Source: a virus
Strand: one strand, 5' to 3'
Virus record (IMG/VR): IMGVR_UViG_3300046028_010499
Coordinates: 1 to 41,744 of that record
DNA: 41,744 nucleotides
Shown here: positions 1-41,744 of the stretch, piece by piece
How the letters are laid out: every line of letters begins with the position of its first letter
How positions within the stretch are numbered: the stretch's first letter is position 1
Position numbers and translations under genes: made by a program
The notes under the pieces: model-generated
Database searches by the model: none
Seen by the model: only the letters and a program-made list of their open reading frames with translations
What the model was told of the DNA's origin: nothing

Positions 1-126
1 ATTTCACGCACGACCGGCCGCGTGCATTCATTGAGATGGACCCATGCGATGCCGCAACTGGCCAAGAAGCAATCAGCCGGCTGGGAGACTGGCTATCGCG
101 CGCGGGATGGGCTCTCAAGAACAGGG
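1..126. repeat. Terminal direct repeat, left copy
   Basis: Identical to 41616-41741 over 126 bp; the match breaks at base 127 (G here, C at 41742). It lies inside one gene that spans the junction. A repeat this short inside a coding region is most simply an assembly overlap of a circular molecule, though a short physical terminal redundancy is possible. Confidence 0.95.
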
Positions 127-236
127 GCGAGCCGAAGAGCACGATTTCGGCCGTATTCCGCAATCGGGTCGAAGACGCGGATGTTCAGCTCGAACAGGAG
201 AAGGTTCAGTCCGAACAGGAGGATGATGAGGGATGA
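1..236 (+). CDS. 3' part of the junction-spanning hypothetical protein
   Basis: Carboxy-terminal part of the protein that begins at 41486; codon AAT is split between 41615 and bases 1-2. Joined, the product has 121 residues, with a Trp-containing segment (LGDWLSRAGWAL) and a very acidic, Gln/Glu-rich tail. No family was recognised. Its stop overlaps the ATG of the next gene (ATGA at 233-236), so translation is probably coupled. It lies between the helicase-like gene and the primase gene in the circular map, so a role in replication is possible but unproven. Confidence 0.85.
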   Translation, partial: FTHDRPRAFIEMDPCDAATGQEAISRLGDWLSRAGWALKNRGEPKSTISAVFRNRVEDADVQLEQEKVQSEQEDDEG

Positions 237-619
237 GCGCCACCGACGAACCCATCATCTCCCATCACTCCCGTTGCCTAGACGCATGGGAGTCCGGAAC
301 GACTACCGAAGAAAAGTGGCATTCCGTTGCTAGAATAGGCGCGGAATGCGCTCTCATCGGAGACCGCACCGTGCGCATGATTCCATGGCCAACCGGAGGG
401 CAGTGCATCTACACATTCCGTGTCGAGAAGAACAACGACTTCCTGTGGTACTACGGATTCTACCCGCGATTGGGAAACACGTTCTTATTCCCGGATGGAC
501 GTGTCATCCGCGATAATCGCAAAGACTACTTCGAAAAGCTTACGGAATTCTGGGATGCATGCAAAGAGGCCGGACTTGTTATTCCGGAAGGCGAAGCGCA
601 CCCAGACCTTGCGGACTGA
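233..619 (+). CDS. Hypothetical protein with CLDAWE N-terminal motif
   Basis: A 128-residue soluble protein of unknown function, rich in aromatic residues. Its start ATG overlaps the previous stop (ATGA). Residues near 15-20 read CLDAWE, encoded by a 16-bp DNA stretch (277-292) repeated exactly in the genes at 1998 and 33622. It may belong to a small paralogous set, or the segment may have been spread by recombination. It sits in the rightward operon that leads to the primase. Confidence 0.75.
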   Translation: MSATDEPIISHHSRCLDAWESGTTTEEKWHSVARIGAECALIGDRTVRMIPWPTGGQCIYTFRVEKNNDFLWYYGFYPRLGNTFLFPDGRVIRDNRKDYFEKLTEFWDACKEAGLVIPEGEAHPDLAD

Positions 620-628
620 CCAAACACA

Positions 629-862
629 ATGAGCACCCAACTCTACCTCGACTTCCATCAGCCGGCCCGTGTGGAGCCGGTCCGTGACGAGACGTACCGT
701 CGCCTGCAGCTCATCGGCCGCATCGCCCTGGACCTTCAGAAAGCTGCTTCGCCGCGTGGCGTATACATCCCGCAACTACTGAGTGACATTGCCCACAAGC
801 TCGCTTCTACGGGCTGGAAATCCCCGTACGACAAAGACTGCAAACCCTGGACTGAGCTATGA
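629..862 (+). CDS. Small hypothetical protein upstream of primase
   Basis: 77 residues, unrecognised. The N-terminus (LYLDFHQPARVEPV) looks extended and the rest is predicted helical with basic residues. The ATG has no Shine-Dalgarno sequence. The stop overlaps the primase start (ATGA at 859-862), so the two are probably translationally coupled. A primase accessory role would fit the position but nothing in the sequence proves it. Confidence 0.7.
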   Translation: MSTQLYLDFHQPARVEPVRDETYRRLQLIGRIALDLQKAASPRGVYIPQLLSDIAHKLASTGWKSPYDKDCKPWTEL

Positions 863-1923
863 AATTCATCACAGTCGAAAAAGCCGCGGCGGTCGACGGA
901 CTCGACCCCGTAGGTGTCCTCACCGCGCTCTACCCAGCTGCACGCGTCGATTCGGACGGGGGAACCGGATACAAGGTTCGCCTTCCTGACACTCGCCACG
1001 TCGCGGTCGACGGACGCGCGTGGTGCATTGAATGGAAGCGGGGGTCCGGCGGAGTCGGCGCAGTCTCGCTCATCATGAAGCTGCAGGACGTCGAACGTGA
1101 GGACGCCATTGCCATTCTAAGGCCCTTAACCTGTGTGGGGGTAGTCCCGCCTACCCCTGTGCGCCGAATTAGAGGCACTTCGATTGTGCCGGTGACGATG
1201 CCGTCGGCGGACGAGGGCCTGCGGGTCGCGGTGACGAAGTATCTGACCGAGACTCGCCGCCTCGATTCGCGACTCGTACTCAAGTTGTTCGCGGCCGGGT
1301 TCTTCATTCCGGGCACGCTCACGAACCTCACCGGCACTTGTCGCGCCGCAATGCGCGCGGCGAAGTCGGCGGGCGCCGAAGCCCCGACACCGACCCCGTC
1401 CGACTTCGTGCGGACTGCAGCCGTTATTACGCCGCTCGTTGCCTATGACGACATGCTCTTGCCCCGCCCCGAACGGCGCATTCTTGGCACCTCTGCACGC
1501 GCGATCTGCGCGGTAGAAGAAGGAAGCCCCAACAAGAAGAACCGGTTCCCGGATGGAGCGCTGAACGGCAAAGACCTTGCTGGGGCAGTTCTCGGCGGTG
1601 GGCCCGGGCTGAAGACCCTCGTGTTCACGGAGTCCCCCATTGAAGCCGCCTCGTATTTCCAATTTAGGGCACCTCCGCCCGGCGAGGTCGCGGTGATCGG
1701 TGTGTGCGGCTCCGGCTCGCCGGACGCGGCTCTAGCTCTCGCGAAACGCTGCAACCTGTCAGTCATCAGCGCCTACAACAACGACGACGCCGGACGGTCA
1801 TTCGAGGCAGCAACTCGCGAGGTGTGCGAGCGCGACGGCATCATTCACATGGCGGACTTCCCTGCCGCGAAAGACTGGAACGATTCGCTGCCCCCACGGA
1901 CTGTGCGCACAATGCGCACTTGA
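859..1923 (+). CDS. DNA primase-like TOPRIM protein
   Basis: 354 residues. Visible motifs are those of a TOPRIM domain: the glutamate-bearing strand (VFTESPIEAASY, about residues 253-265), an acidic turn (NNDDAGR, about 307-313) and a following KDWND segment near the C-terminus. In this family these residues bind the metal ions for RNA primer synthesis. The N-terminal part carries a WCIEWKRG segment followed by a helical region, but no clear CxxC zinc ribbon. The start overlaps the upstream stop. In the circular map it lies about 3 kb from the helicase-like gene at 39447, as expected for a replication module. A relaxase-type or DUF3991-like TOPRIM protein is the main alternative. Confidence 0.72.
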   Translation: MKFITVEKAAAVDGLDPVGVLTALYPAARVDSDGGTGYKVRLPDTRHVAVDGRAWCIEWKRGSGGVGAVSLIMKLQDVEREDAIAILRPLTCVGVVPPTPVRRIRGTSIVPVTMPSADEGLRVAVTKYLTETRRLDSRLVLKLFAAGFFIPGTLTNLTGTCRAAMRAAKSAGAEAPTPTPSDFVRTAAVITPLVAYDDMLLPRPERRILGTSARAICAVEEGSPNKKNRFPDGALNGKDLAGAVLGGGPGLKTLVFTESPIEAASYFQFRAPPPGEVAVIGVCGSGSPDAALALAKRCNLSVISAYNNDDAGRSFEAATREVCERDGIIHMADFPAAKDWNDSLPPRTVRTMRT

Positions 1924-1948
1924 CAAATCGCCGCCACGTCACAATCAT
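1899..1948 (+). promoter_or_regulatory. GTGCGCAC palindrome joined to a sigma-70-like promoter
   Basis: GTGCGCAC at 1903-1910 is followed by AATGCGCAC and then a perfect -35 hexamer TTGACA (1920-1925). Seventeen bases later lies a weak -10 candidate, AATCAT (1943-1948). This would start a transcript near 1955 for the gene at 1998, just after the primase stop. The palindrome is in the position of an operator overlapping the -35 box. Confidence 0.5.
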
Positions 1949-1997
1949 CAAGACATACGGCCGCCCCCGCGGCCCAAAACTCGGACCCCCACCCGAT

Positions 1998-2411
1998 ATG
2001 AGCACAACAGACATCTCCTTCGAAACCCCCTGCCTAGACGCATGGGAGCCTATTATCGACAGCCAAAGCCCTTGGTATTACGACGCATTCGAGGTCCGAC
2101 ATGAGCACGGATTCAAGGGGCTACGCACCCTGTTCTCCGCAAAGATTCTTGTGGGTGACGAACGGTTCCGCCGGGTCATTCGAGCCGACGGCAAGGAGTT
2201 TTTGTGCCTGCTGCATCCTGAGGACCTCATCTATGCTCGGTCCGGAAACGCACACCGGTGCCGTTTTTGGACAGCAACGAATCGGCAGAATGGGATAGCC
2301 GCATGGTTCGACCATGAAGGTAGCCTGCGCATTCGACGAGGGAAGACAGGAACAGTGCATACAAAGTGCCTCGTTCCGGCAGCCGGTGCATCTATCGGGT
2401 ATGATACGTGA
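1998..2411 (+). CDS. Hypothetical protein with CLDAWE N-terminal motif
   Basis: 137 residues, function unknown. The ATG at 1998 is chosen because it follows the promoter-like site, while upstream in-frame starts lie inside the primase gene. The N-terminus (FETPCLDAWEP) shares the LDAWE motif and its exact 16-bp coding DNA (2033-2048) with the genes at 233 and 33622; outside that stretch the proteins show no obvious similarity by eye. The leader is C-rich with no Shine-Dalgarno. Confidence 0.7.
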   Translation: MSTTDISFETPCLDAWEPIIDSQSPWYYDAFEVRHEHGFKGLRTLFSAKILVGDERFRRVIRADGKEFLCLLHPEDLIYARSGNAHRCRFWTATNRQNGIAAWFDHEGSLRIRRGKTGTVHTKCLVPAAGASIGYDT

Positions 2412-3027
2412 GCTGAACTACGTCTACGTGATTGCAGCCCCATACCCTCAGCGACTCATTGCGAAGACCGTAGACGGGATTTCGCGCGCGGCCCACCGTT
2501 GGCTGTCGAGCCTGAGCGACTTTCGCGAGCCAACGGCACGCGTGCGGATTGCGGGCGTCGGCGGGCTATTCGGAGAGCACCTCTGCCGCATGGTTTCCTC
2601 CGCCCGCCAGGTGCAGGTGGGGCTGTGGAGCGTCTGGGAGCTACTGCGAGCGCGCCATGACGTGCGCGAATGGGGGGACGAGGATACGCTCAGTCTGCTC
2701 GACAGCCTCATCGCCGTCAGCGTCTACGTTGAAACGTTTGACCCCCTCGTGATGCTGGCAATGGATCTGCGCCCCCCCGCGCCGGAATGGTGGATTGAAC
2801 CCCTGATATACGACGAGAGACCGCCTGTGCGCACAACCGGCGCCGTGAGGTACGCTGTGCAAGCACATGTCGCGCGACACCTGAGCGTCCCGCCGGACAA
2901 GATCGGGATTATCCTAATCGATGACTCCTTCTCAACTTTCGGCGCGGCGGCGGACCACCCAATCGCCGGCTTCTACCAAACAACCCTGCACATGCCCATG
3001 GCAGATTTTCTTAAACGATATGAATGA
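2401..3027 (+). CDS. Hypothetical protein (208 aa)
   Basis: The ATG at 2401 overlaps the preceding stop by 11 bases, which favours it over the earlier in-frame start at 2314. The product is soluble and rich in aromatic and hydrophobic residues, with no recognised motif. A GTGCGCAC palindrome (2827-2834) falls inside the gene without a -10-like partner. It is the penultimate gene of the rightward transcription unit. Confidence 0.7.
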   Translation: MIRELNYVYVIAAPYPQRLIAKTVDGISRAAHRWLSSLSDFREPTARVRIAGVGGLFGEHLCRMVSSARQVQVGLWSVWELLRARHDVREWGDEDTLSLLDSLIAVSVYVETFDPLVMLAMDLRPPAPEWWIEPLIYDERPPVRTTGAVRYAVQAHVARHLSVPPDKIGIILIDDSFSTFGAAADHPIAGFYQTTLHMPMADFLKRYE

Positions 3028-3328
3028 TACCTCTGAACCCCCTCAGATGCTGCCCCCGGACCATCCGCTTGTCTTGGCTGAGCGTGTGTGGGCCACCGCT
3101 CAGCTCGCGGGCGTGGAAGACGTGGCCTACGATTGCCGCATCGTCGGCGACACGCGGTGCATGTTTATTCACGACAACCCTGAACTGCGCATCATCGCGC
3201 TTTACCCCTACGGGATGGGGGAGCCCCCGCTTCTCTGGTTTTCGGAGATTTTCGGCCGCACAGCGCAACCGGGCTACCTACCGTCGGAATGGTTTGATGT
3301 GCGCTCGCAGAATCGGCATACCCCCTAA
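3020..3328 (+). CDS. Hypothetical protein (102 aa)
   Basis: The start at 3020 overlaps the end of the previous gene by 8 bases. No family was recognised; the product is a small protein with Pro-rich turns and several Trp and Tyr residues. It is the last gene of the rightward early unit before the attachment-site region. Confidence 0.65.
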   Translation: MNDTSEPPQMLPPDHPLVLAERVWATAQLAGVEDVAYDCRIVGDTRCMFIHDNPELRIIALYPYGMGEPPLLWFSEIFGRTAQPGYLPSEWFDVRSQNRHTP

Positions 3329-3446
3329 ATCTGAGCAAGCCAAAGTGACTCCGCGCGTAAAACGGCAGACTTGACCCAGACAACCAAACCCAAAACCAAA
3401 ACACCAACCCAACGACCTAGAAGCAATTTCTCATAGGTAAAAAGAC

Positions 3447-3508
3447 TGGCGGAGAGGATAGGATTCGAACCTACGGTGGGTTGCCCCACTCCTGATTTCG
3501 AGTCAGGT
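3447..3508 (-). other. attP: Putative attP: 3' half of a tRNA-Ser(CGA) gene
   Basis: Read on the minus strand, this stretch gives an anticodon stem-loop with anticodon CGA (3498-3500) closed by CCTGA/TCAGG, a long variable arm, a T-arm with GGTTCGAATCC, the acceptor 3' strand CCTCTCC, discriminator G and CCA. The matching 5' acceptor strand GGAGAGG and a proper D-arm are absent, so this is only the 3' half of a tRNA. Phages carry such a segment as attP so that integration into the host tRNA gene restores its 3' end. The integrase gene begins about 140 bp away. The exact crossover core needs the host sequence. Confidence 0.85.
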
Positions 3509-3599
3509 AGGGGGGTCCGCCTCAGAGTGAGCCCACGACTCACGAAGTCGCGGCAATTGGCACGAATCCTCACAGACCGAGCAGACTAGGGCCAGACAG

Positions 3600-3615
3600 G
3601 GCTGGGGCCCCAGCC
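3600..3615. repeat. 16-bp palindrome GGCTGGGGCCCCAGCC, copy 1
   Basis: Perfect self-complementary 16-mer 37 bp upstream of the integrase start. An identical copy lies at 35443-35458. It could be a binding site for integrase, an excisionase or a regulator; no direct evidence. Confidence 0.8.
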
Positions 3616-3651
3616 TACGAGATAATTGCATCTGTGGTTTAATCCGCTAGT

Positions 3652-4812
3652 ATGCAAAAAATCACTGTTACGTATCGCCCGAAAAACCGGCACACGAGCC
3701 CTTGGCGCACCCTATATCGCGCAAACGGACGGGAGGTGACGGCATGGTTCACGTCTGAAAAGGAGGCAACGCAGCACAAGAAGGTGCTCGAAAAGAAGTT
3801 TGCCGGCATCGATGCGACGGAGGACCTGCCGCGCGCAGTGGCGCTCTTGCACGGCACCGGCATCACGCTGCTGCGCTGTGTCGAGTATGCCCTCAAACAC
3901 CTCAAGTCTGGGCTGGAAGGGCAGCAGACAGGCAAGGAAGCGTGTGCGGCATACCTGTTATGGTTGAAGTCGAAGAACCGCCGGAAAAAGACGCTCTCGT
4001 CATACGCCGACAAGTTTCGCGAGTTTGAGAAGACGTTCGGAGCCCGCATCATGTCCTCCATCACACCGGACGAGTTCGAAAAGTGGCTGGGGGAGACGAA
4101 GACTCGTGGTAAATCGTGGTCGCTATCATCGCAAGCGTGCTACCTCCGGCACTTGCGTCCGCTCTTCCTTCGCACGGAAATGCCATTCCCGGGCGCAAAA
4201 TGGGTTCCAGAGTCCGAAGACAGCGAGTCAGTGTCGTTCTGGGGGCGCAGAGAGGTAATCGAGAAGCTCCTCGCATGCCCGATCTACTACCGCGGCAACC
4301 TCGCTGTCGCGATATTCTCCGGACTACGCCCCGCGACCTGCGCGCACCTCAGCCCGGAGTGGTTCGACCCGGTGAAGAAGACAATCGCAGTGCCCGGCGC
4401 GTTCATGAAAACGCGCGTCGACACGACGTTCACGGACGTGAACGACGCGCTTTGGAAATGGATCGCGGCATTCCCTGTCCATAAATGCAACTGGAAGTCC
4501 CTGACAGAGGCAATCAAGGCGGCCGGACTGAAGTGGAGCCAGGACGGCGCCCGGCACACGTTTGCGACCAATCTGTGCTCCGCGACGGACATTGAGACGA
4601 CGCGAAAGGCACTTGGCCACGCGACACAGGCGCTAGTCAAGAAGCACTACGCGGGCGACCAAGACCAGGAAACATCTAAGGCGTTCTTCGACCTTACGCC
4701 CGAATACGTCTACCCGGGCGGCGACACAACGTGGGTCCTGCCGAAAGGCGAACCAGTCTCGAAATACATCCCGCAAGCCGAGGGGGTAAAGGTCGCGGCG
4801 CAGGCCGCGTAG
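3652..4812 (+). CDS. int: Tyrosine-type integrase
   Basis: 386 residues, a usual length for phage tyrosine recombinases. An N-terminal arm-binding-like part (about 1-60) is followed by a SAM-like core-binding domain (about 95-180) and a catalytic domain. Catalytic features: Arg226 in FSGLRP, Arg301 in DGARHTF, LGH (321-323), and KHY with the nucleophile candidate Tyr333. The usual His of the HxxR box is Asp298. It sits next to the tRNA-Ser-derived attP and should catalyse insertion into, and excision from, the host tRNA gene. No Shine-Dalgarno precedes the ATG. It converges on the lysis end of the late operon. Confidence 0.92.
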   Translation: MQKITVTYRPKNRHTSPWRTLYRANGREVTAWFTSEKEATQHKKVLEKKFAGIDATEDLPRAVALLHGTGITLLRCVEYALKHLKSGLEGQQTGKEACAAYLLWLKSKNRRKKTLSSYADKFREFEKTFGARIMSSITPDEFEKWLGETKTRGKSWSLSSQACYLRHLRPLFLRTEMPFPGAKWVPESEDSESVSFWGRREVIEKLLACPIYYRGNLAVAIFSGLRPATCAHLSPEWFDPVKKTIAVPGAFMKTRVDTTFTDVNDALWKWIAAFPVHKCNWKSLTEAIKAAGLKWSQDGARHTFATNLCSATDIETTRKALGHATQALVKKHYAGDQDQETSKAFFDLTPEYVYPGGDTTWVLPKGEPVSKYIPQAEGVKVAAQAA

Positions 4813-4824
4813 CATCTTTAGACC

Positions 4825-4929
4825 ATGGCCATCGATTATGTATTCGTCGGACCAGACCCACCATGGTGGCCTGTAGGACCTCCCTGCACCCGGCAGCGCG
4901 AACGGCGCATCACGCAGGGGGTTGAGTAA
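4825..4929 (+). CDS. Possible 34-residue ORF
   Basis: ATG at 4825, stop at 4927-4929, overlapping the tail of the leftward gene ending at 4910. The product has a Pro/Trp-rich middle and a basic C-terminus. It contains a 12-bp palindrome (CCACCATGGTGG, 4858-4869). It is the only ORF in the gap after the integrase; there is no ribosome-binding site or recognised family, so this is weak. Confidence 0.25.
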   Translation: MAIDYVFVGPDPPWWPVGPPCTRQRERRITQGVE

Positions 4930-5767
4930 TCCCGAGGACCTTGGCAGCCGCCGCCTCTGCATCTTTGATTTTCGACCTGCCGGCGGAGACGAGCAGCTGA
5001 TGCAGACGGTCTGTCTCCGTATCCAGCGTGCTAATGACCTTTTGAGCTGCCTCGGGGCCGATAATCGACGGTAAACGATACAGGGCCGCCCCCACGGAGC
5101 CGAGGCCCATGCGGAGATAAAGGCAGGCAACAACGAGCAGCACGACTGCGCCAATCGCGATCCGGCGGACGAAGACCTCGTGTCGATACTCGTTCGCCAA
5201 CGCATTCTCGCGCTCGAACCCCTCGCGCAAACCCGCCTCAGCTTTAAGTCGAGCTCCGCGTTGCTCATCAAGCTCACGCTGCTTCAGAGCAAGCTCCACG
5301 CTAAGCTTTGAGTTCGCACCCTCCGCCTGGGCCTGCCGTTGCTCCGCCGCGGTCGCGCGTGCCTCGTTGCGCGACAGCAGATCCATGACGAGCTGCCTAT
5401 CGAGCGAGGTGTCGGCCGCTGCCAGCGGGTTAATCTGATTCAGCAGACCGTTGCCGTTGGCGACAAACCGGCGCGCGTAGTCGACCTCGGGACCCTTCGG
5501 GGCGAGCTCGAGTGCAACCCCCGCTTTCACGAACTCCCGGTGTGCGCCCGTGAGTACGTTGTCTTCCGCGATGGTCACCTTCTTCTCGGCGGCGCCAGTC
5601 TTTGCGACCGCAGCGTCATACTTGTCAGCCGGCCGATGGCTCAGACCGCCGGCGGCGTTCGAGATGACAGGCTTGAGCGCCCAGCCGAGCAGACCAACGA
5701 CAGCGAGGCCGGCAACAATCAGTACTGTTGCGACCCCAGCTTTAGGATTTAGAGAGGCAGACTTCAT
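4910..5767 (-). CDS. Two-TM coiled-coil membrane protein (lysis candidate)
   Basis: 285 residues from the ATG at 5767 (a TTG at 5779 is an alternative). There is one hydrophobic segment near the N-terminus (about 15-32) and a long charged, Ala/Glu/Gln-rich coiled coil in the middle with EQRQAQAEG-like stretches. A second hydrophobic segment (VVLLVVACLYL) lies around residue 205. It follows the holin candidate directly at the end of the late operon. An Rz-like spanin or another envelope-disrupting protein is plausible, but two membrane segments are unusual for Rz. The function is inferred from position and architecture only. Confidence 0.6.
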   Translation of the reverse strand: MKSASLNPKAGVATVLIVAGLAVVGLLGWALKPVISNAAGGLSHRPADKYDAAVAKTGAAEKKVTIAEDNVLTGAHREFVKAGVALELAPKGPEVDYARRFVANGNGLLNQINPLAAADTSLDRQLVMDLLSRNEARATAAEQRQAQAEGANSKLSVELALKQRELDEQRGARLKAEAGLREGFERENALANEYRHEVFVRRIAIGAVVLLVVACLYLRMGLGSVGAALYRLPSIIGPEAAQKVISTLDTETDRLHQLLVSAGRSKIKDAEAAAAKVLGITQPPA

Positions 5768-5783
5768 ACTGTCCGCCAAATCG

Positions 5784-6140
5784 TCAATGACCCGTCGAGG
5801 CCTCTTTATTGTCCTTCTCGCGCCGCGTCGCTTCGCGGTCCTTCAGCACTGCGATGTCTGTCCCGACGTTCACAAGCCTATCGTTCGTCTTGTTCACGGC
5901 CTCAGTCAGCAGGTTCACGGCTTTGAGCAGCTGTTCGCCCAGCTCTTTCAGCCCGCGCGAAACCTCGTCCTTCGTCGCAAATTTGCTCGCCAGCAGGGGG
6001 TAGACGATGCCCGCGATGAGCGCGCTGACGATGGCGACCGAGCCCGCGATTATCGTGACGATATCGGTGAGCGAAAGGCTGTTGTGTGTTGCAGCAACGG
6101 CAGCAGCCGGAACGGCGGTTTGGGCGATGAATAGAAGCAT
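5784..6140 (-). CDS. Holin candidate
   Basis: 118 residues. The hydrophobic N-terminus (MLLFIAQTAVPAAAVA) may be a signal-like or first membrane segment. A clear transmembrane stretch (IVTIIAGSVAIVSALIAGIV) spans about residues 27-46, followed by a charged helical tail ending in basic residues. Size, topology and position after the tail-fibre genes fit a phage holin or a holin-like DUF. No endolysin was recognised next to it. Confidence 0.6.
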   Translation of the reverse strand: MLLFIAQTAVPAAAVAATHNSLSLTDIVTIIAGSVAIVSALIAGIVYPLLASKFATKDEVSRGLKELGEQLLKAVNLLTEAVNKTNDRLVNVGTDIAVLKDREATRREKDNKEASTGH

Positions 6141-6159
6141 GTGAAGTCCCTCTTCTTGT

Positions 6160-6879
6160 TCAGACCGTAAATCCCCATTTGCGCGCGAGTCCGTCGATTA
6201 GATTGTTGAACTCGGTAAGCGTGATGGCGCCGGGGTAGACGATCAGCTCCGCCAAGTGCCCGTACCAAGGGTACATACCCGCCGGCACACCGGAGTCGCG
6301 ACCGAACGTAATCGATTGCGACCAGGATACCAGGGCAGATTGGCGGCGGGAAACCGCGAACAGTCCGCTCGCAATTGGAGCCAAATTGGTAGTCGCAACC
6401 TTGTTGCGGTATGAGCCGTTCGTCCAGGGACTGGCGTTGTAGATGCTTGTGCCGCCGGTGTTGCCGAGGATGATTGTGCGTGTGGTGTTATCGCTGCCGG
6501 TTACAAGCCCCCGGTAGTTCGAGAACGGGGTTGCGGCGGAAGAGCACACGGCGATAATCGTCCCGAGGTTCGAGGTGATAACCGGAGACGTGACGTACTT
6601 TTCGCCGACAGTCGGAAGACCGATGTTGCGGCCGGCAAGGGTTGTCATGGGGATACCGCTCGAACCGCCGCCGTATACTCCGTGTCGGCTGTTGCCGGAC
6701 AGATCCCAAGCGCGCGTGAGGGCGCCGGAAACGACAGTGTTCTTGCCGGCGGCATCAGTCCCCGATTGCTGAAGCGATAAGTCCCACCAAAGCAGAGGCG
6801 CGAACGAAACAACGTCGCTCGCTTTGTAAGGCGGGATTAAGAGAGCGCCGACCATGGCGTTATGTGTTCCGAGAGGCAT
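6160..6879 (-). CDS. LamG/concanavalin-like tail fibre protein
   Basis: 239 residues. The C-terminus (GHLAELIVYPGAITL followed by FNNLIDGLARKWGF) matches the end of laminin-G/concanavalin A-like domains often found in phage receptor-binding proteins. The preceding 150 residues are beta-rich with Gly, Thr and Ser. It lies just downstream of the collagen-like fibre gene, so it probably forms the distal, receptor-binding part of the tail or baseplate. The start ATG at 6879 is clear. Confidence 0.65.
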   Translation of the reverse strand: MPLGTHNAMVGALLIPPYKASDVVSFAPLLWWDLSLQQSGTDAAGKNTVVSGALTRAWDLSGNSRHGVYGGGSSGIPMTTLAGRNIGLPTVGEKYVTSPVITSNLGTIIAVCSSAATPFSNYRGLVTGSDNTTRTIILGNTGGTSIYNASPWTNGSYRNKVATTNLAPIASGLFAVSRRQSALVSWSQSITFGRDSGVPAGMYPWYGHLAELIVYPGAITLTEFNNLIDGLARKWGFTV

Positions 6880-6886
6880 GATTGAA

Positions 6887-8905
6887 TTAGCCGCAGCCGT
6901 TGATAATCGCTTCAGCTGAGCTGCGCATGTAGACGACCGCGACGCCCCACTGTGCGATGATGATATTGCCGGAGTACGAGGGGTATCTGAGCGTGACGCC
7001 GGACCCGGCTAGAAATGTCACGTTTCCAACTCCAACTTTTCCGACGCGGAAAATGTCACCGGCCGTTAGAGTCGAGGGGACCGTGACGTTAACGTTCGTG
7101 GCGGAATTCACGTCGATACTCGTTCCGCCGGAATCGGCGTGGGTCAGTGAGAAGTCCGCGGTCTTGTCGACGGGAGTAAGTGAGGTCGGTGCCGCCGCAC
7201 CTTGCGGGCCGGCTGGGCCTTGGTCGCCCTTTAATCGCATACCCGTATCGTGATAGACGCCGCCGGTCTTTAGGTAGACCGACAGATTTGAGCTCGTGCT
7301 GTCGATGCAGTAGTCGCCGTTGTAGTTTAGACTGTTATCAGGCGCCCCAGGGCCGTGCGCCCAAAGGATGCCGCCAGAGCCGTCATAGCCATCGGTTCCG
7401 GGCAAGCCGGGGGGTCCAACGATGTCGAAGCCAGAATCCCATGCACCCAATAGTTTTGGCCCGTAAAAGCGCTTATTGATGCGGTCGATTCCAATATCAC
7501 CGTCGACACCGACGGAATTAGAAGGAGGCGCGCTGAAGAAAAGGATGGGGCGCGCAGGAGCTGCCGCAGGAAGAACGAAATCCAGGACGGCATCGGCAGT
7601 AGTTCCGCTATTCGAGACGGCGGGAGGCGTTCCAAATGCGGCCTCAGTGACGGTTCCGACTGCAACCGTAGCGGCCTCGCCGTCAGCGCCGTCCCCACCA
7701 TCCCTGCCGGCGGGGATTCCGAAATTGAACACGGCCGCGTTTGCGGTGCCGCTGTTCGTCACAGTCGGGGAAGCATCATGTGCGAGAATCGTGACTGTGC
7801 CGACAGATACGGTAGCCGACAGGCCATTTGTTCCGGAGCCCCCATTTGTTCCGTTGAGCCCATTTGTTCCGTTGGCGCCCGGGTCGCCCTTATCCCCTTT
7901 GGGCCCGATGTTCAGCGACCTCCCCGTGGAGGGCCATACGCCCCCGACTTTAGGTCCGAAAAATGTCACTGCTCCGGTGCTCAGTCCAACGAGCGCGCAA
8001 TCACCGTTTTTGCCGTCTGTGACCAAAGGAGCGCCTACAGTGTCTTTCGTGATTAGTCCCGCGCCATCCTCGCCGTCGGCGCCGGGAGGACCATCCGGTA
8101 TCTCGAAATTCAAAATCGCGGCAGTGTCAGTGCCGACATTCGTCACGGTCAGCGGGCTACCGTGAGCAACGATAGTCACAGTGCCGACAGTGATGGTAGC
8201 GGCCACTCCGTCCTCGCCCACCCCGCCTACCGCGCCGCGCGGGACTCTCATGTTGAGAATCGCAGCACTCGCTGTGCCCACGTTTTCGACAACGGCATCA
8301 GTGCCCGGGTCGCCCGTTTCAACCGTCCCGATTGCAATCGTCGAATCCGCTCCGTCTGCGCCGGGAGGTCCGGTTTCGCCCGTCTCGCCAGGCGGCAGCG
8401 CAGCAATGATAGCAGACACCTGCGCAAGCGTGACATTCGTCGCGCCCGGCGTAGACGTCACGAACTCGTCCGGCAGCGCCTGCCTCATGACTGTCAAGGG
8501 TCCAAGGTCGAAGCTGCGGACGTTGTCGGCGCCGGAAAGGAGCCGAGCAATCAGCCGGAAAGTCTTGGATTTCGCGGTGGTTCCTACCGCCGCCTTGAGC
8601 GTCGCGTCGGTCAGATCGAAAGGGCCCGTGAAATAGGTTCCCGACGGGGTTAGAGCCTCTTGGACCGAGAACACTTCGTTGCCCGTGTCATCAAGCAAAG
8701 CGATGAGTGCCGTGTGCCCAGATGCGCCCGAAGCGGGGTCGATACCCCCGACCGCGGTCTTGCTGCAAAACGTGACCTGCAGCGTCGTGCGGTCACCTAA
8801 AAACATCACCGGCAGTTCGCGAGTGTTGAAGTCCGTCGGGCTCTTAATCGACGCGAACGCCCCGGGAAAAGCCTCGGTGCTGACATTGAACTTGGTGATA
8901 ATCAT
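6887..8905 (-). CDS. Collagen-like tail fibre protein
   Basis: 672 residues from the ATG at 8905, which follows GGTGAGG. A TTG at 8926, overlapping the upstream stop, is the alternative. After an N-terminal domain of about 170 residues come several collagen-type Gly-X-Y runs (GETGETGPPGADGADS, GPKGDKGDPGANG). These alternate with a repeated beta motif of the type TVxVGTVTxxAxG followed by VTNxGTxxAAxLNF. This is a trimeric fibre architecture. The C-terminal 100 residues lack Gly-X-Y and may bind the next fibre subunit or the receptor. It is part of the late tail module. Confidence 0.85.
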   Translation of the reverse strand: MIITKFNVSTEAFPGAFASIKSPTDFNTRELPVMFLGDRTTLQVTFCSKTAVGGIDPASGASGHTALIALLDDTGNEVFSVQEALTPSGTYFTGPFDLTDATLKAAVGTTAKSKTFRLIARLLSGADNVRSFDLGPLTVMRQALPDEFVTSTPGATNVTLAQVSAIIAALPPGETGETGPPGADGADSTIAIGTVETGDPGTDAVVENVGTASAAILNMRVPRGAVGGVGEDGVAATITVGTVTIVAHGSPLTVTNVGTDTAAILNFEIPDGPPGADGEDGAGLITKDTVGAPLVTDGKNGDCALVGLSTGAVTFFGPKVGGVWPSTGRSLNIGPKGDKGDPGANGTNGLNGTNGGSGTNGLSATVSVGTVTILAHDASPTVTNSGTANAAVFNFGIPAGRDGGDGADGEAATVAVGTVTEAAFGTPPAVSNSGTTADAVLDFVLPAAAPARPILFFSAPPSNSVGVDGDIGIDRINKRFYGPKLLGAWDSGFDIVGPPGLPGTDGYDGSGGILWAHGPGAPDNSLNYNGDYCIDSTSSNLSVYLKTGGVYHDTGMRLKGDQGPAGPQGAAAPTSLTPVDKTADFSLTHADSGGTSIDVNSATNVNVTVPSTLTAGDIFRVGKVGVGNVTFLAGSGVTLRYPSYSGNIIIAQWGVAVVYMRSSAEAIINGCG

Positions 8906-8922
8906 CACCTCACCGAGAATCG

Positions 8923-9999
8923 TCAATGAATCCGGAACCGGATTGCCTTCGCGTTGTTTTCAGGGTGCGAGGACCACGTTGAGTAGGGACCGGACCACTC
9001 CATAGGGGTAAGGTCCTGAATCGGCTCGGAGTACCAATACCCGCTTGCGACCGATTTCGGTGACGAGGTGTCCGTCATGTCTGAAGTGACGCGGTCAAAC
9101 GAAAGCGTGCGCCCGGTCGAGGATTTGAATCCGACCGCATAGACGCTCGCGAACATCTCACAAACCAATGGGGTACCGTACGCGCCTCCGGACACGGTCG
9201 GACTGATAATTATGCTGGGCCGCAGTTCCCATCCCTGGTTGCGACTCGAACCCGCGACATATTGCCCGCCGGACTCAGCCACCCGAGTGCTAAAAAGCGA
9301 TGCCTCAGTTCCGGGCACGACGCGCGCAGCCCCCTTAACAACCTTCGGAAGCGCGTCCTCGGCCACGAAATCGCGTGACATGAGGCACTCAAGGTTCGCA
9401 CCGTTCACACTGTACTTCATGTATCGCCGGAACTTCGTCTCATCTGCGACATCCGCAACATCCCGCCACCCGTTCACGTTCACATCCTTCCAGTCGGTCC
9501 GGTGCATGTTGATGTGTGTCACTTCGAGAACCTGAGGCGTCTCCGGAGACAGGTCGCCGTACGCGTAATCCTCGACCCGCAGCACATGTAGCGGCGGGTA
9601 CTGATAAAGCTGGATTCGCGGTATCTCAAGGCTGAGCCCCTCTTCGTGCGTATATGTCTTGTTGTGGCTGAGGATGCTACTCAAGTCCGCCGCAAGCCCA
9701 CTCGCAGTCTCCGCCCCTAGCATCCCGTAGTCCTGAATCGGCTGCCACGTCACCTCCGGCAGCCCCGGCCGCGGTATCGCCCTGACGAATGCACCAAACG
9801 CGGCAACCCTCAGCGCGTGCATCGCCGCGATCTCCGTCGGCACACGCGGGTTCAAGTATGCGTCCGTAAACGAAACGCCCGGGAAGTCGGCCTGACTGTA
9901 GGACCACCTCGCAATAGCCGTCCAGCGCTTCCAAACTACGTACGCCTGATCGCGGACTACCGGCGTTGAAGAGTCCGGCCCAATGAAGATGATGTTCAC
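8923..9999 (-). CDS. Tail/baseplate protein, unassigned (358 aa)
   Basis: A GTG start at 9999 overlaps the upstream stop (GTGA). The product is mixed alpha/beta with many aromatic residues and no recognised family motif. By position, between tail-tip genes and the fibres, it is probably a virion component, for example a baseplate hub or fibre-attachment protein. Confidence 0.65.
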   Translation of the reverse strand: MNIIFIGPDSSTPVVRDQAYVVWKRWTAIARWSYSQADFPGVSFTDAYLNPRVPTEIAAMHALRVAAFGAFVRAIPRPGLPEVTWQPIQDYGMLGAETASGLAADLSSILSHNKTYTHEEGLSLEIPRIQLYQYPPLHVLRVEDYAYGDLSPETPQVLEVTHINMHRTDWKDVNVNGWRDVADVADETKFRRYMKYSVNGANLECLMSRDFVAEDALPKVVKGAARVVPGTEASLFSTRVAESGGQYVAGSSRNQGWELRPSIIISPTVSGGAYGTPLVCEMFASVYAVGFKSSTGRTLSFDRVTSDMTDTSSPKSVASGYWYSEPIQDLTPMEWSGPYSTWSSHPENNAKAIRFRIH

Positions 10000-10694
10000 G
10001 CGATGAACCTCCGCACCGGCTGGAACACAATCTGAAGCGTCGCGCGGGCCCGCTCGGGGAAATCCCCCCCTCCCGGCATCCCCAGGTGCCAATAGAGTAG
10101 GTTTTCCGCCCTGTACGGCGTCTCCGCCAGCGCGGCAGGGACAACACCGCCGCTCACCGCCGGAGCGTGCGCAAGGGGCCCAAACGGTCCAAGTTCGGGC
10201 AACTCAAAGGCCCTCCCGGTGATACCGCTCACGGCCTCTTGAAAGTAGATCCGATTCCCCGCGCCGACGGTCACGAGCATTCCGCCCGGGCAGTTCTCGA
10301 CGATAACCCTCATGAACATCATCACCGCGGGCATCGGCGGGTAGGGTCCTCCCTCGTCTTCAAACGACGGGTACGTGCTCACGATAGCTTCCAGAGCGTT
10401 GATGGGTGCGCTGCCCGGCGACGCATTCACGAACTTTTCCGAAAATGGCACCGGCATCGGCTCAGGTGGGGCCGTCCGGGTCTTGGACCCTCCTCCGCCG
10501 CTCTCCTGCAACTCGGGAAACGCGATAGCCATCCCGCCGTCCGAAACGACAACGCTACCCCCTCCGGAGGTCTTGATGTTGCTCAGGATGCGCGTGACCG
10601 CCGCGAATGACGACGCTTGCGCGCGTGTCAGCAGCACGTACCGCGACCGCGGGATGTCGCCTTCATAGATAGGGCGTAGTGTCGGCGCGCTCAT
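9996..10694 (-). CDS. Tail protein, unassigned (232 aa)
   Basis: ATG at 10694, four bases after the upstream stop; it ends in the GTGA overlap with the next gene. There are Gly- and Pro-rich segments (SGGGGSKTRT) near residue 70 that look like a flexible linker. No family was recognised. Probably a structural protein of the tail tip or baseplate, judged from operon position. Confidence 0.6.
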   Translation of the reverse strand: MSAPTLRPIYEGDIPRSRYVLLTRAQASSFAAVTRILSNIKTSGGGSVVVSDGGMAIAFPELQESGGGGSKTRTAPPEPMPVPFSEKFVNASPGSAPINALEAIVSTYPSFEDEGGPYPPMPAVMMFMRVIVENCPGGMLVTVGAGNRIYFQEAVSGITGRAFELPELGPFGPLAHAPAVSGGVVPAALAETPYRAENLLYWHLGMPGGGDFPERARATLQIVFQPVRRFIA

Positions 10695-10697
10695 CGG

Positions 10698-11633
10698 TTA
10701 GGCGGTGTAGCGGGTCCGACGCTCCCAGAAATACCCCTTGTAAGCGCGCAAGACGGATGCCTCAAGCACGCCCCCCGGCACGTCCTTCTTGATGATTTCG
10801 ATGGTCCCCGGGTTCTGCGTGTAAAAATACTTCACTGCGACCCGCGACGTCCGGTTCTCATACTCGCCTACGAGCGCAGTCGAAGGACCCTCAGTCACAA
10901 CCGTCGTCCCGCCGGTCCCGCCAGTTCCTCCCCCGGTTGTCGTGGTGACGATGCCCGTGTTCGCAAACGGCACCGACGGCGTCCACTCCGGAACGTAGTC
11001 CATGATGCGGTTCGTCCCAATCGAAATCTTGACCTTGTTTGACCACGTCGCGCGGAGCTTAACAATGTTAGCGCGCAGGGCACCGCTGTCATTGTAAACG
11101 GGCACTTCAATTGCCGAAATCTGAAGGTTATACCAGTTCCTCGGCAGATTCTGGGTCACTTGCGCCGTGCTGTAATTCCCGGGGAAGAAGTCCTCGTCAT
11201 GAATCTCCGCGACGTAGCTGCTTATCGTCGTCACCGTGTTCGTCGTGGTGGTAGTCGTCGTCGTGGGCGGCGTGGTGCCCCCAGGCGAAGTCGGGGTAGG
11301 CGGCGCAACGGCGATTTCAGAAAGAGGGAACGGGTATGTCTCGAACTCGCTGCGCTCTTTATTCAGAAGGTTGCAGTAGGTCTCGACAAACCGGACGCAT
11401 CCGCCCCTCAGCGGGTCCGGCGTCGACCGGGACAACAGTAAGAAGTCCGTCCGGTCGGGATGCCGCTTTTCCCAGAGGTCCTTCGCGATGCCGCTAAACG
11501 ACGAAGCAACGCAAATGACGTCGCGATCTATCCAACGCAGTTCGGGGTTGGCGTCGAACAGGCTATATTCGCGCTCCGCCCCGTCCACAACTCCGGTGTG
11601 GAAATTAGGGGTGCCGATATAGATATTCGCCAT
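10698..11633 (-). CDS. Tail protein with poly-Thr and Gly/Thr linkers
   Basis: 311 residues in three parts: an N-terminal domain (about 1-110), a low-complexity Pro/Thr linker with eight consecutive Thr around residues 120-135, and a middle beta-rich domain. A second Gly/Thr linker (about 230-245) precedes a small C-terminal domain. It lies directly downstream of the tape-measure candidate, where distal tail or tail-tip proteins usually lie. The linkers suggest domains projecting from the particle. Family unknown. Confidence 0.6.
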   Translation of the reverse strand: MANIYIGTPNFHTGVVDGAEREYSLFDANPELRWIDRDVICVASSFSGIAKDLWEKRHPDRTDFLLLSRSTPDPLRGGCVRFVETYCNLLNKERSEFETYPFPLSEIAVAPPTPTSPGGTTPPTTTTTTTTNTVTTISSYVAEIHDEDFFPGNYSTAQVTQNLPRNWYNLQISAIEVPVYNDSGALRANIVKLRATWSNKVKISIGTNRIMDYVPEWTPSVPFANTGIVTTTTGGGTGGTGGTTVVTEGPSTALVGEYENRTSRVAVKYFYTQNPGTIEIIKKDVPGGVLEASVLRAYKGYFWERRTRYTA

Positions 11634-11662
11634 ACTCTATCCGGATGCGTCAAGCGCCCTGC

Positions 11663-13504
11663 TCACGGGGCGGCGGACGACATATTCTCAATCCGGCGGT
11701 TCAGTGATTCGACGGCGTTCGCAGTGCGGTCGCTAGACGACGCTGTCGCCGCCGCGATGGACTCGATTTTCGCGTTCTGGTTTTGAGGGGGTTCCGCGAT
11801 TCGTGCGGAATCAATCGGCTGCGCAGCACGCGTCACGTCCGTCGCTCGGTAGTCCTCGAACCGGCCGTTGACCTGACCGTACGAAGGCCCATCAAATGCC
11901 TTGGCCGGCTCTTTCCTGCGCGATTCCAGGAGCTTCATGATTGCGGGGGAGCGCTTCGCCGCGGCGATTTCCCGGTTGAGCTTTTCGAGCTCGTCCGTGC
12001 CGTCAAAACTGATGTCGCCCACGCGTTTGAACTCATCCAGCTGCGCCTTCCGTTCTGTCATCTTGATAAGTTCACCCTTGGTCCTCTTGTCGCCCATTGC
12101 GCGCGATTCCAGGGACCGCTCGAGCTCGACAATCTCCGCGACGAGGTCACGGCGCTCGCGGAGAGGCTTGTTCTCGTCGAGGTATGAACGCCCGATCTCG
12201 TTCAGGCGCTTGATTTCGAGGTCTGACCGCTTGTCGCTGTCGAATGTGTTAAGTTCTGCGCCCTTCCGGCTGTCTTTGAGGGTCTTCGCCAGGTCGCGCG
12301 TTCCGCGGGTTTCCTCGCCACCGAAGCGGACGATCTCGGCCTTCTTGTTGGCGAGCGCCTTCTCAAGTTCCTGCCTCTTGTCTTCATTGACGTTGCCCGG
12401 CAGACCGTTGATTTCGGCCTCAAGTCGCGCCTGCTCCTTCTTCATCGCATTGAGCTTAGCCTGCCCTTCAAGTTGCGCGTTTGTTGCATCCTCGGCTATG
12501 CGCGCGATATCACGCTGATGCTTCTCCTCGCTGACTGAGAGTGCCGTGGTCTCGCGCTTGAGCTCCGTCTGTTTGACGGCCAGCTTTTCGCGCTGTTCTG
12601 CATACTGAACGCTCGTCACGTCCATCTTCAGCATCTTTGCGACGATTTCGGCCTCTTCCTTACGAAGGAAATTGATTTTTTCGCGGCGGCTCTCCCCTTC
12701 TCGCGCAAGAGTGTCTTCCGCGCGCTTCGCCTTCTCGGACGCGGACTCCGTGTCCTTCTTCATTTTTTCAATTGCAGCCTGCCGCTCGGCCATGATTTTG
12801 CCGGCTTGCTCGTGTTGTGCACTAAGCAGGCCTTCATCTTGTCCCATCGCTCCCTCAAGGATGCCGGCGTACCCCGAGCCCTTGATAAAATTCGCGATTG
12901 AGCCGGTCCCCAGAAGCTCGTCCATCGCTTTACGCGTCACGCGCCGCTCTTCCGCGATCTTACGCTGTTCGGCCGACGCCTTGTCGAAATCCCGCTGCAG
13001 CGCTTCCATTTTCGCGGAGCTCGACTTTTCACCGAGCATATCAAGGCGCCGGCTCTGAATAAGTGCCTCGGTCTGCTCAGCAAGCTCGATAGCCTTCTTG
13101 AACCCGGCCTGTGACCCGCCGACGATGCCCTCTGCCATCGCCTCGGCGATTCTCTCGCCGGAGAACCCAACTGCGGTGAAGAAGCCACGGGCAACGTCCC
13201 CCAGGCCGATTTTACGCTCAAGGGCACCACCGAGGTCCCCCATTACACCACCGCCGGCACCGCCGTTTCGGCCGCCGCCACCGGGACCGCCGCCAACACC
13301 GCCACCGCCGGCAGGGACAGTCGGCTGATACTCGGTCCACTGGTTGTATGCGCGTCCGGTCCTGCCCTTCACGTCGCGCATGGTGCCTTTCGACGTATAG
13401 TCGATTTCCTCAAGCCCCTTGACCGCGGTTTTGGCCTCGGCGATTGCTTGCTTCAGCTTGGAATTGTCGCCGTCGATATCGACCGTGATTGAATGTGTGC
13501 TCAT
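11663..13504 (-). CDS. Tape-measure protein candidate
   Basis: 613 residues, the longest coiled-coil protein in the tail block. The first 90 residues include a Gly-rich stretch, and most of the rest is a highly charged Lys/Glu/Arg/Ala helix. The N-terminus (ITVDIDGDNSKLKQAI) resembles the opening strands of other tape measures. It overlaps the upstream gene by four bases (ATGA). If it is the tape measure, 613 residues would predict a fairly short tail by the usual 0.15 nm per residue. A hydrophobic segment typical of many tape measures is not obvious, so another coiled-coil tail protein is possible. Confidence 0.65.
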   Translation of the reverse strand: MSTHSITVDIDGDNSKLKQAIAEAKTAVKGLEEIDYTSKGTMRDVKGRTGRAYNQWTEYQPTVPAGGGGVGGGPGGGGRNGGAGGGVMGDLGGALERKIGLGDVARGFFTAVGFSGERIAEAMAEGIVGGSQAGFKKAIELAEQTEALIQSRRLDMLGEKSSSAKMEALQRDFDKASAEQRKIAEERRVTRKAMDELLGTGSIANFIKGSGYAGILEGAMGQDEGLLSAQHEQAGKIMAERQAAIEKMKKDTESASEKAKRAEDTLAREGESRREKINFLRKEEAEIVAKMLKMDVTSVQYAEQREKLAVKQTELKRETTALSVSEEKHQRDIARIAEDATNAQLEGQAKLNAMKKEQARLEAEINGLPGNVNEDKRQELEKALANKKAEIVRFGGEETRGTRDLAKTLKDSRKGAELNTFDSDKRSDLEIKRLNEIGRSYLDENKPLRERRDLVAEIVELERSLESRAMGDKRTKGELIKMTERKAQLDEFKRVGDISFDGTDELEKLNREIAAAKRSPAIMKLLESRRKEPAKAFDGPSYGQVNGRFEDYRATDVTRAAQPIDSARIAEPPQNQNAKIESIAAATASSSDRTANAVESLNRRIENMSSAAP

Positions 13505-14214
13505 GTGCGGACTTTACCTTTCGGCCTATCGTCAAGGCCCAGCCGGCGACGCTCGGCGACGATGACAGAAGTATAGGCGTCCCATTTGGTGCGGTCCGCG
13601 ATGAGCGCTTCGTAATCTTTCTTCGGTAGCGCGGAGAATCTCTCTCGCCGCCAAAGCTGCCACAGCGCGCCCATTGGAAAGTTGCAGATGTACTCCTTCG
13701 TCCACCCGTTTCGGGAGGCAAACAGGTCGACAAGGATAGCAAGAGCGGACGTGTCGAGCAGTGCCGAGACATCTACAGATTTGCCGTCGTCTTCTTCATC
13801 CGGGTCCTCGTGGGGTCCGTCGACAAACGCGCGGTGGATCTCTTCGGAAACTGATTTATACGCTTCCAGCAGCTCGTTCGCGCTCAGGGACTCGACCCGC
13901 AGCCAGATCGCGTATTTCCAGTTGTCGACCGAATACGAGAAAAAGGGCCACTTTCGCAGGACGATGAGGTGCTTCTTTTCGGCCAAAAACGCGTCGCGAG
14001 CCCGCAGATTGTGGTAGAAAATGTAGTTAACGAGGTCTCCCTTGCCGGGGTCTCCGCCGAGAAAGCCAGATTTCGACCGCGTGAGGTATCGCCAGGTGAG
14101 CGGCGAGACGGGCTCGACCCGAAAGCCGCAAATAGTAATGCGTCGGGGGAGGAAGTCCTCGTCCCGACGCTTTTGTTCCGCCTCGTGAGCGGCCAGAATA
14201 GCCGCGAGGTCCAT
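13501..14214 (-). CDS. Tail assembly protein, unassigned (237 aa)
   Basis: Lies between the tail-tube candidate and the tape-measure candidate, the usual place of tail assembly chaperones. It contains an acidic patch (DPDEEDDGK) near residue 140 and a basic C-terminus. No overlapping frame or slippery heptamer of the gpG/gpGT kind is visible, so if it is the chaperone it works without a frameshift. Confidence 0.55.
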   Translation of the reverse strand: MDLAAILAAHEAEQKRRDEDFLPRRITICGFRVEPVSPLTWRYLTRSKSGFLGGDPGKGDLVNYIFYHNLRARDAFLAEKKHLIVLRKWPFFSYSVDNWKYAIWLRVESLSANELLEAYKSVSEEIHRAFVDGPHEDPDEEDDGKSVDVSALLDTSALAILVDLFASRNGWTKEYICNFPMGALWQLWRRERFSALPKKDYEALIADRTKWDAYTSVIVAERRRLGLDDRPKGKVRT

Positions 14215-14220
14215 GGCGCG

Positions 14221-14601
14221 TTAGGCGTGAACCGACTTCGCCTGCACCGTGTACGTCACGTTCTGACGAACGCGGGTCGGCGTAGAGATTTCGCCCGTGA
14301 CGAACGTCACCGGGGTGGCGAAACCGATGGGCGTGAAGGTGAACACTTCATTATTTTGGGGCGGCTTATCGCCCTCAAACCCGATGAAGGTCGCAGTGAG
14401 CGACTTGTAGTCAGAAACCTGGTAGGCCGGGCCGGGCCCACCGTCGGTTTTTGCCGTCTCAATGCGGATGACGGGCTGAGTGAGCGTGACGTCCGAAGTC
14501 GTGAAAACACGCGGGTCTTCGCCTTCGACAAGAGGAGGAAGCGTGATGGGGAGGGTGTTAACGCGCAGGACCTGGCCCGTTGCAGGAGAATAGGTATTCA
14601 T
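14221..14601 (-). CDS. Putative tail tube / major tail protein
   Basis: 126 residues, predicted almost all beta, with Thr/Val-rich strands and few helices. It precedes the tape-measure block. Small beta-sandwich proteins at this position are commonly the tail tube subunit. The start is preceded by AAAGGGTA, one of the few Shine-Dalgarno-like sequences in the late operon, consistent with high expression. The assignment rests on position and composition. Confidence 0.5.
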   Translation of the reverse strand: MNTYSPATGQVLRVNTLPITLPPLVEGEDPRVFTTSDVTLTQPVIRIETAKTDGGPGPAYQVSDYKSLTATFIGFEGDKPPQNNEVFTFTPIGFATPVTFVTGEISTPTRVRQNVTYTVQAKSVHA

Positions 14602-14622
14602 TACCCTTTCTCAAATCGTCAA

Positions 14623-15108
14623 TCAGGCGGGGAATGAGCCCGGAATCATCTCATATTCGATGTCGTAAACCATCATCGTCTTATCGATGTTGTCGGCACG
14701 CACAATGTCGCGCGCGGCACCCTTCGGCTGCAGGTGCGTTATCCGGTAGTACGGTAGCGTCGTTTGATTGAACGCCTGCCGCTTCTTCATCAGCAGCGCC
14801 CTGATTTTTCTGATGCAGGCGCGGTGCATTGCCTTACTTTCGCCGATTCGGTCTGCATCGCCCATTCGCTCGGATGTGACCAAAAACGAAAACCGGGCGG
14901 AAAACTGAGTCCACTCGCCGTTTATGGGGCTCTGCTCAAGTCCGTCACCGTCCTCGAACATAACCTCGACAGAAACATCGGGAAGTTCCTGACCGGATGT
15001 CGACCCGTAGGCAGGGACGTCGAGCGCAAGCAGAAGGCTCACGGCCGCCTGCTCAAAATGCTCCTCTTTGTCTTGGATGTCTTCGTCTGACGTCGCGATT
15101 GTGCTCAT
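14623..15108 (-). CDS. Tail terminator / minor tail candidate (161 aa)
   Basis: The ATG at 15108 overlaps the upstream stop (ATGA), preferred over in-frame starts farther upstream. It is a soluble alpha/beta protein. The order capsid, small head proteins, this protein, tube candidate fits a tail terminator or head-tail completion protein. No motif proves it. Confidence 0.5.
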   Translation of the reverse strand: MSTIATSDEDIQDKEEHFEQAAVSLLLALDVPAYGSTSGQELPDVSVEVMFEDGDGLEQSPINGEWTQFSARFSFLVTSERMGDADRIGESKAMHRACIRKIRALLMKKRQAFNQTTLPYYRITHLQPKGAARDIVRADNIDKTMMVYDIEYEMIPGSFPA

Positions 15109-15434
15109 GGTCTGTTGCTCCGCTTGCATTCGACTTCCCAGCACCCCATCTGCGGCGATACGCCCTGCACAAAATAGACACCCTCGGAAGTCACGAGCTT
15201 GTCTTGGAAGACCGGGGGACCTTTGCCGTCCACATCTGGGTCCAGAATGGTAAAATGAATCATCTGCTCACGTCTCACGCCGGCCTGCTGCTGAGAGATG
15301 AACGCCATGCCGTTTGAACGCATGACTTTGATGTCTACGCCGCGCATCTGCGCGTTCACCCACGGCCCACCCGGCGACGTCGGCAGGGTATTCACGACAT
15401 CTCTAAGCCATGCTGTGATTTCGGTTGGGTCCAT
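15105..15434 (-). CDS. Head-tail joining protein candidate (109 aa)
   Basis: A small alpha/beta protein starting with MDPTEITAWLRDVV and ending in a basic tail. It is the first gene after a terminator-like hairpin (15469-15494) and is coupled to the next gene by ATGA. Its position suggests head completion or tail attachment; the family was not recognised. Confidence 0.5.
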   Translation of the reverse strand: MDPTEITAWLRDVVNTLPTSPGGPWVNAQMRGVDIKVMRSNGMAFISQQQAGVRREQMIHFTILDPDVDGKGPPVFQDKLVTSEGVYFVQGVSPQMGCWEVECKRSNRP

Positions 15435-15454
15435 ATCTCTGCGCGAAACGGCAA

Positions 15455-15494
15455 TTCAGAAAACAAAAGCGGCGCACCATATTCAGTGCGCCGC
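15455..15494 (-). terminator. Rho-independent-type terminator after the Lys/Ala-rich gene
   Basis: Perfect 9-bp stem (GCGGCGCAC at 15469-15477 with GTGCGCCGC at 15486-15494), 8-base loop. On the minus strand it is followed by TTTTGTTTTC. It lies right after the leftward gene 15518-15775. Confidence 0.75.
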
Positions 15495-15517
15495 ATGTTG
15501 AGTGATTGGACTTTCGG

Positions 15518-15775
15518 TTATTTCTGCTTCGCAGGCTTGGCGTCCGGCGCCTTGTCGGCCTTCGCGGGCGCCTTGTCGGCCTTCACAACAGGTTTTTCGA
15601 CCGTCGTGATTGTGATGCCGACGTGTGCTCCCGCAGTCTTGAGCAATGCAGCGAGTTTCGCGGCCTCAAGCTCGGTCGAGATAACAATCTGCACGACCTG
15701 ATTGGTCCGGATCGCTTTCTCGAGTTTGAGTTGATTCGCGAACGCGACCTGAAGAGCAAAATTACGGTCAGTCAT
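15518..15775 (-). CDS. Small Lys/Ala-rich late protein
   Basis: 85 residues. The first 60 are a compact alpha/beta part (TELEAAKLAALLK), and the C-terminus is a repetitive Lys/Ala/Asp/Pro tail with two KADKAP units. It is boxed between two terminator-like hairpins just after the capsid gene. A capsid-associated or DNA-binding internal protein is possible; no family was recognised. No Shine-Dalgarno precedes the ATG. Confidence 0.6.
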   Translation of the reverse strand: MTDRNFALQVAFANQLKLEKAIRTNQVVQIVISTELEAAKLAALLKTAGAHVGITITTVEKPVVKADKAPAKADKAPDAKPAKQK

Positions 15776-15800
15776 GGGATTTGAAGTGTCAGAAAGAAGA

Positions 15801-15838
15801 AAGGAGGGGCTGCGCGGGTTGTCCGGCAGCCCCTCCTT
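15801..15838 (-). terminator. Strong hairpin terminator after the capsid gene
   Basis: A perfect 13-bp GC-rich stem (AAGGAGGGGCTGC at 15801-15813, GCAGCCCCTCCTT at 15826-15838) with a 12-base loop, followed on the minus strand by a T-rich tract (TCTTCTTTC). It lies immediately after the major capsid gene and probably limits read-through into the tail genes. Confidence 0.8.
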
Positions 15839-15843
15839 TTGAA

Positions 15844-16881
15844 TTAGCCGTTGGTGGTGATCTGGATGACGCCGACCGACTCGACGTCAGTCACGCTCAG
15901 CACCCAGTTCGCTGCGGTCTGGAGGTCAGAATCCGCCGGGCTCTCTGGAACCACACCGGCGACCTCAGCCGGCGTACCGACCCATTTTGAGCCGTTCACG
16001 TGCATGAAGAAATCGGTGCGGTCATAGACCGTGAGAGAGTTGATGGTGGCGTCGCCGAAGAGGACGAGGTGAGCCGTCTCGCCGATGGCGCCTTCGCCCA
16101 TGGCTTGCGGCTTGTCACCCACTGCAACAACGCTGTTTTTGACAACGTAGGTGTCGTAGACTTTGCCGGACGTGGTGCCAGCGCGGACGAGACGCGAATC
16201 AGACACAACGGTGAACCCCTTGTAAGTCTTCGTCGCGGGCTTGCCTTCGGAATTCGGGAGGACCGAGATTTGGTCCTGAATCGTCAGAGCGGCTTCAATG
16301 TCAGGATGGCACCAGAGGATGCCGCCAAAAACGTCGGCCTTAAGCTCGCCGAGCTTCGCCATCGCGCGGATGAGGGCAGCGCCGCTGATGAGATTCGCAG
16401 AGGTGGCCGCGTCGCCGTCCTCGATGAACAGGTCATTGCGGAGCGCTTTGAACGCGCCGGCGAGACCCGCGCCGAAGAGCCCGCGGAACATGGCGGTCAG
16501 GATAACTGCGCGGTCCGCGAGGCGGGCGTCAGCAACCATGGACGTGATGTACGCGATGGGGTCATCGTTGCCGACCGCACGCGAAATTGCCGAAGCGCCG
16601 TGAACGATAACGCGCTGGAGGCGCGGCGCGACTTGGATTTGCTGCGTAACGTTGCCAACAGCGGGGGCAATGCCCTGGCGCTGCACGGACGAAGCCGGGC
16701 GCATCGGAGCGAATGACGGGACCGTGAGGGTGTTACCGCCGCCAGCCAAGAGGCCGTCGAACAGGTTAGAACGGTAGGTGATACCGGACGCGAGGATCGC
16801 ACTGCCGGTCTTGGACTTCTGGACGACAGAAGGGCCAACGACTTGGGGTACGAACAGGTTAGCTAGGGTGGTTGCGGCCAT
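15844..16881 (-). CDS. Major capsid protein
   Basis: 345 residues. The N-terminus (MAATTLANLFVPQVV) and the layout of a long helix (VADARLADRAVILTAMF), a Gly-rich middle and a beta-rich C-terminus ending in a virion-type domain are those of HK97-fold coat proteins. It directly follows the protease-scaffold gene and is followed by a strong terminator, the usual arrangement for the most abundant virion protein. No long N-terminal delta domain is visible, consistent with a separate scaffold. There is no Shine-Dalgarno. Confidence 0.82.
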   Translation of the reverse strand: MAATTLANLFVPQVVGPSVVQKSKTGSAILASGITYRSNLFDGLLAGGGNTLTVPSFAPMRPASSVQRQGIAPAVGNVTQQIQVAPRLQRVIVHGASAISRAVGNDDPIAYITSMVADARLADRAVILTAMFRGLFGAGLAGAFKALRNDLFIEDGDAATSANLISGAALIRAMAKLGELKADVFGGILWCHPDIEAALTIQDQISVLPNSEGKPATKTYKGFTVVSDSRLVRAGTTSGKVYDTYVVKNSVVAVGDKPQAMGEGAIGETAHLVLFGDATINSLTVYDRTDFFMHVNGSKWVGTPAEVAGVVPESPADSDLQTAANWVLSVTDVESVGVIQITTNG

Positions 16882-16993
16882 GATGGTTTTTTATTTGTTT
16901 TCGGGCTTGGAATTGTGCGGACTGTGCGCACAGCCTTGGTCAAAAAAACGGGCTGTGCTTATACGCTTATGCGAAACGTCAATTTCGCGTGTT
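16882..16993 (-). promoter_or_regulatory. Capsid upstream region with GTGCGCAC palindrome and hairpin
   Basis: On the minus strand GTGCGCACAGTCCG occupies 16931-16918, about 37 bp before the capsid ATG; the same 14-mer is found at 24497. It overlaps an inverted repeat GCACAGCC (16928-16935) / GGCTGTGC (16951-16958). No CATMTAAG element lies at the usual distance. It may be an operator, a dedicated capsid promoter or an RNA hairpin. Confidence 0.45.
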
Positions 16994-18292
16994 TTAGACC
17001 GCGAGCGCGGTGACCGCGGCGGCCTGCGCTTTCAGCGCAACAGCGAGTTCAGGGCTGCTGAGCGTGATTTCAGCCTGCTTCGTCTCGCTGTAGCCGGCGC
17101 CCTTCTTCCATGGGTTTTCGTACGCGTGCGTTGCGCCAGGGCCGACTGCCCCAAGGTTTACATCGGTGAGCAGACCGGAGCTCTTGATTTTCTCGAATTT
17201 GAGGCGGAACTCATCGCGCGACTTCTCGGCGAGCTTCACCGCTTCAGAAAGCTCCAGGATTTTCGCGTCGGAAGTCGTCTTGTGCGCACGGAGCGCAACG
17301 AGCTCAACAGCCTCAGCATCACGCTTTGCCGCAAGTGCAACGCGCTCTTCTTCGGCCTCGATTGCAGCCTTGAGAGCAACAACGGTAAGGGTCGGATCTT
17401 TCACGAGCAGGCCGACTGCGGCGGCAAGTCGCACGGGGCTCGCGGCGAACTCAGTTGCAAGCGTCGCGATGTTCGCGGGCACAGCCAAAGCGACCTTTTC
17501 GGGGACCACTTCGGAGGCGGAAGGCGTCACGGCAGGGGTCGCAAGCGCCACTTCGACAGCAGCCGGCGCGGTATCAGCAGCCGGAGCCGCCGCAGCAACC
17601 TCCGCCGGTTTGTTCGTTTCAGTCACGGGCACAGGGGCAGCAGGTTCGATGGTCATGGATTTTTTGGATGAAAGTTTGGCTTTGAGCTTTGCGAACAGCG
17701 TTGCGAAGAGCCCGGAAGTAGCCGCCGGGGTGCTGACAAAACAGGCGCACCCGACTGCGACCCACCTCGCGATGGGCATGGCGTCGATAGCTGCAAAATC
17801 GCTCGGCGCACACAGGTCAGACGCATGAGCAATGTATTCTTTGCCGTCCGCAGCTTGATAGACCCGCAACAGCGAGCCCTCGATAGACACTCCGCACTGC
17901 TCGGGGCACGTTGATGCGTATTCGATGAGGCGGATGATGTCCGGGTCTTTCAGGGCCGACGGGAAGAATGTGAAGGTCTCAGCGATGAGTTGATTCCCAA
18001 CGATGCTGAATCCTTCAAATGCGCCTTGAGCGTGCAGGAACCCGTCGCCGTTGAGGTCTCGGCATTCATCATGCCCCACGAAACCCGGGAGTTTCTTCCC
18101 CTCAACAAGCGCAAGCGCGCCCTGCAGGCTGCTGAGGTCATTCCGAAAGTTCCAGCCCTTCGCCTCCTTAACCTCAAGGAGGACAACTTTGCGCAGCACA
18201 CCGGCCGCGATATCCACATTTCCGGCGGACAGCTTCGTCGAAAGATTAACTTTTTGCGTCTGAGTCATACCGTTTTGCGAAATGTCAATCAT
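16994..18292 (-). CDS. Prohead protease-scaffold fusion
   Basis: 432 residues. The first ~200 form a protease-like domain: a GHDE motif with His74 and a GVSIEG motif with Ser136 match the His/Ser pattern of S78-like phage prohead proteases. Then come a long Ala/Pro/Glu linker (about 215-285), a charged coiled coil (about 295-370) and a conserved-looking tail with HAYENPWKKG, typical of scaffold proteins. It overlaps the portal stop (ATGA) and precedes the capsid gene. An internal ATG (17656, reading MTIEPAAPV) could give a scaffold-only product, as with lambda C/Nu3, but I see no ribosome-binding site before it. Confidence 0.72.
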   Translation of the reverse strand: MIDISQNGMTQTQKVNLSTKLSAGNVDIAAGVLRKVVLLEVKEAKGWNFRNDLSSLQGALALVEGKKLPGFVGHDECRDLNGDGFLHAQGAFEGFSIVGNQLIAETFTFFPSALKDPDIIRLIEYASTCPEQCGVSIEGSLLRVYQAADGKEYIAHASDLCAPSDFAAIDAMPIARWVAVGCACFVSTPAATSGLFATLFAKLKAKLSSKKSMTIEPAAPVPVTETNKPAEVAAAAPAADTAPAAVEVALATPAVTPSASEVVPEKVALAVPANIATLATEFAASPVRLAAAVGLLVKDPTLTVVALKAAIEAEEERVALAAKRDAEAVELVALRAHKTTSDAKILELSEAVKLAEKSRDEFRLKFEKIKSSGLLTDVNLGAVGPGATHAYENPWKKGAGYSETKQAEITLSSPELAVALKAQAAAVTALAV

Positions 18293-19869
18293 GCCGCCTT
18301 GCGGAGCTGATTGCGGAGCATGTCCATCTCTGCCGCCGCGTCTTCTTTAGCCGCGGCGGAATCGGCGGGGTCCGCCTTCTGGGGAGCTGCCTTGCCGGCG
18401 GCGACCTCGCCCGGCAGCTTGCAGTATCGCAGCCATTCGAGCGGCACCTGCAACTTTGAGTAGTCTCCGCCCTCTTCGAGTTGGCCGCCGACGATGAGCA
18501 TCCGTATCCAGAGGGCCTTGCGCGCCACGAAGACCTCTTCGGGGAACTTGCCGACGCGGCGCCACTCTTCCTCGAGGTCGGTGAGTCCGCAGGCCATGCG
18601 GTCTGCCGCGGCCTGCGCGTCGCGCTGCTCATCAAGAACAGCCGTAGCGCCGAACGCATACTCGATTTTTGATTTCGCGTTTTCAGGACGCGGAGGAAGG
18701 TCGCCTTCGTCGATGAATTTCTGGATTCTCCACAAGCTAAGCGGCTCGAGGAACGACTCTGTTGCAAAATCAAGCAGCGATGCCCTGCGACCCTGCCACT
18801 GCGTCCCGATCCCCTTATAGCCCGAAAACGTACTGTCCTCCGTGCCCCCCCACCAAAGCTGCCGAGGGCATCCGATCACGGCCGAGATGGTGTTCAGCTT
18901 AAGGACGAGTGATTCCGCGTGCTCAGTGGTCTGATAAACTGGGATGTACGGTTCGAAATCTTCGCCGACTTCGAGGCGCACGAGCGTGTTGTGCTCAAGG
19001 TTCACCTTCTTCTTCTGCTGCTTCTGCTGAGCTGCCAGAGCCGCTTCCGGGGTAGACGGAGTCGACAGGCCATTGCCGGCGACAAGGTTGGCGCCGAACG
19101 GCACCTTGCCGGCATTTTCCGGGAGCATCTTGATAACGCCGCCCGTGAAATTGGCCGCAATCAGCTGTGCGGTCTTGCCCATATCCATGGCGTAGAGATC
19201 GCGCGCGTAGGTCAGGACGGGGTTGAGCCATGGCAGGCCTCGGCCCTGGCACACGCGGTCGGGACGGACGTCATGGATTACCATTTCGGCCGGGATTACC
19301 TGCCCGGCGGCGTAATCAATCATACCCGAGACGAGCTGTCTGCCGATGCGGTAGCCGGTTTTCTTGCCGTCTGCATCGTAGATGATGCCGTTGAGTTCCC
19401 CTGAAGCGGGATTCCCGCCGAGCGGCGAACCGACAAATTCCGAAGGGACGGACTTGTAGTGCCCGTTTGCAAACTTGAGATAAAACATCTCGCCCGTCAT
19501 CAAATGCTCCTGGACGCGGATACGCTCAGTCGTCCGGAGGCTCTGTCCGTTGATGTCTGACGCCTTCGCCCACTCCGCCCAAACAGCGTCCAGCATCATA
19601 TCCCAGGTGTGGTCACCGGACCGCGAACGCAGCGTGCTGTACCCCAAAAGGTCGGGGAGGCCCATCACGAGCGCGGCAATGAAAGGATTGTTCCGGAACT
19701 CTTTACGCAGTCGAGCAATAGCGACCCACCGCACGTCCGTCGTGAACAGCATGTCTTCATGCGTGAACGGCGCCGTGTACCCGAACTCGCGCGTCCGCGA
19801 AATCGACGCCGAATCGTAGTAGCTGCTCGTGATAATCTGTCCGCCGGAAGTTGAAGCTAGAGCGCTCAT
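18289..19869 (-). CDS. Portal protein (lambda gpB-like)
   Basis: 526 residues, the usual length of lambda-type portals. Recognisable segments: an N-terminal region with RLRKEFRNNPF and a central HDVRPDRVCQGRGLPWLNPV, which corresponds to the family's R-P-x-Q-x-RG-PWL signature. The C-terminal stem/wing ends in an acidic, Ala-rich tail. It forms the dodecameric ring at the capsid vertex for DNA passage. Both ends overlap the neighbouring genes by four bases (ATGA). Confidence 0.9.
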   Translation of the reverse strand: MSALASTSGGQIITSSYYDSASISRTREFGYTAPFTHEDMLFTTDVRWVAIARLRKEFRNNPFIAALVMGLPDLLGYSTLRSRSGDHTWDMMLDAVWAEWAKASDINGQSLRTTERIRVQEHLMTGEMFYLKFANGHYKSVPSEFVGSPLGGNPASGELNGIIYDADGKKTGYRIGRQLVSGMIDYAAGQVIPAEMVIHDVRPDRVCQGRGLPWLNPVLTYARDLYAMDMGKTAQLIAANFTGGVIKMLPENAGKVPFGANLVAGNGLSTPSTPEAALAAQQKQQKKKVNLEHNTLVRLEVGEDFEPYIPVYQTTEHAESLVLKLNTISAVIGCPRQLWWGGTEDSTFSGYKGIGTQWQGRRASLLDFATESFLEPLSLWRIQKFIDEGDLPPRPENAKSKIEYAFGATAVLDEQRDAQAAADRMACGLTDLEEEWRRVGKFPEEVFVARKALWIRMLIVGGQLEEGGDYSKLQVPLEWLRYCKLPGEVAAGKAAPQKADPADSAAAKEDAAAEMDMLRNQLRKAA

Positions 19870-20129
19870 TGTGTGATATTGATTAGGTAAACGTCATCCC
19901 CCGCGCGGAACCCGCACTCAGCCTCGGCACTGATTAACTCGGCCTCCTTGCGGGCCAGACGGGCCTGCAACGCCGTAAAGCTGCCAAAGGTCCCGCCGAC
20001 GCCGTTGGGGAGCGAGATGGACTGCCCCAGCGTCAGGACGCGGTCTACCGCAGCGCGTGCGCGCAGGACCTCCGTCCGCAAGCGGCCAACTTTCTCAAGG
20101 GGTGTTTCGCAACCATTTAGATCCGGCAT
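19866..20129 (-). CDS. gpW-like head-tail connector candidate
   Basis: 87 residues, helical hairpin-like (ALQARLARKEAELISAE) with a short beta C-terminus. It lies immediately before the portal gene, where lambda carries W, and overlaps it by ATGA. Composition and position fit a gpW-type head completion protein. Confidence 0.55.
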   Translation of the reverse strand: MPDLNGCETPLEKVGRLRTEVLRARAAVDRVLTLGQSISLPNGVGGTFGSFTALQARLARKEAELISAEAECGFRAGDDVYLINITQ

Positions 20130-20145
20130 ACCCTCCTTAAAAAGG

Positions 20146-20976
20146 TCAACCGGCCGCCGCGGCTACCGGAAGCGCCTTAACTGCCTCCTTCATGCCGTAT
20201 TGCGCGGCAACGGCCTGCATTTGCTCCACAGTAGATTTCGCCATCGTGTTCATGTAGCCGACCACAAAACCGTCGACCGCGCGGTTGAACTGTCGACGGG
20301 CCTCGGGGTTGTCCAACGTCGGGGACCGGTTTGTGAACCTGATATACGGGAAACCCCGCCGCGTTCCGCTCGCGGCCTCAACTTGTCCAGGAAACCGCTT
20401 CCCCTTGTAGTTCGCCTTTGCCGCCAGACCGGAGCGACTGCTCTTGAGCGTGATGCCGAGTTTGTCCGCGATCTGAAAATACGGAAGGACGGTGAGCCCC
20501 CTCGACTCGTACATGATGTCGTAATAGTGCCGGTAGGCGCGGCGAAACGACCGTGAGTCGACGCCCTTCTTCTCAAGGTCCGCCGTCTGCTTCTTCCACC
20601 CGGCCCGCCCCTCCGCCAGTCGCGCGCTGAGTTGGGCCCACAAGTCGTCCGGATACCGCCAGTTGGTGTCGGCTTTGAAAGTGCGGCGGGTCTGCAGGTC
20701 GATAATCCACTCCGCACCGTCCTTTTTATTAACGTAGTAGCTCCAATTCCCCATGCGGAAAGACTTCATCGCCTTCTCCGCCCGGTGCTTCGCAACAGAC
20801 TCTATGCTCCCGACATTCGCTTTCGGGCTGAAATCGGCCGCACGTTCGAGCAGTTTCCCGACCATGTTATGCTGGATAGTCGAGGCCTTGCTTGCGTCCG
20901 CGATCTGCATGTCGAGATGCGTGAACATCTTGTTCAGCAAGTCGGTGTTGAGGACGTTGATTTCGAGCTGAGTCAT
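20146..20976 (-). CDS. Hypothetical protein between terminase and portal (276 aa)
   Basis: A basic, mostly helical protein with many Arg, Lys and Tyr residues (RSFRRAYRHYYDIMYESR around 145-165) and an Ala-rich C-terminus. It lies in the packaging block, 16 bp after the large terminase. A minor capsid or tail-completion (gp10-like) role is possible. I do not recognise the family. Confidence 0.6.
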   Translation of the reverse strand: MTQLEINVLNTDLLNKMFTHLDMQIADASKASTIQHNMVGKLLERAADFSPKANVGSIESVAKHRAEKAMKSFRMGNWSYYVNKKDGAEWIIDLQTRRTFKADTNWRYPDDLWAQLSARLAEGRAGWKKQTADLEKKGVDSRSFRRAYRHYYDIMYESRGLTVLPYFQIADKLGITLKSSRSGLAAKANYKGKRFPGQVEAASGTRRGFPYIRFTNRSPTLDNPEARRQFNRAVDGFVVGYMNTMAKSTVEQMQAVAAQYGMKEAVKALPVAAAAG

Positions 20977-20992
20977 GACCTACGCGAAATCG

Positions 20993-22900
20993 TCACTTCC
21001 TCAGGATGCTTCCGGCTGACTCTGACGCCTCCGGTAGGGCGCTCTCTGGCGTCTTCGCGGCGCCACGGGTCAGGCGACCGGACCAGTCGTAAAGCTGCCA
21101 GAAGTGGACATAGAGCGCCGCGATGTATTTTTCGCAGTCGTTCCGGTGATTGTTGCCGTCGGGGGAGAACCATTCCCAGATGGGCTTCCCTGCCATGCGC
21201 GTCCCCTTTGCAGGGCGCCGGCGCTCATTGATGATTTGCAGGATGTAGGCGTTGTATGCGGCGACGGCTTCAACAGTTTGCGCGGGGGTGAAGGTGTAAA
21301 ACCCCTTGATGATACCGGCGTACTTCTTCTCCAATTCGACTTTGACGTCGTAAGCAGACATCGTGAGCACGTTAATCAGGTGCATCTTTGCATGAGCAGT
21401 GCCGGAATAGGGGTCACGCTCTTCCCACGTGAGCTTCGTCTTGCTCCATTCGACCGCCTCGGCACCACACCAGTTGAGGCCTTCTCTCGAATACTGCATG
21501 ATAGCTTCCACCGTTCCGCCCCTGCGATCCTCGTACTGGATATCGATGATGCACGCAGACGGGCAGTTGAACTTCGCGGAATAGTGCCGTTGCAGCAGAG
21601 CAAGGTCCGAGTAGTTAAGGCATGTCCCAGTCTCCACGAGATAACTCTCCGCAGTCGCGTAGTTGAACGCGCGAATCACGAACTCAAGACGGTTCGCCTG
21701 GACGTCGCCGCCGATGAGCAGCAGGTGAGGGACGAAGTCCTTTGGCAGCTCCCCTGCTTTGTAGGGGCGCATTAGATGCTTCATCTTCGCCGCCGTCAGC
21801 GAAACGATGTCTTCCGAATACGGGATGCCCCAGACCTGATTCCAAAAGTCGCGGCTGTTCGTGACAACTAGGCCGCCACGCTTGGTCGCGAGGTAGGCCC
21901 GCGCCATGGGTCCGAAGTTGTTTTTGTCGTCGGGTCCGACAAGGCCGTTCACCTGATACGAGCGAATGGTTGGGTCCGCGTGGGGGTTCGTCTGAATCCA
22001 TTCGCCAAGGTCCACGGCAGCCTTGCGCTGCTTGTTGTCCCAATGGGCGTCGCAGGTGTCGCTGCGGCAGACGTAATGCGCTGACGCTTCGACCCGAGCC
22101 AGGTCCCAATTCCCTTCATCATCGCGTGCGGCTGGGTCCCATTTCAGACCCCACTTAACCTCACGGCCGCCGAACTCCATCACCTGCATCATGCCGCACG
22201 CGTGACACGGCACCTGCCATTGAAACCGGGTGCCGCGCAGGTAGAACTGCCACAGCTCCGAATCGGTGTTTGAGGGGGTAGACGAGATGAGGTGCCGCCG
22301 CGTGCTGTTGTAGGACTCGGTCCGGTGGCGGACAAGTTCGAGGACAGACGCCTCCGTCCCGGATGCTTGAAGAAATTCGCCGGCCTCGTTGAGGAATATC
22401 CACTCCGCCGTCTTGCCCTTGCCGGCCGCAGTCGACCGCGACCCCTTGAACACGATGGATGTGCCGGACGTGTAGATTTTTTTGCTGAGCGCGTCCTTGT
22501 CTGTGTTCTTCGGCTTCAGCGCCCGAAACTCCGGGTTCGCGTTAATCATCGGCTCGAGTTCGAGCTCCACGAATTCGCGCGCGTTCTGCGCGTTGTCGTT
22601 CATCCACAGCAGCGGACCCGGCGCCCACCGAATCTTGTAGAGCACGCCGCACTTCAGGATGAAGGTTTTGCCGACGCGGGTGGGTCCGATGAAGATGATG
22701 TCGATAACGCCCGGGCGCTCAGTATCGTCCAGGGGCTGCTTCAGGTATGCGCGGCCCCTCCACGACAGGGTGCCCGGCTTTGCCTCAGTGCCCTTTGCGG
22801 GAATGTATAGTCCAACGACCCGCTGGGAGGGGCGCAGGCGCGGCGAATACTGGAAGAAGCTCGCGGCGAACGCTGAGCATGTCTCTGCCGCGTAGGTCAC
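20993..22900 (-). CDS. terL: Large terminase subunit (GpA family)
   Basis: 635 residues from a GTG start overlapping the small-terminase stop (GTGA). The ATPase part has a Walker A-like GPTRVGKT (72-79) and a Walker B-like WIFLNEAGEF (about 167-176). A four-cysteine zinc finger lies in the middle (CHACG and CRSDTC). The C-terminal nuclease part begins with LLIGGDVQANRLEF and contains CIIDIQYEDR. This is the lambda gpA architecture, so packaging by cos cleavage is likely. It translocates DNA through the portal into the prohead. Confidence 0.92.
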   Translation of the reverse strand: MTYAAETCSAFAASFFQYSPRLRPSQRVVGLYIPAKGTEAKPGTLSWRGRAYLKQPLDDTERPGVIDIIFIGPTRVGKTFILKCGVLYKIRWAPGPLLWMNDNAQNAREFVELELEPMINANPEFRALKPKNTDKDALSKKIYTSGTSIVFKGSRSTAAGKGKTAEWIFLNEAGEFLQASGTEASVLELVRHRTESYNSTRRHLISSTPSNTDSELWQFYLRGTRFQWQVPCHACGMMQVMEFGGREVKWGLKWDPAARDDEGNWDLARVEASAHYVCRSDTCDAHWDNKQRKAAVDLGEWIQTNPHADPTIRSYQVNGLVGPDDKNNFGPMARAYLATKRGGLVVTNSRDFWNQVWGIPYSEDIVSLTAAKMKHLMRPYKAGELPKDFVPHLLLIGGDVQANRLEFVIRAFNYATAESYLVETGTCLNYSDLALLQRHYSAKFNCPSACIIDIQYEDRRGGTVEAIMQYSREGLNWCGAEAVEWSKTKLTWEERDPYSGTAHAKMHLINVLTMSAYDVKVELEKKYAGIIKGFYTFTPAQTVEAVAAYNAYILQIINERRRPAKGTRMAGKPIWEWFSPDGNNHRNDCEKYIAALYVHFWQLYDWSGRLTRGAAKTPESALPEASESAGSILRK

Positions 22901-23691
22901 TCGTCTCCCCCCTCAGGACCCGCCGCCAACTCTTTCTCGATCATCGGCACCACGACGAGGTGCATCTTGCGGATTTCATCCACGTGCTCGTCGATAATTT
23001 CTTGTGCCGCGATCAGGTCGAGGCCTGGGCAAATCTCCTTGAGCTTCGGAGCTACCGTGGCGCCGAGCTTTTCATACCTGTTCGCGATAACTCCGAACAG
23101 CCCGCCGCTGATGCCTTTGATTTCTTCGATGGTTATCAGCTCCTTGCGCTTGAGCTGCTCATCTAACAGCTGCTTACGCAGCGTCATGGACAGGGTGGTC
23201 GCGGACGCGAAGTTGCTAAGCGCGGACTTGAGGGCACCGCCGCCCATCTTCCCGGCCAGCCGGAGCATGCGGAACGCGTCGTTCTTCGCGATGACCCACT
23301 GCTGGAGCGAGACTTCTTCGTATGAACCTTCGAACACGGGCTCCACGTCCGGTTCTCCGCTGCCCTGTTGCTGCCCGTTTGCGGGCTGTTCTGGGGGTTT
23401 TGATGCCGGCGGCGGGGGAAGTGATGCAACTGCGGCTGCCGCGGCGGCGGCGGGGTCTTTGGCGCGGGACACTTTGGCGGCGAACTGCCGGTTTGGGTTG
23501 GGCGGCATGTTCATCGCGCGCCAGTTGTTCGCCTCCTCTTTCGAGAATACCGGGGGCATGCCCTTCTCTGACCGAGCGCGACTTACGTATGATGGGTCGA
23601 CGTTCCACTCCGCGGCGATCTGAACTCCCGTGAGGGCCTTGCGGGTTGGGGTGGTGGTCTTGGAGCGGGGTTTGGTCACACCCTTGACCAA
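22897..23691 (-). CDS. terS: Small terminase subunit (putative)
   Basis: 264 residues from a TTG at 23691; a GTG at 23679 is an equally good start and there is no early ATG. The N-terminus has a helix-turn-helix (GVQIAAEWNVDPSYVSRARS), as in Nu1-type DNA recognition domains. After a Pro/Ala-rich linker (about 75-115) comes a helical oligomerisation-like part (about 125-250). It is directly upstream of and coupled to the large subunit and faces the repeat-rich non-coding region, where its DNA target probably lies. Confidence 0.75.
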   Translation of the reverse strand: MVKGVTKPRSKTTTPTRKALTGVQIAAEWNVDPSYVSRARSEKGMPPVFSKEEANNWRAMNMPPNPNRQFAAKVSRAKDPAAAAAAAVASLPPPPASKPPEQPANGQQQGSGEPDVEPVFEGSYEEVSLQQWVIAKNDAFRMLRLAGKMGGGALKSALSNFASATTLSMTLRKQLLDEQLKRKELITIEEIKGISGGLFGVIANRYEKLGATVAPKLKEICPGLDLIAAQEIIDEHVDEIRKMHLVVVPMIEKELAAGPEGGDE

Positions 23692-23741
23692 TTGGGCAAT
23701 CTACCTCTGACGGGGGGCCATTTATTGACCAATTTTGCAAT
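23684..23741. repeat. Two direct copies of TTGACCAATTnnGCAAT
   Basis: 17-mers at 23684-23700 and 23725-23741 differ only at two bases and are 41 bp apart, about four helical turns. They flank the start of the small terminase gene, so they could be small-terminase or regulator binding sites. Confidence 0.75.
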
Positions 23742-23942
23742 TTTTGGCTCTCGGAAAAGCACCGGGCTGGCTCCGCACCTCTGGTGAATAGATGGCCCAG
23801 GAGGACCCATAATAGCCTCTCCAAGGCCCTATCTCTCGCGGGGCGACAGGGGATACCACTCTTTGAAACGCGGGGCTAGGAATGGCCTTAGAATCGAAAT
23901 CGGCCTTTTTGGGTTTTATGCTTTTCGCCTGCTTTCAGAAAG

Positions 23943-24226
23943 CTCCCTATCCTCCCTATCACTCCCTAGCCGTTTTTGAACAGGTTTTACTAGGGAGTTT
24001 CATAGGTAAAATAGCGTTTTACTCCCTAGCAAGTCTCCCGTACGTATCTGCAAATATTATTTGATTGGTTGGGGGGGTGGGTTGGTTGAAATCATTCGAA
24101 ATAAAATATTGTTAGGGCTGGGTTTGGGCAAACATAGGGAGAAATGAGCTAAAGCGTTGGTATCCCTGTGAGATGCGTCAGAAACGGGCATAGGGAGGCA
24201 TAGGGAGGCTAGGGAGGCATAGGGAG
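23943..24226. repeat. Ten TAGGGAG iterons in two orientations
   Basis: Reverse copies (CTCCCTA) at 23943, 23952, 23962 and 24022; forward copies at 23991, 24135, 24191, 24201, 24210 and 24220. The clusters at each end have 9-10 bp spacing, close to one helical turn, and point towards each other. CTAGGGAGT and ACTCCCTAG (23990-24029) can also pair. Such iterons bind initiators at origins or terminase at cosB-like sites. Confidence 0.85.
24067..24085 (+). other. G-run tract, possible two-layer G-quadruplex
   Basis: GGTTGGGGGGGTGGGTTGG within an otherwise AT-rich stretch between the iteron clusters. It has four or more G-runs separated by one or two bases. Confidence 0.5.
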
Positions 24227-24373
24227 TTCGGCATCGGGGCGGTGTTCTGGGGGTGCTTTTGCCTGCCGTTGCAATTGTGAAAAAAATTTAAGCGTGTTGT
24301 ACCAGGATAGAAACCGGTATCAAACCGGCCTCAAATCGCTCCCCTTTTTTGGTGTCGGATTACGTATGGTGCC

Positions 24374-24403
24374 TGCAACAACGAGTACTTACGTGATGTT
24401 GCA
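24374..24403. promoter_or_regulatory. Dyad TGCAACA / TGTTGCA with TTACGT in the centre
   Basis: Perfect 7-bp inverted arms at 24374-24380 and 24397-24403 around CTTACGTG. Same components as the dyad at 24459-24486, with arms inverted. Likely a regulator binding site. Confidence 0.6.
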
Positions 24404-24458
24404 AAACCGGCTAAAACACCCGTTCAGAGCCATCCCGACGCCTTGAAAACCAGGGTAG

Positions 24459-24486
24459 TGTTGCAACGACTTACGTAACTGCAACA
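24459..24486. promoter_or_regulatory. Dyad TGTTGCA / TGCAACA with TTACGTAA in the centre
   Basis: Perfect 7-bp arms at 24459-24465 and 24480-24486 flank CTTACGTAAC. The 13-mer ACTTACGTAACTG (24469-24481) recurs exactly at 38045-38057 in the other control region. It lies 10 bp before the GTGCGCAC module of the HNH gene. Confidence 0.65.
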
Positions 24487-24496
24487 GGCGTTCTTT

Positions 24497-24528
24497 GTGC
24501 GCACAGTCCGCACGAGTTGGCATATAAG
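24497..24528 (+). promoter_or_regulatory. GTGCGCAC-CATATAAG promoter-like module, copy A
   Basis: Palindrome GTGCGCAC (24497-24504), then AGTCCG, then CATATAAG (24521-24528). The module spans 32 bp and is followed after three bases (GGC) by the ATG of the HNH gene. Five such modules share exactly this geometry. Confidence 0.75.
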
Positions 24529-24531
24529 GGC

Positions 24532-25041
24532 ATGAGCCCTACCCCCTCCGGCTACACTACCCAAGAGCAGCGCGCCGCCCGGCGCAAACAAACAGAATGG
24601 GGGCCCGCGAACATCACGCAGCACAAGCGGTGGCTTGTGTACCTTGGCGTTGCTAATCCCCGTCAGAAAGGGGTTATCCAGACGCCGCGGGCGTCATACG
24701 AGCACCGCCTTGTATGGCTGAAGCACAACCCGGGTTGCGTAATCCCCAAGGGGTTCGTCATTCACCACATCGATGAAGACCCGCTCAACAACGTAATTTC
24801 GAATTTGCAGATGATGAGTGTTGCCGAGCACATTGCCCACCACCGCCGCGGCATCTATCAGTGCGACAAGGTCGACGGCTTGCATGTCAAAACCTGCAAA
24901 ATGTGTTCAGTCCTAAAGCCCATGACTGATTTCAAAGTGAACGGGTACAGCCGGACCGGAACTAAGACCTACAAACCTGTTTGTAGCGCGTGCTACAGGG
25001 CCCACTGCAAACCAACCCGTCGGCTAAAGTCCGCAGCATGA
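24532..25041 (+). CDS. HNH endonuclease with zinc ribbon
   Basis: 169 residues from the ATG at 24532 (a TTG at 24517 lies inside the promoter-like module). The HNH core reads VIHHIDEDPLNN (77-88) with His78/His79 and Asn87/88, then MMSVAEHIAHH (94-104). The C-terminus has a CxxC...CxxC zinc ribbon (Cys122, 125, 151, 154). HNH proteins next to terminase genes assist cos cleavage in some HK97-like phages; that role is possible here since it faces the putative cos/iteron region. A homing endonuclease is the alternative. Confidence 0.82.
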   Translation: MSPTPSGYTTQEQRAARRKQTEWGPANITQHKRWLVYLGVANPRQKGVIQTPRASYEHRLVWLKHNPGCVIPKGFVIHHIDEDPLNNVISNLQMMSVAEHIAHHRRGIYQCDKVDGLHVKTCKMCSVLKPMTDFKVNGYSRTGTKTYKPVCSACYRAHCKPTRRLKSAA

Positions 25042-25349
25042 TGACTCCTAGCGGAACACTGAAGTGCATGGATAAGGCCTACTATGCCCATGGCTATGAG
25101 GGTGTTTCTGAGGTGGCGACGGAACAGGTTTTGCTAGGGAATGATGCCGTTGAGTTCATCGGTCAGGACGACCGTTTTGTGTGTGATCGGTTTATCGTGA
25201 GAATCCCAAACTGCTACTTCAACCGCATGGAGAAGGTTGTTTATCTCAACCAAGGGAAAGGGCGCCGGCTGGGCGTAGGCCAACGAGTTGCTGTAGCCTG
25301 GACCCCGCCGTCCAATAAAAGGTCGCATCCTAACGGCATCCCGATCTAG
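25038..25349 (+). CDS. Hypothetical protein (103 aa)
   Basis: The start overlaps the HNH stop (ATGATGA). A beta-rich soluble protein with no recognised family, followed 7 bp later by the next gene. It is part of the transcription unit that starts at module A. Confidence 0.65.
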   Translation: MMTPSGTLKCMDKAYYAHGYEGVSEVATEQVLLGNDAVEFIGQDDRFVCDRFIVRIPNCYFNRMEKVVYLNQGKGRRLGVGQRVAVAWTPPSNKRSHPNGIPI

Positions 25350-25356
25350 TCGGTGA

Positions 25357-25737
25357 ATGAGCAACTTGCAGACATGGAGTGAGGGCGTGTGGCGGGAGGG
25401 CGAGGTCCTCGAAGGCTCAGATTTTTACAGGGTCCGACGCGCCCCGGCAGTCAAACCACTGTCGCTGTTCGTCTGGAACCATCCAGGTGACGACTACCAG
25501 CAGCTGCAGCGAAAAGCCGTCGTTGCTGACCTCGTGAAGTGGCTCAATGAGGGAGTCGAGCCGTCGTGGTTCGGCACGATTCAGCCGGATGAACTCGAAT
25601 CTGCCTTCCGCACGAAGAAGCGCGGGTCGAGGGTCCAAGTTGTCGTGCGTCCGGCGAGCGAAAGCGCGGCAGATGTTGCCGCATCGAACGCGGAGGCGGC
25701 GGAGATTGCGGCCAAAATCAAGCGACGCGAGCGCTGA
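25357..25737 (+). CDS. Hypothetical protein (126 aa)
   Basis: Soluble, with a Trp-rich N-terminus and an Ala/Glu-rich helical C-terminus ending in a basic patch (KIKRRER). No family was recognised. It follows the preceding gene by 7 bp. Confidence 0.6.
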   Translation: MSNLQTWSEGVWREGEVLEGSDFYRVRRAPAVKPLSLFVWNHPGDDYQQLQRKAVVADLVKWLNEGVEPSWFGTIQPDELESAFRTKKRGSRVQVVVRPASESAADVAASNAEAAEIAAKIKRRER

Positions 25738-25754
25738 CGTGCATCTCTGCGTCT

Positions 25755-26093
25755 ATGAACGACGCAATGCACATCCGAACCATCGCGGACTACTGGCCAT
25801 CTGCGCGCGCTGCTGAGATTCAGGCCTTTCACCTCGCCCGCAACCCGGAGATTGTCTGGGCGTTAATCGCGTGCAAAGCGTGGGTGTCGTTGCTGCCGCT
25901 TGCGCTGCTGATTGAGCACGATATGCCGCGGGACTTTGCCCAGACTGACCCGGCGTTGTATCGGACCATACGGAAGGCGTTGACAGAATTGCACGTGCAG
26001 GGGCTTGGAAGCATGACGGCCGCCGCGCTGCTTGCGGAGCTATCTAAGGTGTCACGCGGAAAGTGCGCACAGTGCGGGCCGGGTGGCATCTAA
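25755..26093 (+). CDS. Hypothetical protein (112 aa)
   Basis: A mostly helical protein with a hydrophobic middle (WALIACKAWVSLLPLALLIEH) that could be a membrane or buried helix. The final residues contain a CAQC pair encoded by DNA that overlaps the GTGCGCAC module at 26063. Family unknown. Confidence 0.6.
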   Translation: MNDAMHIRTIADYWPSARAAEIQAFHLARNPEIVWALIACKAWVSLLPLALLIEHDMPRDFAQTDPALYRTIRKALTELHVQGLGSMTAAALLAELSKVSRGKCAQCGPGGI

Positions 26094-26094
26094 G
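26063..26094 (+). promoter_or_regulatory. GTGCGCAC-CATCTAAG promoter-like module, copy B
   Basis: GTGCGCACAGTGCG at 26063-26076 and CATCTAAG at 26087-26094, a 32-bp span identical in geometry to the other copies. It overlaps the end of the preceding gene, and the next ATG is 36 bases on (26130). Confidence 0.75.
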
Positions 26095-26129
26095 GGCACT
26101 GGGCATCCGAAAGGTGTAAGTCCCAGCTA

Positions 26130-26558
26130 ATGACTACCCCTATGCTGCCCAACCAACATCCTGCCGATTATTACATCACAGCCCCGCGTGAAATCGTTGA
26201 ACACTGCTTAGGAACGCTGAATGAGAATCTCCTGCTGCTTGCCAAGGAAAGAGGAGGCGTGCCAGGCGCACCGTGCGATTACTACATTCTTAACCGAGCA
26301 TCTCATCCAATCGGAGGTGGATTCACTCCCGTGTTTTTGGGGTTCCAGAAGGGGAATCCTGCGGATGGGATAAACGGTATCTCGCAAGAGGTGCTCTTGG
26401 CGGTGGTGCTTGACCGGCTGCGCGTCATGCAGGCCGGCGAGTTTTCGTGCGTACATAATGCCTTTGCTGTTGAGCTTCTTAAAGAGGCTCTAGGATGGCT
26501 TCAACAGCGTGAACGCGAAAGGGCTAAGCGCGGCGTCTCTGGGCTGCCGGTTAAGTAA
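26130..26558 (+). CDS. Conserved phage protein of unknown function
   Basis: 142 residues. The C-terminal half has the pattern GxNGxSxExLLxxVxDRL, then xxQAGEF, then a helix ending EALGWLQQRERERAKRGVSG. From memory this pattern recurs in many unrelated phages and prophages as an uncharacterised family. The N-terminal half is a variable alpha/beta part. It is the only gene between modules B and C with a conserved look, and starts the unit driven by module B. Confidence 0.7.
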   Translation: MTTPMLPNQHPADYYITAPREIVEHCLGTLNENLLLLAKERGGVPGAPCDYYILNRASHPIGGGFTPVFLGFQKGNPADGINGISQEVLLAVVLDRLRVMQAGEFSCVHNAFAVELLKEALGWLQQRERERAKRGVSGLPVK

Positions 26559-26588
26559 CCGGAAGCGCTACCCCCTCAAATCCCAAAC

Positions 26589-26807
26589 ATGAAATCAAAG
26601 ACACTAACCCTGTTCCTTGCCAGCGTCACTGACCCGCATGCACGCTGCGACGACCCGATGACGACGCATTACTACATCGCCGCGAGAGACGCATGTGAGG
26701 CTGTTGACTTCGCCAGGGAGTACGCAAGCCCGCCCAGGACGGTGCGTGTCGAGCATGTGCACAACCGCGTCGAAGTGGTCACGGACGCTACCCCGTCGCC
26801 GGCGTGA
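26589..26807 (+). CDS. Small hypothetical protein (72 aa)
   Basis: An alpha/beta protein with a YYIAARDACEAVDFARE helix, unrecognised. The leader is C-rich without a Shine-Dalgarno. The stop overlaps the next GTG start. Confidence 0.6.
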   Translation: MKSKTLTLFLASVTDPHARCDDPMTTHYYIAARDACEAVDFAREYASPPRTVRVEHVHNRVEVVTDATPSPA

Positions 26808-27157
26808 GGGTTGAAACCATTACCACCCCCCACATAACCCCGCTCCAGGTGTGCGGTTCTGCATGGGCGCGCGGAGGTTATGCCGCTGTGCTTGAGGCCG
26901 CGACTCCGATGATTCTGTTGGGGACCCCGGGCGTATTCTACGAAGACGATCACGTTGAGGTCCACGGCGAGATAGGGGAATATCGCGGATACGCGCTCTA
27001 CATTTTCGACGGAACACGGCGCTGGGAGCAAACTGGGCTAAGCAGCGCCGAGTTGCGTCGCCGGCTGAATGAGCTAAAATCCGAACACGTCAAAGCGTGT
27101 CGAGTATTGGAACGACTACGTCGAAGATACGAGCGCGCTACGCCGGCGACGGCGTGA
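26804..27157 (+). CDS. Hypothetical protein (117 aa)
   Basis: A GTG start overlaps the upstream stop (GTGA). An N-terminal beta-rich part is followed by a basic C-terminal helix (ELRRRLNELKSEHVKACRV). No family was recognised. Confidence 0.6.
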   Translation: MRVETITTPHITPLQVCGSAWARGGYAAVLEAATPMILLGTPGVFYEDDHVEVHGEIGEYRGYALYIFDGTRRWEQTGLSSAELRRRLNELKSEHVKACRVLERLRRRYERATPATA

Positions 27158-27223
27158 TGGTTGATTAGTTGGGAGAGTGACCGCTGCTTGACGAACCTCC
27201 GTCCGTCGGCCCAATTTCGGCCA

Positions 27224-27577
27224 ATGGACGAAATCTCGCACCGGGATGAGTGTGACGCCGCGTGGGTGGCGAAAGGCTTCCCTGGGGTGGTAGAATGGTC
27301 AACGCGGGCCATCCTTGCCGGCGTTGAAGGTGTGACCTACCGGCAGGCAGACAACCAGATGCCATTTGACCGGGTGTGCGTCCCTTCAAGCGTTGAGACG
27401 TTGCCGAACGGGGATTGCGTCTACCGATACGCTGTCGAGTTTCACGACATCGGCGACGGCGTGCGGGTCGATTCGTTGGGCGGCGTGACGGACTGGACCC
27501 CACCGCATCTTTCGCGATGCAAACCTGCGTTGACCCCAAAGCCGCGACGGTCAAAGTCCGGAGGAACTCTCGCATGA
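27224..27577 (+). CDS. Hypothetical protein upstream of methyltransferase (117 aa)
   Basis: The ATG at 27224 is chosen; an in-frame TTG at 27161 would add 21 residues. The product is soluble and beta-rich with a basic C-terminal tail. Its last codons contain the good Shine-Dalgarno (GGAGGA, 27560-27565) of the methyltransferase gene, whose ATG overlaps its stop. It is unrecognised, but its coupling to the methyltransferase makes a specificity or control role worth testing. Confidence 0.6.
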   Translation: MDEISHRDECDAAWVAKGFPGVVEWSTRAILAGVEGVTYRQADNQMPFDRVCVPSSVETLPNGDCVYRYAVEFHDIGDGVRVDSLGGVTDWTPPHLSRCKPALTPKPRRSKSGGTLA

Positions 27578-29205
27578 ATCACCTTTTCTACGGCGACAAC
27601 CTAAGCGTGATGCGTGAGCACATTCAGAGCGAGACGGTCGACCTCGTCTACCTGGACCCCCCGTTCAACAGCAAGAGAGACTACAACCTGCTTTTTAAGT
27701 CGCCTGCCGGGCATGAGAGTGACGCGCAGATAACTGCGTTTGAGGACAGCTGGCACTGGGGGCAGCAAGCCGAGAGCGAGTTTGACGAGTTGCTGGGGCA
27801 GCCGAACACGTCGGTTGCGGAGATTATGAGGGCGCTGCGGGCCTTCCTTGGTGAGAACGACCTCATGGCATACCTGACCATGATGGCGAGCCGCCTGCTT
27901 GAATTGCACCGCGTTCTTAAGCCTACGGGGTCGCTCTACCTGCACTGCGATCCTGCCGCCAGTCACTACCTTAAAATCGTCCTAGATGGCGTGTTTGGAC
28001 AGGAGAGCTATCAGAATGAAATCGTGTGGAAGCGCACGACAACGCACAGTGACAGCAAGACGTGGAGCCGAGTCACGGACTCAATCTTCTTCTACACCAA
28101 AAGCAGCGAGTTCGTTTGGAACACTCCACGGGACGAGCATTCAGACGAGTATCTTGAGTCGAAGTACAGGCATGATGATGGCGATGGCCGGGGGCTCTAC
28201 CAGCTCGACAACATGACCAGTCCAAACCCGCGTCCGAACATGATGTACCCATGGAAGGGGTTCCAATACCCGGAGAAGGGGTGGCGGTACTCGAAAGAGA
28301 CCATGGCCAAGTTAGATTTAGAGGGCCGCGTCTGGTATCCAACGACGAAGGATGGCGACCTTGATTTCACGAAGCGCCCTCGATTGAAGCGATACCTAGA
28401 AGAAGGAACGGGCGGCGGCGTGATGGGCACCGTCTGGACTGACATCCCGCCAATCAACTCCCAGGCCCAGGAGCGTCTCGGATACCCGACCCAGAAACCC
28501 CTCGCACTACTTGAGCGCATCATCGAAGCAAGCAGTTCACCGAACGCAGTAGTGCTGGACCCTTTTTGCGGCTGCGGAACCGCCGTGCACGCCTCCCAAA
28601 AGATGGGACGCAAATGGATCGGAATCGACATCACTCACCTGGCAATTTCTTTGATTGAGAAGCGGCTGAAAGACGCCTTTGGGGCGAAGTGCAAGTTTGA
28701 GGTTCACGGCACCCCGAAAGACCTAGACTCCGCTCGGGACCTAGCCGCGCGGGACAAATACCAATTTCAATGGTGGTCCGTTTCGCTCGTTGAGGCGCAA
28801 CCTTTTGGCGGCAAGAAGAAGGGTGCCGACGGCGGTATCGACGGCCTGAAATTTTTCCATGACGTCGATAAGGCCGGCGCCCGGAAGATCGTCGTCAGCG
28901 TCAAGGGTGGGGCGCTCAAGGCGGATGACGTCCGCGCGTTGAACCATGTCAGGGAGCGAGAGAAGGCCGAAATAGCCCTCTTGGTGAGCCTGAACGAGCC
29001 GACCAAGGGAATGACGGGCGACGCGGCCGCAGCGGGCTTCTACGTGTCAGCAAACGGCCGCAAATACCCCAGAGTGCAACTGCTGACGGTCGCTGGGCTG
29101 CTGTCGGGCGCGCAACGTGCCGAGCATCCCGACTACAAGCCTGATTTGACGTTCAAGCGGGCCGCGCGGGAAAGCACGGACACTCAGACGGCGCTTCAGC
29201 TTTAG
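27574..29205 (+). CDS. DNA methyltransferase fused to a nuclease-like domain
   Basis: 543 residues from the ATG at 27574, which has the best Shine-Dalgarno of the early region. The motif order DPPF (28-31, catalytic) before DPFCGCGT (329-336, S-adenosylmethionine binding) is that of beta-class N4-cytosine/N6-adenine methyltransferases. The C-terminal ~150 residues have GADGGIDG (417-424) and, after one strand, VVSVKGG (S442, K444). This is the pattern of Mrr/PD-(D/E)xK-type domains but with Ser where Glu/Gln is usual. Similar methylase-nuclease fusions are, from memory, widespread in bacteria. In a phage it could modify phage DNA against host restriction. Whether the nuclease-like part cuts is unknown. 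Confidence 0.85.
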   Translation: MNHLFYGDNLSVMREHIQSETVDLVYLDPPFNSKRDYNLLFKSPAGHESDAQITAFEDSWHWGQQAESEFDELLGQPNTSVAEIMRALRAFLGENDLMAYLTMMASRLLELHRVLKPTGSLYLHCDPAASHYLKIVLDGVFGQESYQNEIVWKRTTTHSDSKTWSRVTDSIFFYTKSSEFVWNTPRDEHSDEYLESKYRHDDGDGRGLYQLDNMTSPNPRPNMMYPWKGFQYPEKGWRYSKETMAKLDLEGRVWYPTTKDGDLDFTKRPRLKRYLEEGTGGGVMGTVWTDIPPINSQAQERLGYPTQKPLALLERIIEASSSPNAVVLDPFCGCGTAVHASQKMGRKWIGIDITHLAISLIEKRLKDAFGAKCKFEVHGTPKDLDSARDLAARDKYQFQWWSVSLVEAQPFGGKKKGADGGIDGLKFFHDVDKAGARKIVVSVKGGALKADDVRALNHVREREKAEIALLVSLNEPTKGMTGDAAAAGFYVSANGRKYPRVQLLTVAGLLSGAQRAEHPDYKPDLTFKRAARESTDTQTALQL

Positions 29206-29248
29206 GGATAGGCAGGGGGTCCCGGCGGAGTCATCCCGTCGGGCGCAT

Positions 29249-29280
29249 GTGCGCACAGTTGGGGCGACGCGGCATCTAAG
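29249..29280 (+). promoter_or_regulatory. GTGCGCAC-CATCTAAG promoter-like module, copy C
   Basis: GTGCGCACAGTT at 29249-29260 and CATCTAAG at 29273-29280, 32 bp overall. It lies in the 86-bp gap after the methyltransferase gene and 11 bases before the ATG at 29292. Confidence 0.75.
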
Positions 29281-29291
29281 GGTACCCCACC

Positions 29292-29471
29292 ATGAGAACG
29301 ACCCAGCACGACATTGATGAAGGCACCCCGCTCGTTCCGACCGAACAGCCCCGGGTTGATGGACAGCGCTACCGTCTGTCAGGCAAAGACGACGAGAACG
29401 GGCTGCAGCTGTTTATCGCAGATGATGCCGGCCCGTGGAAGCGGATCTACGGCTCAATCGTGGCAGTTTAA
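29292..29471 (+). CDS. Small acidic protein (59 aa)
   Basis: ATG at 29292, TAA at 29469-29471. It directly follows promoter-like module C. The product (MRTTQHDIDEGTPLV start, FIADDAGPWKRIYG near the end) is acidic and probably a small beta fold. No family was recognised. Confidence 0.6.
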   Translation: MRTTQHDIDEGTPLVPTEQPRVDGQRYRLSGKDDENGLQLFIADDAGPWKRIYGSIVAV

Positions 29472-29482
29472 GTGACCAGCTT

Positions 29483-29758
29483 ATGAAAACACTCGGTGAG
29501 ATTCTTACGGCTACGCCCGACCGCCGCATTCGCGGGTTTGAGGGGCAGCCGAGCACGTTCCGTGAACTGCTTGCGTTGCTTGATGTCGTTAACCCGGGCG
29601 TGTCGAAATGCGACGCGGTCTTCATGGACAACATCGATGTGCAGGGGCACGGCATGATTTACATGCTCGATAATCGCTACGGCAGTCGGGCGGTTTGCGG
29701 TGTTAAGCCAGCGCAACGATACGACCGGATGGGGAACCCATTAACTTATGAAAATTAG
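29483..29758 (+). CDS. Hypothetical protein (91 aa)
   Basis: The ATG at 29483 is preferred over an earlier in-frame start that overlaps the preceding gene. A small alpha/beta protein, unrecognised, overlapping the next gene by 11 bases. Confidence 0.6.
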   Translation: MKTLGEILTATPDRRIRGFEGQPSTFRELLALLDVVNPGVSKCDAVFMDNIDVQGHGMIYMLDNRYGSRAVCGVKPAQRYDRMGNPLTYEN

Positions 29759-29999
29759 CGATCTGAAACGCACTAACCCAAAGACCCGACGGATAAAGAA
29801 CTTCGATGTCGCCGGTAAGCTCGTGTCGACGTTTCGAGTCGATATTTTGTTCAATGGAGAAGTCACGATTTCTGCGCGCAAAAAACCGCAAGTGAACGAG
29901 GTTATCGAGGTCGACGGCAAATCCTACGTCATCGTCGCGACCCCGTCCCAAGGGCGCTCGCCGTGGCGCTGCACCGTGTGGGGCATTTCTTACCCATGA
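29748..29999 (+). CDS. Hypothetical protein (83 aa)
   Basis: Basic beta-rich protein (RRIKNFDVAGKLVSTF). It overlaps both neighbours, indicating one translationally coupled unit. Family unknown. Confidence 0.6.
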   Translation: MKISDLKRTNPKTRRIKNFDVAGKLVSTFRVDILFNGEVTISARKKPQVNEVIEVDGKSYVIVATPSQGRSPWRCTVWGISYP

Positions 30000-30454
30000 A
30001 GATTCATCGGATAGACCGCATTCCCGACATGTTCGCGCCGGACAGTGACTGGCCGTATGCGTCGAAAGACCTAGAGGATTACTACCCCGGCCTGGATGGT
30101 GTGATTCCCGATTGCGTTGTCGAGGTCTGGTATTGGTATGGAACCGCTCCTTACGAGGGCGTCGGACATATCATCCTCCTTGATGACGCCGGCCGGTGGT
30201 ATCATCACGATATGGGGCATTGTTCATGTTTCGGACCCCTCGACAAGTTGTCACTGCGCGGCGATGGCCATGCGTCCTACGCAGAGCTGCATAGCACGTT
30301 CAGCGATGCGCTAGCCGAACAGACCATGCTCATTACTACCGAGATAGCACTGACGACTCTAAAAGCGCTTCGTCGCCGTATCCTAGCAACTCCGAGCGAA
30401 TACCGGACAGCTCCCCTTTCCGTTGCGATAAAGGTTCCCGACATTTTGCGCTGA
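29996..30454 (+). CDS. Hypothetical protein (152 aa)
   Basis: The ATG at 29996 overlaps the upstream stop (ATGA). The middle is rich in Trp, Tyr and His (VEVWYWYGTAPYEG, WYHHDMGHCSC). The His/Cys cluster could bind metal. The C-terminal helices contain TLKALRRRI. No family was recognised. Confidence 0.6.
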   Translation: MKIHRIDRIPDMFAPDSDWPYASKDLEDYYPGLDGVIPDCVVEVWYWYGTAPYEGVGHIILLDDAGRWYHHDMGHCSCFGPLDKLSLRGDGHASYAELHSTFSDALAEQTMLITTEIALTTLKALRRRILATPSEYRTAPLSVAIKVPDILR

Positions 30455-30457
30455 CGT

Positions 30458-30489
30458 GTGCGCACAGTGCGTGCGACGGGGCATATAAG
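30458..30489 (+). promoter_or_regulatory. GTGCGCAC-CATATAAG promoter-like module, copy D
   Basis: GTGCGCACAGTGCG at 30458-30471 and CATATAAG at 30482-30489, 32 bp overall. The ATG of the next gene starts four bases later (30494). Confidence 0.75.
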
Positions 30490-30493
30490 TTGT

Positions 30494-30946
30494 ATGAGTC
30501 AAACAACTATCGACCCTGTGAAATCGGTTAAAGTGGCGAAGAAGGCTAGGTTCGTCCCATCGCCGTCGCCGGCTCAATACAAGCGGTATCTGCTGAAGAA
30601 GTCCCTCGCGGAACTGTTCGCTGATTCCGACAAAGACCCGTCGCGCGCGAAGTCGCGGATTGAGAAGCGGGCTACCAGAAAGAAGGCTTTTAACAGCCGT
30701 TGGAACGAGATGGGCGCGGCGGCGCGTGCGGCATACGTTGAAGCCAGGAAGGCTCGCTTCCCCGAGTTTTACGCAGTGGAAACGGATGAGTCCGCTTCGC
30801 TGCATGCGGATATCCAGGCGCTCATTGAGTTGGCGCGCAAGGACCCTGCCGGATTCATGTCGAAAGTCGCGGCGGAACAGCCCCCGGCTTGCGCTGAGCC
30901 GTCCGCGAAGACGGACGACATGGCCCGCGCGGGAGGTGCTGCGTGA
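30494..30946 (+). CDS. Basic helical hypothetical protein (150 aa)
   Basis: Very Lys/Arg/Ala-rich, mostly helical, with a central stretch KSRIEKRATRKKAFNSRWNE that could contact nucleic acid. The C-terminus is Ala/Pro-rich. It directly follows module D with almost no leader and overlaps the next gene by GTGA. Family unknown. Confidence 0.65.
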   Translation: MSQTTIDPVKSVKVAKKARFVPSPSPAQYKRYLLKKSLAELFADSDKDPSRAKSRIEKRATRKKAFNSRWNEMGAAARAAYVEARKARFPEFYAVETDESASLHADIQALIELARKDPAGFMSKVAAEQPPACAEPSAKTDDMARAGGAA

Positions 30947-31221
30947 GCAGCGCTCCAAAAGTCGAACGCGTGCTGACACCCGAGCAGCGCCATGATGCGG
31001 CTCTCTCCGCCATCGTAAGCGCCATCACAGCCCGTGTCGGGCGCGTGCTGGCAGCTGAGCCGGTTTGCGCGGCTGACGACGCACCAGCGGCCTTTGTGGG
31101 CGATTACGAGCAGGTCATGGAGTTCCACAAGCACAACGTAGAGCGCGGGAAGATCGTGCTGCTGTCGTGCAACGCGGCCGGCGACGAATACGCGATCCGC
31201 TACGTCGGCGAAGCCAATTGA
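30943..31221 (+). CDS. Hypothetical protein (92 aa)
   Basis: A GTG start overlaps the upstream stop. An N-terminal Ala-rich helix is followed by a small beta part (IVLLSCNAAGDEYAIRYVG). Unrecognised. Confidence 0.6.
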   Translation: MSSAPKVERVLTPEQRHDAALSAIVSAITARVGRVLAAEPVCAADDAPAAFVGDYEQVMEFHKHNVERGKIVLLSCNAAGDEYAIRYVGEAN

Positions 31222-31225
31222 TTCC

Positions 31226-31453
31226 ATGAAAAACAAACCACCCCTGAAGGATTTCGGACCCAACCCGAAGCACAACAAACACGCGCGACGGACTCGACTG
31301 CGCGCCCAGCCGGGCGACTTCGTGCGCAACCCCAACGACCATGCGACACTCGTAATTTCACAGAGCCCGTTTTCCCGCAACCGCAGCAAGTACCAACCCC
31401 GTCCGTCCGTGACGATGGGAGACGTGCTCACAATCAATCTCACGCTGCCGTGA
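31226..31453 (+). CDS. Small basic hypothetical protein (75 aa)
   Basis: Strongly basic N-terminal half (KHNKHARRTRLRAQ), probably disordered; possibly nucleic-acid binding. The stop overlaps the next GTG start. Confidence 0.55.
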   Translation: MKNKPPLKDFGPNPKHNKHARRTRLRAQPGDFVRNPNDHATLVISQSPFSRNRSKYQPRPSVTMGDVLTINLTLP

Positions 31454-31656
31454 CCTACGCACAGCGATACCTCATCGGACTCACCGTTGTAGCCGACGGC
31501 GCCGGATTCGCCTTCGTGGCGGCCTTCGGAGGCGGTCTGACGATGGGCATGCGTGTCGCCGCGTCGGTTATGCTTCTCAACTACCTCGTGCGCTGGACTC
31601 GATTCCGAATCCGACTCTGGCGCTACGTCCAATTTATCAAGTCGTTCAGACACTAA
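31450..31656 (+). CDS. Small membrane protein (68 aa)
   Basis: A GTG start at 31450 (GTGA overlap). The product has two hydrophobic stretches (LIGLTVVADGAGFAFVAAF and MRVAASVMLLNYLV) and a basic C-terminus (RFRIRLWRYVQFIK), typical of a small inner-membrane protein. Function unknown; superinfection exclusion is one possibility for early phage membrane proteins. Confidence 0.55.
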   Translation: MTYAQRYLIGLTVVADGAGFAFVAAFGGGLTMGMRVAASVMLLNYLVRWTRFRIRLWRYVQFIKSFRH

Positions 31657-31745
31657 CTTTCTCCGCAGCAATACTGTCCGGGGAGAACCCGGAAGAGGCT
31701 TTGTTGTAGCCCATATAAACAGCTGGCGGAGACCTATTTAATACC

Positions 31746-32345
31746 ATGACCCCGGACAAGACCACCCAACTGACTCTCGAGTTTGTCGAGATTACGAACG
31801 AGAACGCGCTGGGACTGATTAACGCAGCCCGCGCCCAGGAGCGCGTCGGCAAGGCTGACTCGACAACCCACGTCCAAAACGCCGCACGGGCGCGTTTGAT
31901 GGTTGGCCGTGTGCTCAGCCACATTCGCGACACCCAGGGCACCGCGCGGCTTCGCCGGGCCGTCGAAGAGGCAAACATCCCGGACGCCGCAGGCTACATG
32001 GATATGTGGGAGCGCAGGTCGCAGATCGTGCCGATGCTGAGTGAGCCAAACTTCCTCCTGAGCATCGAACGTCTCGTCCCAAAACCCCGCGCGCAGCGCG
32101 CTGACCACTCGTCCGACGCAGTTGTCTTGATGCGTGCGAGCGCTGACGAGCGTGCGCGTGGAATGCCGCTAGTCGACATGACGGAGCAGCTCGAATTGCG
32201 CCGGTCCAACCTCATCGCGGCCTGCCGTGCAGACTGTAAGTCCATCTTGGACTTCGCGTGGGCAATCGACCGAGGCGAGACCCCCTCGGCGGATGAATAT
32301 GCAATCATGCAGCGCATCCTGTCCGACATCTCAACCGCCAGCTAA
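31746..32345 (+). CDS. Hypothetical helical protein (199 aa)
   Basis: Mostly helical and charged. It contains ARARLMVGRVLSHIRDTQG around residues 48-66 and a C-terminal helix pair. No family was recognised. It follows an 89-bp gap with a CATATAAA element (31712-31719) that lacks the upstream palindrome, so it may have its own promoter. Confidence 0.6.
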   Translation: MTPDKTTQLTLEFVEITNENALGLINAARAQERVGKADSTTHVQNAARARLMVGRVLSHIRDTQGTARLRRAVEEANIPDAAGYMDMWERRSQIVPMLSEPNFLLSIERLVPKPRAQRADHSSDAVVLMRASADERARGMPLVDMTEQLELRRSNLIAACRADCKSILDFAWAIDRGETPSADEYAIMQRILSDISTAS

Positions 32346-32350
32346 AACCC

Positions 32351-32989
32351 ATGAATACCCCCGATACCACATCTAAGAAAGACTTCCTGAAACAAGGCGT
32401 CTACGTCATCGCCTCCGGACATCACGGCCAAGTCGAAATCGTAGATGCGAAGTTCTGCGCAGGTGTTAATCCGCGACTCAATTTACACGCGTTCTACGAA
32501 AGGGGAGTCTTCGGCAATGGGATGCGCCGCTATTACGTGGCATCTGACATGATTGAACACTTCCCGAGTGTTAGTATGGCAGAGGCGGTAGCGGTCTTCG
32601 ATGAGCCTCACCCGTCCTTAGCCTCCAGTCTTTGGGGCGCGAGCTTCGGTATCCCCTACAAGGACGGCGTCCGCGTCGAGGGAAGCCCTGAGGGGTATGA
32701 CGGCAGCGATAGTAGCGGCTGCCCTGGCGCGGATGGGACAGTTGGTGTCGCTGGGCATCCTGTCGGTGCTACGGGCGTTAACGGCCCTGATAGCGCGAAG
32801 TCCGAGGGCTGGGATGGTCCCGTCGGTATCAACGGACGTGATGACGTGGAGGGGCTTGGAGCGCCGGCAAACATCAACGGCCATGAGGGGACGTCCGCGA
32901 TCCATCTCAATGCTGGTCATCCGACGGTCCGCATCACCGACCCGCGCAAAACGGCGGTGTTCTCGTTTGAAGCCCCGAAGTCGCAGTGA
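32351..32989 (+). CDS. Early protein with degenerate collagen-like segment
   Basis: 212 residues. The first ~110 form a folded-looking alpha/beta domain (VYVIASGHHGQVEIV). Residues ~118-180 show Gly at nearly every third position (GYDGSDSSGCPGADG, VAGHPVGATGVNGP), a degraded collagen-like pattern. The C-terminal ~30 residues are beta-like. Collagen-like segments are expected in fibres (as at 6887), so one in the early operon is unusual. There is a C-rich leader and no Shine-Dalgarno. Confidence 0.65.
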   Translation: MNTPDTTSKKDFLKQGVYVIASGHHGQVEIVDAKFCAGVNPRLNLHAFYERGVFGNGMRRYYVASDMIEHFPSVSMAEAVAVFDEPHPSLASSLWGASFGIPYKDGVRVEGSPEGYDGSDSSGCPGADGTVGVAGHPVGATGVNGPDSAKSEGWDGPVGINGRDDVEGLGAPANINGHEGTSAIHLNAGHPTVRITDPRKTAVFSFEAPKSQ

Positions 32990-33009
32990 CCCTGCACCCA
33001 TTTAACCCC

Positions 33010-33291
33010 ATGAAAAATAACGCAATCGACTTCACTGTTTTGGCAATTGTCGCTTTCTCCTCATTCTTCGGCGCGACGCTAGTTAGTTCCATCATTGACT
33101 CTGTGGAGGAGCCTTCTCTGCGAGAGATTAGGCGCAAGGCGTTTGATGAAGGACGATATCAAACCCTCTTGAGCGCGGCGAAGGCGGGCGCGGGGCACTA
33201 CTCCATTAGCCCGGTTTCCGGAAACAAGGTGTTCATCTGGAATGGTGCCGACGGTGTTGAGGTGGTCGGTTATTCTTGGCCAAAGCCATGA
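33010..33291 (+). CDS. Single-TM hypothetical protein (93 aa)
   Basis: ATG at 33010 after a C-rich leader. One N-terminal transmembrane helix (FTVLAIVAFSSFFGATLV) is followed by a small soluble domain ending in a beta part. Unrecognised; the stop overlaps the next gene (ATGA). Confidence 0.6.
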   Translation: MKNNAIDFTVLAIVAFSSFFGATLVSSIIDSVEEPSLREIRRKAFDEGRYQTLLSAAKAGAGHYSISPVSGNKVFIWNGADGVEVVGYSWPKP

Positions 33292-33617
33292 CGCTGCGCC
33301 CCTCTACCCCCCCCCTTGTTTTGTTGATGTTGGCCGGTGCGGCGGACGTCGCCACGACGCTGACTGTCCTTCATTTGGGCGGGCAGGAGCGGAATCCGCT
33401 GCTTGTATCGCTCGTGCAACACCCGCCGCTGTTTGTTGCGCTGAAGGTCTTCGTGCTGCCGTTGTTGGTGGCGCCGTTGGTGCATCTGACGAATCGGATG
33501 GGAATCGCGGCGCTGACGTCGACGCCGGCGAATGCGCAGTTGCTGGGGGCCTTGATGGGGTTCCTCGCGGCGACGCTGAACGCGGTGACAATGACGGTGC
33601 TGTTGCTGTGCCGCTGA
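33288..33617 (+). CDS. Multi-TM membrane protein (DUF5658-like)
   Basis: 109 residues with three or four hydrophobic helices. The sequence GAADVATTLTVLHLGGQERNP followed by a hydrophobic helix resembles the small membrane proteins grouped as DUF5658 (from memory). The ATG at 33288 overlaps the previous stop. Function unknown. Confidence 0.6.
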   Translation: MTLRPSTPPLVLLMLAGAADVATTLTVLHLGGQERNPLLVSLVQHPPLFVALKVFVLPLLVAPLVHLTNRMGIAALTSTPANAQLLGALMGFLAATLNAVTMTVLLLCR

Positions 33618-33621
33618 CGCC

Positions 33622-34002
33622 ATGATTACCGACCACATAGACCTAGACGCATGGGAGGCCGAAGGGCTGAACGCGTTCCTCATTGATGAATTCGGTGAAG
33701 GACGGCGGGAGTCAGCCGCGCTCTTCCTGCGGCTAGACAAGCGCGGCGGGTACTCTGCCGTTGCTGGCGCAGATGTCACGACGGTCCTTGGTGCGCGTGC
33801 CGTGCTGGACAGCATGCGGGCAAATGAAGCGCTCTATCCCGGGCGTCGTTGCCTCGTCCTGCTGCGGACGTGGTCGCAGATGGTGGCGTGGGCGTTCATG
33901 GACGCCGCGAAGACAGTGCCTCTTCACACCTTGGTTGTCAGCCTGGACAGAGTATCCCCCACCCCGTTCGTCGAACCCCCTACCCCTAGTCCCCATGGCT
34001 GA
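33622..34002 (+). CDS. Hypothetical protein with LDAWE N-terminal motif
   Basis: 126 residues. The N-terminus (DHIDLDAWEAEG) carries the third copy of the LDAWE motif, encoded by exactly the same 16 bp (33642-33657) as in the genes at 233 and 1998. The rest is alpha/beta with a Pro-rich tail. Function unknown. Confidence 0.65.
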   Translation: MITDHIDLDAWEAEGLNAFLIDEFGEGRRESAALFLRLDKRGGYSAVAGADVTTVLGARAVLDSMRANEALYPGRRCLVLLRTWSQMVAWAFMDAAKTVPLHTLVVSLDRVSPTPFVEPPTPSPHG

Positions 34003-34663
34003 TTTTCGAGACTTCCTAGACCAGGACCAAAGCGCAGAGCACGTTCAGCTTGACGAGAACATGCCCGAAGCCGCGCGGCTGCGCGTGACGCAGGAGACGA
34101 CCGCGGCGGAGATTTGCGTGACGATTAACCACCTGTTGCATCAAATGCACCTGCGGAACCCCGATTGGACGCGGAGTTGGTTCTTTCGGACGCACAACGC
34201 GCTGAAAGCCGCTCAGACCCACTACGTGACTGAGATCGTGCTCGCAGAGTGCGCTAATCAGCCGCAGGTGGGGCCTTCTGGGTTGGGCCGACGCTACCGG
34301 ATATCTAAGCAGGCGTGCTCGAAGGGCACGAAAGACGGCATTGAGCGCGTGAGGTGCGTCGACCCGTCACTTGCTGCGCGGATTGAAGTGAGCCGCGCGA
34401 AGTGCACGGACCTTGGCGATGGTCCCGACAACTACTGTCACGCGACCTCTGCTGACCTGCCTTCGGAGTGGATTGGCGACGGCGAGGCCCGCCTTGCAAT
34501 CGTGAACGGACGCCCGCGGTCAGTCGTGCTGCTACCGCACCCCAAAAAGCCGTCCCGCCTTATCGTGCACTGCGTCACGACGCTCGAAGACGTCACCGTC
34601 TTGCGCGTGAACGTCTACGTCCGCGTTGAGAAAAACGGCACCGTCACGATCCACATCCGATGA
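33995..34663 (+). CDS. Hypothetical protein (222 aa)
   Basis: The ATG at 33995 overlaps the end of the previous gene by 8 bases. The product has an acidic N-terminus, a helical middle (TAAEICVTINHLLHQMH) and several Cys residues (CSKGTKDGIERVRC). The C-terminus is beta-rich. Unrecognised. A C-rich tract precedes the ATG. Confidence 0.6.
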   Translation: MADFRDFLDQDQSAEHVQLDENMPEAARLRVTQETTAAEICVTINHLLHQMHLRNPDWTRSWFFRTHNALKAAQTHYVTEIVLAECANQPQVGPSGLGRRYRISKQACSKGTKDGIERVRCVDPSLAARIEVSRAKCTDLGDGPDNYCHATSADLPSEWIGDGEARLAIVNGRPRSVVLLPHPKKPSRLIVHCVTTLEDVTVLRVNVYVRVEKNGTVTIHIR

Positions 34664-34950
34664 AAAGCATATCCATCAGCGTTTACTTCGACATTAAGGA
34701 CCCTTCGGGGGCAGCAAAGCGCCTGACGGGGTATCACAGCCCCCCGCGCACCGGACGGCTCCACACGGGCTTCGAGACTGGGCCAGGCGGTGCGGTTGAG
34801 ACAATCGTGGAGTCCGCCATCGGACTGTTCACACTTTACCCGGACGGCGCATTCCGGTGGTTCGCGGACACTGACGTGACGCTCGATAACATCGCGACGA
34901 GTCTCGATAACTACCGGTGCGGACGGTTCGTCTTTCACGACCGCTTTTAG
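34660..34950 (+). CDS. Hypothetical protein (96 aa)
   Basis: Overlaps the upstream gene by four bases (ATGA). A beta-rich small protein with no recognised family. It is the last gene before promoter-like module E. Confidence 0.6.
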   Translation: MKSISISVYFDIKDPSGAAKRLTGYHSPPRTGRLHTGFETGPGGAVETIVESAIGLFTLYPDGAFRWFADTDVTLDNIATSLDNYRCGRFVFHDRF

Positions 34951-34960
34951 GGCATTTTGT

Positions 34961-34992
34961 GTGCGCACTGTGCGCGCTTTGAGGCATCTAAC
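34961..34992 (+). promoter_or_regulatory. GTGCGCAC-CATCTAAC promoter-like module, copy E
   Basis: GTGCGCACTGTGCG at 34961-34974 and CATCTAAC at 34985-34992, 32 bp overall, then GGC and the ATG at 34996. Same short spacing to ATG as copy A. Confidence 0.72.
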
Positions 34993-34995
34993 GGC

Positions 34996-35211
34996 ATGAC
35001 CCCGTTCTCCTTCCCATTCGCCGGCATGCTCGCCGTGCTATTCATCGGTTTGAAAATCACCGGGCTCATCGCGTGGAACTGGTTTTGGGTGCTGTCGCCG
35101 CTCTGGATTCCCCTCGCGCTCGTGCTTGCATTTTTAGGCATCGTGTTCGTCGCCGGCGCATGCGTTGGCGCATGGAAGCAACTGATGCCGAAGGATGATA
35201 GCGAGGACTGA
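34996..35211 (+). CDS. Small phage membrane protein
   Basis: 71 residues with two transmembrane helices around a Trp-rich turn (LIAWNWFWVLSPLWIPL). From memory this pattern is common in small early phage proteins annotated as Fragile-X-F-like transmembrane proteins. The C-terminus is charged and cytoplasmic-like. The ATG lies three bases after module E. Confidence 0.65.
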   Translation: MTPFSFPFAGMLAVLFIGLKITGLIAWNWFWVLSPLWIPLALVLAFLGIVFVAGACVGAWKQLMPKDDSED

Positions 35212-35215
35212 CGCG

Positions 35216-35488
35216 ATGTCAGTTGACGAAATACTTTCAGGTGAGGGACGCCCAGTAGCTCCTGTGGAGCTGCCGTCAGTGGGGGGGCGTCCCTCATCCT
35301 GTTCCTACTACGTTCCGGAGCCCATAACCTCTATTGAACGACAGGCATTCTCATATCATCTTAGGGAGATAGTGATAGCCCGCCTCAAGCGGGAAGTCTT
35401 CGTGATGTTGCTAACGTCCATTGAGCAGGACCTTGCAAGTCTGGCTGGGGCCCCAGCCCGCGAGGTTCCGGACCGTGTGGAAAAATAG
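35216..35488 (+). CDS. Hypothetical protein (90 aa)
   Basis: The ATG at 35216 (MSVDEILSGEG) is chosen; an in-frame ATG at 35195 would overlap the previous gene. It has a helical C-terminal half. Its 3' end encodes the second copy of the 16-bp palindrome GGCTGGGGCCCCAGCC (35443-35458). Unrecognised. Confidence 0.55.
   Translation: MSVDEILSGEGRPVAPVELPSVGGRPSSCSYYVPEPITSIERQAFSYHLREIVIARLKREVFVMLLTSIEQDLASLAGAPAREVPDRVEK
35443..35458. repeat. 16-bp palindrome GGCTGGGGCCCCAGCC, copy 2
   Basis: Identical to 3600-3615 next to the integrase. The following six bases also resemble each other (CGCGAG here, TACGAG there). Confidence 0.8.
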
Positions 35489-35493
35489 GTCCG

Positions 35494-35706
35494 ATGAATA
35501 CGACTACGATATCGGACGACAACGACGAGCTAACGCTTGAGCAGGCGCTGGCCTACATGGGGATGAAACCATCTGCGTTTCTTGCGTGGCGGCGCCGCTG
35601 GGGCGTGAAAACGCTCTCGGGGCGCAGATACTCCCGTGAGCAGCTTATCGCAGCGCGCAAGCGCGAGGCCGCCGCGAAAGGCGGCCCCAGGGAGCAATCG
35701 CCATGA
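35494..35706 (+). CDS. Small HTH protein (excisionase-like candidate)
   Basis: 70 residues. ELTLEQALAYMGMKPSAF followed by AWRRRWGVKTLSGRRYSREQL resembles the winged-helix/MerR-type fold of excisionase and similar DNA-binding proteins. It is distant from the integrase on the linear map, so an excisionase role is uncertain; a transcriptional regulator is equally possible. The stop overlaps the next ATG. Confidence 0.55.
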   Translation: MNTTTISDDNDELTLEQALAYMGMKPSAFLAWRRRWGVKTLSGRRYSREQLIAARKREAAAKGGPREQSP

Positions 35707-36251
35707 CAACTACTCGAAAGACATTCCCGGCGATGGCCTCTCTTGGTGCACTCCGTGATGAGTCGCCAACTCTCGTTATCGACACCCGCGAGCAGGACCC
35801 CCTCGAATTCAAGGAGTTCGACTCAATCCGTGCGACGCTGACAACCGGAGATTACAGCATCCGAACGGCGGAAAATCGGTTCGCCGTGGAAAGGAAGAGT
35901 ATTCCCGATCTAATCGGCTCGCTTGGCGGACCGAACGGCGAGAACCGCGAGAGGCTGTTCAGGGAGATGCACCGCCTGCGCGGATTCGACTTCGGCCGCT
36001 TCTTGGTCGTGGGGAGTGAGCAGGACATCATTGATTTTCCATACAAGGCGCCGGCGAAAATGAATGCGAATGTCGTGCTCGGTTCGTTGCGCAGTATCGA
36101 CGTCGGATACGTCCCTGTCGTGTTCGCCCCTACGCCCGAGGCCGCGGCAAAGCTGATTGAGGACTGGGCGTGGACCTACGTGCGAAGCCAAGTCGGACGC
36201 GTGAATGATTTTCTCTCGGCAGCCAAAGCAATGAAGGCGCAAACACCATGA
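35703..36251 (+). CDS. ERCC4/XPF-type nuclease
   Basis: 182 residues. It shows the complete ERCC4 nuclease signature: LVIDTRE (24-30), TTGDYSI (47-53), VERKSIPDL (62-70) and a helix after it (ENRERLFREMHRL). In this family the Asp and the ERKxxxD motif bind the metal for cleavage of branched or flap DNA. It is followed by a small membrane protein and the RecT-like gene, so it probably works in phage recombination or DNA processing. Confidence 0.85.
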   Translation: MTTTRKTFPAMASLGALRDESPTLVIDTREQDPLEFKEFDSIRATLTTGDYSIRTAENRFAVERKSIPDLIGSLGGPNGENRERLFREMHRLRGFDFGRFLVVGSEQDIIDFPYKAPAKMNANVVLGSLRSIDVGYVPVVFAPTPEAAAKLIEDWAWTYVRSQVGRVNDFLSAAKAMKAQTP

Positions 36252-36388
36252 AGAAGATTCCCTTTGTTGAAATCACTATCGCCGCCCTGCTCGTGCTCCT
36301 GATCGTGGGTCAAATCTGCGGGAAGTACTGGGCGTTCACTGAGAAATACCCCCACGCGAACAAGTGGGCATTCATCTTCGAGAAATAA
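36248..36388 (+). CDS. Single-TM small protein (46 aa)
   Basis: ATG at 36248 overlapping the ERCC4 stop (ATGA), TAA at 36386-36388. The product is one hydrophobic helix (ITIAALLVLLIVGQICG) followed by a short basic/aromatic tail (KYWAFTEKYPHANKW). It ends three bases before the RecT-like ATG. Confidence 0.6.
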   Translation: MKKIPFVEITIAALLVLLIVGQICGKYWAFTEKYPHANKWAFIFEK

Positions 36389-36391
36389 ACT

Positions 36392-37489
36392 ATGAACACC
36401 GCACTTACCACATCTGCCCCGCGAGGCCAAAACATCGCGCTGCTCGCCACCGGTGAGTCTCTCGCCGCAATTGAAAAAATCGGAGGTTGGCTCGCATCCA
36501 TCAAGTTCGCCGGAATCGAGAAACCCGAGTTGGCGTGCATCGTCGCGCTGACGTGCGCGACCGAAGGGATCTCGCCGGTGGAGTTCACCCGCCGTTACCA
36601 CATCCTGGGAGACGGACGGCTCACGCTGCGGTCGGACTACATGCTGTCCCTGTTCGCGCAAGGCGGCGGTCGCGTCGATTGGCTGACCACGAACACCAAG
36701 GAAGTTAAGGCGAGGTTCTCGCACCCCCAGGCTTGCCCGGACGGCGTTGTGCTGACGCTTACGATGAAGGAGCTGCACGAGCGCGGCGTGACCCTGAACC
36801 CGAAGAACGGGCAAATGAAGCAGACCTACCTCATGTATCCCCAACAGATGCTCGTCGCGCGTATCACGGGGCCGGGTTGTCGGATGGCGGGTCCGGCAAG
36901 CATGGCCGGATTCTACACCAAAGAGGAACTTGATGATGAACCGCTTAACGTGACGCCCACGGGGCATGCGGCTGCTCCTCAGGCCGCTGCGTCGGCCGAT
37001 ACCGTTTCCGTGCAGGCGACGGTGATTCCCGCCGCCGGCGTCTACATTGAGCAAGCGAGGGAGATCGTCCGCTCTATCCCAGGTGCTTTCGGCGCGATGT
37101 GTGCCGAGGGGATTCTAGGCCGTAGCGCGGCGGACCCTGCGTCACTCGCGATGCCGGACATGACCGCTGAAATCGCGGAGATGGTGCACACGGACACCGC
37201 GAGCCTCGTGAAGATGGGTGCCGCGTATCTCGCAGAAAACCCAGAGAAGCAGGCTGAGCCCGTCGCACCGGACGTAGTCACAGCCGAGGAAATCGCCGAG
37301 CTGACGGACCTTTGGTCACGCGTTGGGAAAGGCGAGCTTCAGGGTGCGCTCGACTGGGCTGCCCGCGTGGCAAAGTCCGCCCCGTGCGCGTCGATTGCGG
37401 AGATGTCATCCGCCGCCGGATACGTATTGCTAAAGGAACTACGCGACCGGGTCGCTAAGCTTGCTACGGCAGAAAAGGCGGCCGCCTAA
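36392..37489 (+). CDS. RecT-like single-strand annealing protein
   Basis: 365 residues. The stretch from CIVALTCATEGISPVEF to GDGRLTLRSDYMLSLF (about 49-88) follows the RecT-family pattern of many phages: an A-x-x-x-G-x-x-P segment, then a polar strand and a helix binding ssDNA. GCRMAGPASMAGFYTKEEL (about 167-185) is the usual later segment before a variable C-terminus. It lies with the ERCC4 nuclease and the ssDNA-binding protein as a recombination module. Medium confidence because the family is divergent. Confidence 0.65.
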   Translation: MNTALTTSAPRGQNIALLATGESLAAIEKIGGWLASIKFAGIEKPELACIVALTCATEGISPVEFTRRYHILGDGRLTLRSDYMLSLFAQGGGRVDWLTTNTKEVKARFSHPQACPDGVVLTLTMKELHERGVTLNPKNGQMKQTYLMYPQQMLVARITGPGCRMAGPASMAGFYTKEELDDEPLNVTPTGHAAAPQAAASADTVSVQATVIPAAGVYIEQAREIVRSIPGAFGAMCAEGILGRSAADPASLAMPDMTAEIAEMVHTDTASLVKMGAAYLAENPEKQAEPVAPDVVTAEEIAELTDLWSRVGKGELQGALDWAARVAKSAPCASIAEMSSAAGYVLLKELRDRVAKLATAEKAAA

Positions 37490-37738
37490 GCTTCGTTGCG
37501 GAGGCGGTATCCGAAGTGCTGCTACGCGGGAAAAGTCCTCTAGCAGCACCTCAATCAGCTCTGACATGGAGGGCAGGGCGCCAGCTTGCTTGCGGTTTCT
37601 TCCTCTCGCGGACCCCGGCATCATCACGTCATCCCATTTCACATACACATCGTAAAGGGACTTCTCTGCCGCCTTCCAGACGGCCTCGTCTATCGTGACT
37701 TTCCGGTGAGGTCTAACGCGCTTTGTGCTGCTGCTCAT
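37439..37738 (-). CDS. RHH-like DNA-binding protein 2 (putative regulator)
   Basis: 99 residues, leftward, overlapping the RecT-like gene tail by 51 bases and the next leftward gene by 26. A basic N-terminus (KRVRPHRKVTIDEAVW) and a later helix (MSELIEVLLEDFSRV) are compatible with a ribbon-helix-helix fold with an inserted segment. It is probably co-transcribed with the upstream RHH gene. A second regulator or antitoxin-like partner is possible. Confidence 0.55.
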   Translation of the reverse strand: MSSSTKRVRPHRKVTIDEAVWKAAEKSLYDVYVKWDDVMMPGSARGRNRKQAGALPSMSELIEVLLEDFSRVAALRIPPPQRSLGGRLFCRSKLSDPVA

Positions 37739-37955
37739 CCTCCTCTGTCAGCTTCTCGATCTGCTTTTGCAACTCCGCACTGGCCGCGGCCCCAGCCTTA
37801 GCCCCCGAGCGAATGATTTCTTTGTTCAAAAGGTCCTCGATTAGCTGCGAAAGCGAGATTCCGCGGAGCGTCGCAACCAGCTCTCCTGCGCGCTTTGTTG
37901 TCTTCGAAAGGGTTATGTTAGTCCGCGGCCGATTGCGCTTTGCGTGATTGTCCAT
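37713..37955 (-). CDS. Ribbon-helix-helix regulator (lysogeny repressor candidate)
   Basis: 80 residues from the ATG at 37955; in-frame starts at 37973 (ATG) and 37976 (TTG) would add 6-7 residues. RPRTNITLSKTTKRAGELV followed by GISLSQLIEDLLNKEII is a typical RHH pattern: a beta strand, then two helices. An Ala- and Glu-rich tail follows. The gene is transcribed opposite to the early genes from a control region with a GTGCGCAC palindrome at 38002, making it the best candidate for the regulator of the dispersed palindromes. No classical HTH repressor was found elsewhere. Confidence 0.7.
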   Translation of the reverse strand: MDNHAKRNRPRTNITLSKTTKRAGELVATLRGISLSQLIEDLLNKEIIRSGAKAGAAASAELQKQIEKLTEEDEQQHKAR

Positions 37956-38206
37956 GGGGCCGAAAAATGGCATCAAAACCGCGGAGGGTCAAGAACGCAC
38001 TGTGCGCACTCATCATGTGATTTTGTAAACGCTTAGCCTGTGCAACTTACGTAACTGAGAAATACTGACTATTGAAAATCGAGTTGTAGCGCACTAAGCT
38101 GGAATGGGTAGCAGACTTCTAGGTCAAGCGACCCCCACCGCACTCACACGCTACATCCTCGAATCACTGTCCGCACACTCTGCGGACTGACAGTTAGGAA
38201 TAGCGT
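37956..38206. promoter_or_regulatory. Divergent control region between RHH genes and replication operon
   Basis: Contains, on the minus strand, GTGCGCACAGTGCG (38009-37996) followed by TTGACC (37992-37987). With 17 bases between, CATTTT (37969-37964) would be the -10 element, giving a start near the ATG at 37955. On the plus strand there are ACTTACGTAACTG (38045-38057, as at 24469) and TTGAAA (38072-38077), 17 bases, TAAGCT (38095-38100). A hairpin GTCCGCA/TGCGGAC (38169-38187) lies before the ATG at 38207. Confidence 0.55.
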
Positions 38207-38635
38207 ATGAAATTCACAGCTTACAAATCATCGCAGGAAGCCGCAGCCGCGGCTGCTGCCTCCATTATCGCTCCTGCCGGAGACCACGCTTTTGTCGTTG
38301 TCGCGGCGGACACTGACGCAAAAAGCAAGACCTCCGGAAAGGCCATGATCGCACTCGGACTCTCGCTCACCACCCCGGTCGGAGAACGCAAAATCTCAGA
38401 CTGGATTATCGAGACGCAGGCGGAAAAGCTCCGCTGTCTCTGCGAGTCGCTCGGCATCCTCGACGTCTACAACACCGGCGAGATCGCGAAGTCCGACTTG
38501 CTCGGCGCTCGCGGCGTAGTCCGTGTCTCGCTTGAGCCCGACAAGAAGAAGCCGGGCACGATGCGAAACAACGTCGTGACCTACGTCGCGGCCCCCGTTG
38601 CCGAAGAGCAGCCCACTGAGTCCGCGCCGTTCTGA
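38207..38635 (+). CDS. ssDNA-binding protein (DUF669-like)
   Basis: 142 residues. The layout resembles the DUF669-type phage ssDNA-binding proteins: an N-terminal helix, DHAFVVVAADTDAKSKTSGKAMIALGLSL, then KISDWIIET, KLRCLCESLGI, and finally LLGARGVVRVSLEPDKKKPG. The C-terminus is acidic (EEQPTESAPF), as in SSB proteins that use their tail for partner binding. It is the first gene after the control region and precedes the sigma-like gene. Confidence 0.65.
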   Translation: MKFTAYKSSQEAAAAAAASIIAPAGDHAFVVVAADTDAKSKTSGKAMIALGLSLTTPVGERKISDWIIETQAEKLRCLCESLGILDVYNTGEIAKSDLLGARGVVRVSLEPDKKKPGTMRNNVVTYVAAPVAEEQPTESAPF

Positions 38636-38675
38636 GCGCCGACCAAAAACGCAAACCAGCAACCCCCACGCTGCC

Positions 38676-39365
38676 ATGCAATTTCAACCTTACTCACCGA
38701 CCCGGGACTGCTACGGCATTCTCGCGTCGCTCACAAACCGCCGCGTCGCCCCCGAGCGATACACCGCCGATTCAATCACTCACTGCATTCGCACTGAGAT
38801 CGATGTCGCGCAGCGGACTAGCCTCGGTCGCTTCTCCTGCAAATTCGCGGGGGACCTAATCAAGTCCTTCGCTATTGAGCGCAACGAGTCTATCGAGAGC
38901 GTTGCGACAGAGGTCGCCTGCTACATCGGACTGATGGGCAAGAGCGGCGGCTGCGTTAATGCGATTGAGAGCTATGACCCGATGCAGTCGGGCGTCGCAT
39001 CCTATTACCGCGCGGCCTATCAAAACGGCATCCGGAAGCTCCGGCGCGAGTATACGTCCGCGCAGGCGCAGGCGACGTGTTCGCTCGCAGCATTCGCAGA
39101 TGAGGACGGCGATTGCATCATCCCGAACGGCGAGATGGACCCTGCCGAAATCCTGGAACGTGCTGAGTCATCTGAGCTCATCACGCGCCTGCTCAACGAG
39201 TCGCTGACGTCCGAAGAGGCGTCATACATTCGTGAGGCCTACGGCATCGGCAGTCAGCAGACTACCGTGACTGCCATCGCTGAACGTCGCGGCGTATCGC
39301 GCCGGACTGCCACCTACGTGCTCGGACGTGCCCTGCAAAAGCTCCGCCACGCGTATCGCGCCTGA
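38676..39365 (+). CDS. Sigma factor-like protein
   Basis: 229 residues from the ATG at 38676. Residues ~82-125 (CYIGLMGKSGGCVNAIESYDP, then YYRAAYQNGIRKLRRE) resemble sigma region 2 with its NAIExYDP signature. The C-terminus has a region-4-type helix-turn-helix (SLTSEEASYIREAYG, then TAIAERRGVSRRTATYVLGRALQKLRHAY, about 177-227). It is shorter than a housekeeping sigma and fits an ECF-like or phage-encoded alternative sigma factor. The dispersed GTGCGCAC-CATMTAAG modules are obvious candidate targets. A region-4-only regulator is the main alternative. Confidence 0.65.
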   Translation: MQFQPYSPTRDCYGILASLTNRRVAPERYTADSITHCIRTEIDVAQRTSLGRFSCKFAGDLIKSFAIERNESIESVATEVACYIGLMGKSGGCVNAIESYDPMQSGVASYYRAAYQNGIRKLRREYTSAQAQATCSLAAFADEDGDCIIPNGEMDPAEILERAESSELITRLLNESLTSEEASYIREAYGIGSQQTTVTAIAERRGVSRRTATYVLGRALQKLRHAYRA

Positions 39366-39377
39366 CATTGCCGAACG

Positions 39378-39410
39378 CGGGTAGGTGGGCGCCGCGCGCC
39401 TATCTACCCG
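39378..39410 (+). promoter_or_regulatory. Strong hairpin between sigma-like and helicase genes
   Basis: Arms 39378-39392 and 39396-39410 pair over 15 bp (two G-U pairs) with a 3-base loop. There is no T-run, so it is more likely an attenuator, RNA-processing or stability element than a simple terminator. Confidence 0.6.
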
Positions 39411-39446
39411 GTCGGACCATCTTCAAAATTCTACCCCCTGACTCCC

Positions 39447-41465
39447 ATGCTAGTTTCCATTTATTCCTCGTCCCCCGGCCCCCATTCATTCTCAAGCGCC
39501 GCGGCGCTGCTGGCCCCCGGCGGCAAAACCCTTATCGCCTCTCTCGCGTCTGAGCTTAAGCCCGACGGAGAGCAGCTGACGCTTCAGGCGCCGGCCGCGC
39601 TCATCGGCTTAGATCTACTTCAGGTCGCGCTGATACTCGCCAAGACGCCCGTCCCCGTCGGCATCATGGTCGACGATATCGACTCTCTCGACGTCCTTAA
39701 TGATACCACGCTGGGTCAGCTCGCTATCGACGTGATTGCTGCCCAAACTGAGGCTCTTGAGGACGGTATCCCCAACGCGGAGGCTGCTAACCTCATCTTG
39801 CGGCTTGCGGGCATTGCAGCGGCATTGCCGGTCGAGTTCGCGGCTGTCTACATTCCTGAAGCGGTCGCGCTGTCTGGACTCGCGAAGAGGGATTGGAACA
39901 AGGTCCTGACGGCCGCGCGGAATGCTGCGCAGCGCAACTGCAGCGTCGATAGCGGCGTGCTCATCGAAGGTCCGGTCGGAACCTGGGCCCCGAAGATTGC
40001 CGAGAAAATCGCTGACAAGTGCTACGTGTCGGCAGGGTCCATCTGTCTGCTTGATGCCTCTGGCGCTCTTGAGCCCCATCGCGGCGCGATGCTCACGTCG
40101 TGGCTTGATGATGAGAAGCAGGTCCTGCTGCAGAAGCTGAGCAAAGACGGCAAGGAACATATCGGTCTGAAGATGCTGCCGGCGGTCGGCACTGCGTTGG
40201 ACGGCTGGATTCGCGGCAGCGGCAAGCGTGACCCGAATCTGCGTCACACGGACATGACCTACCCCGTGCCGGTGCTTGTCCGCACGGCGAAGGGATCGCG
40301 CATCGGAACAGGCTACGACCGCGAGACGCGCGTCTTGGCCGGCGAAGGCGAAATCAAGCTCACTGACAACGCTACGGCGCTGTCGACGCTCCGCGAAATC
40401 ACGCGCGACTTCGTATGGCCGACCGCGGCAGATGAGGCAAAGGCGTTCGCGTGGTGCATCACGCCGGCCCTTGTAGCAGGAAAATGGATTACCGGGCGCC
40501 CACCCTTCTTCTTCCTTGAGAAATCGCGTAACGGCGCCGGCGGCGGAACGTTCGCTGCGCTGATATCGTCGATTTACTCGCAAGACGCGGGAATCATCAA
40601 CGGACCCGGCACGGGCGAGGCACTGGAAGAGTCTCTGATCGCGAAGCTGTCGCGCGGATACCCCCTCATCACACTCGATAACATTCGAGGAACAGTGCTC
40701 ACGGACTGCTCACTACTCGAGTCTGCTCTCACTGAGAAGTCTCTCACCGGCCGCGTGAAGTTCGAGCGCCTCGCTGAAATCGACATGAGCCGCCGCATCT
40801 TCGCCTGCATCAGCAACGGTGCCGAGATGTCCCCCGATATGGCCTCACGCGCGTTCAAATTGCGCCTGCTCGCGCAGATGGCCGGATATGCATACTCTTT
40901 CAACGGCCGCGAGGCCCTCTGCGAACACGTCGCGAAGAACCGCTCGCGCTACATTTCGGCGATTTATTCGCTGATTCACAACTGGGAGCAGGCGGGTGCC
41001 AAGTTGGGCAACACGCACGGCTTTCGCTTCCCTGATTGGGCGGCGGTCGCCGGCGGTATCATCGCTCACGCGTTCGGCGGTATTGAAATCTGCGCCGACA
41101 TCGCAGTCGACGCCATGAACGCTGTCGACCCGCGCTTCCAACAGATGCGCACGATGGCGAGCATGGCCGCTTCCAGCACGACGTACACCGAGTGGTCCGC
41201 CGGGCAGCTCGAAAATCTCGTCGCTGACAAGATGCGCCTGAACAAGGCGACAATCGGCACTTGGATGACAGAGCGCTTTGGCGACAAGGGCGAAATCGGC
41301 GAGGAAAAAACCTCGATTATCGACTGCTTCGAAATCGTCCGCGTCATCCGCAGGGGGTCCTCGGAACATCCCATCAAGCCGTTCTACCGCTTCCGCGCGG
41401 TCGCCCCGTCCGTGAAACAGGCCGACCTCGGCATCCCCTCCGCGCCCAATGCATCTATCGCTTAA
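39447..41465 (+). CDS. Putative replicative helicase/ATPase (AAA+/SF3-like)
   Basis: 672 residues. The N-terminal ~230 residues are Ala/Leu-rich and not recognised. The ATPase-like core has a P-loop-like SRNGAGGGTF (about 359-368), a Walker B-like LITLDNI (about 407-413), a sensor-like IFACISNGA near 450 and an arginine finger-like SRAFKLRL. The order resembles phage replication ATPases near a primase. The P-loop lacks the usual Lys-Ser/Thr. In the circular map the TOPRIM primase follows three genes later. A DNA-dependent ATPase of another kind is possible. Confidence 0.65.
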   Translation: MLVSIYSSSPGPHSFSSAAALLAPGGKTLIASLASELKPDGEQLTLQAPAALIGLDLLQVALILAKTPVPVGIMVDDIDSLDVLNDTTLGQLAIDVIAAQTEALEDGIPNAEAANLILRLAGIAAALPVEFAAVYIPEAVALSGLAKRDWNKVLTAARNAAQRNCSVDSGVLIEGPVGTWAPKIAEKIADKCYVSAGSICLLDASGALEPHRGAMLTSWLDDEKQVLLQKLSKDGKEHIGLKMLPAVGTALDGWIRGSGKRDPNLRHTDMTYPVPVLVRTAKGSRIGTGYDRETRVLAGEGEIKLTDNATALSTLREITRDFVWPTAADEAKAFAWCITPALVAGKWITGRPPFFFLEKSRNGAGGGTFAALISSIYSQDAGIINGPGTGEALEESLIAKLSRGYPLITLDNIRGTVLTDCSLLESALTEKSLTGRVKFERLAEIDMSRRIFACISNGAEMSPDMASRAFKLRLLAQMAGYAYSFNGREALCEHVAKNRSRYISAIYSLIHNWEQAGAKLGNTHGFRFPDWAAVAGGIIAHAFGGIEICADIAVDAMNAVDPRFQQMRTMASMAASSTTYTEWSAGQLENLVADKMRLNKATIGTWMTERFGDKGEIGEEKTSIIDCFEIVRVIRRGSSEHPIKPFYRFRAVAPSVKQADLGIPSAPNASIA

Positions 41466-41485
41466 CCCCCAACCCCACTACCCCC

Positions 41486-41744
41486 ATGCAAGACGTCCAC
41501 ATGTTTGTCCGCCACCTGGAAATGACCAAGGGCTTCACCGGTCGCGTTGAAGATATCTACTACACCGTTCTTACCAGCAACGATAAGACTACTCTCGAAT
41601 TCTCCGTCCGTGTTAATTTCACGCACGACCGGCCGCGTGCATTCATTGAGATGGACCCATGCGATGCCGCAACTGGCCAAGAAGCAATCAGCCGGCTGGG
41701 AGACTGGCTATCGCGCGCGGGATGGGCTCTCAAGAACAGGGCCC
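41486..41744 (+). CDS. 5' part of the junction-spanning hypothetical protein
   Basis: ATG at 41486 after a C-rich leader; no stop before the window end. The frame continues at base 3 and ends at 236, giving 121 residues in all. It starts MQDVHMFVRHLEMTKG with a beta-rich part. Function unknown. Confidence 0.85.
   Translation, partial: MQDVHMFVRHLEMTKGFTGRVEDIYYTVLTSNDKTTLEFSVRVNFTHDRPRAFIEMDPCDAATGQEAISRLGDWLSRAGWALKNRA
41616..41741. repeat. Terminal direct repeat, right copy
   Basis: Exact copy of bases 1-126. The three bases after it (41742-41744, CCC) do not continue the match and may be a contig-end artefact. Confidence 0.95.

Follow-up and report, generated by a model that had tools for sequence, protein, structure and literature searches.

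Few environmental phages have a known replication origin, and an array of short repeats lying beside packaging genes raises the question of whether it serves to copy the DNA or to package it. Such an array was found in a viral contig of 41,744 nt (IMG/VR record IMGVR_UViG_3300046028_010499); the whole of this stretch is called the window here, and the phage from which it comes encodes a terminase and a portal of its own. A sequence-only reading had proposed either an iteron origin or a cosB-like terminase site.

Exact matching located ten TAGGGAG words at 23943-24226, four in reverse and six in forward orientation, in agreement with the sequence-only reading, and a single further copy in the window (35362, plus strand). 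The expected number for the whole window is 2.1, and 11 copies were reached in none of 100 shuffles. In 200 random genomes with the same dinucleotide make-up, the best two-orientation 7-mer cluster within 400 bp had 5 copies. Allowing one mismatch yielded no extra copies at 23500-24700. The words of the outer clusters are spaced at periods of 9 and 10 bp, slightly less than a helical turn and close to the helical-turn spacing described earlier. When reverse-complemented, the left cluster reads TAGGGAG-3-TAGGGAG-2-TAGGGAG, and the right cluster reads TAGGGAG-3-TAGGGAG-2-TAGGGAG-3-TAGGGAG. The spacers thus mirror each other exactly (3,2 nt on the left versus 3,2,3 nt on the right), and the arms of the array are 88% complementary over 26 nt. 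The earlier description of the words as facing each other did not hold for the outer clusters: the plus strand reads CTCCCTA on the left and TAGGGAG on the right, so that the G-rich words diverge. The AT-rich, G-run-containing stretch amid the array was found again, with an A+T content of 57.5% between the inner copies versus 40.6% in the window. The cumulative GC skew of the window showed no extreme at the array, and no promoter-like sites were found in the array region.

The array is flanked by divergent genes (Table 1). On the left lie a portal gene and the genes for both terminase subunits, which are read leftward, terS beginning 252 bp from the array; on the right, an HNH endonuclease gene is read rightward. 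A second set of repeats, TTACGTA/TTACGTG and GTTGCAA, lies between the array and the HNH gene (24355-24490); these are possible operator or terminase sites. The two ends of the window (1-130 and 41615-41744) overlap by about 127 bp and are identical save for the last few bases, indicating that the contig is circular or circularly permuted as assembled. Searches of phage records, and of viral contigs with TerL, P0001, the portal and a head-region protein, gave no useful close relatives of the window.

Table 1. Positions of the array elements and of the genes discussed, in window coordinates.
Feature	Position	Strand	Remarks
Left iteron cluster	23943..23968	-	Three TAGGGAG words (starts 23943, 23952, 23962), starts 9 and 10 bp apart
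Iteron	23991..23997	+	12-nt inverted pair with 24022-24028
Iteron	24022..24028	-	Exact TAGGGAG
Core, inner iterons on either side	24029..24134	.	57.5% A+T (64.7% at 24043-24110), G run; candidate melting region
Iteron	24135..24141	+	Exact TAGGGAG
Right iteron cluster	24191..24226	+	Four TAGGGAG words (starts 24191, 24201, 24210, 24220), starts 10, 9 and 10 bp apart; mirrors the left cluster
Terminase small subunit, terS	22897..23691	-	Matches PHROG weakly; HTH-like N-terminus on visual inspection
Terminase large subunit, terL, lambda gpA class	20993..22900	-	PF05876, PF20454
HNH endonuclease gene	24517..25041	+	PF13392; divergent from terS
P0001, putative replicative ATPase/helicase	39447..41465	+	Over ~230 aa, 22-27% identical to the ATPase region of proteins 600-990 aa long; proposed initiator
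Toprim primase-like protein	859..1923	+	PF13155; apparently the separate primase half
Sigma/HTH-like protein	38598-39365		Encoded in the window

Among the proteins encoded in the window, P0001 is the putative replicative helicase. Its relatives are 600-990-aa proteins from genomes of alphaproteobacteria and of the phylum Acidobacteriota (tblastn E down to 9.5e-14), and Toprim domains were demonstrated in two of these long proteins. P0001 is therefore classified, on sequence similarity, as a putative distant member of the Toprim-ATPase primase-helicase family. It had no match in Pfam, its P-loop is doubtful, and two structure predictions were of very low confidence and unusable. It also lacks the tail that bears the array in its Toprim-ATPase relatives. 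The array of the window lies at the 3' end of neither P0001 nor the Toprim gene, and is 17 kb away from P0001. A D5/SF3 gene was likewise not detected in the window, neither by a PF08706 (D5_N) match nor by a D5-profile hit. The assignment of P0001 itself as a D5 helicase was rejected, since a profile comparison between D5 and P0001 gave no support for homology.

Similar arrays were nevertheless found in other phages. A first set of loci was obtained by scanning viral contigs for tandem TAGGGAG words. Many of these loci carry a mirrored array directly after a D5/SF3 helicase gene (PF08706), followed by terS-terL-portal, and a genome scan revealed the same arrangement in named alphaproteobacteria. 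As these loci had been selected by the word, D5 relatives were next gathered by protein alone. In this sample, an array was present at most 900 bp 3' of D5 in 58 of the 76 distinct loci, by a lax criterion that admitted a few irregular four-copy cases. The arrays occur with or without a nearby GpA terminase. A typical one has a single word, followed after about 97 bp by two words 9 bp apart, then a core of about 85-105 bp and finally the mirror image. The word varies between loci (TAGGGAG, TAGGGAGG, TAGGGACG, CAGGGACG, GGCCCGA or GGGCTTGA), and the same layout was seen with another word in many D5 loci that lack TAGGGAG (TAGGGACG, CAGGGACG, GGCCCGA, GGGCTTGA or CGGCTTGA).

The closest counterparts of the window array are the D5 arrays of alphaproteobacterial phages (L043, L015, Aurantimonas phage AmM-1 and RcapNL). 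They often use TAGGGAG too, with about ten copies in about 300 bp; like the window, they have mirror clusters around a core, and many lie just upstream of terS-terL-portal. Unlike the window array, however, they adjoin the D5 gene. Moreover, G-rich words point inward in the D5 arrays but outward in the window, and the period is mostly 9 bp there, versus a mixture of 9 and 10 bp here. The ends of AmM-1 were left out as evidence, because its record opens at a gene. Two contigs, one from Nonomuraea (L179:7595-7818) and one from an uncultured Ruminococcus (L121:5198-5441), also carry TAGGGAG arrays around an A+T-rich centre, which suggests that the word recurs outside Proteobacteria. Clusters of TAGGGAG/CTCCCTA are frequent in Rikenellaceae assemblies (Alistipes, Tidjanibacter; L124, L125, L129-L131 and others); lacking any D5 match, they were left out of the comparison and are apparently an unrelated dispersed repeat.

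Relatives of the Toprim-ATPase family were gathered by protein in the same way as the D5 set. In 52 of 53 distinct untruncated loci, an array was located in the 3' end of the primase-helicase gene itself, mostly within the last 350 bp. These arrays typically have 7-16 copies with 9/10-bp periods, in both orientations and over about 300 bp, and the window array is alike in all these respects (compared with L298, L306 and L364, whose helicases are distantly homologous to P0001). The difference is that their arrays lie inside the helicase gene and use other words, whereas the array of the window is 17 kb off. Array positions are conserved in this family, while the words are lineage-specific (GGGGAAC, CATTCAC, CGTCCAC, ATCCTCC and others). 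The core is modestly enriched in A+T (42% versus 34%). Where a gpA-class terminase was seen, it was 4-10 kb from the array. Among control pieces taken from elsewhere in these loci, 10 of 88 passed the lax criterion, all with 5-6 irregular copies.

Word similarity was compared pairwise across the 26 D5 loci in which the array was clear and TerL was long, a design that only partly removes shared ancestry. With TerL accounted for, word similarity correlated with D5 similarity (partial r 0.32, permutation p 0.0005), and for the last 180 aa of D5 the partial r was 0.42. With D5 accounted for, no correlation was found in these loci between word and TerL (partial r -0.05, p 0.80), and the value for TerS was 0.05 in 18 D5 loci. 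The same test on the Toprim-ATPase loci, in which helicase and terminase are co-inherited, gave partial r values of 0.19 and 0.12, at p values of about 0.05 and 0.06. In both helicase families, then, arrays keep their geometry while the word differs by lineage, and in the D5 set the word follows the helicase.

Independent cases point the same way as the D5 set. In phi105, an AGTAACA array is located 3' of gp60 and 5.4 kb from the annotated cos. The Methylobacterium currus plasmid unnamed3 has an array 3' of D5, and its gene table, which is incomplete, lists no phage structural or terminase genes. Further arrays were found on the Tritonibacter plasmid p5 and on several contigs where no gpA-class terminase lies within reach. 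On a Methylobacterium currus plasmid that also has CRISPR genes of type I-E, a CCCTCG array and a D5 gene of phage type (L282:6192-6600) apparently serve as the replicon.

Taken together, it is likely, though on comparative grounds, that the TAGGGAG array is the iteron replication origin of this phage. Of the two proposals of the sequence-only reading, the origin is favoured over the cosB-like site because arrays accompany two primase-helicase families, stay in place when the terminase belongs to another type or lies 4-10 kb away, and, in the D5 set, carry a word that tracks the helicase rather than the terminase. The window has the short repeats near helical-turn spacing and the adjacent A+T-rich region of an iteron origin. 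As in the origins of phage-inducible chromosomal islands (PICIs) and of the D5/SF3 type, inverted iteron sets flank an A+T-rich core, but a D5/SF3 gene immediately upstream is missing. As in the origins embedded in Toprim-ATPase genes, a helicase of the family is encoded, if a distant one, but the array does not lie in its 3' end. Copy number, length, period and mirror layout all fit an origin. The remote P0001 gene, the adjoining terS, the outward polarity and the mixed 9/10-bp periods, together with the lack of D5, do not fit the known classes. The origin of the window would then be parted from its helicase gene and sit in the divergent region between terS and the HNH gene, probably close to cos.

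We propose that a phage-encoded initiator binds the iterons, most likely the module formed by P0001 and the Toprim protein. Initiator complexes would assemble on the two mirror-image clusters that flank the core; the core would then melt, the helicase would load, and replication would start at the array.

Two known systems can be compared with this proposal. The lambda origin lies inside gene O and has four iterons beside an A+T-rich region, which are bound by the phage initiator. Iterons next to an A+T-rich region are thus common to both, but the four iterons of lambda are longer, lie inside the initiator gene and do not form a two-cluster mirror. In phage-inducible islands (SaPI and the pri-rep-ori of E. 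coli PICI), the initiator gene is followed directly on its 3' side by an A+T-rich region with a set of short iterons on each flank, and together with the initiator this segment drives the replication of a plasmid (PMC6092414). The same logic of melting and loading is proposed for the window by analogy, including an initiator that is an element-encoded primase/helicase. The islands differ in that their origins immediately follow the initiator gene (PMC6092414), whereas no such gene adjoins the array of the window, and in that they are satellites.

The array could instead be a cosB- or pac-like site, at which TerS binds the TAGGGAG words and positions the gpA-type TerL to cut a nearby cosN. Its place upstream of terS in a phage with a gpA-class terminase is that of cos in lambda-like genomes, D5 phages with such a terminase often have their arrays directly upstream of terS as well, and no D5-type initiator is adjacent in the window. 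In the RcapNL record, a 26-base cohesive overhang is annotated right past the array, though this genome is listed as circularly permuted (PMC8601537). These points are weighed against related arrays that stay by the helicase gene when the terminase is distant or of another class, an array on a plasmid without an annotated terminase, and a word that tracks neither TerL nor TerS once D5 is accounted for in the D5 set. In lambda, cosB comprises three R sites and an IHF site on one side of cosN. The window shares with it repeated sites just upstream of terS and a gpA-class terminase, but its two-sided mirror of ten words is unlike this one-sided layout. We therefore regard a packaging site as unlikely. 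A joint origin and packaging entry site, detached from the helicase gene and fixed next to terS, in which initiator and terminase share or compete for the TAGGGAG words and so link copying to packaging, seems more doubtful still.

Control of transcription was also considered. As an operator, the array would be bound by a phage regulator that controls transcription in both directions, towards terS on the left and the HNH gene on the right, which would suit its position between two divergent genes, the sigma/HTH-like protein encoded in the window, and the other repeats (TTACGTA, GTTGCAA) nearer the HNH gene. However, a long mirror array of ten words around an A+T-rich core far exceeds the usual need of an operator, the region lacks detectable promoter-like sites, and similar arrays elsewhere are located 3' of or inside genes, not at promoters; this reading is very unlikely. 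Hardly any weight is given to the idea that the array is a relic of a D5-type origin, or a hijacked one, that lost its initiator gene by replacement and is now either non-working or dependent on a helper initiator in trans. The word and the place before terS-terL-portal are those of many D5 phages, with the D5 gene missing, and D5-style arrays likewise occur in two Methylobacterium loci (L128, L183) whose fetched stretch shows neither D5 nor TerL. Yet the ten exact copies and the kept mirror spacing suggest selection, and the polarity is opposite to that of D5 arrays with G-rich words. The two Methylobacterium arrays (L128:1835-2149 and L183:2054-2368) are themselves TAGGGAG mirror arrays, and the loci, which gave no D5 or TerL profile hit, are perhaps satellites or remnants that use the initiator of a helper.

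Iteron origins as such are well known; the variant proposed here is one uncoupled from its helicase gene and placed beside the packaging genes. No description of arrays of this style was found in the open-licence literature. In 2018, the origin design of the islands was described as common to no known bacterial replicon besides phage-inducible islands (PMC6092414), and our comparison extends this design to full phages and a plasmid. It also provides a search rule for phage origins: where a D5 or Toprim-ATPase helicase gene is present, its 3' end, or the sequence just after it, should be inspected for a mirrored array with a 9-bp period and a lineage-specific word. The natural pairs of initiator and word are a resource on how the C-terminal domains of these helicases read DNA. 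The window represents a case in which the array is parted from the helicase gene, but of greater interest is the wider pattern, a geometry kept in two helicase families while the word differs by lineage and, in the D5 set, follows the helicase.
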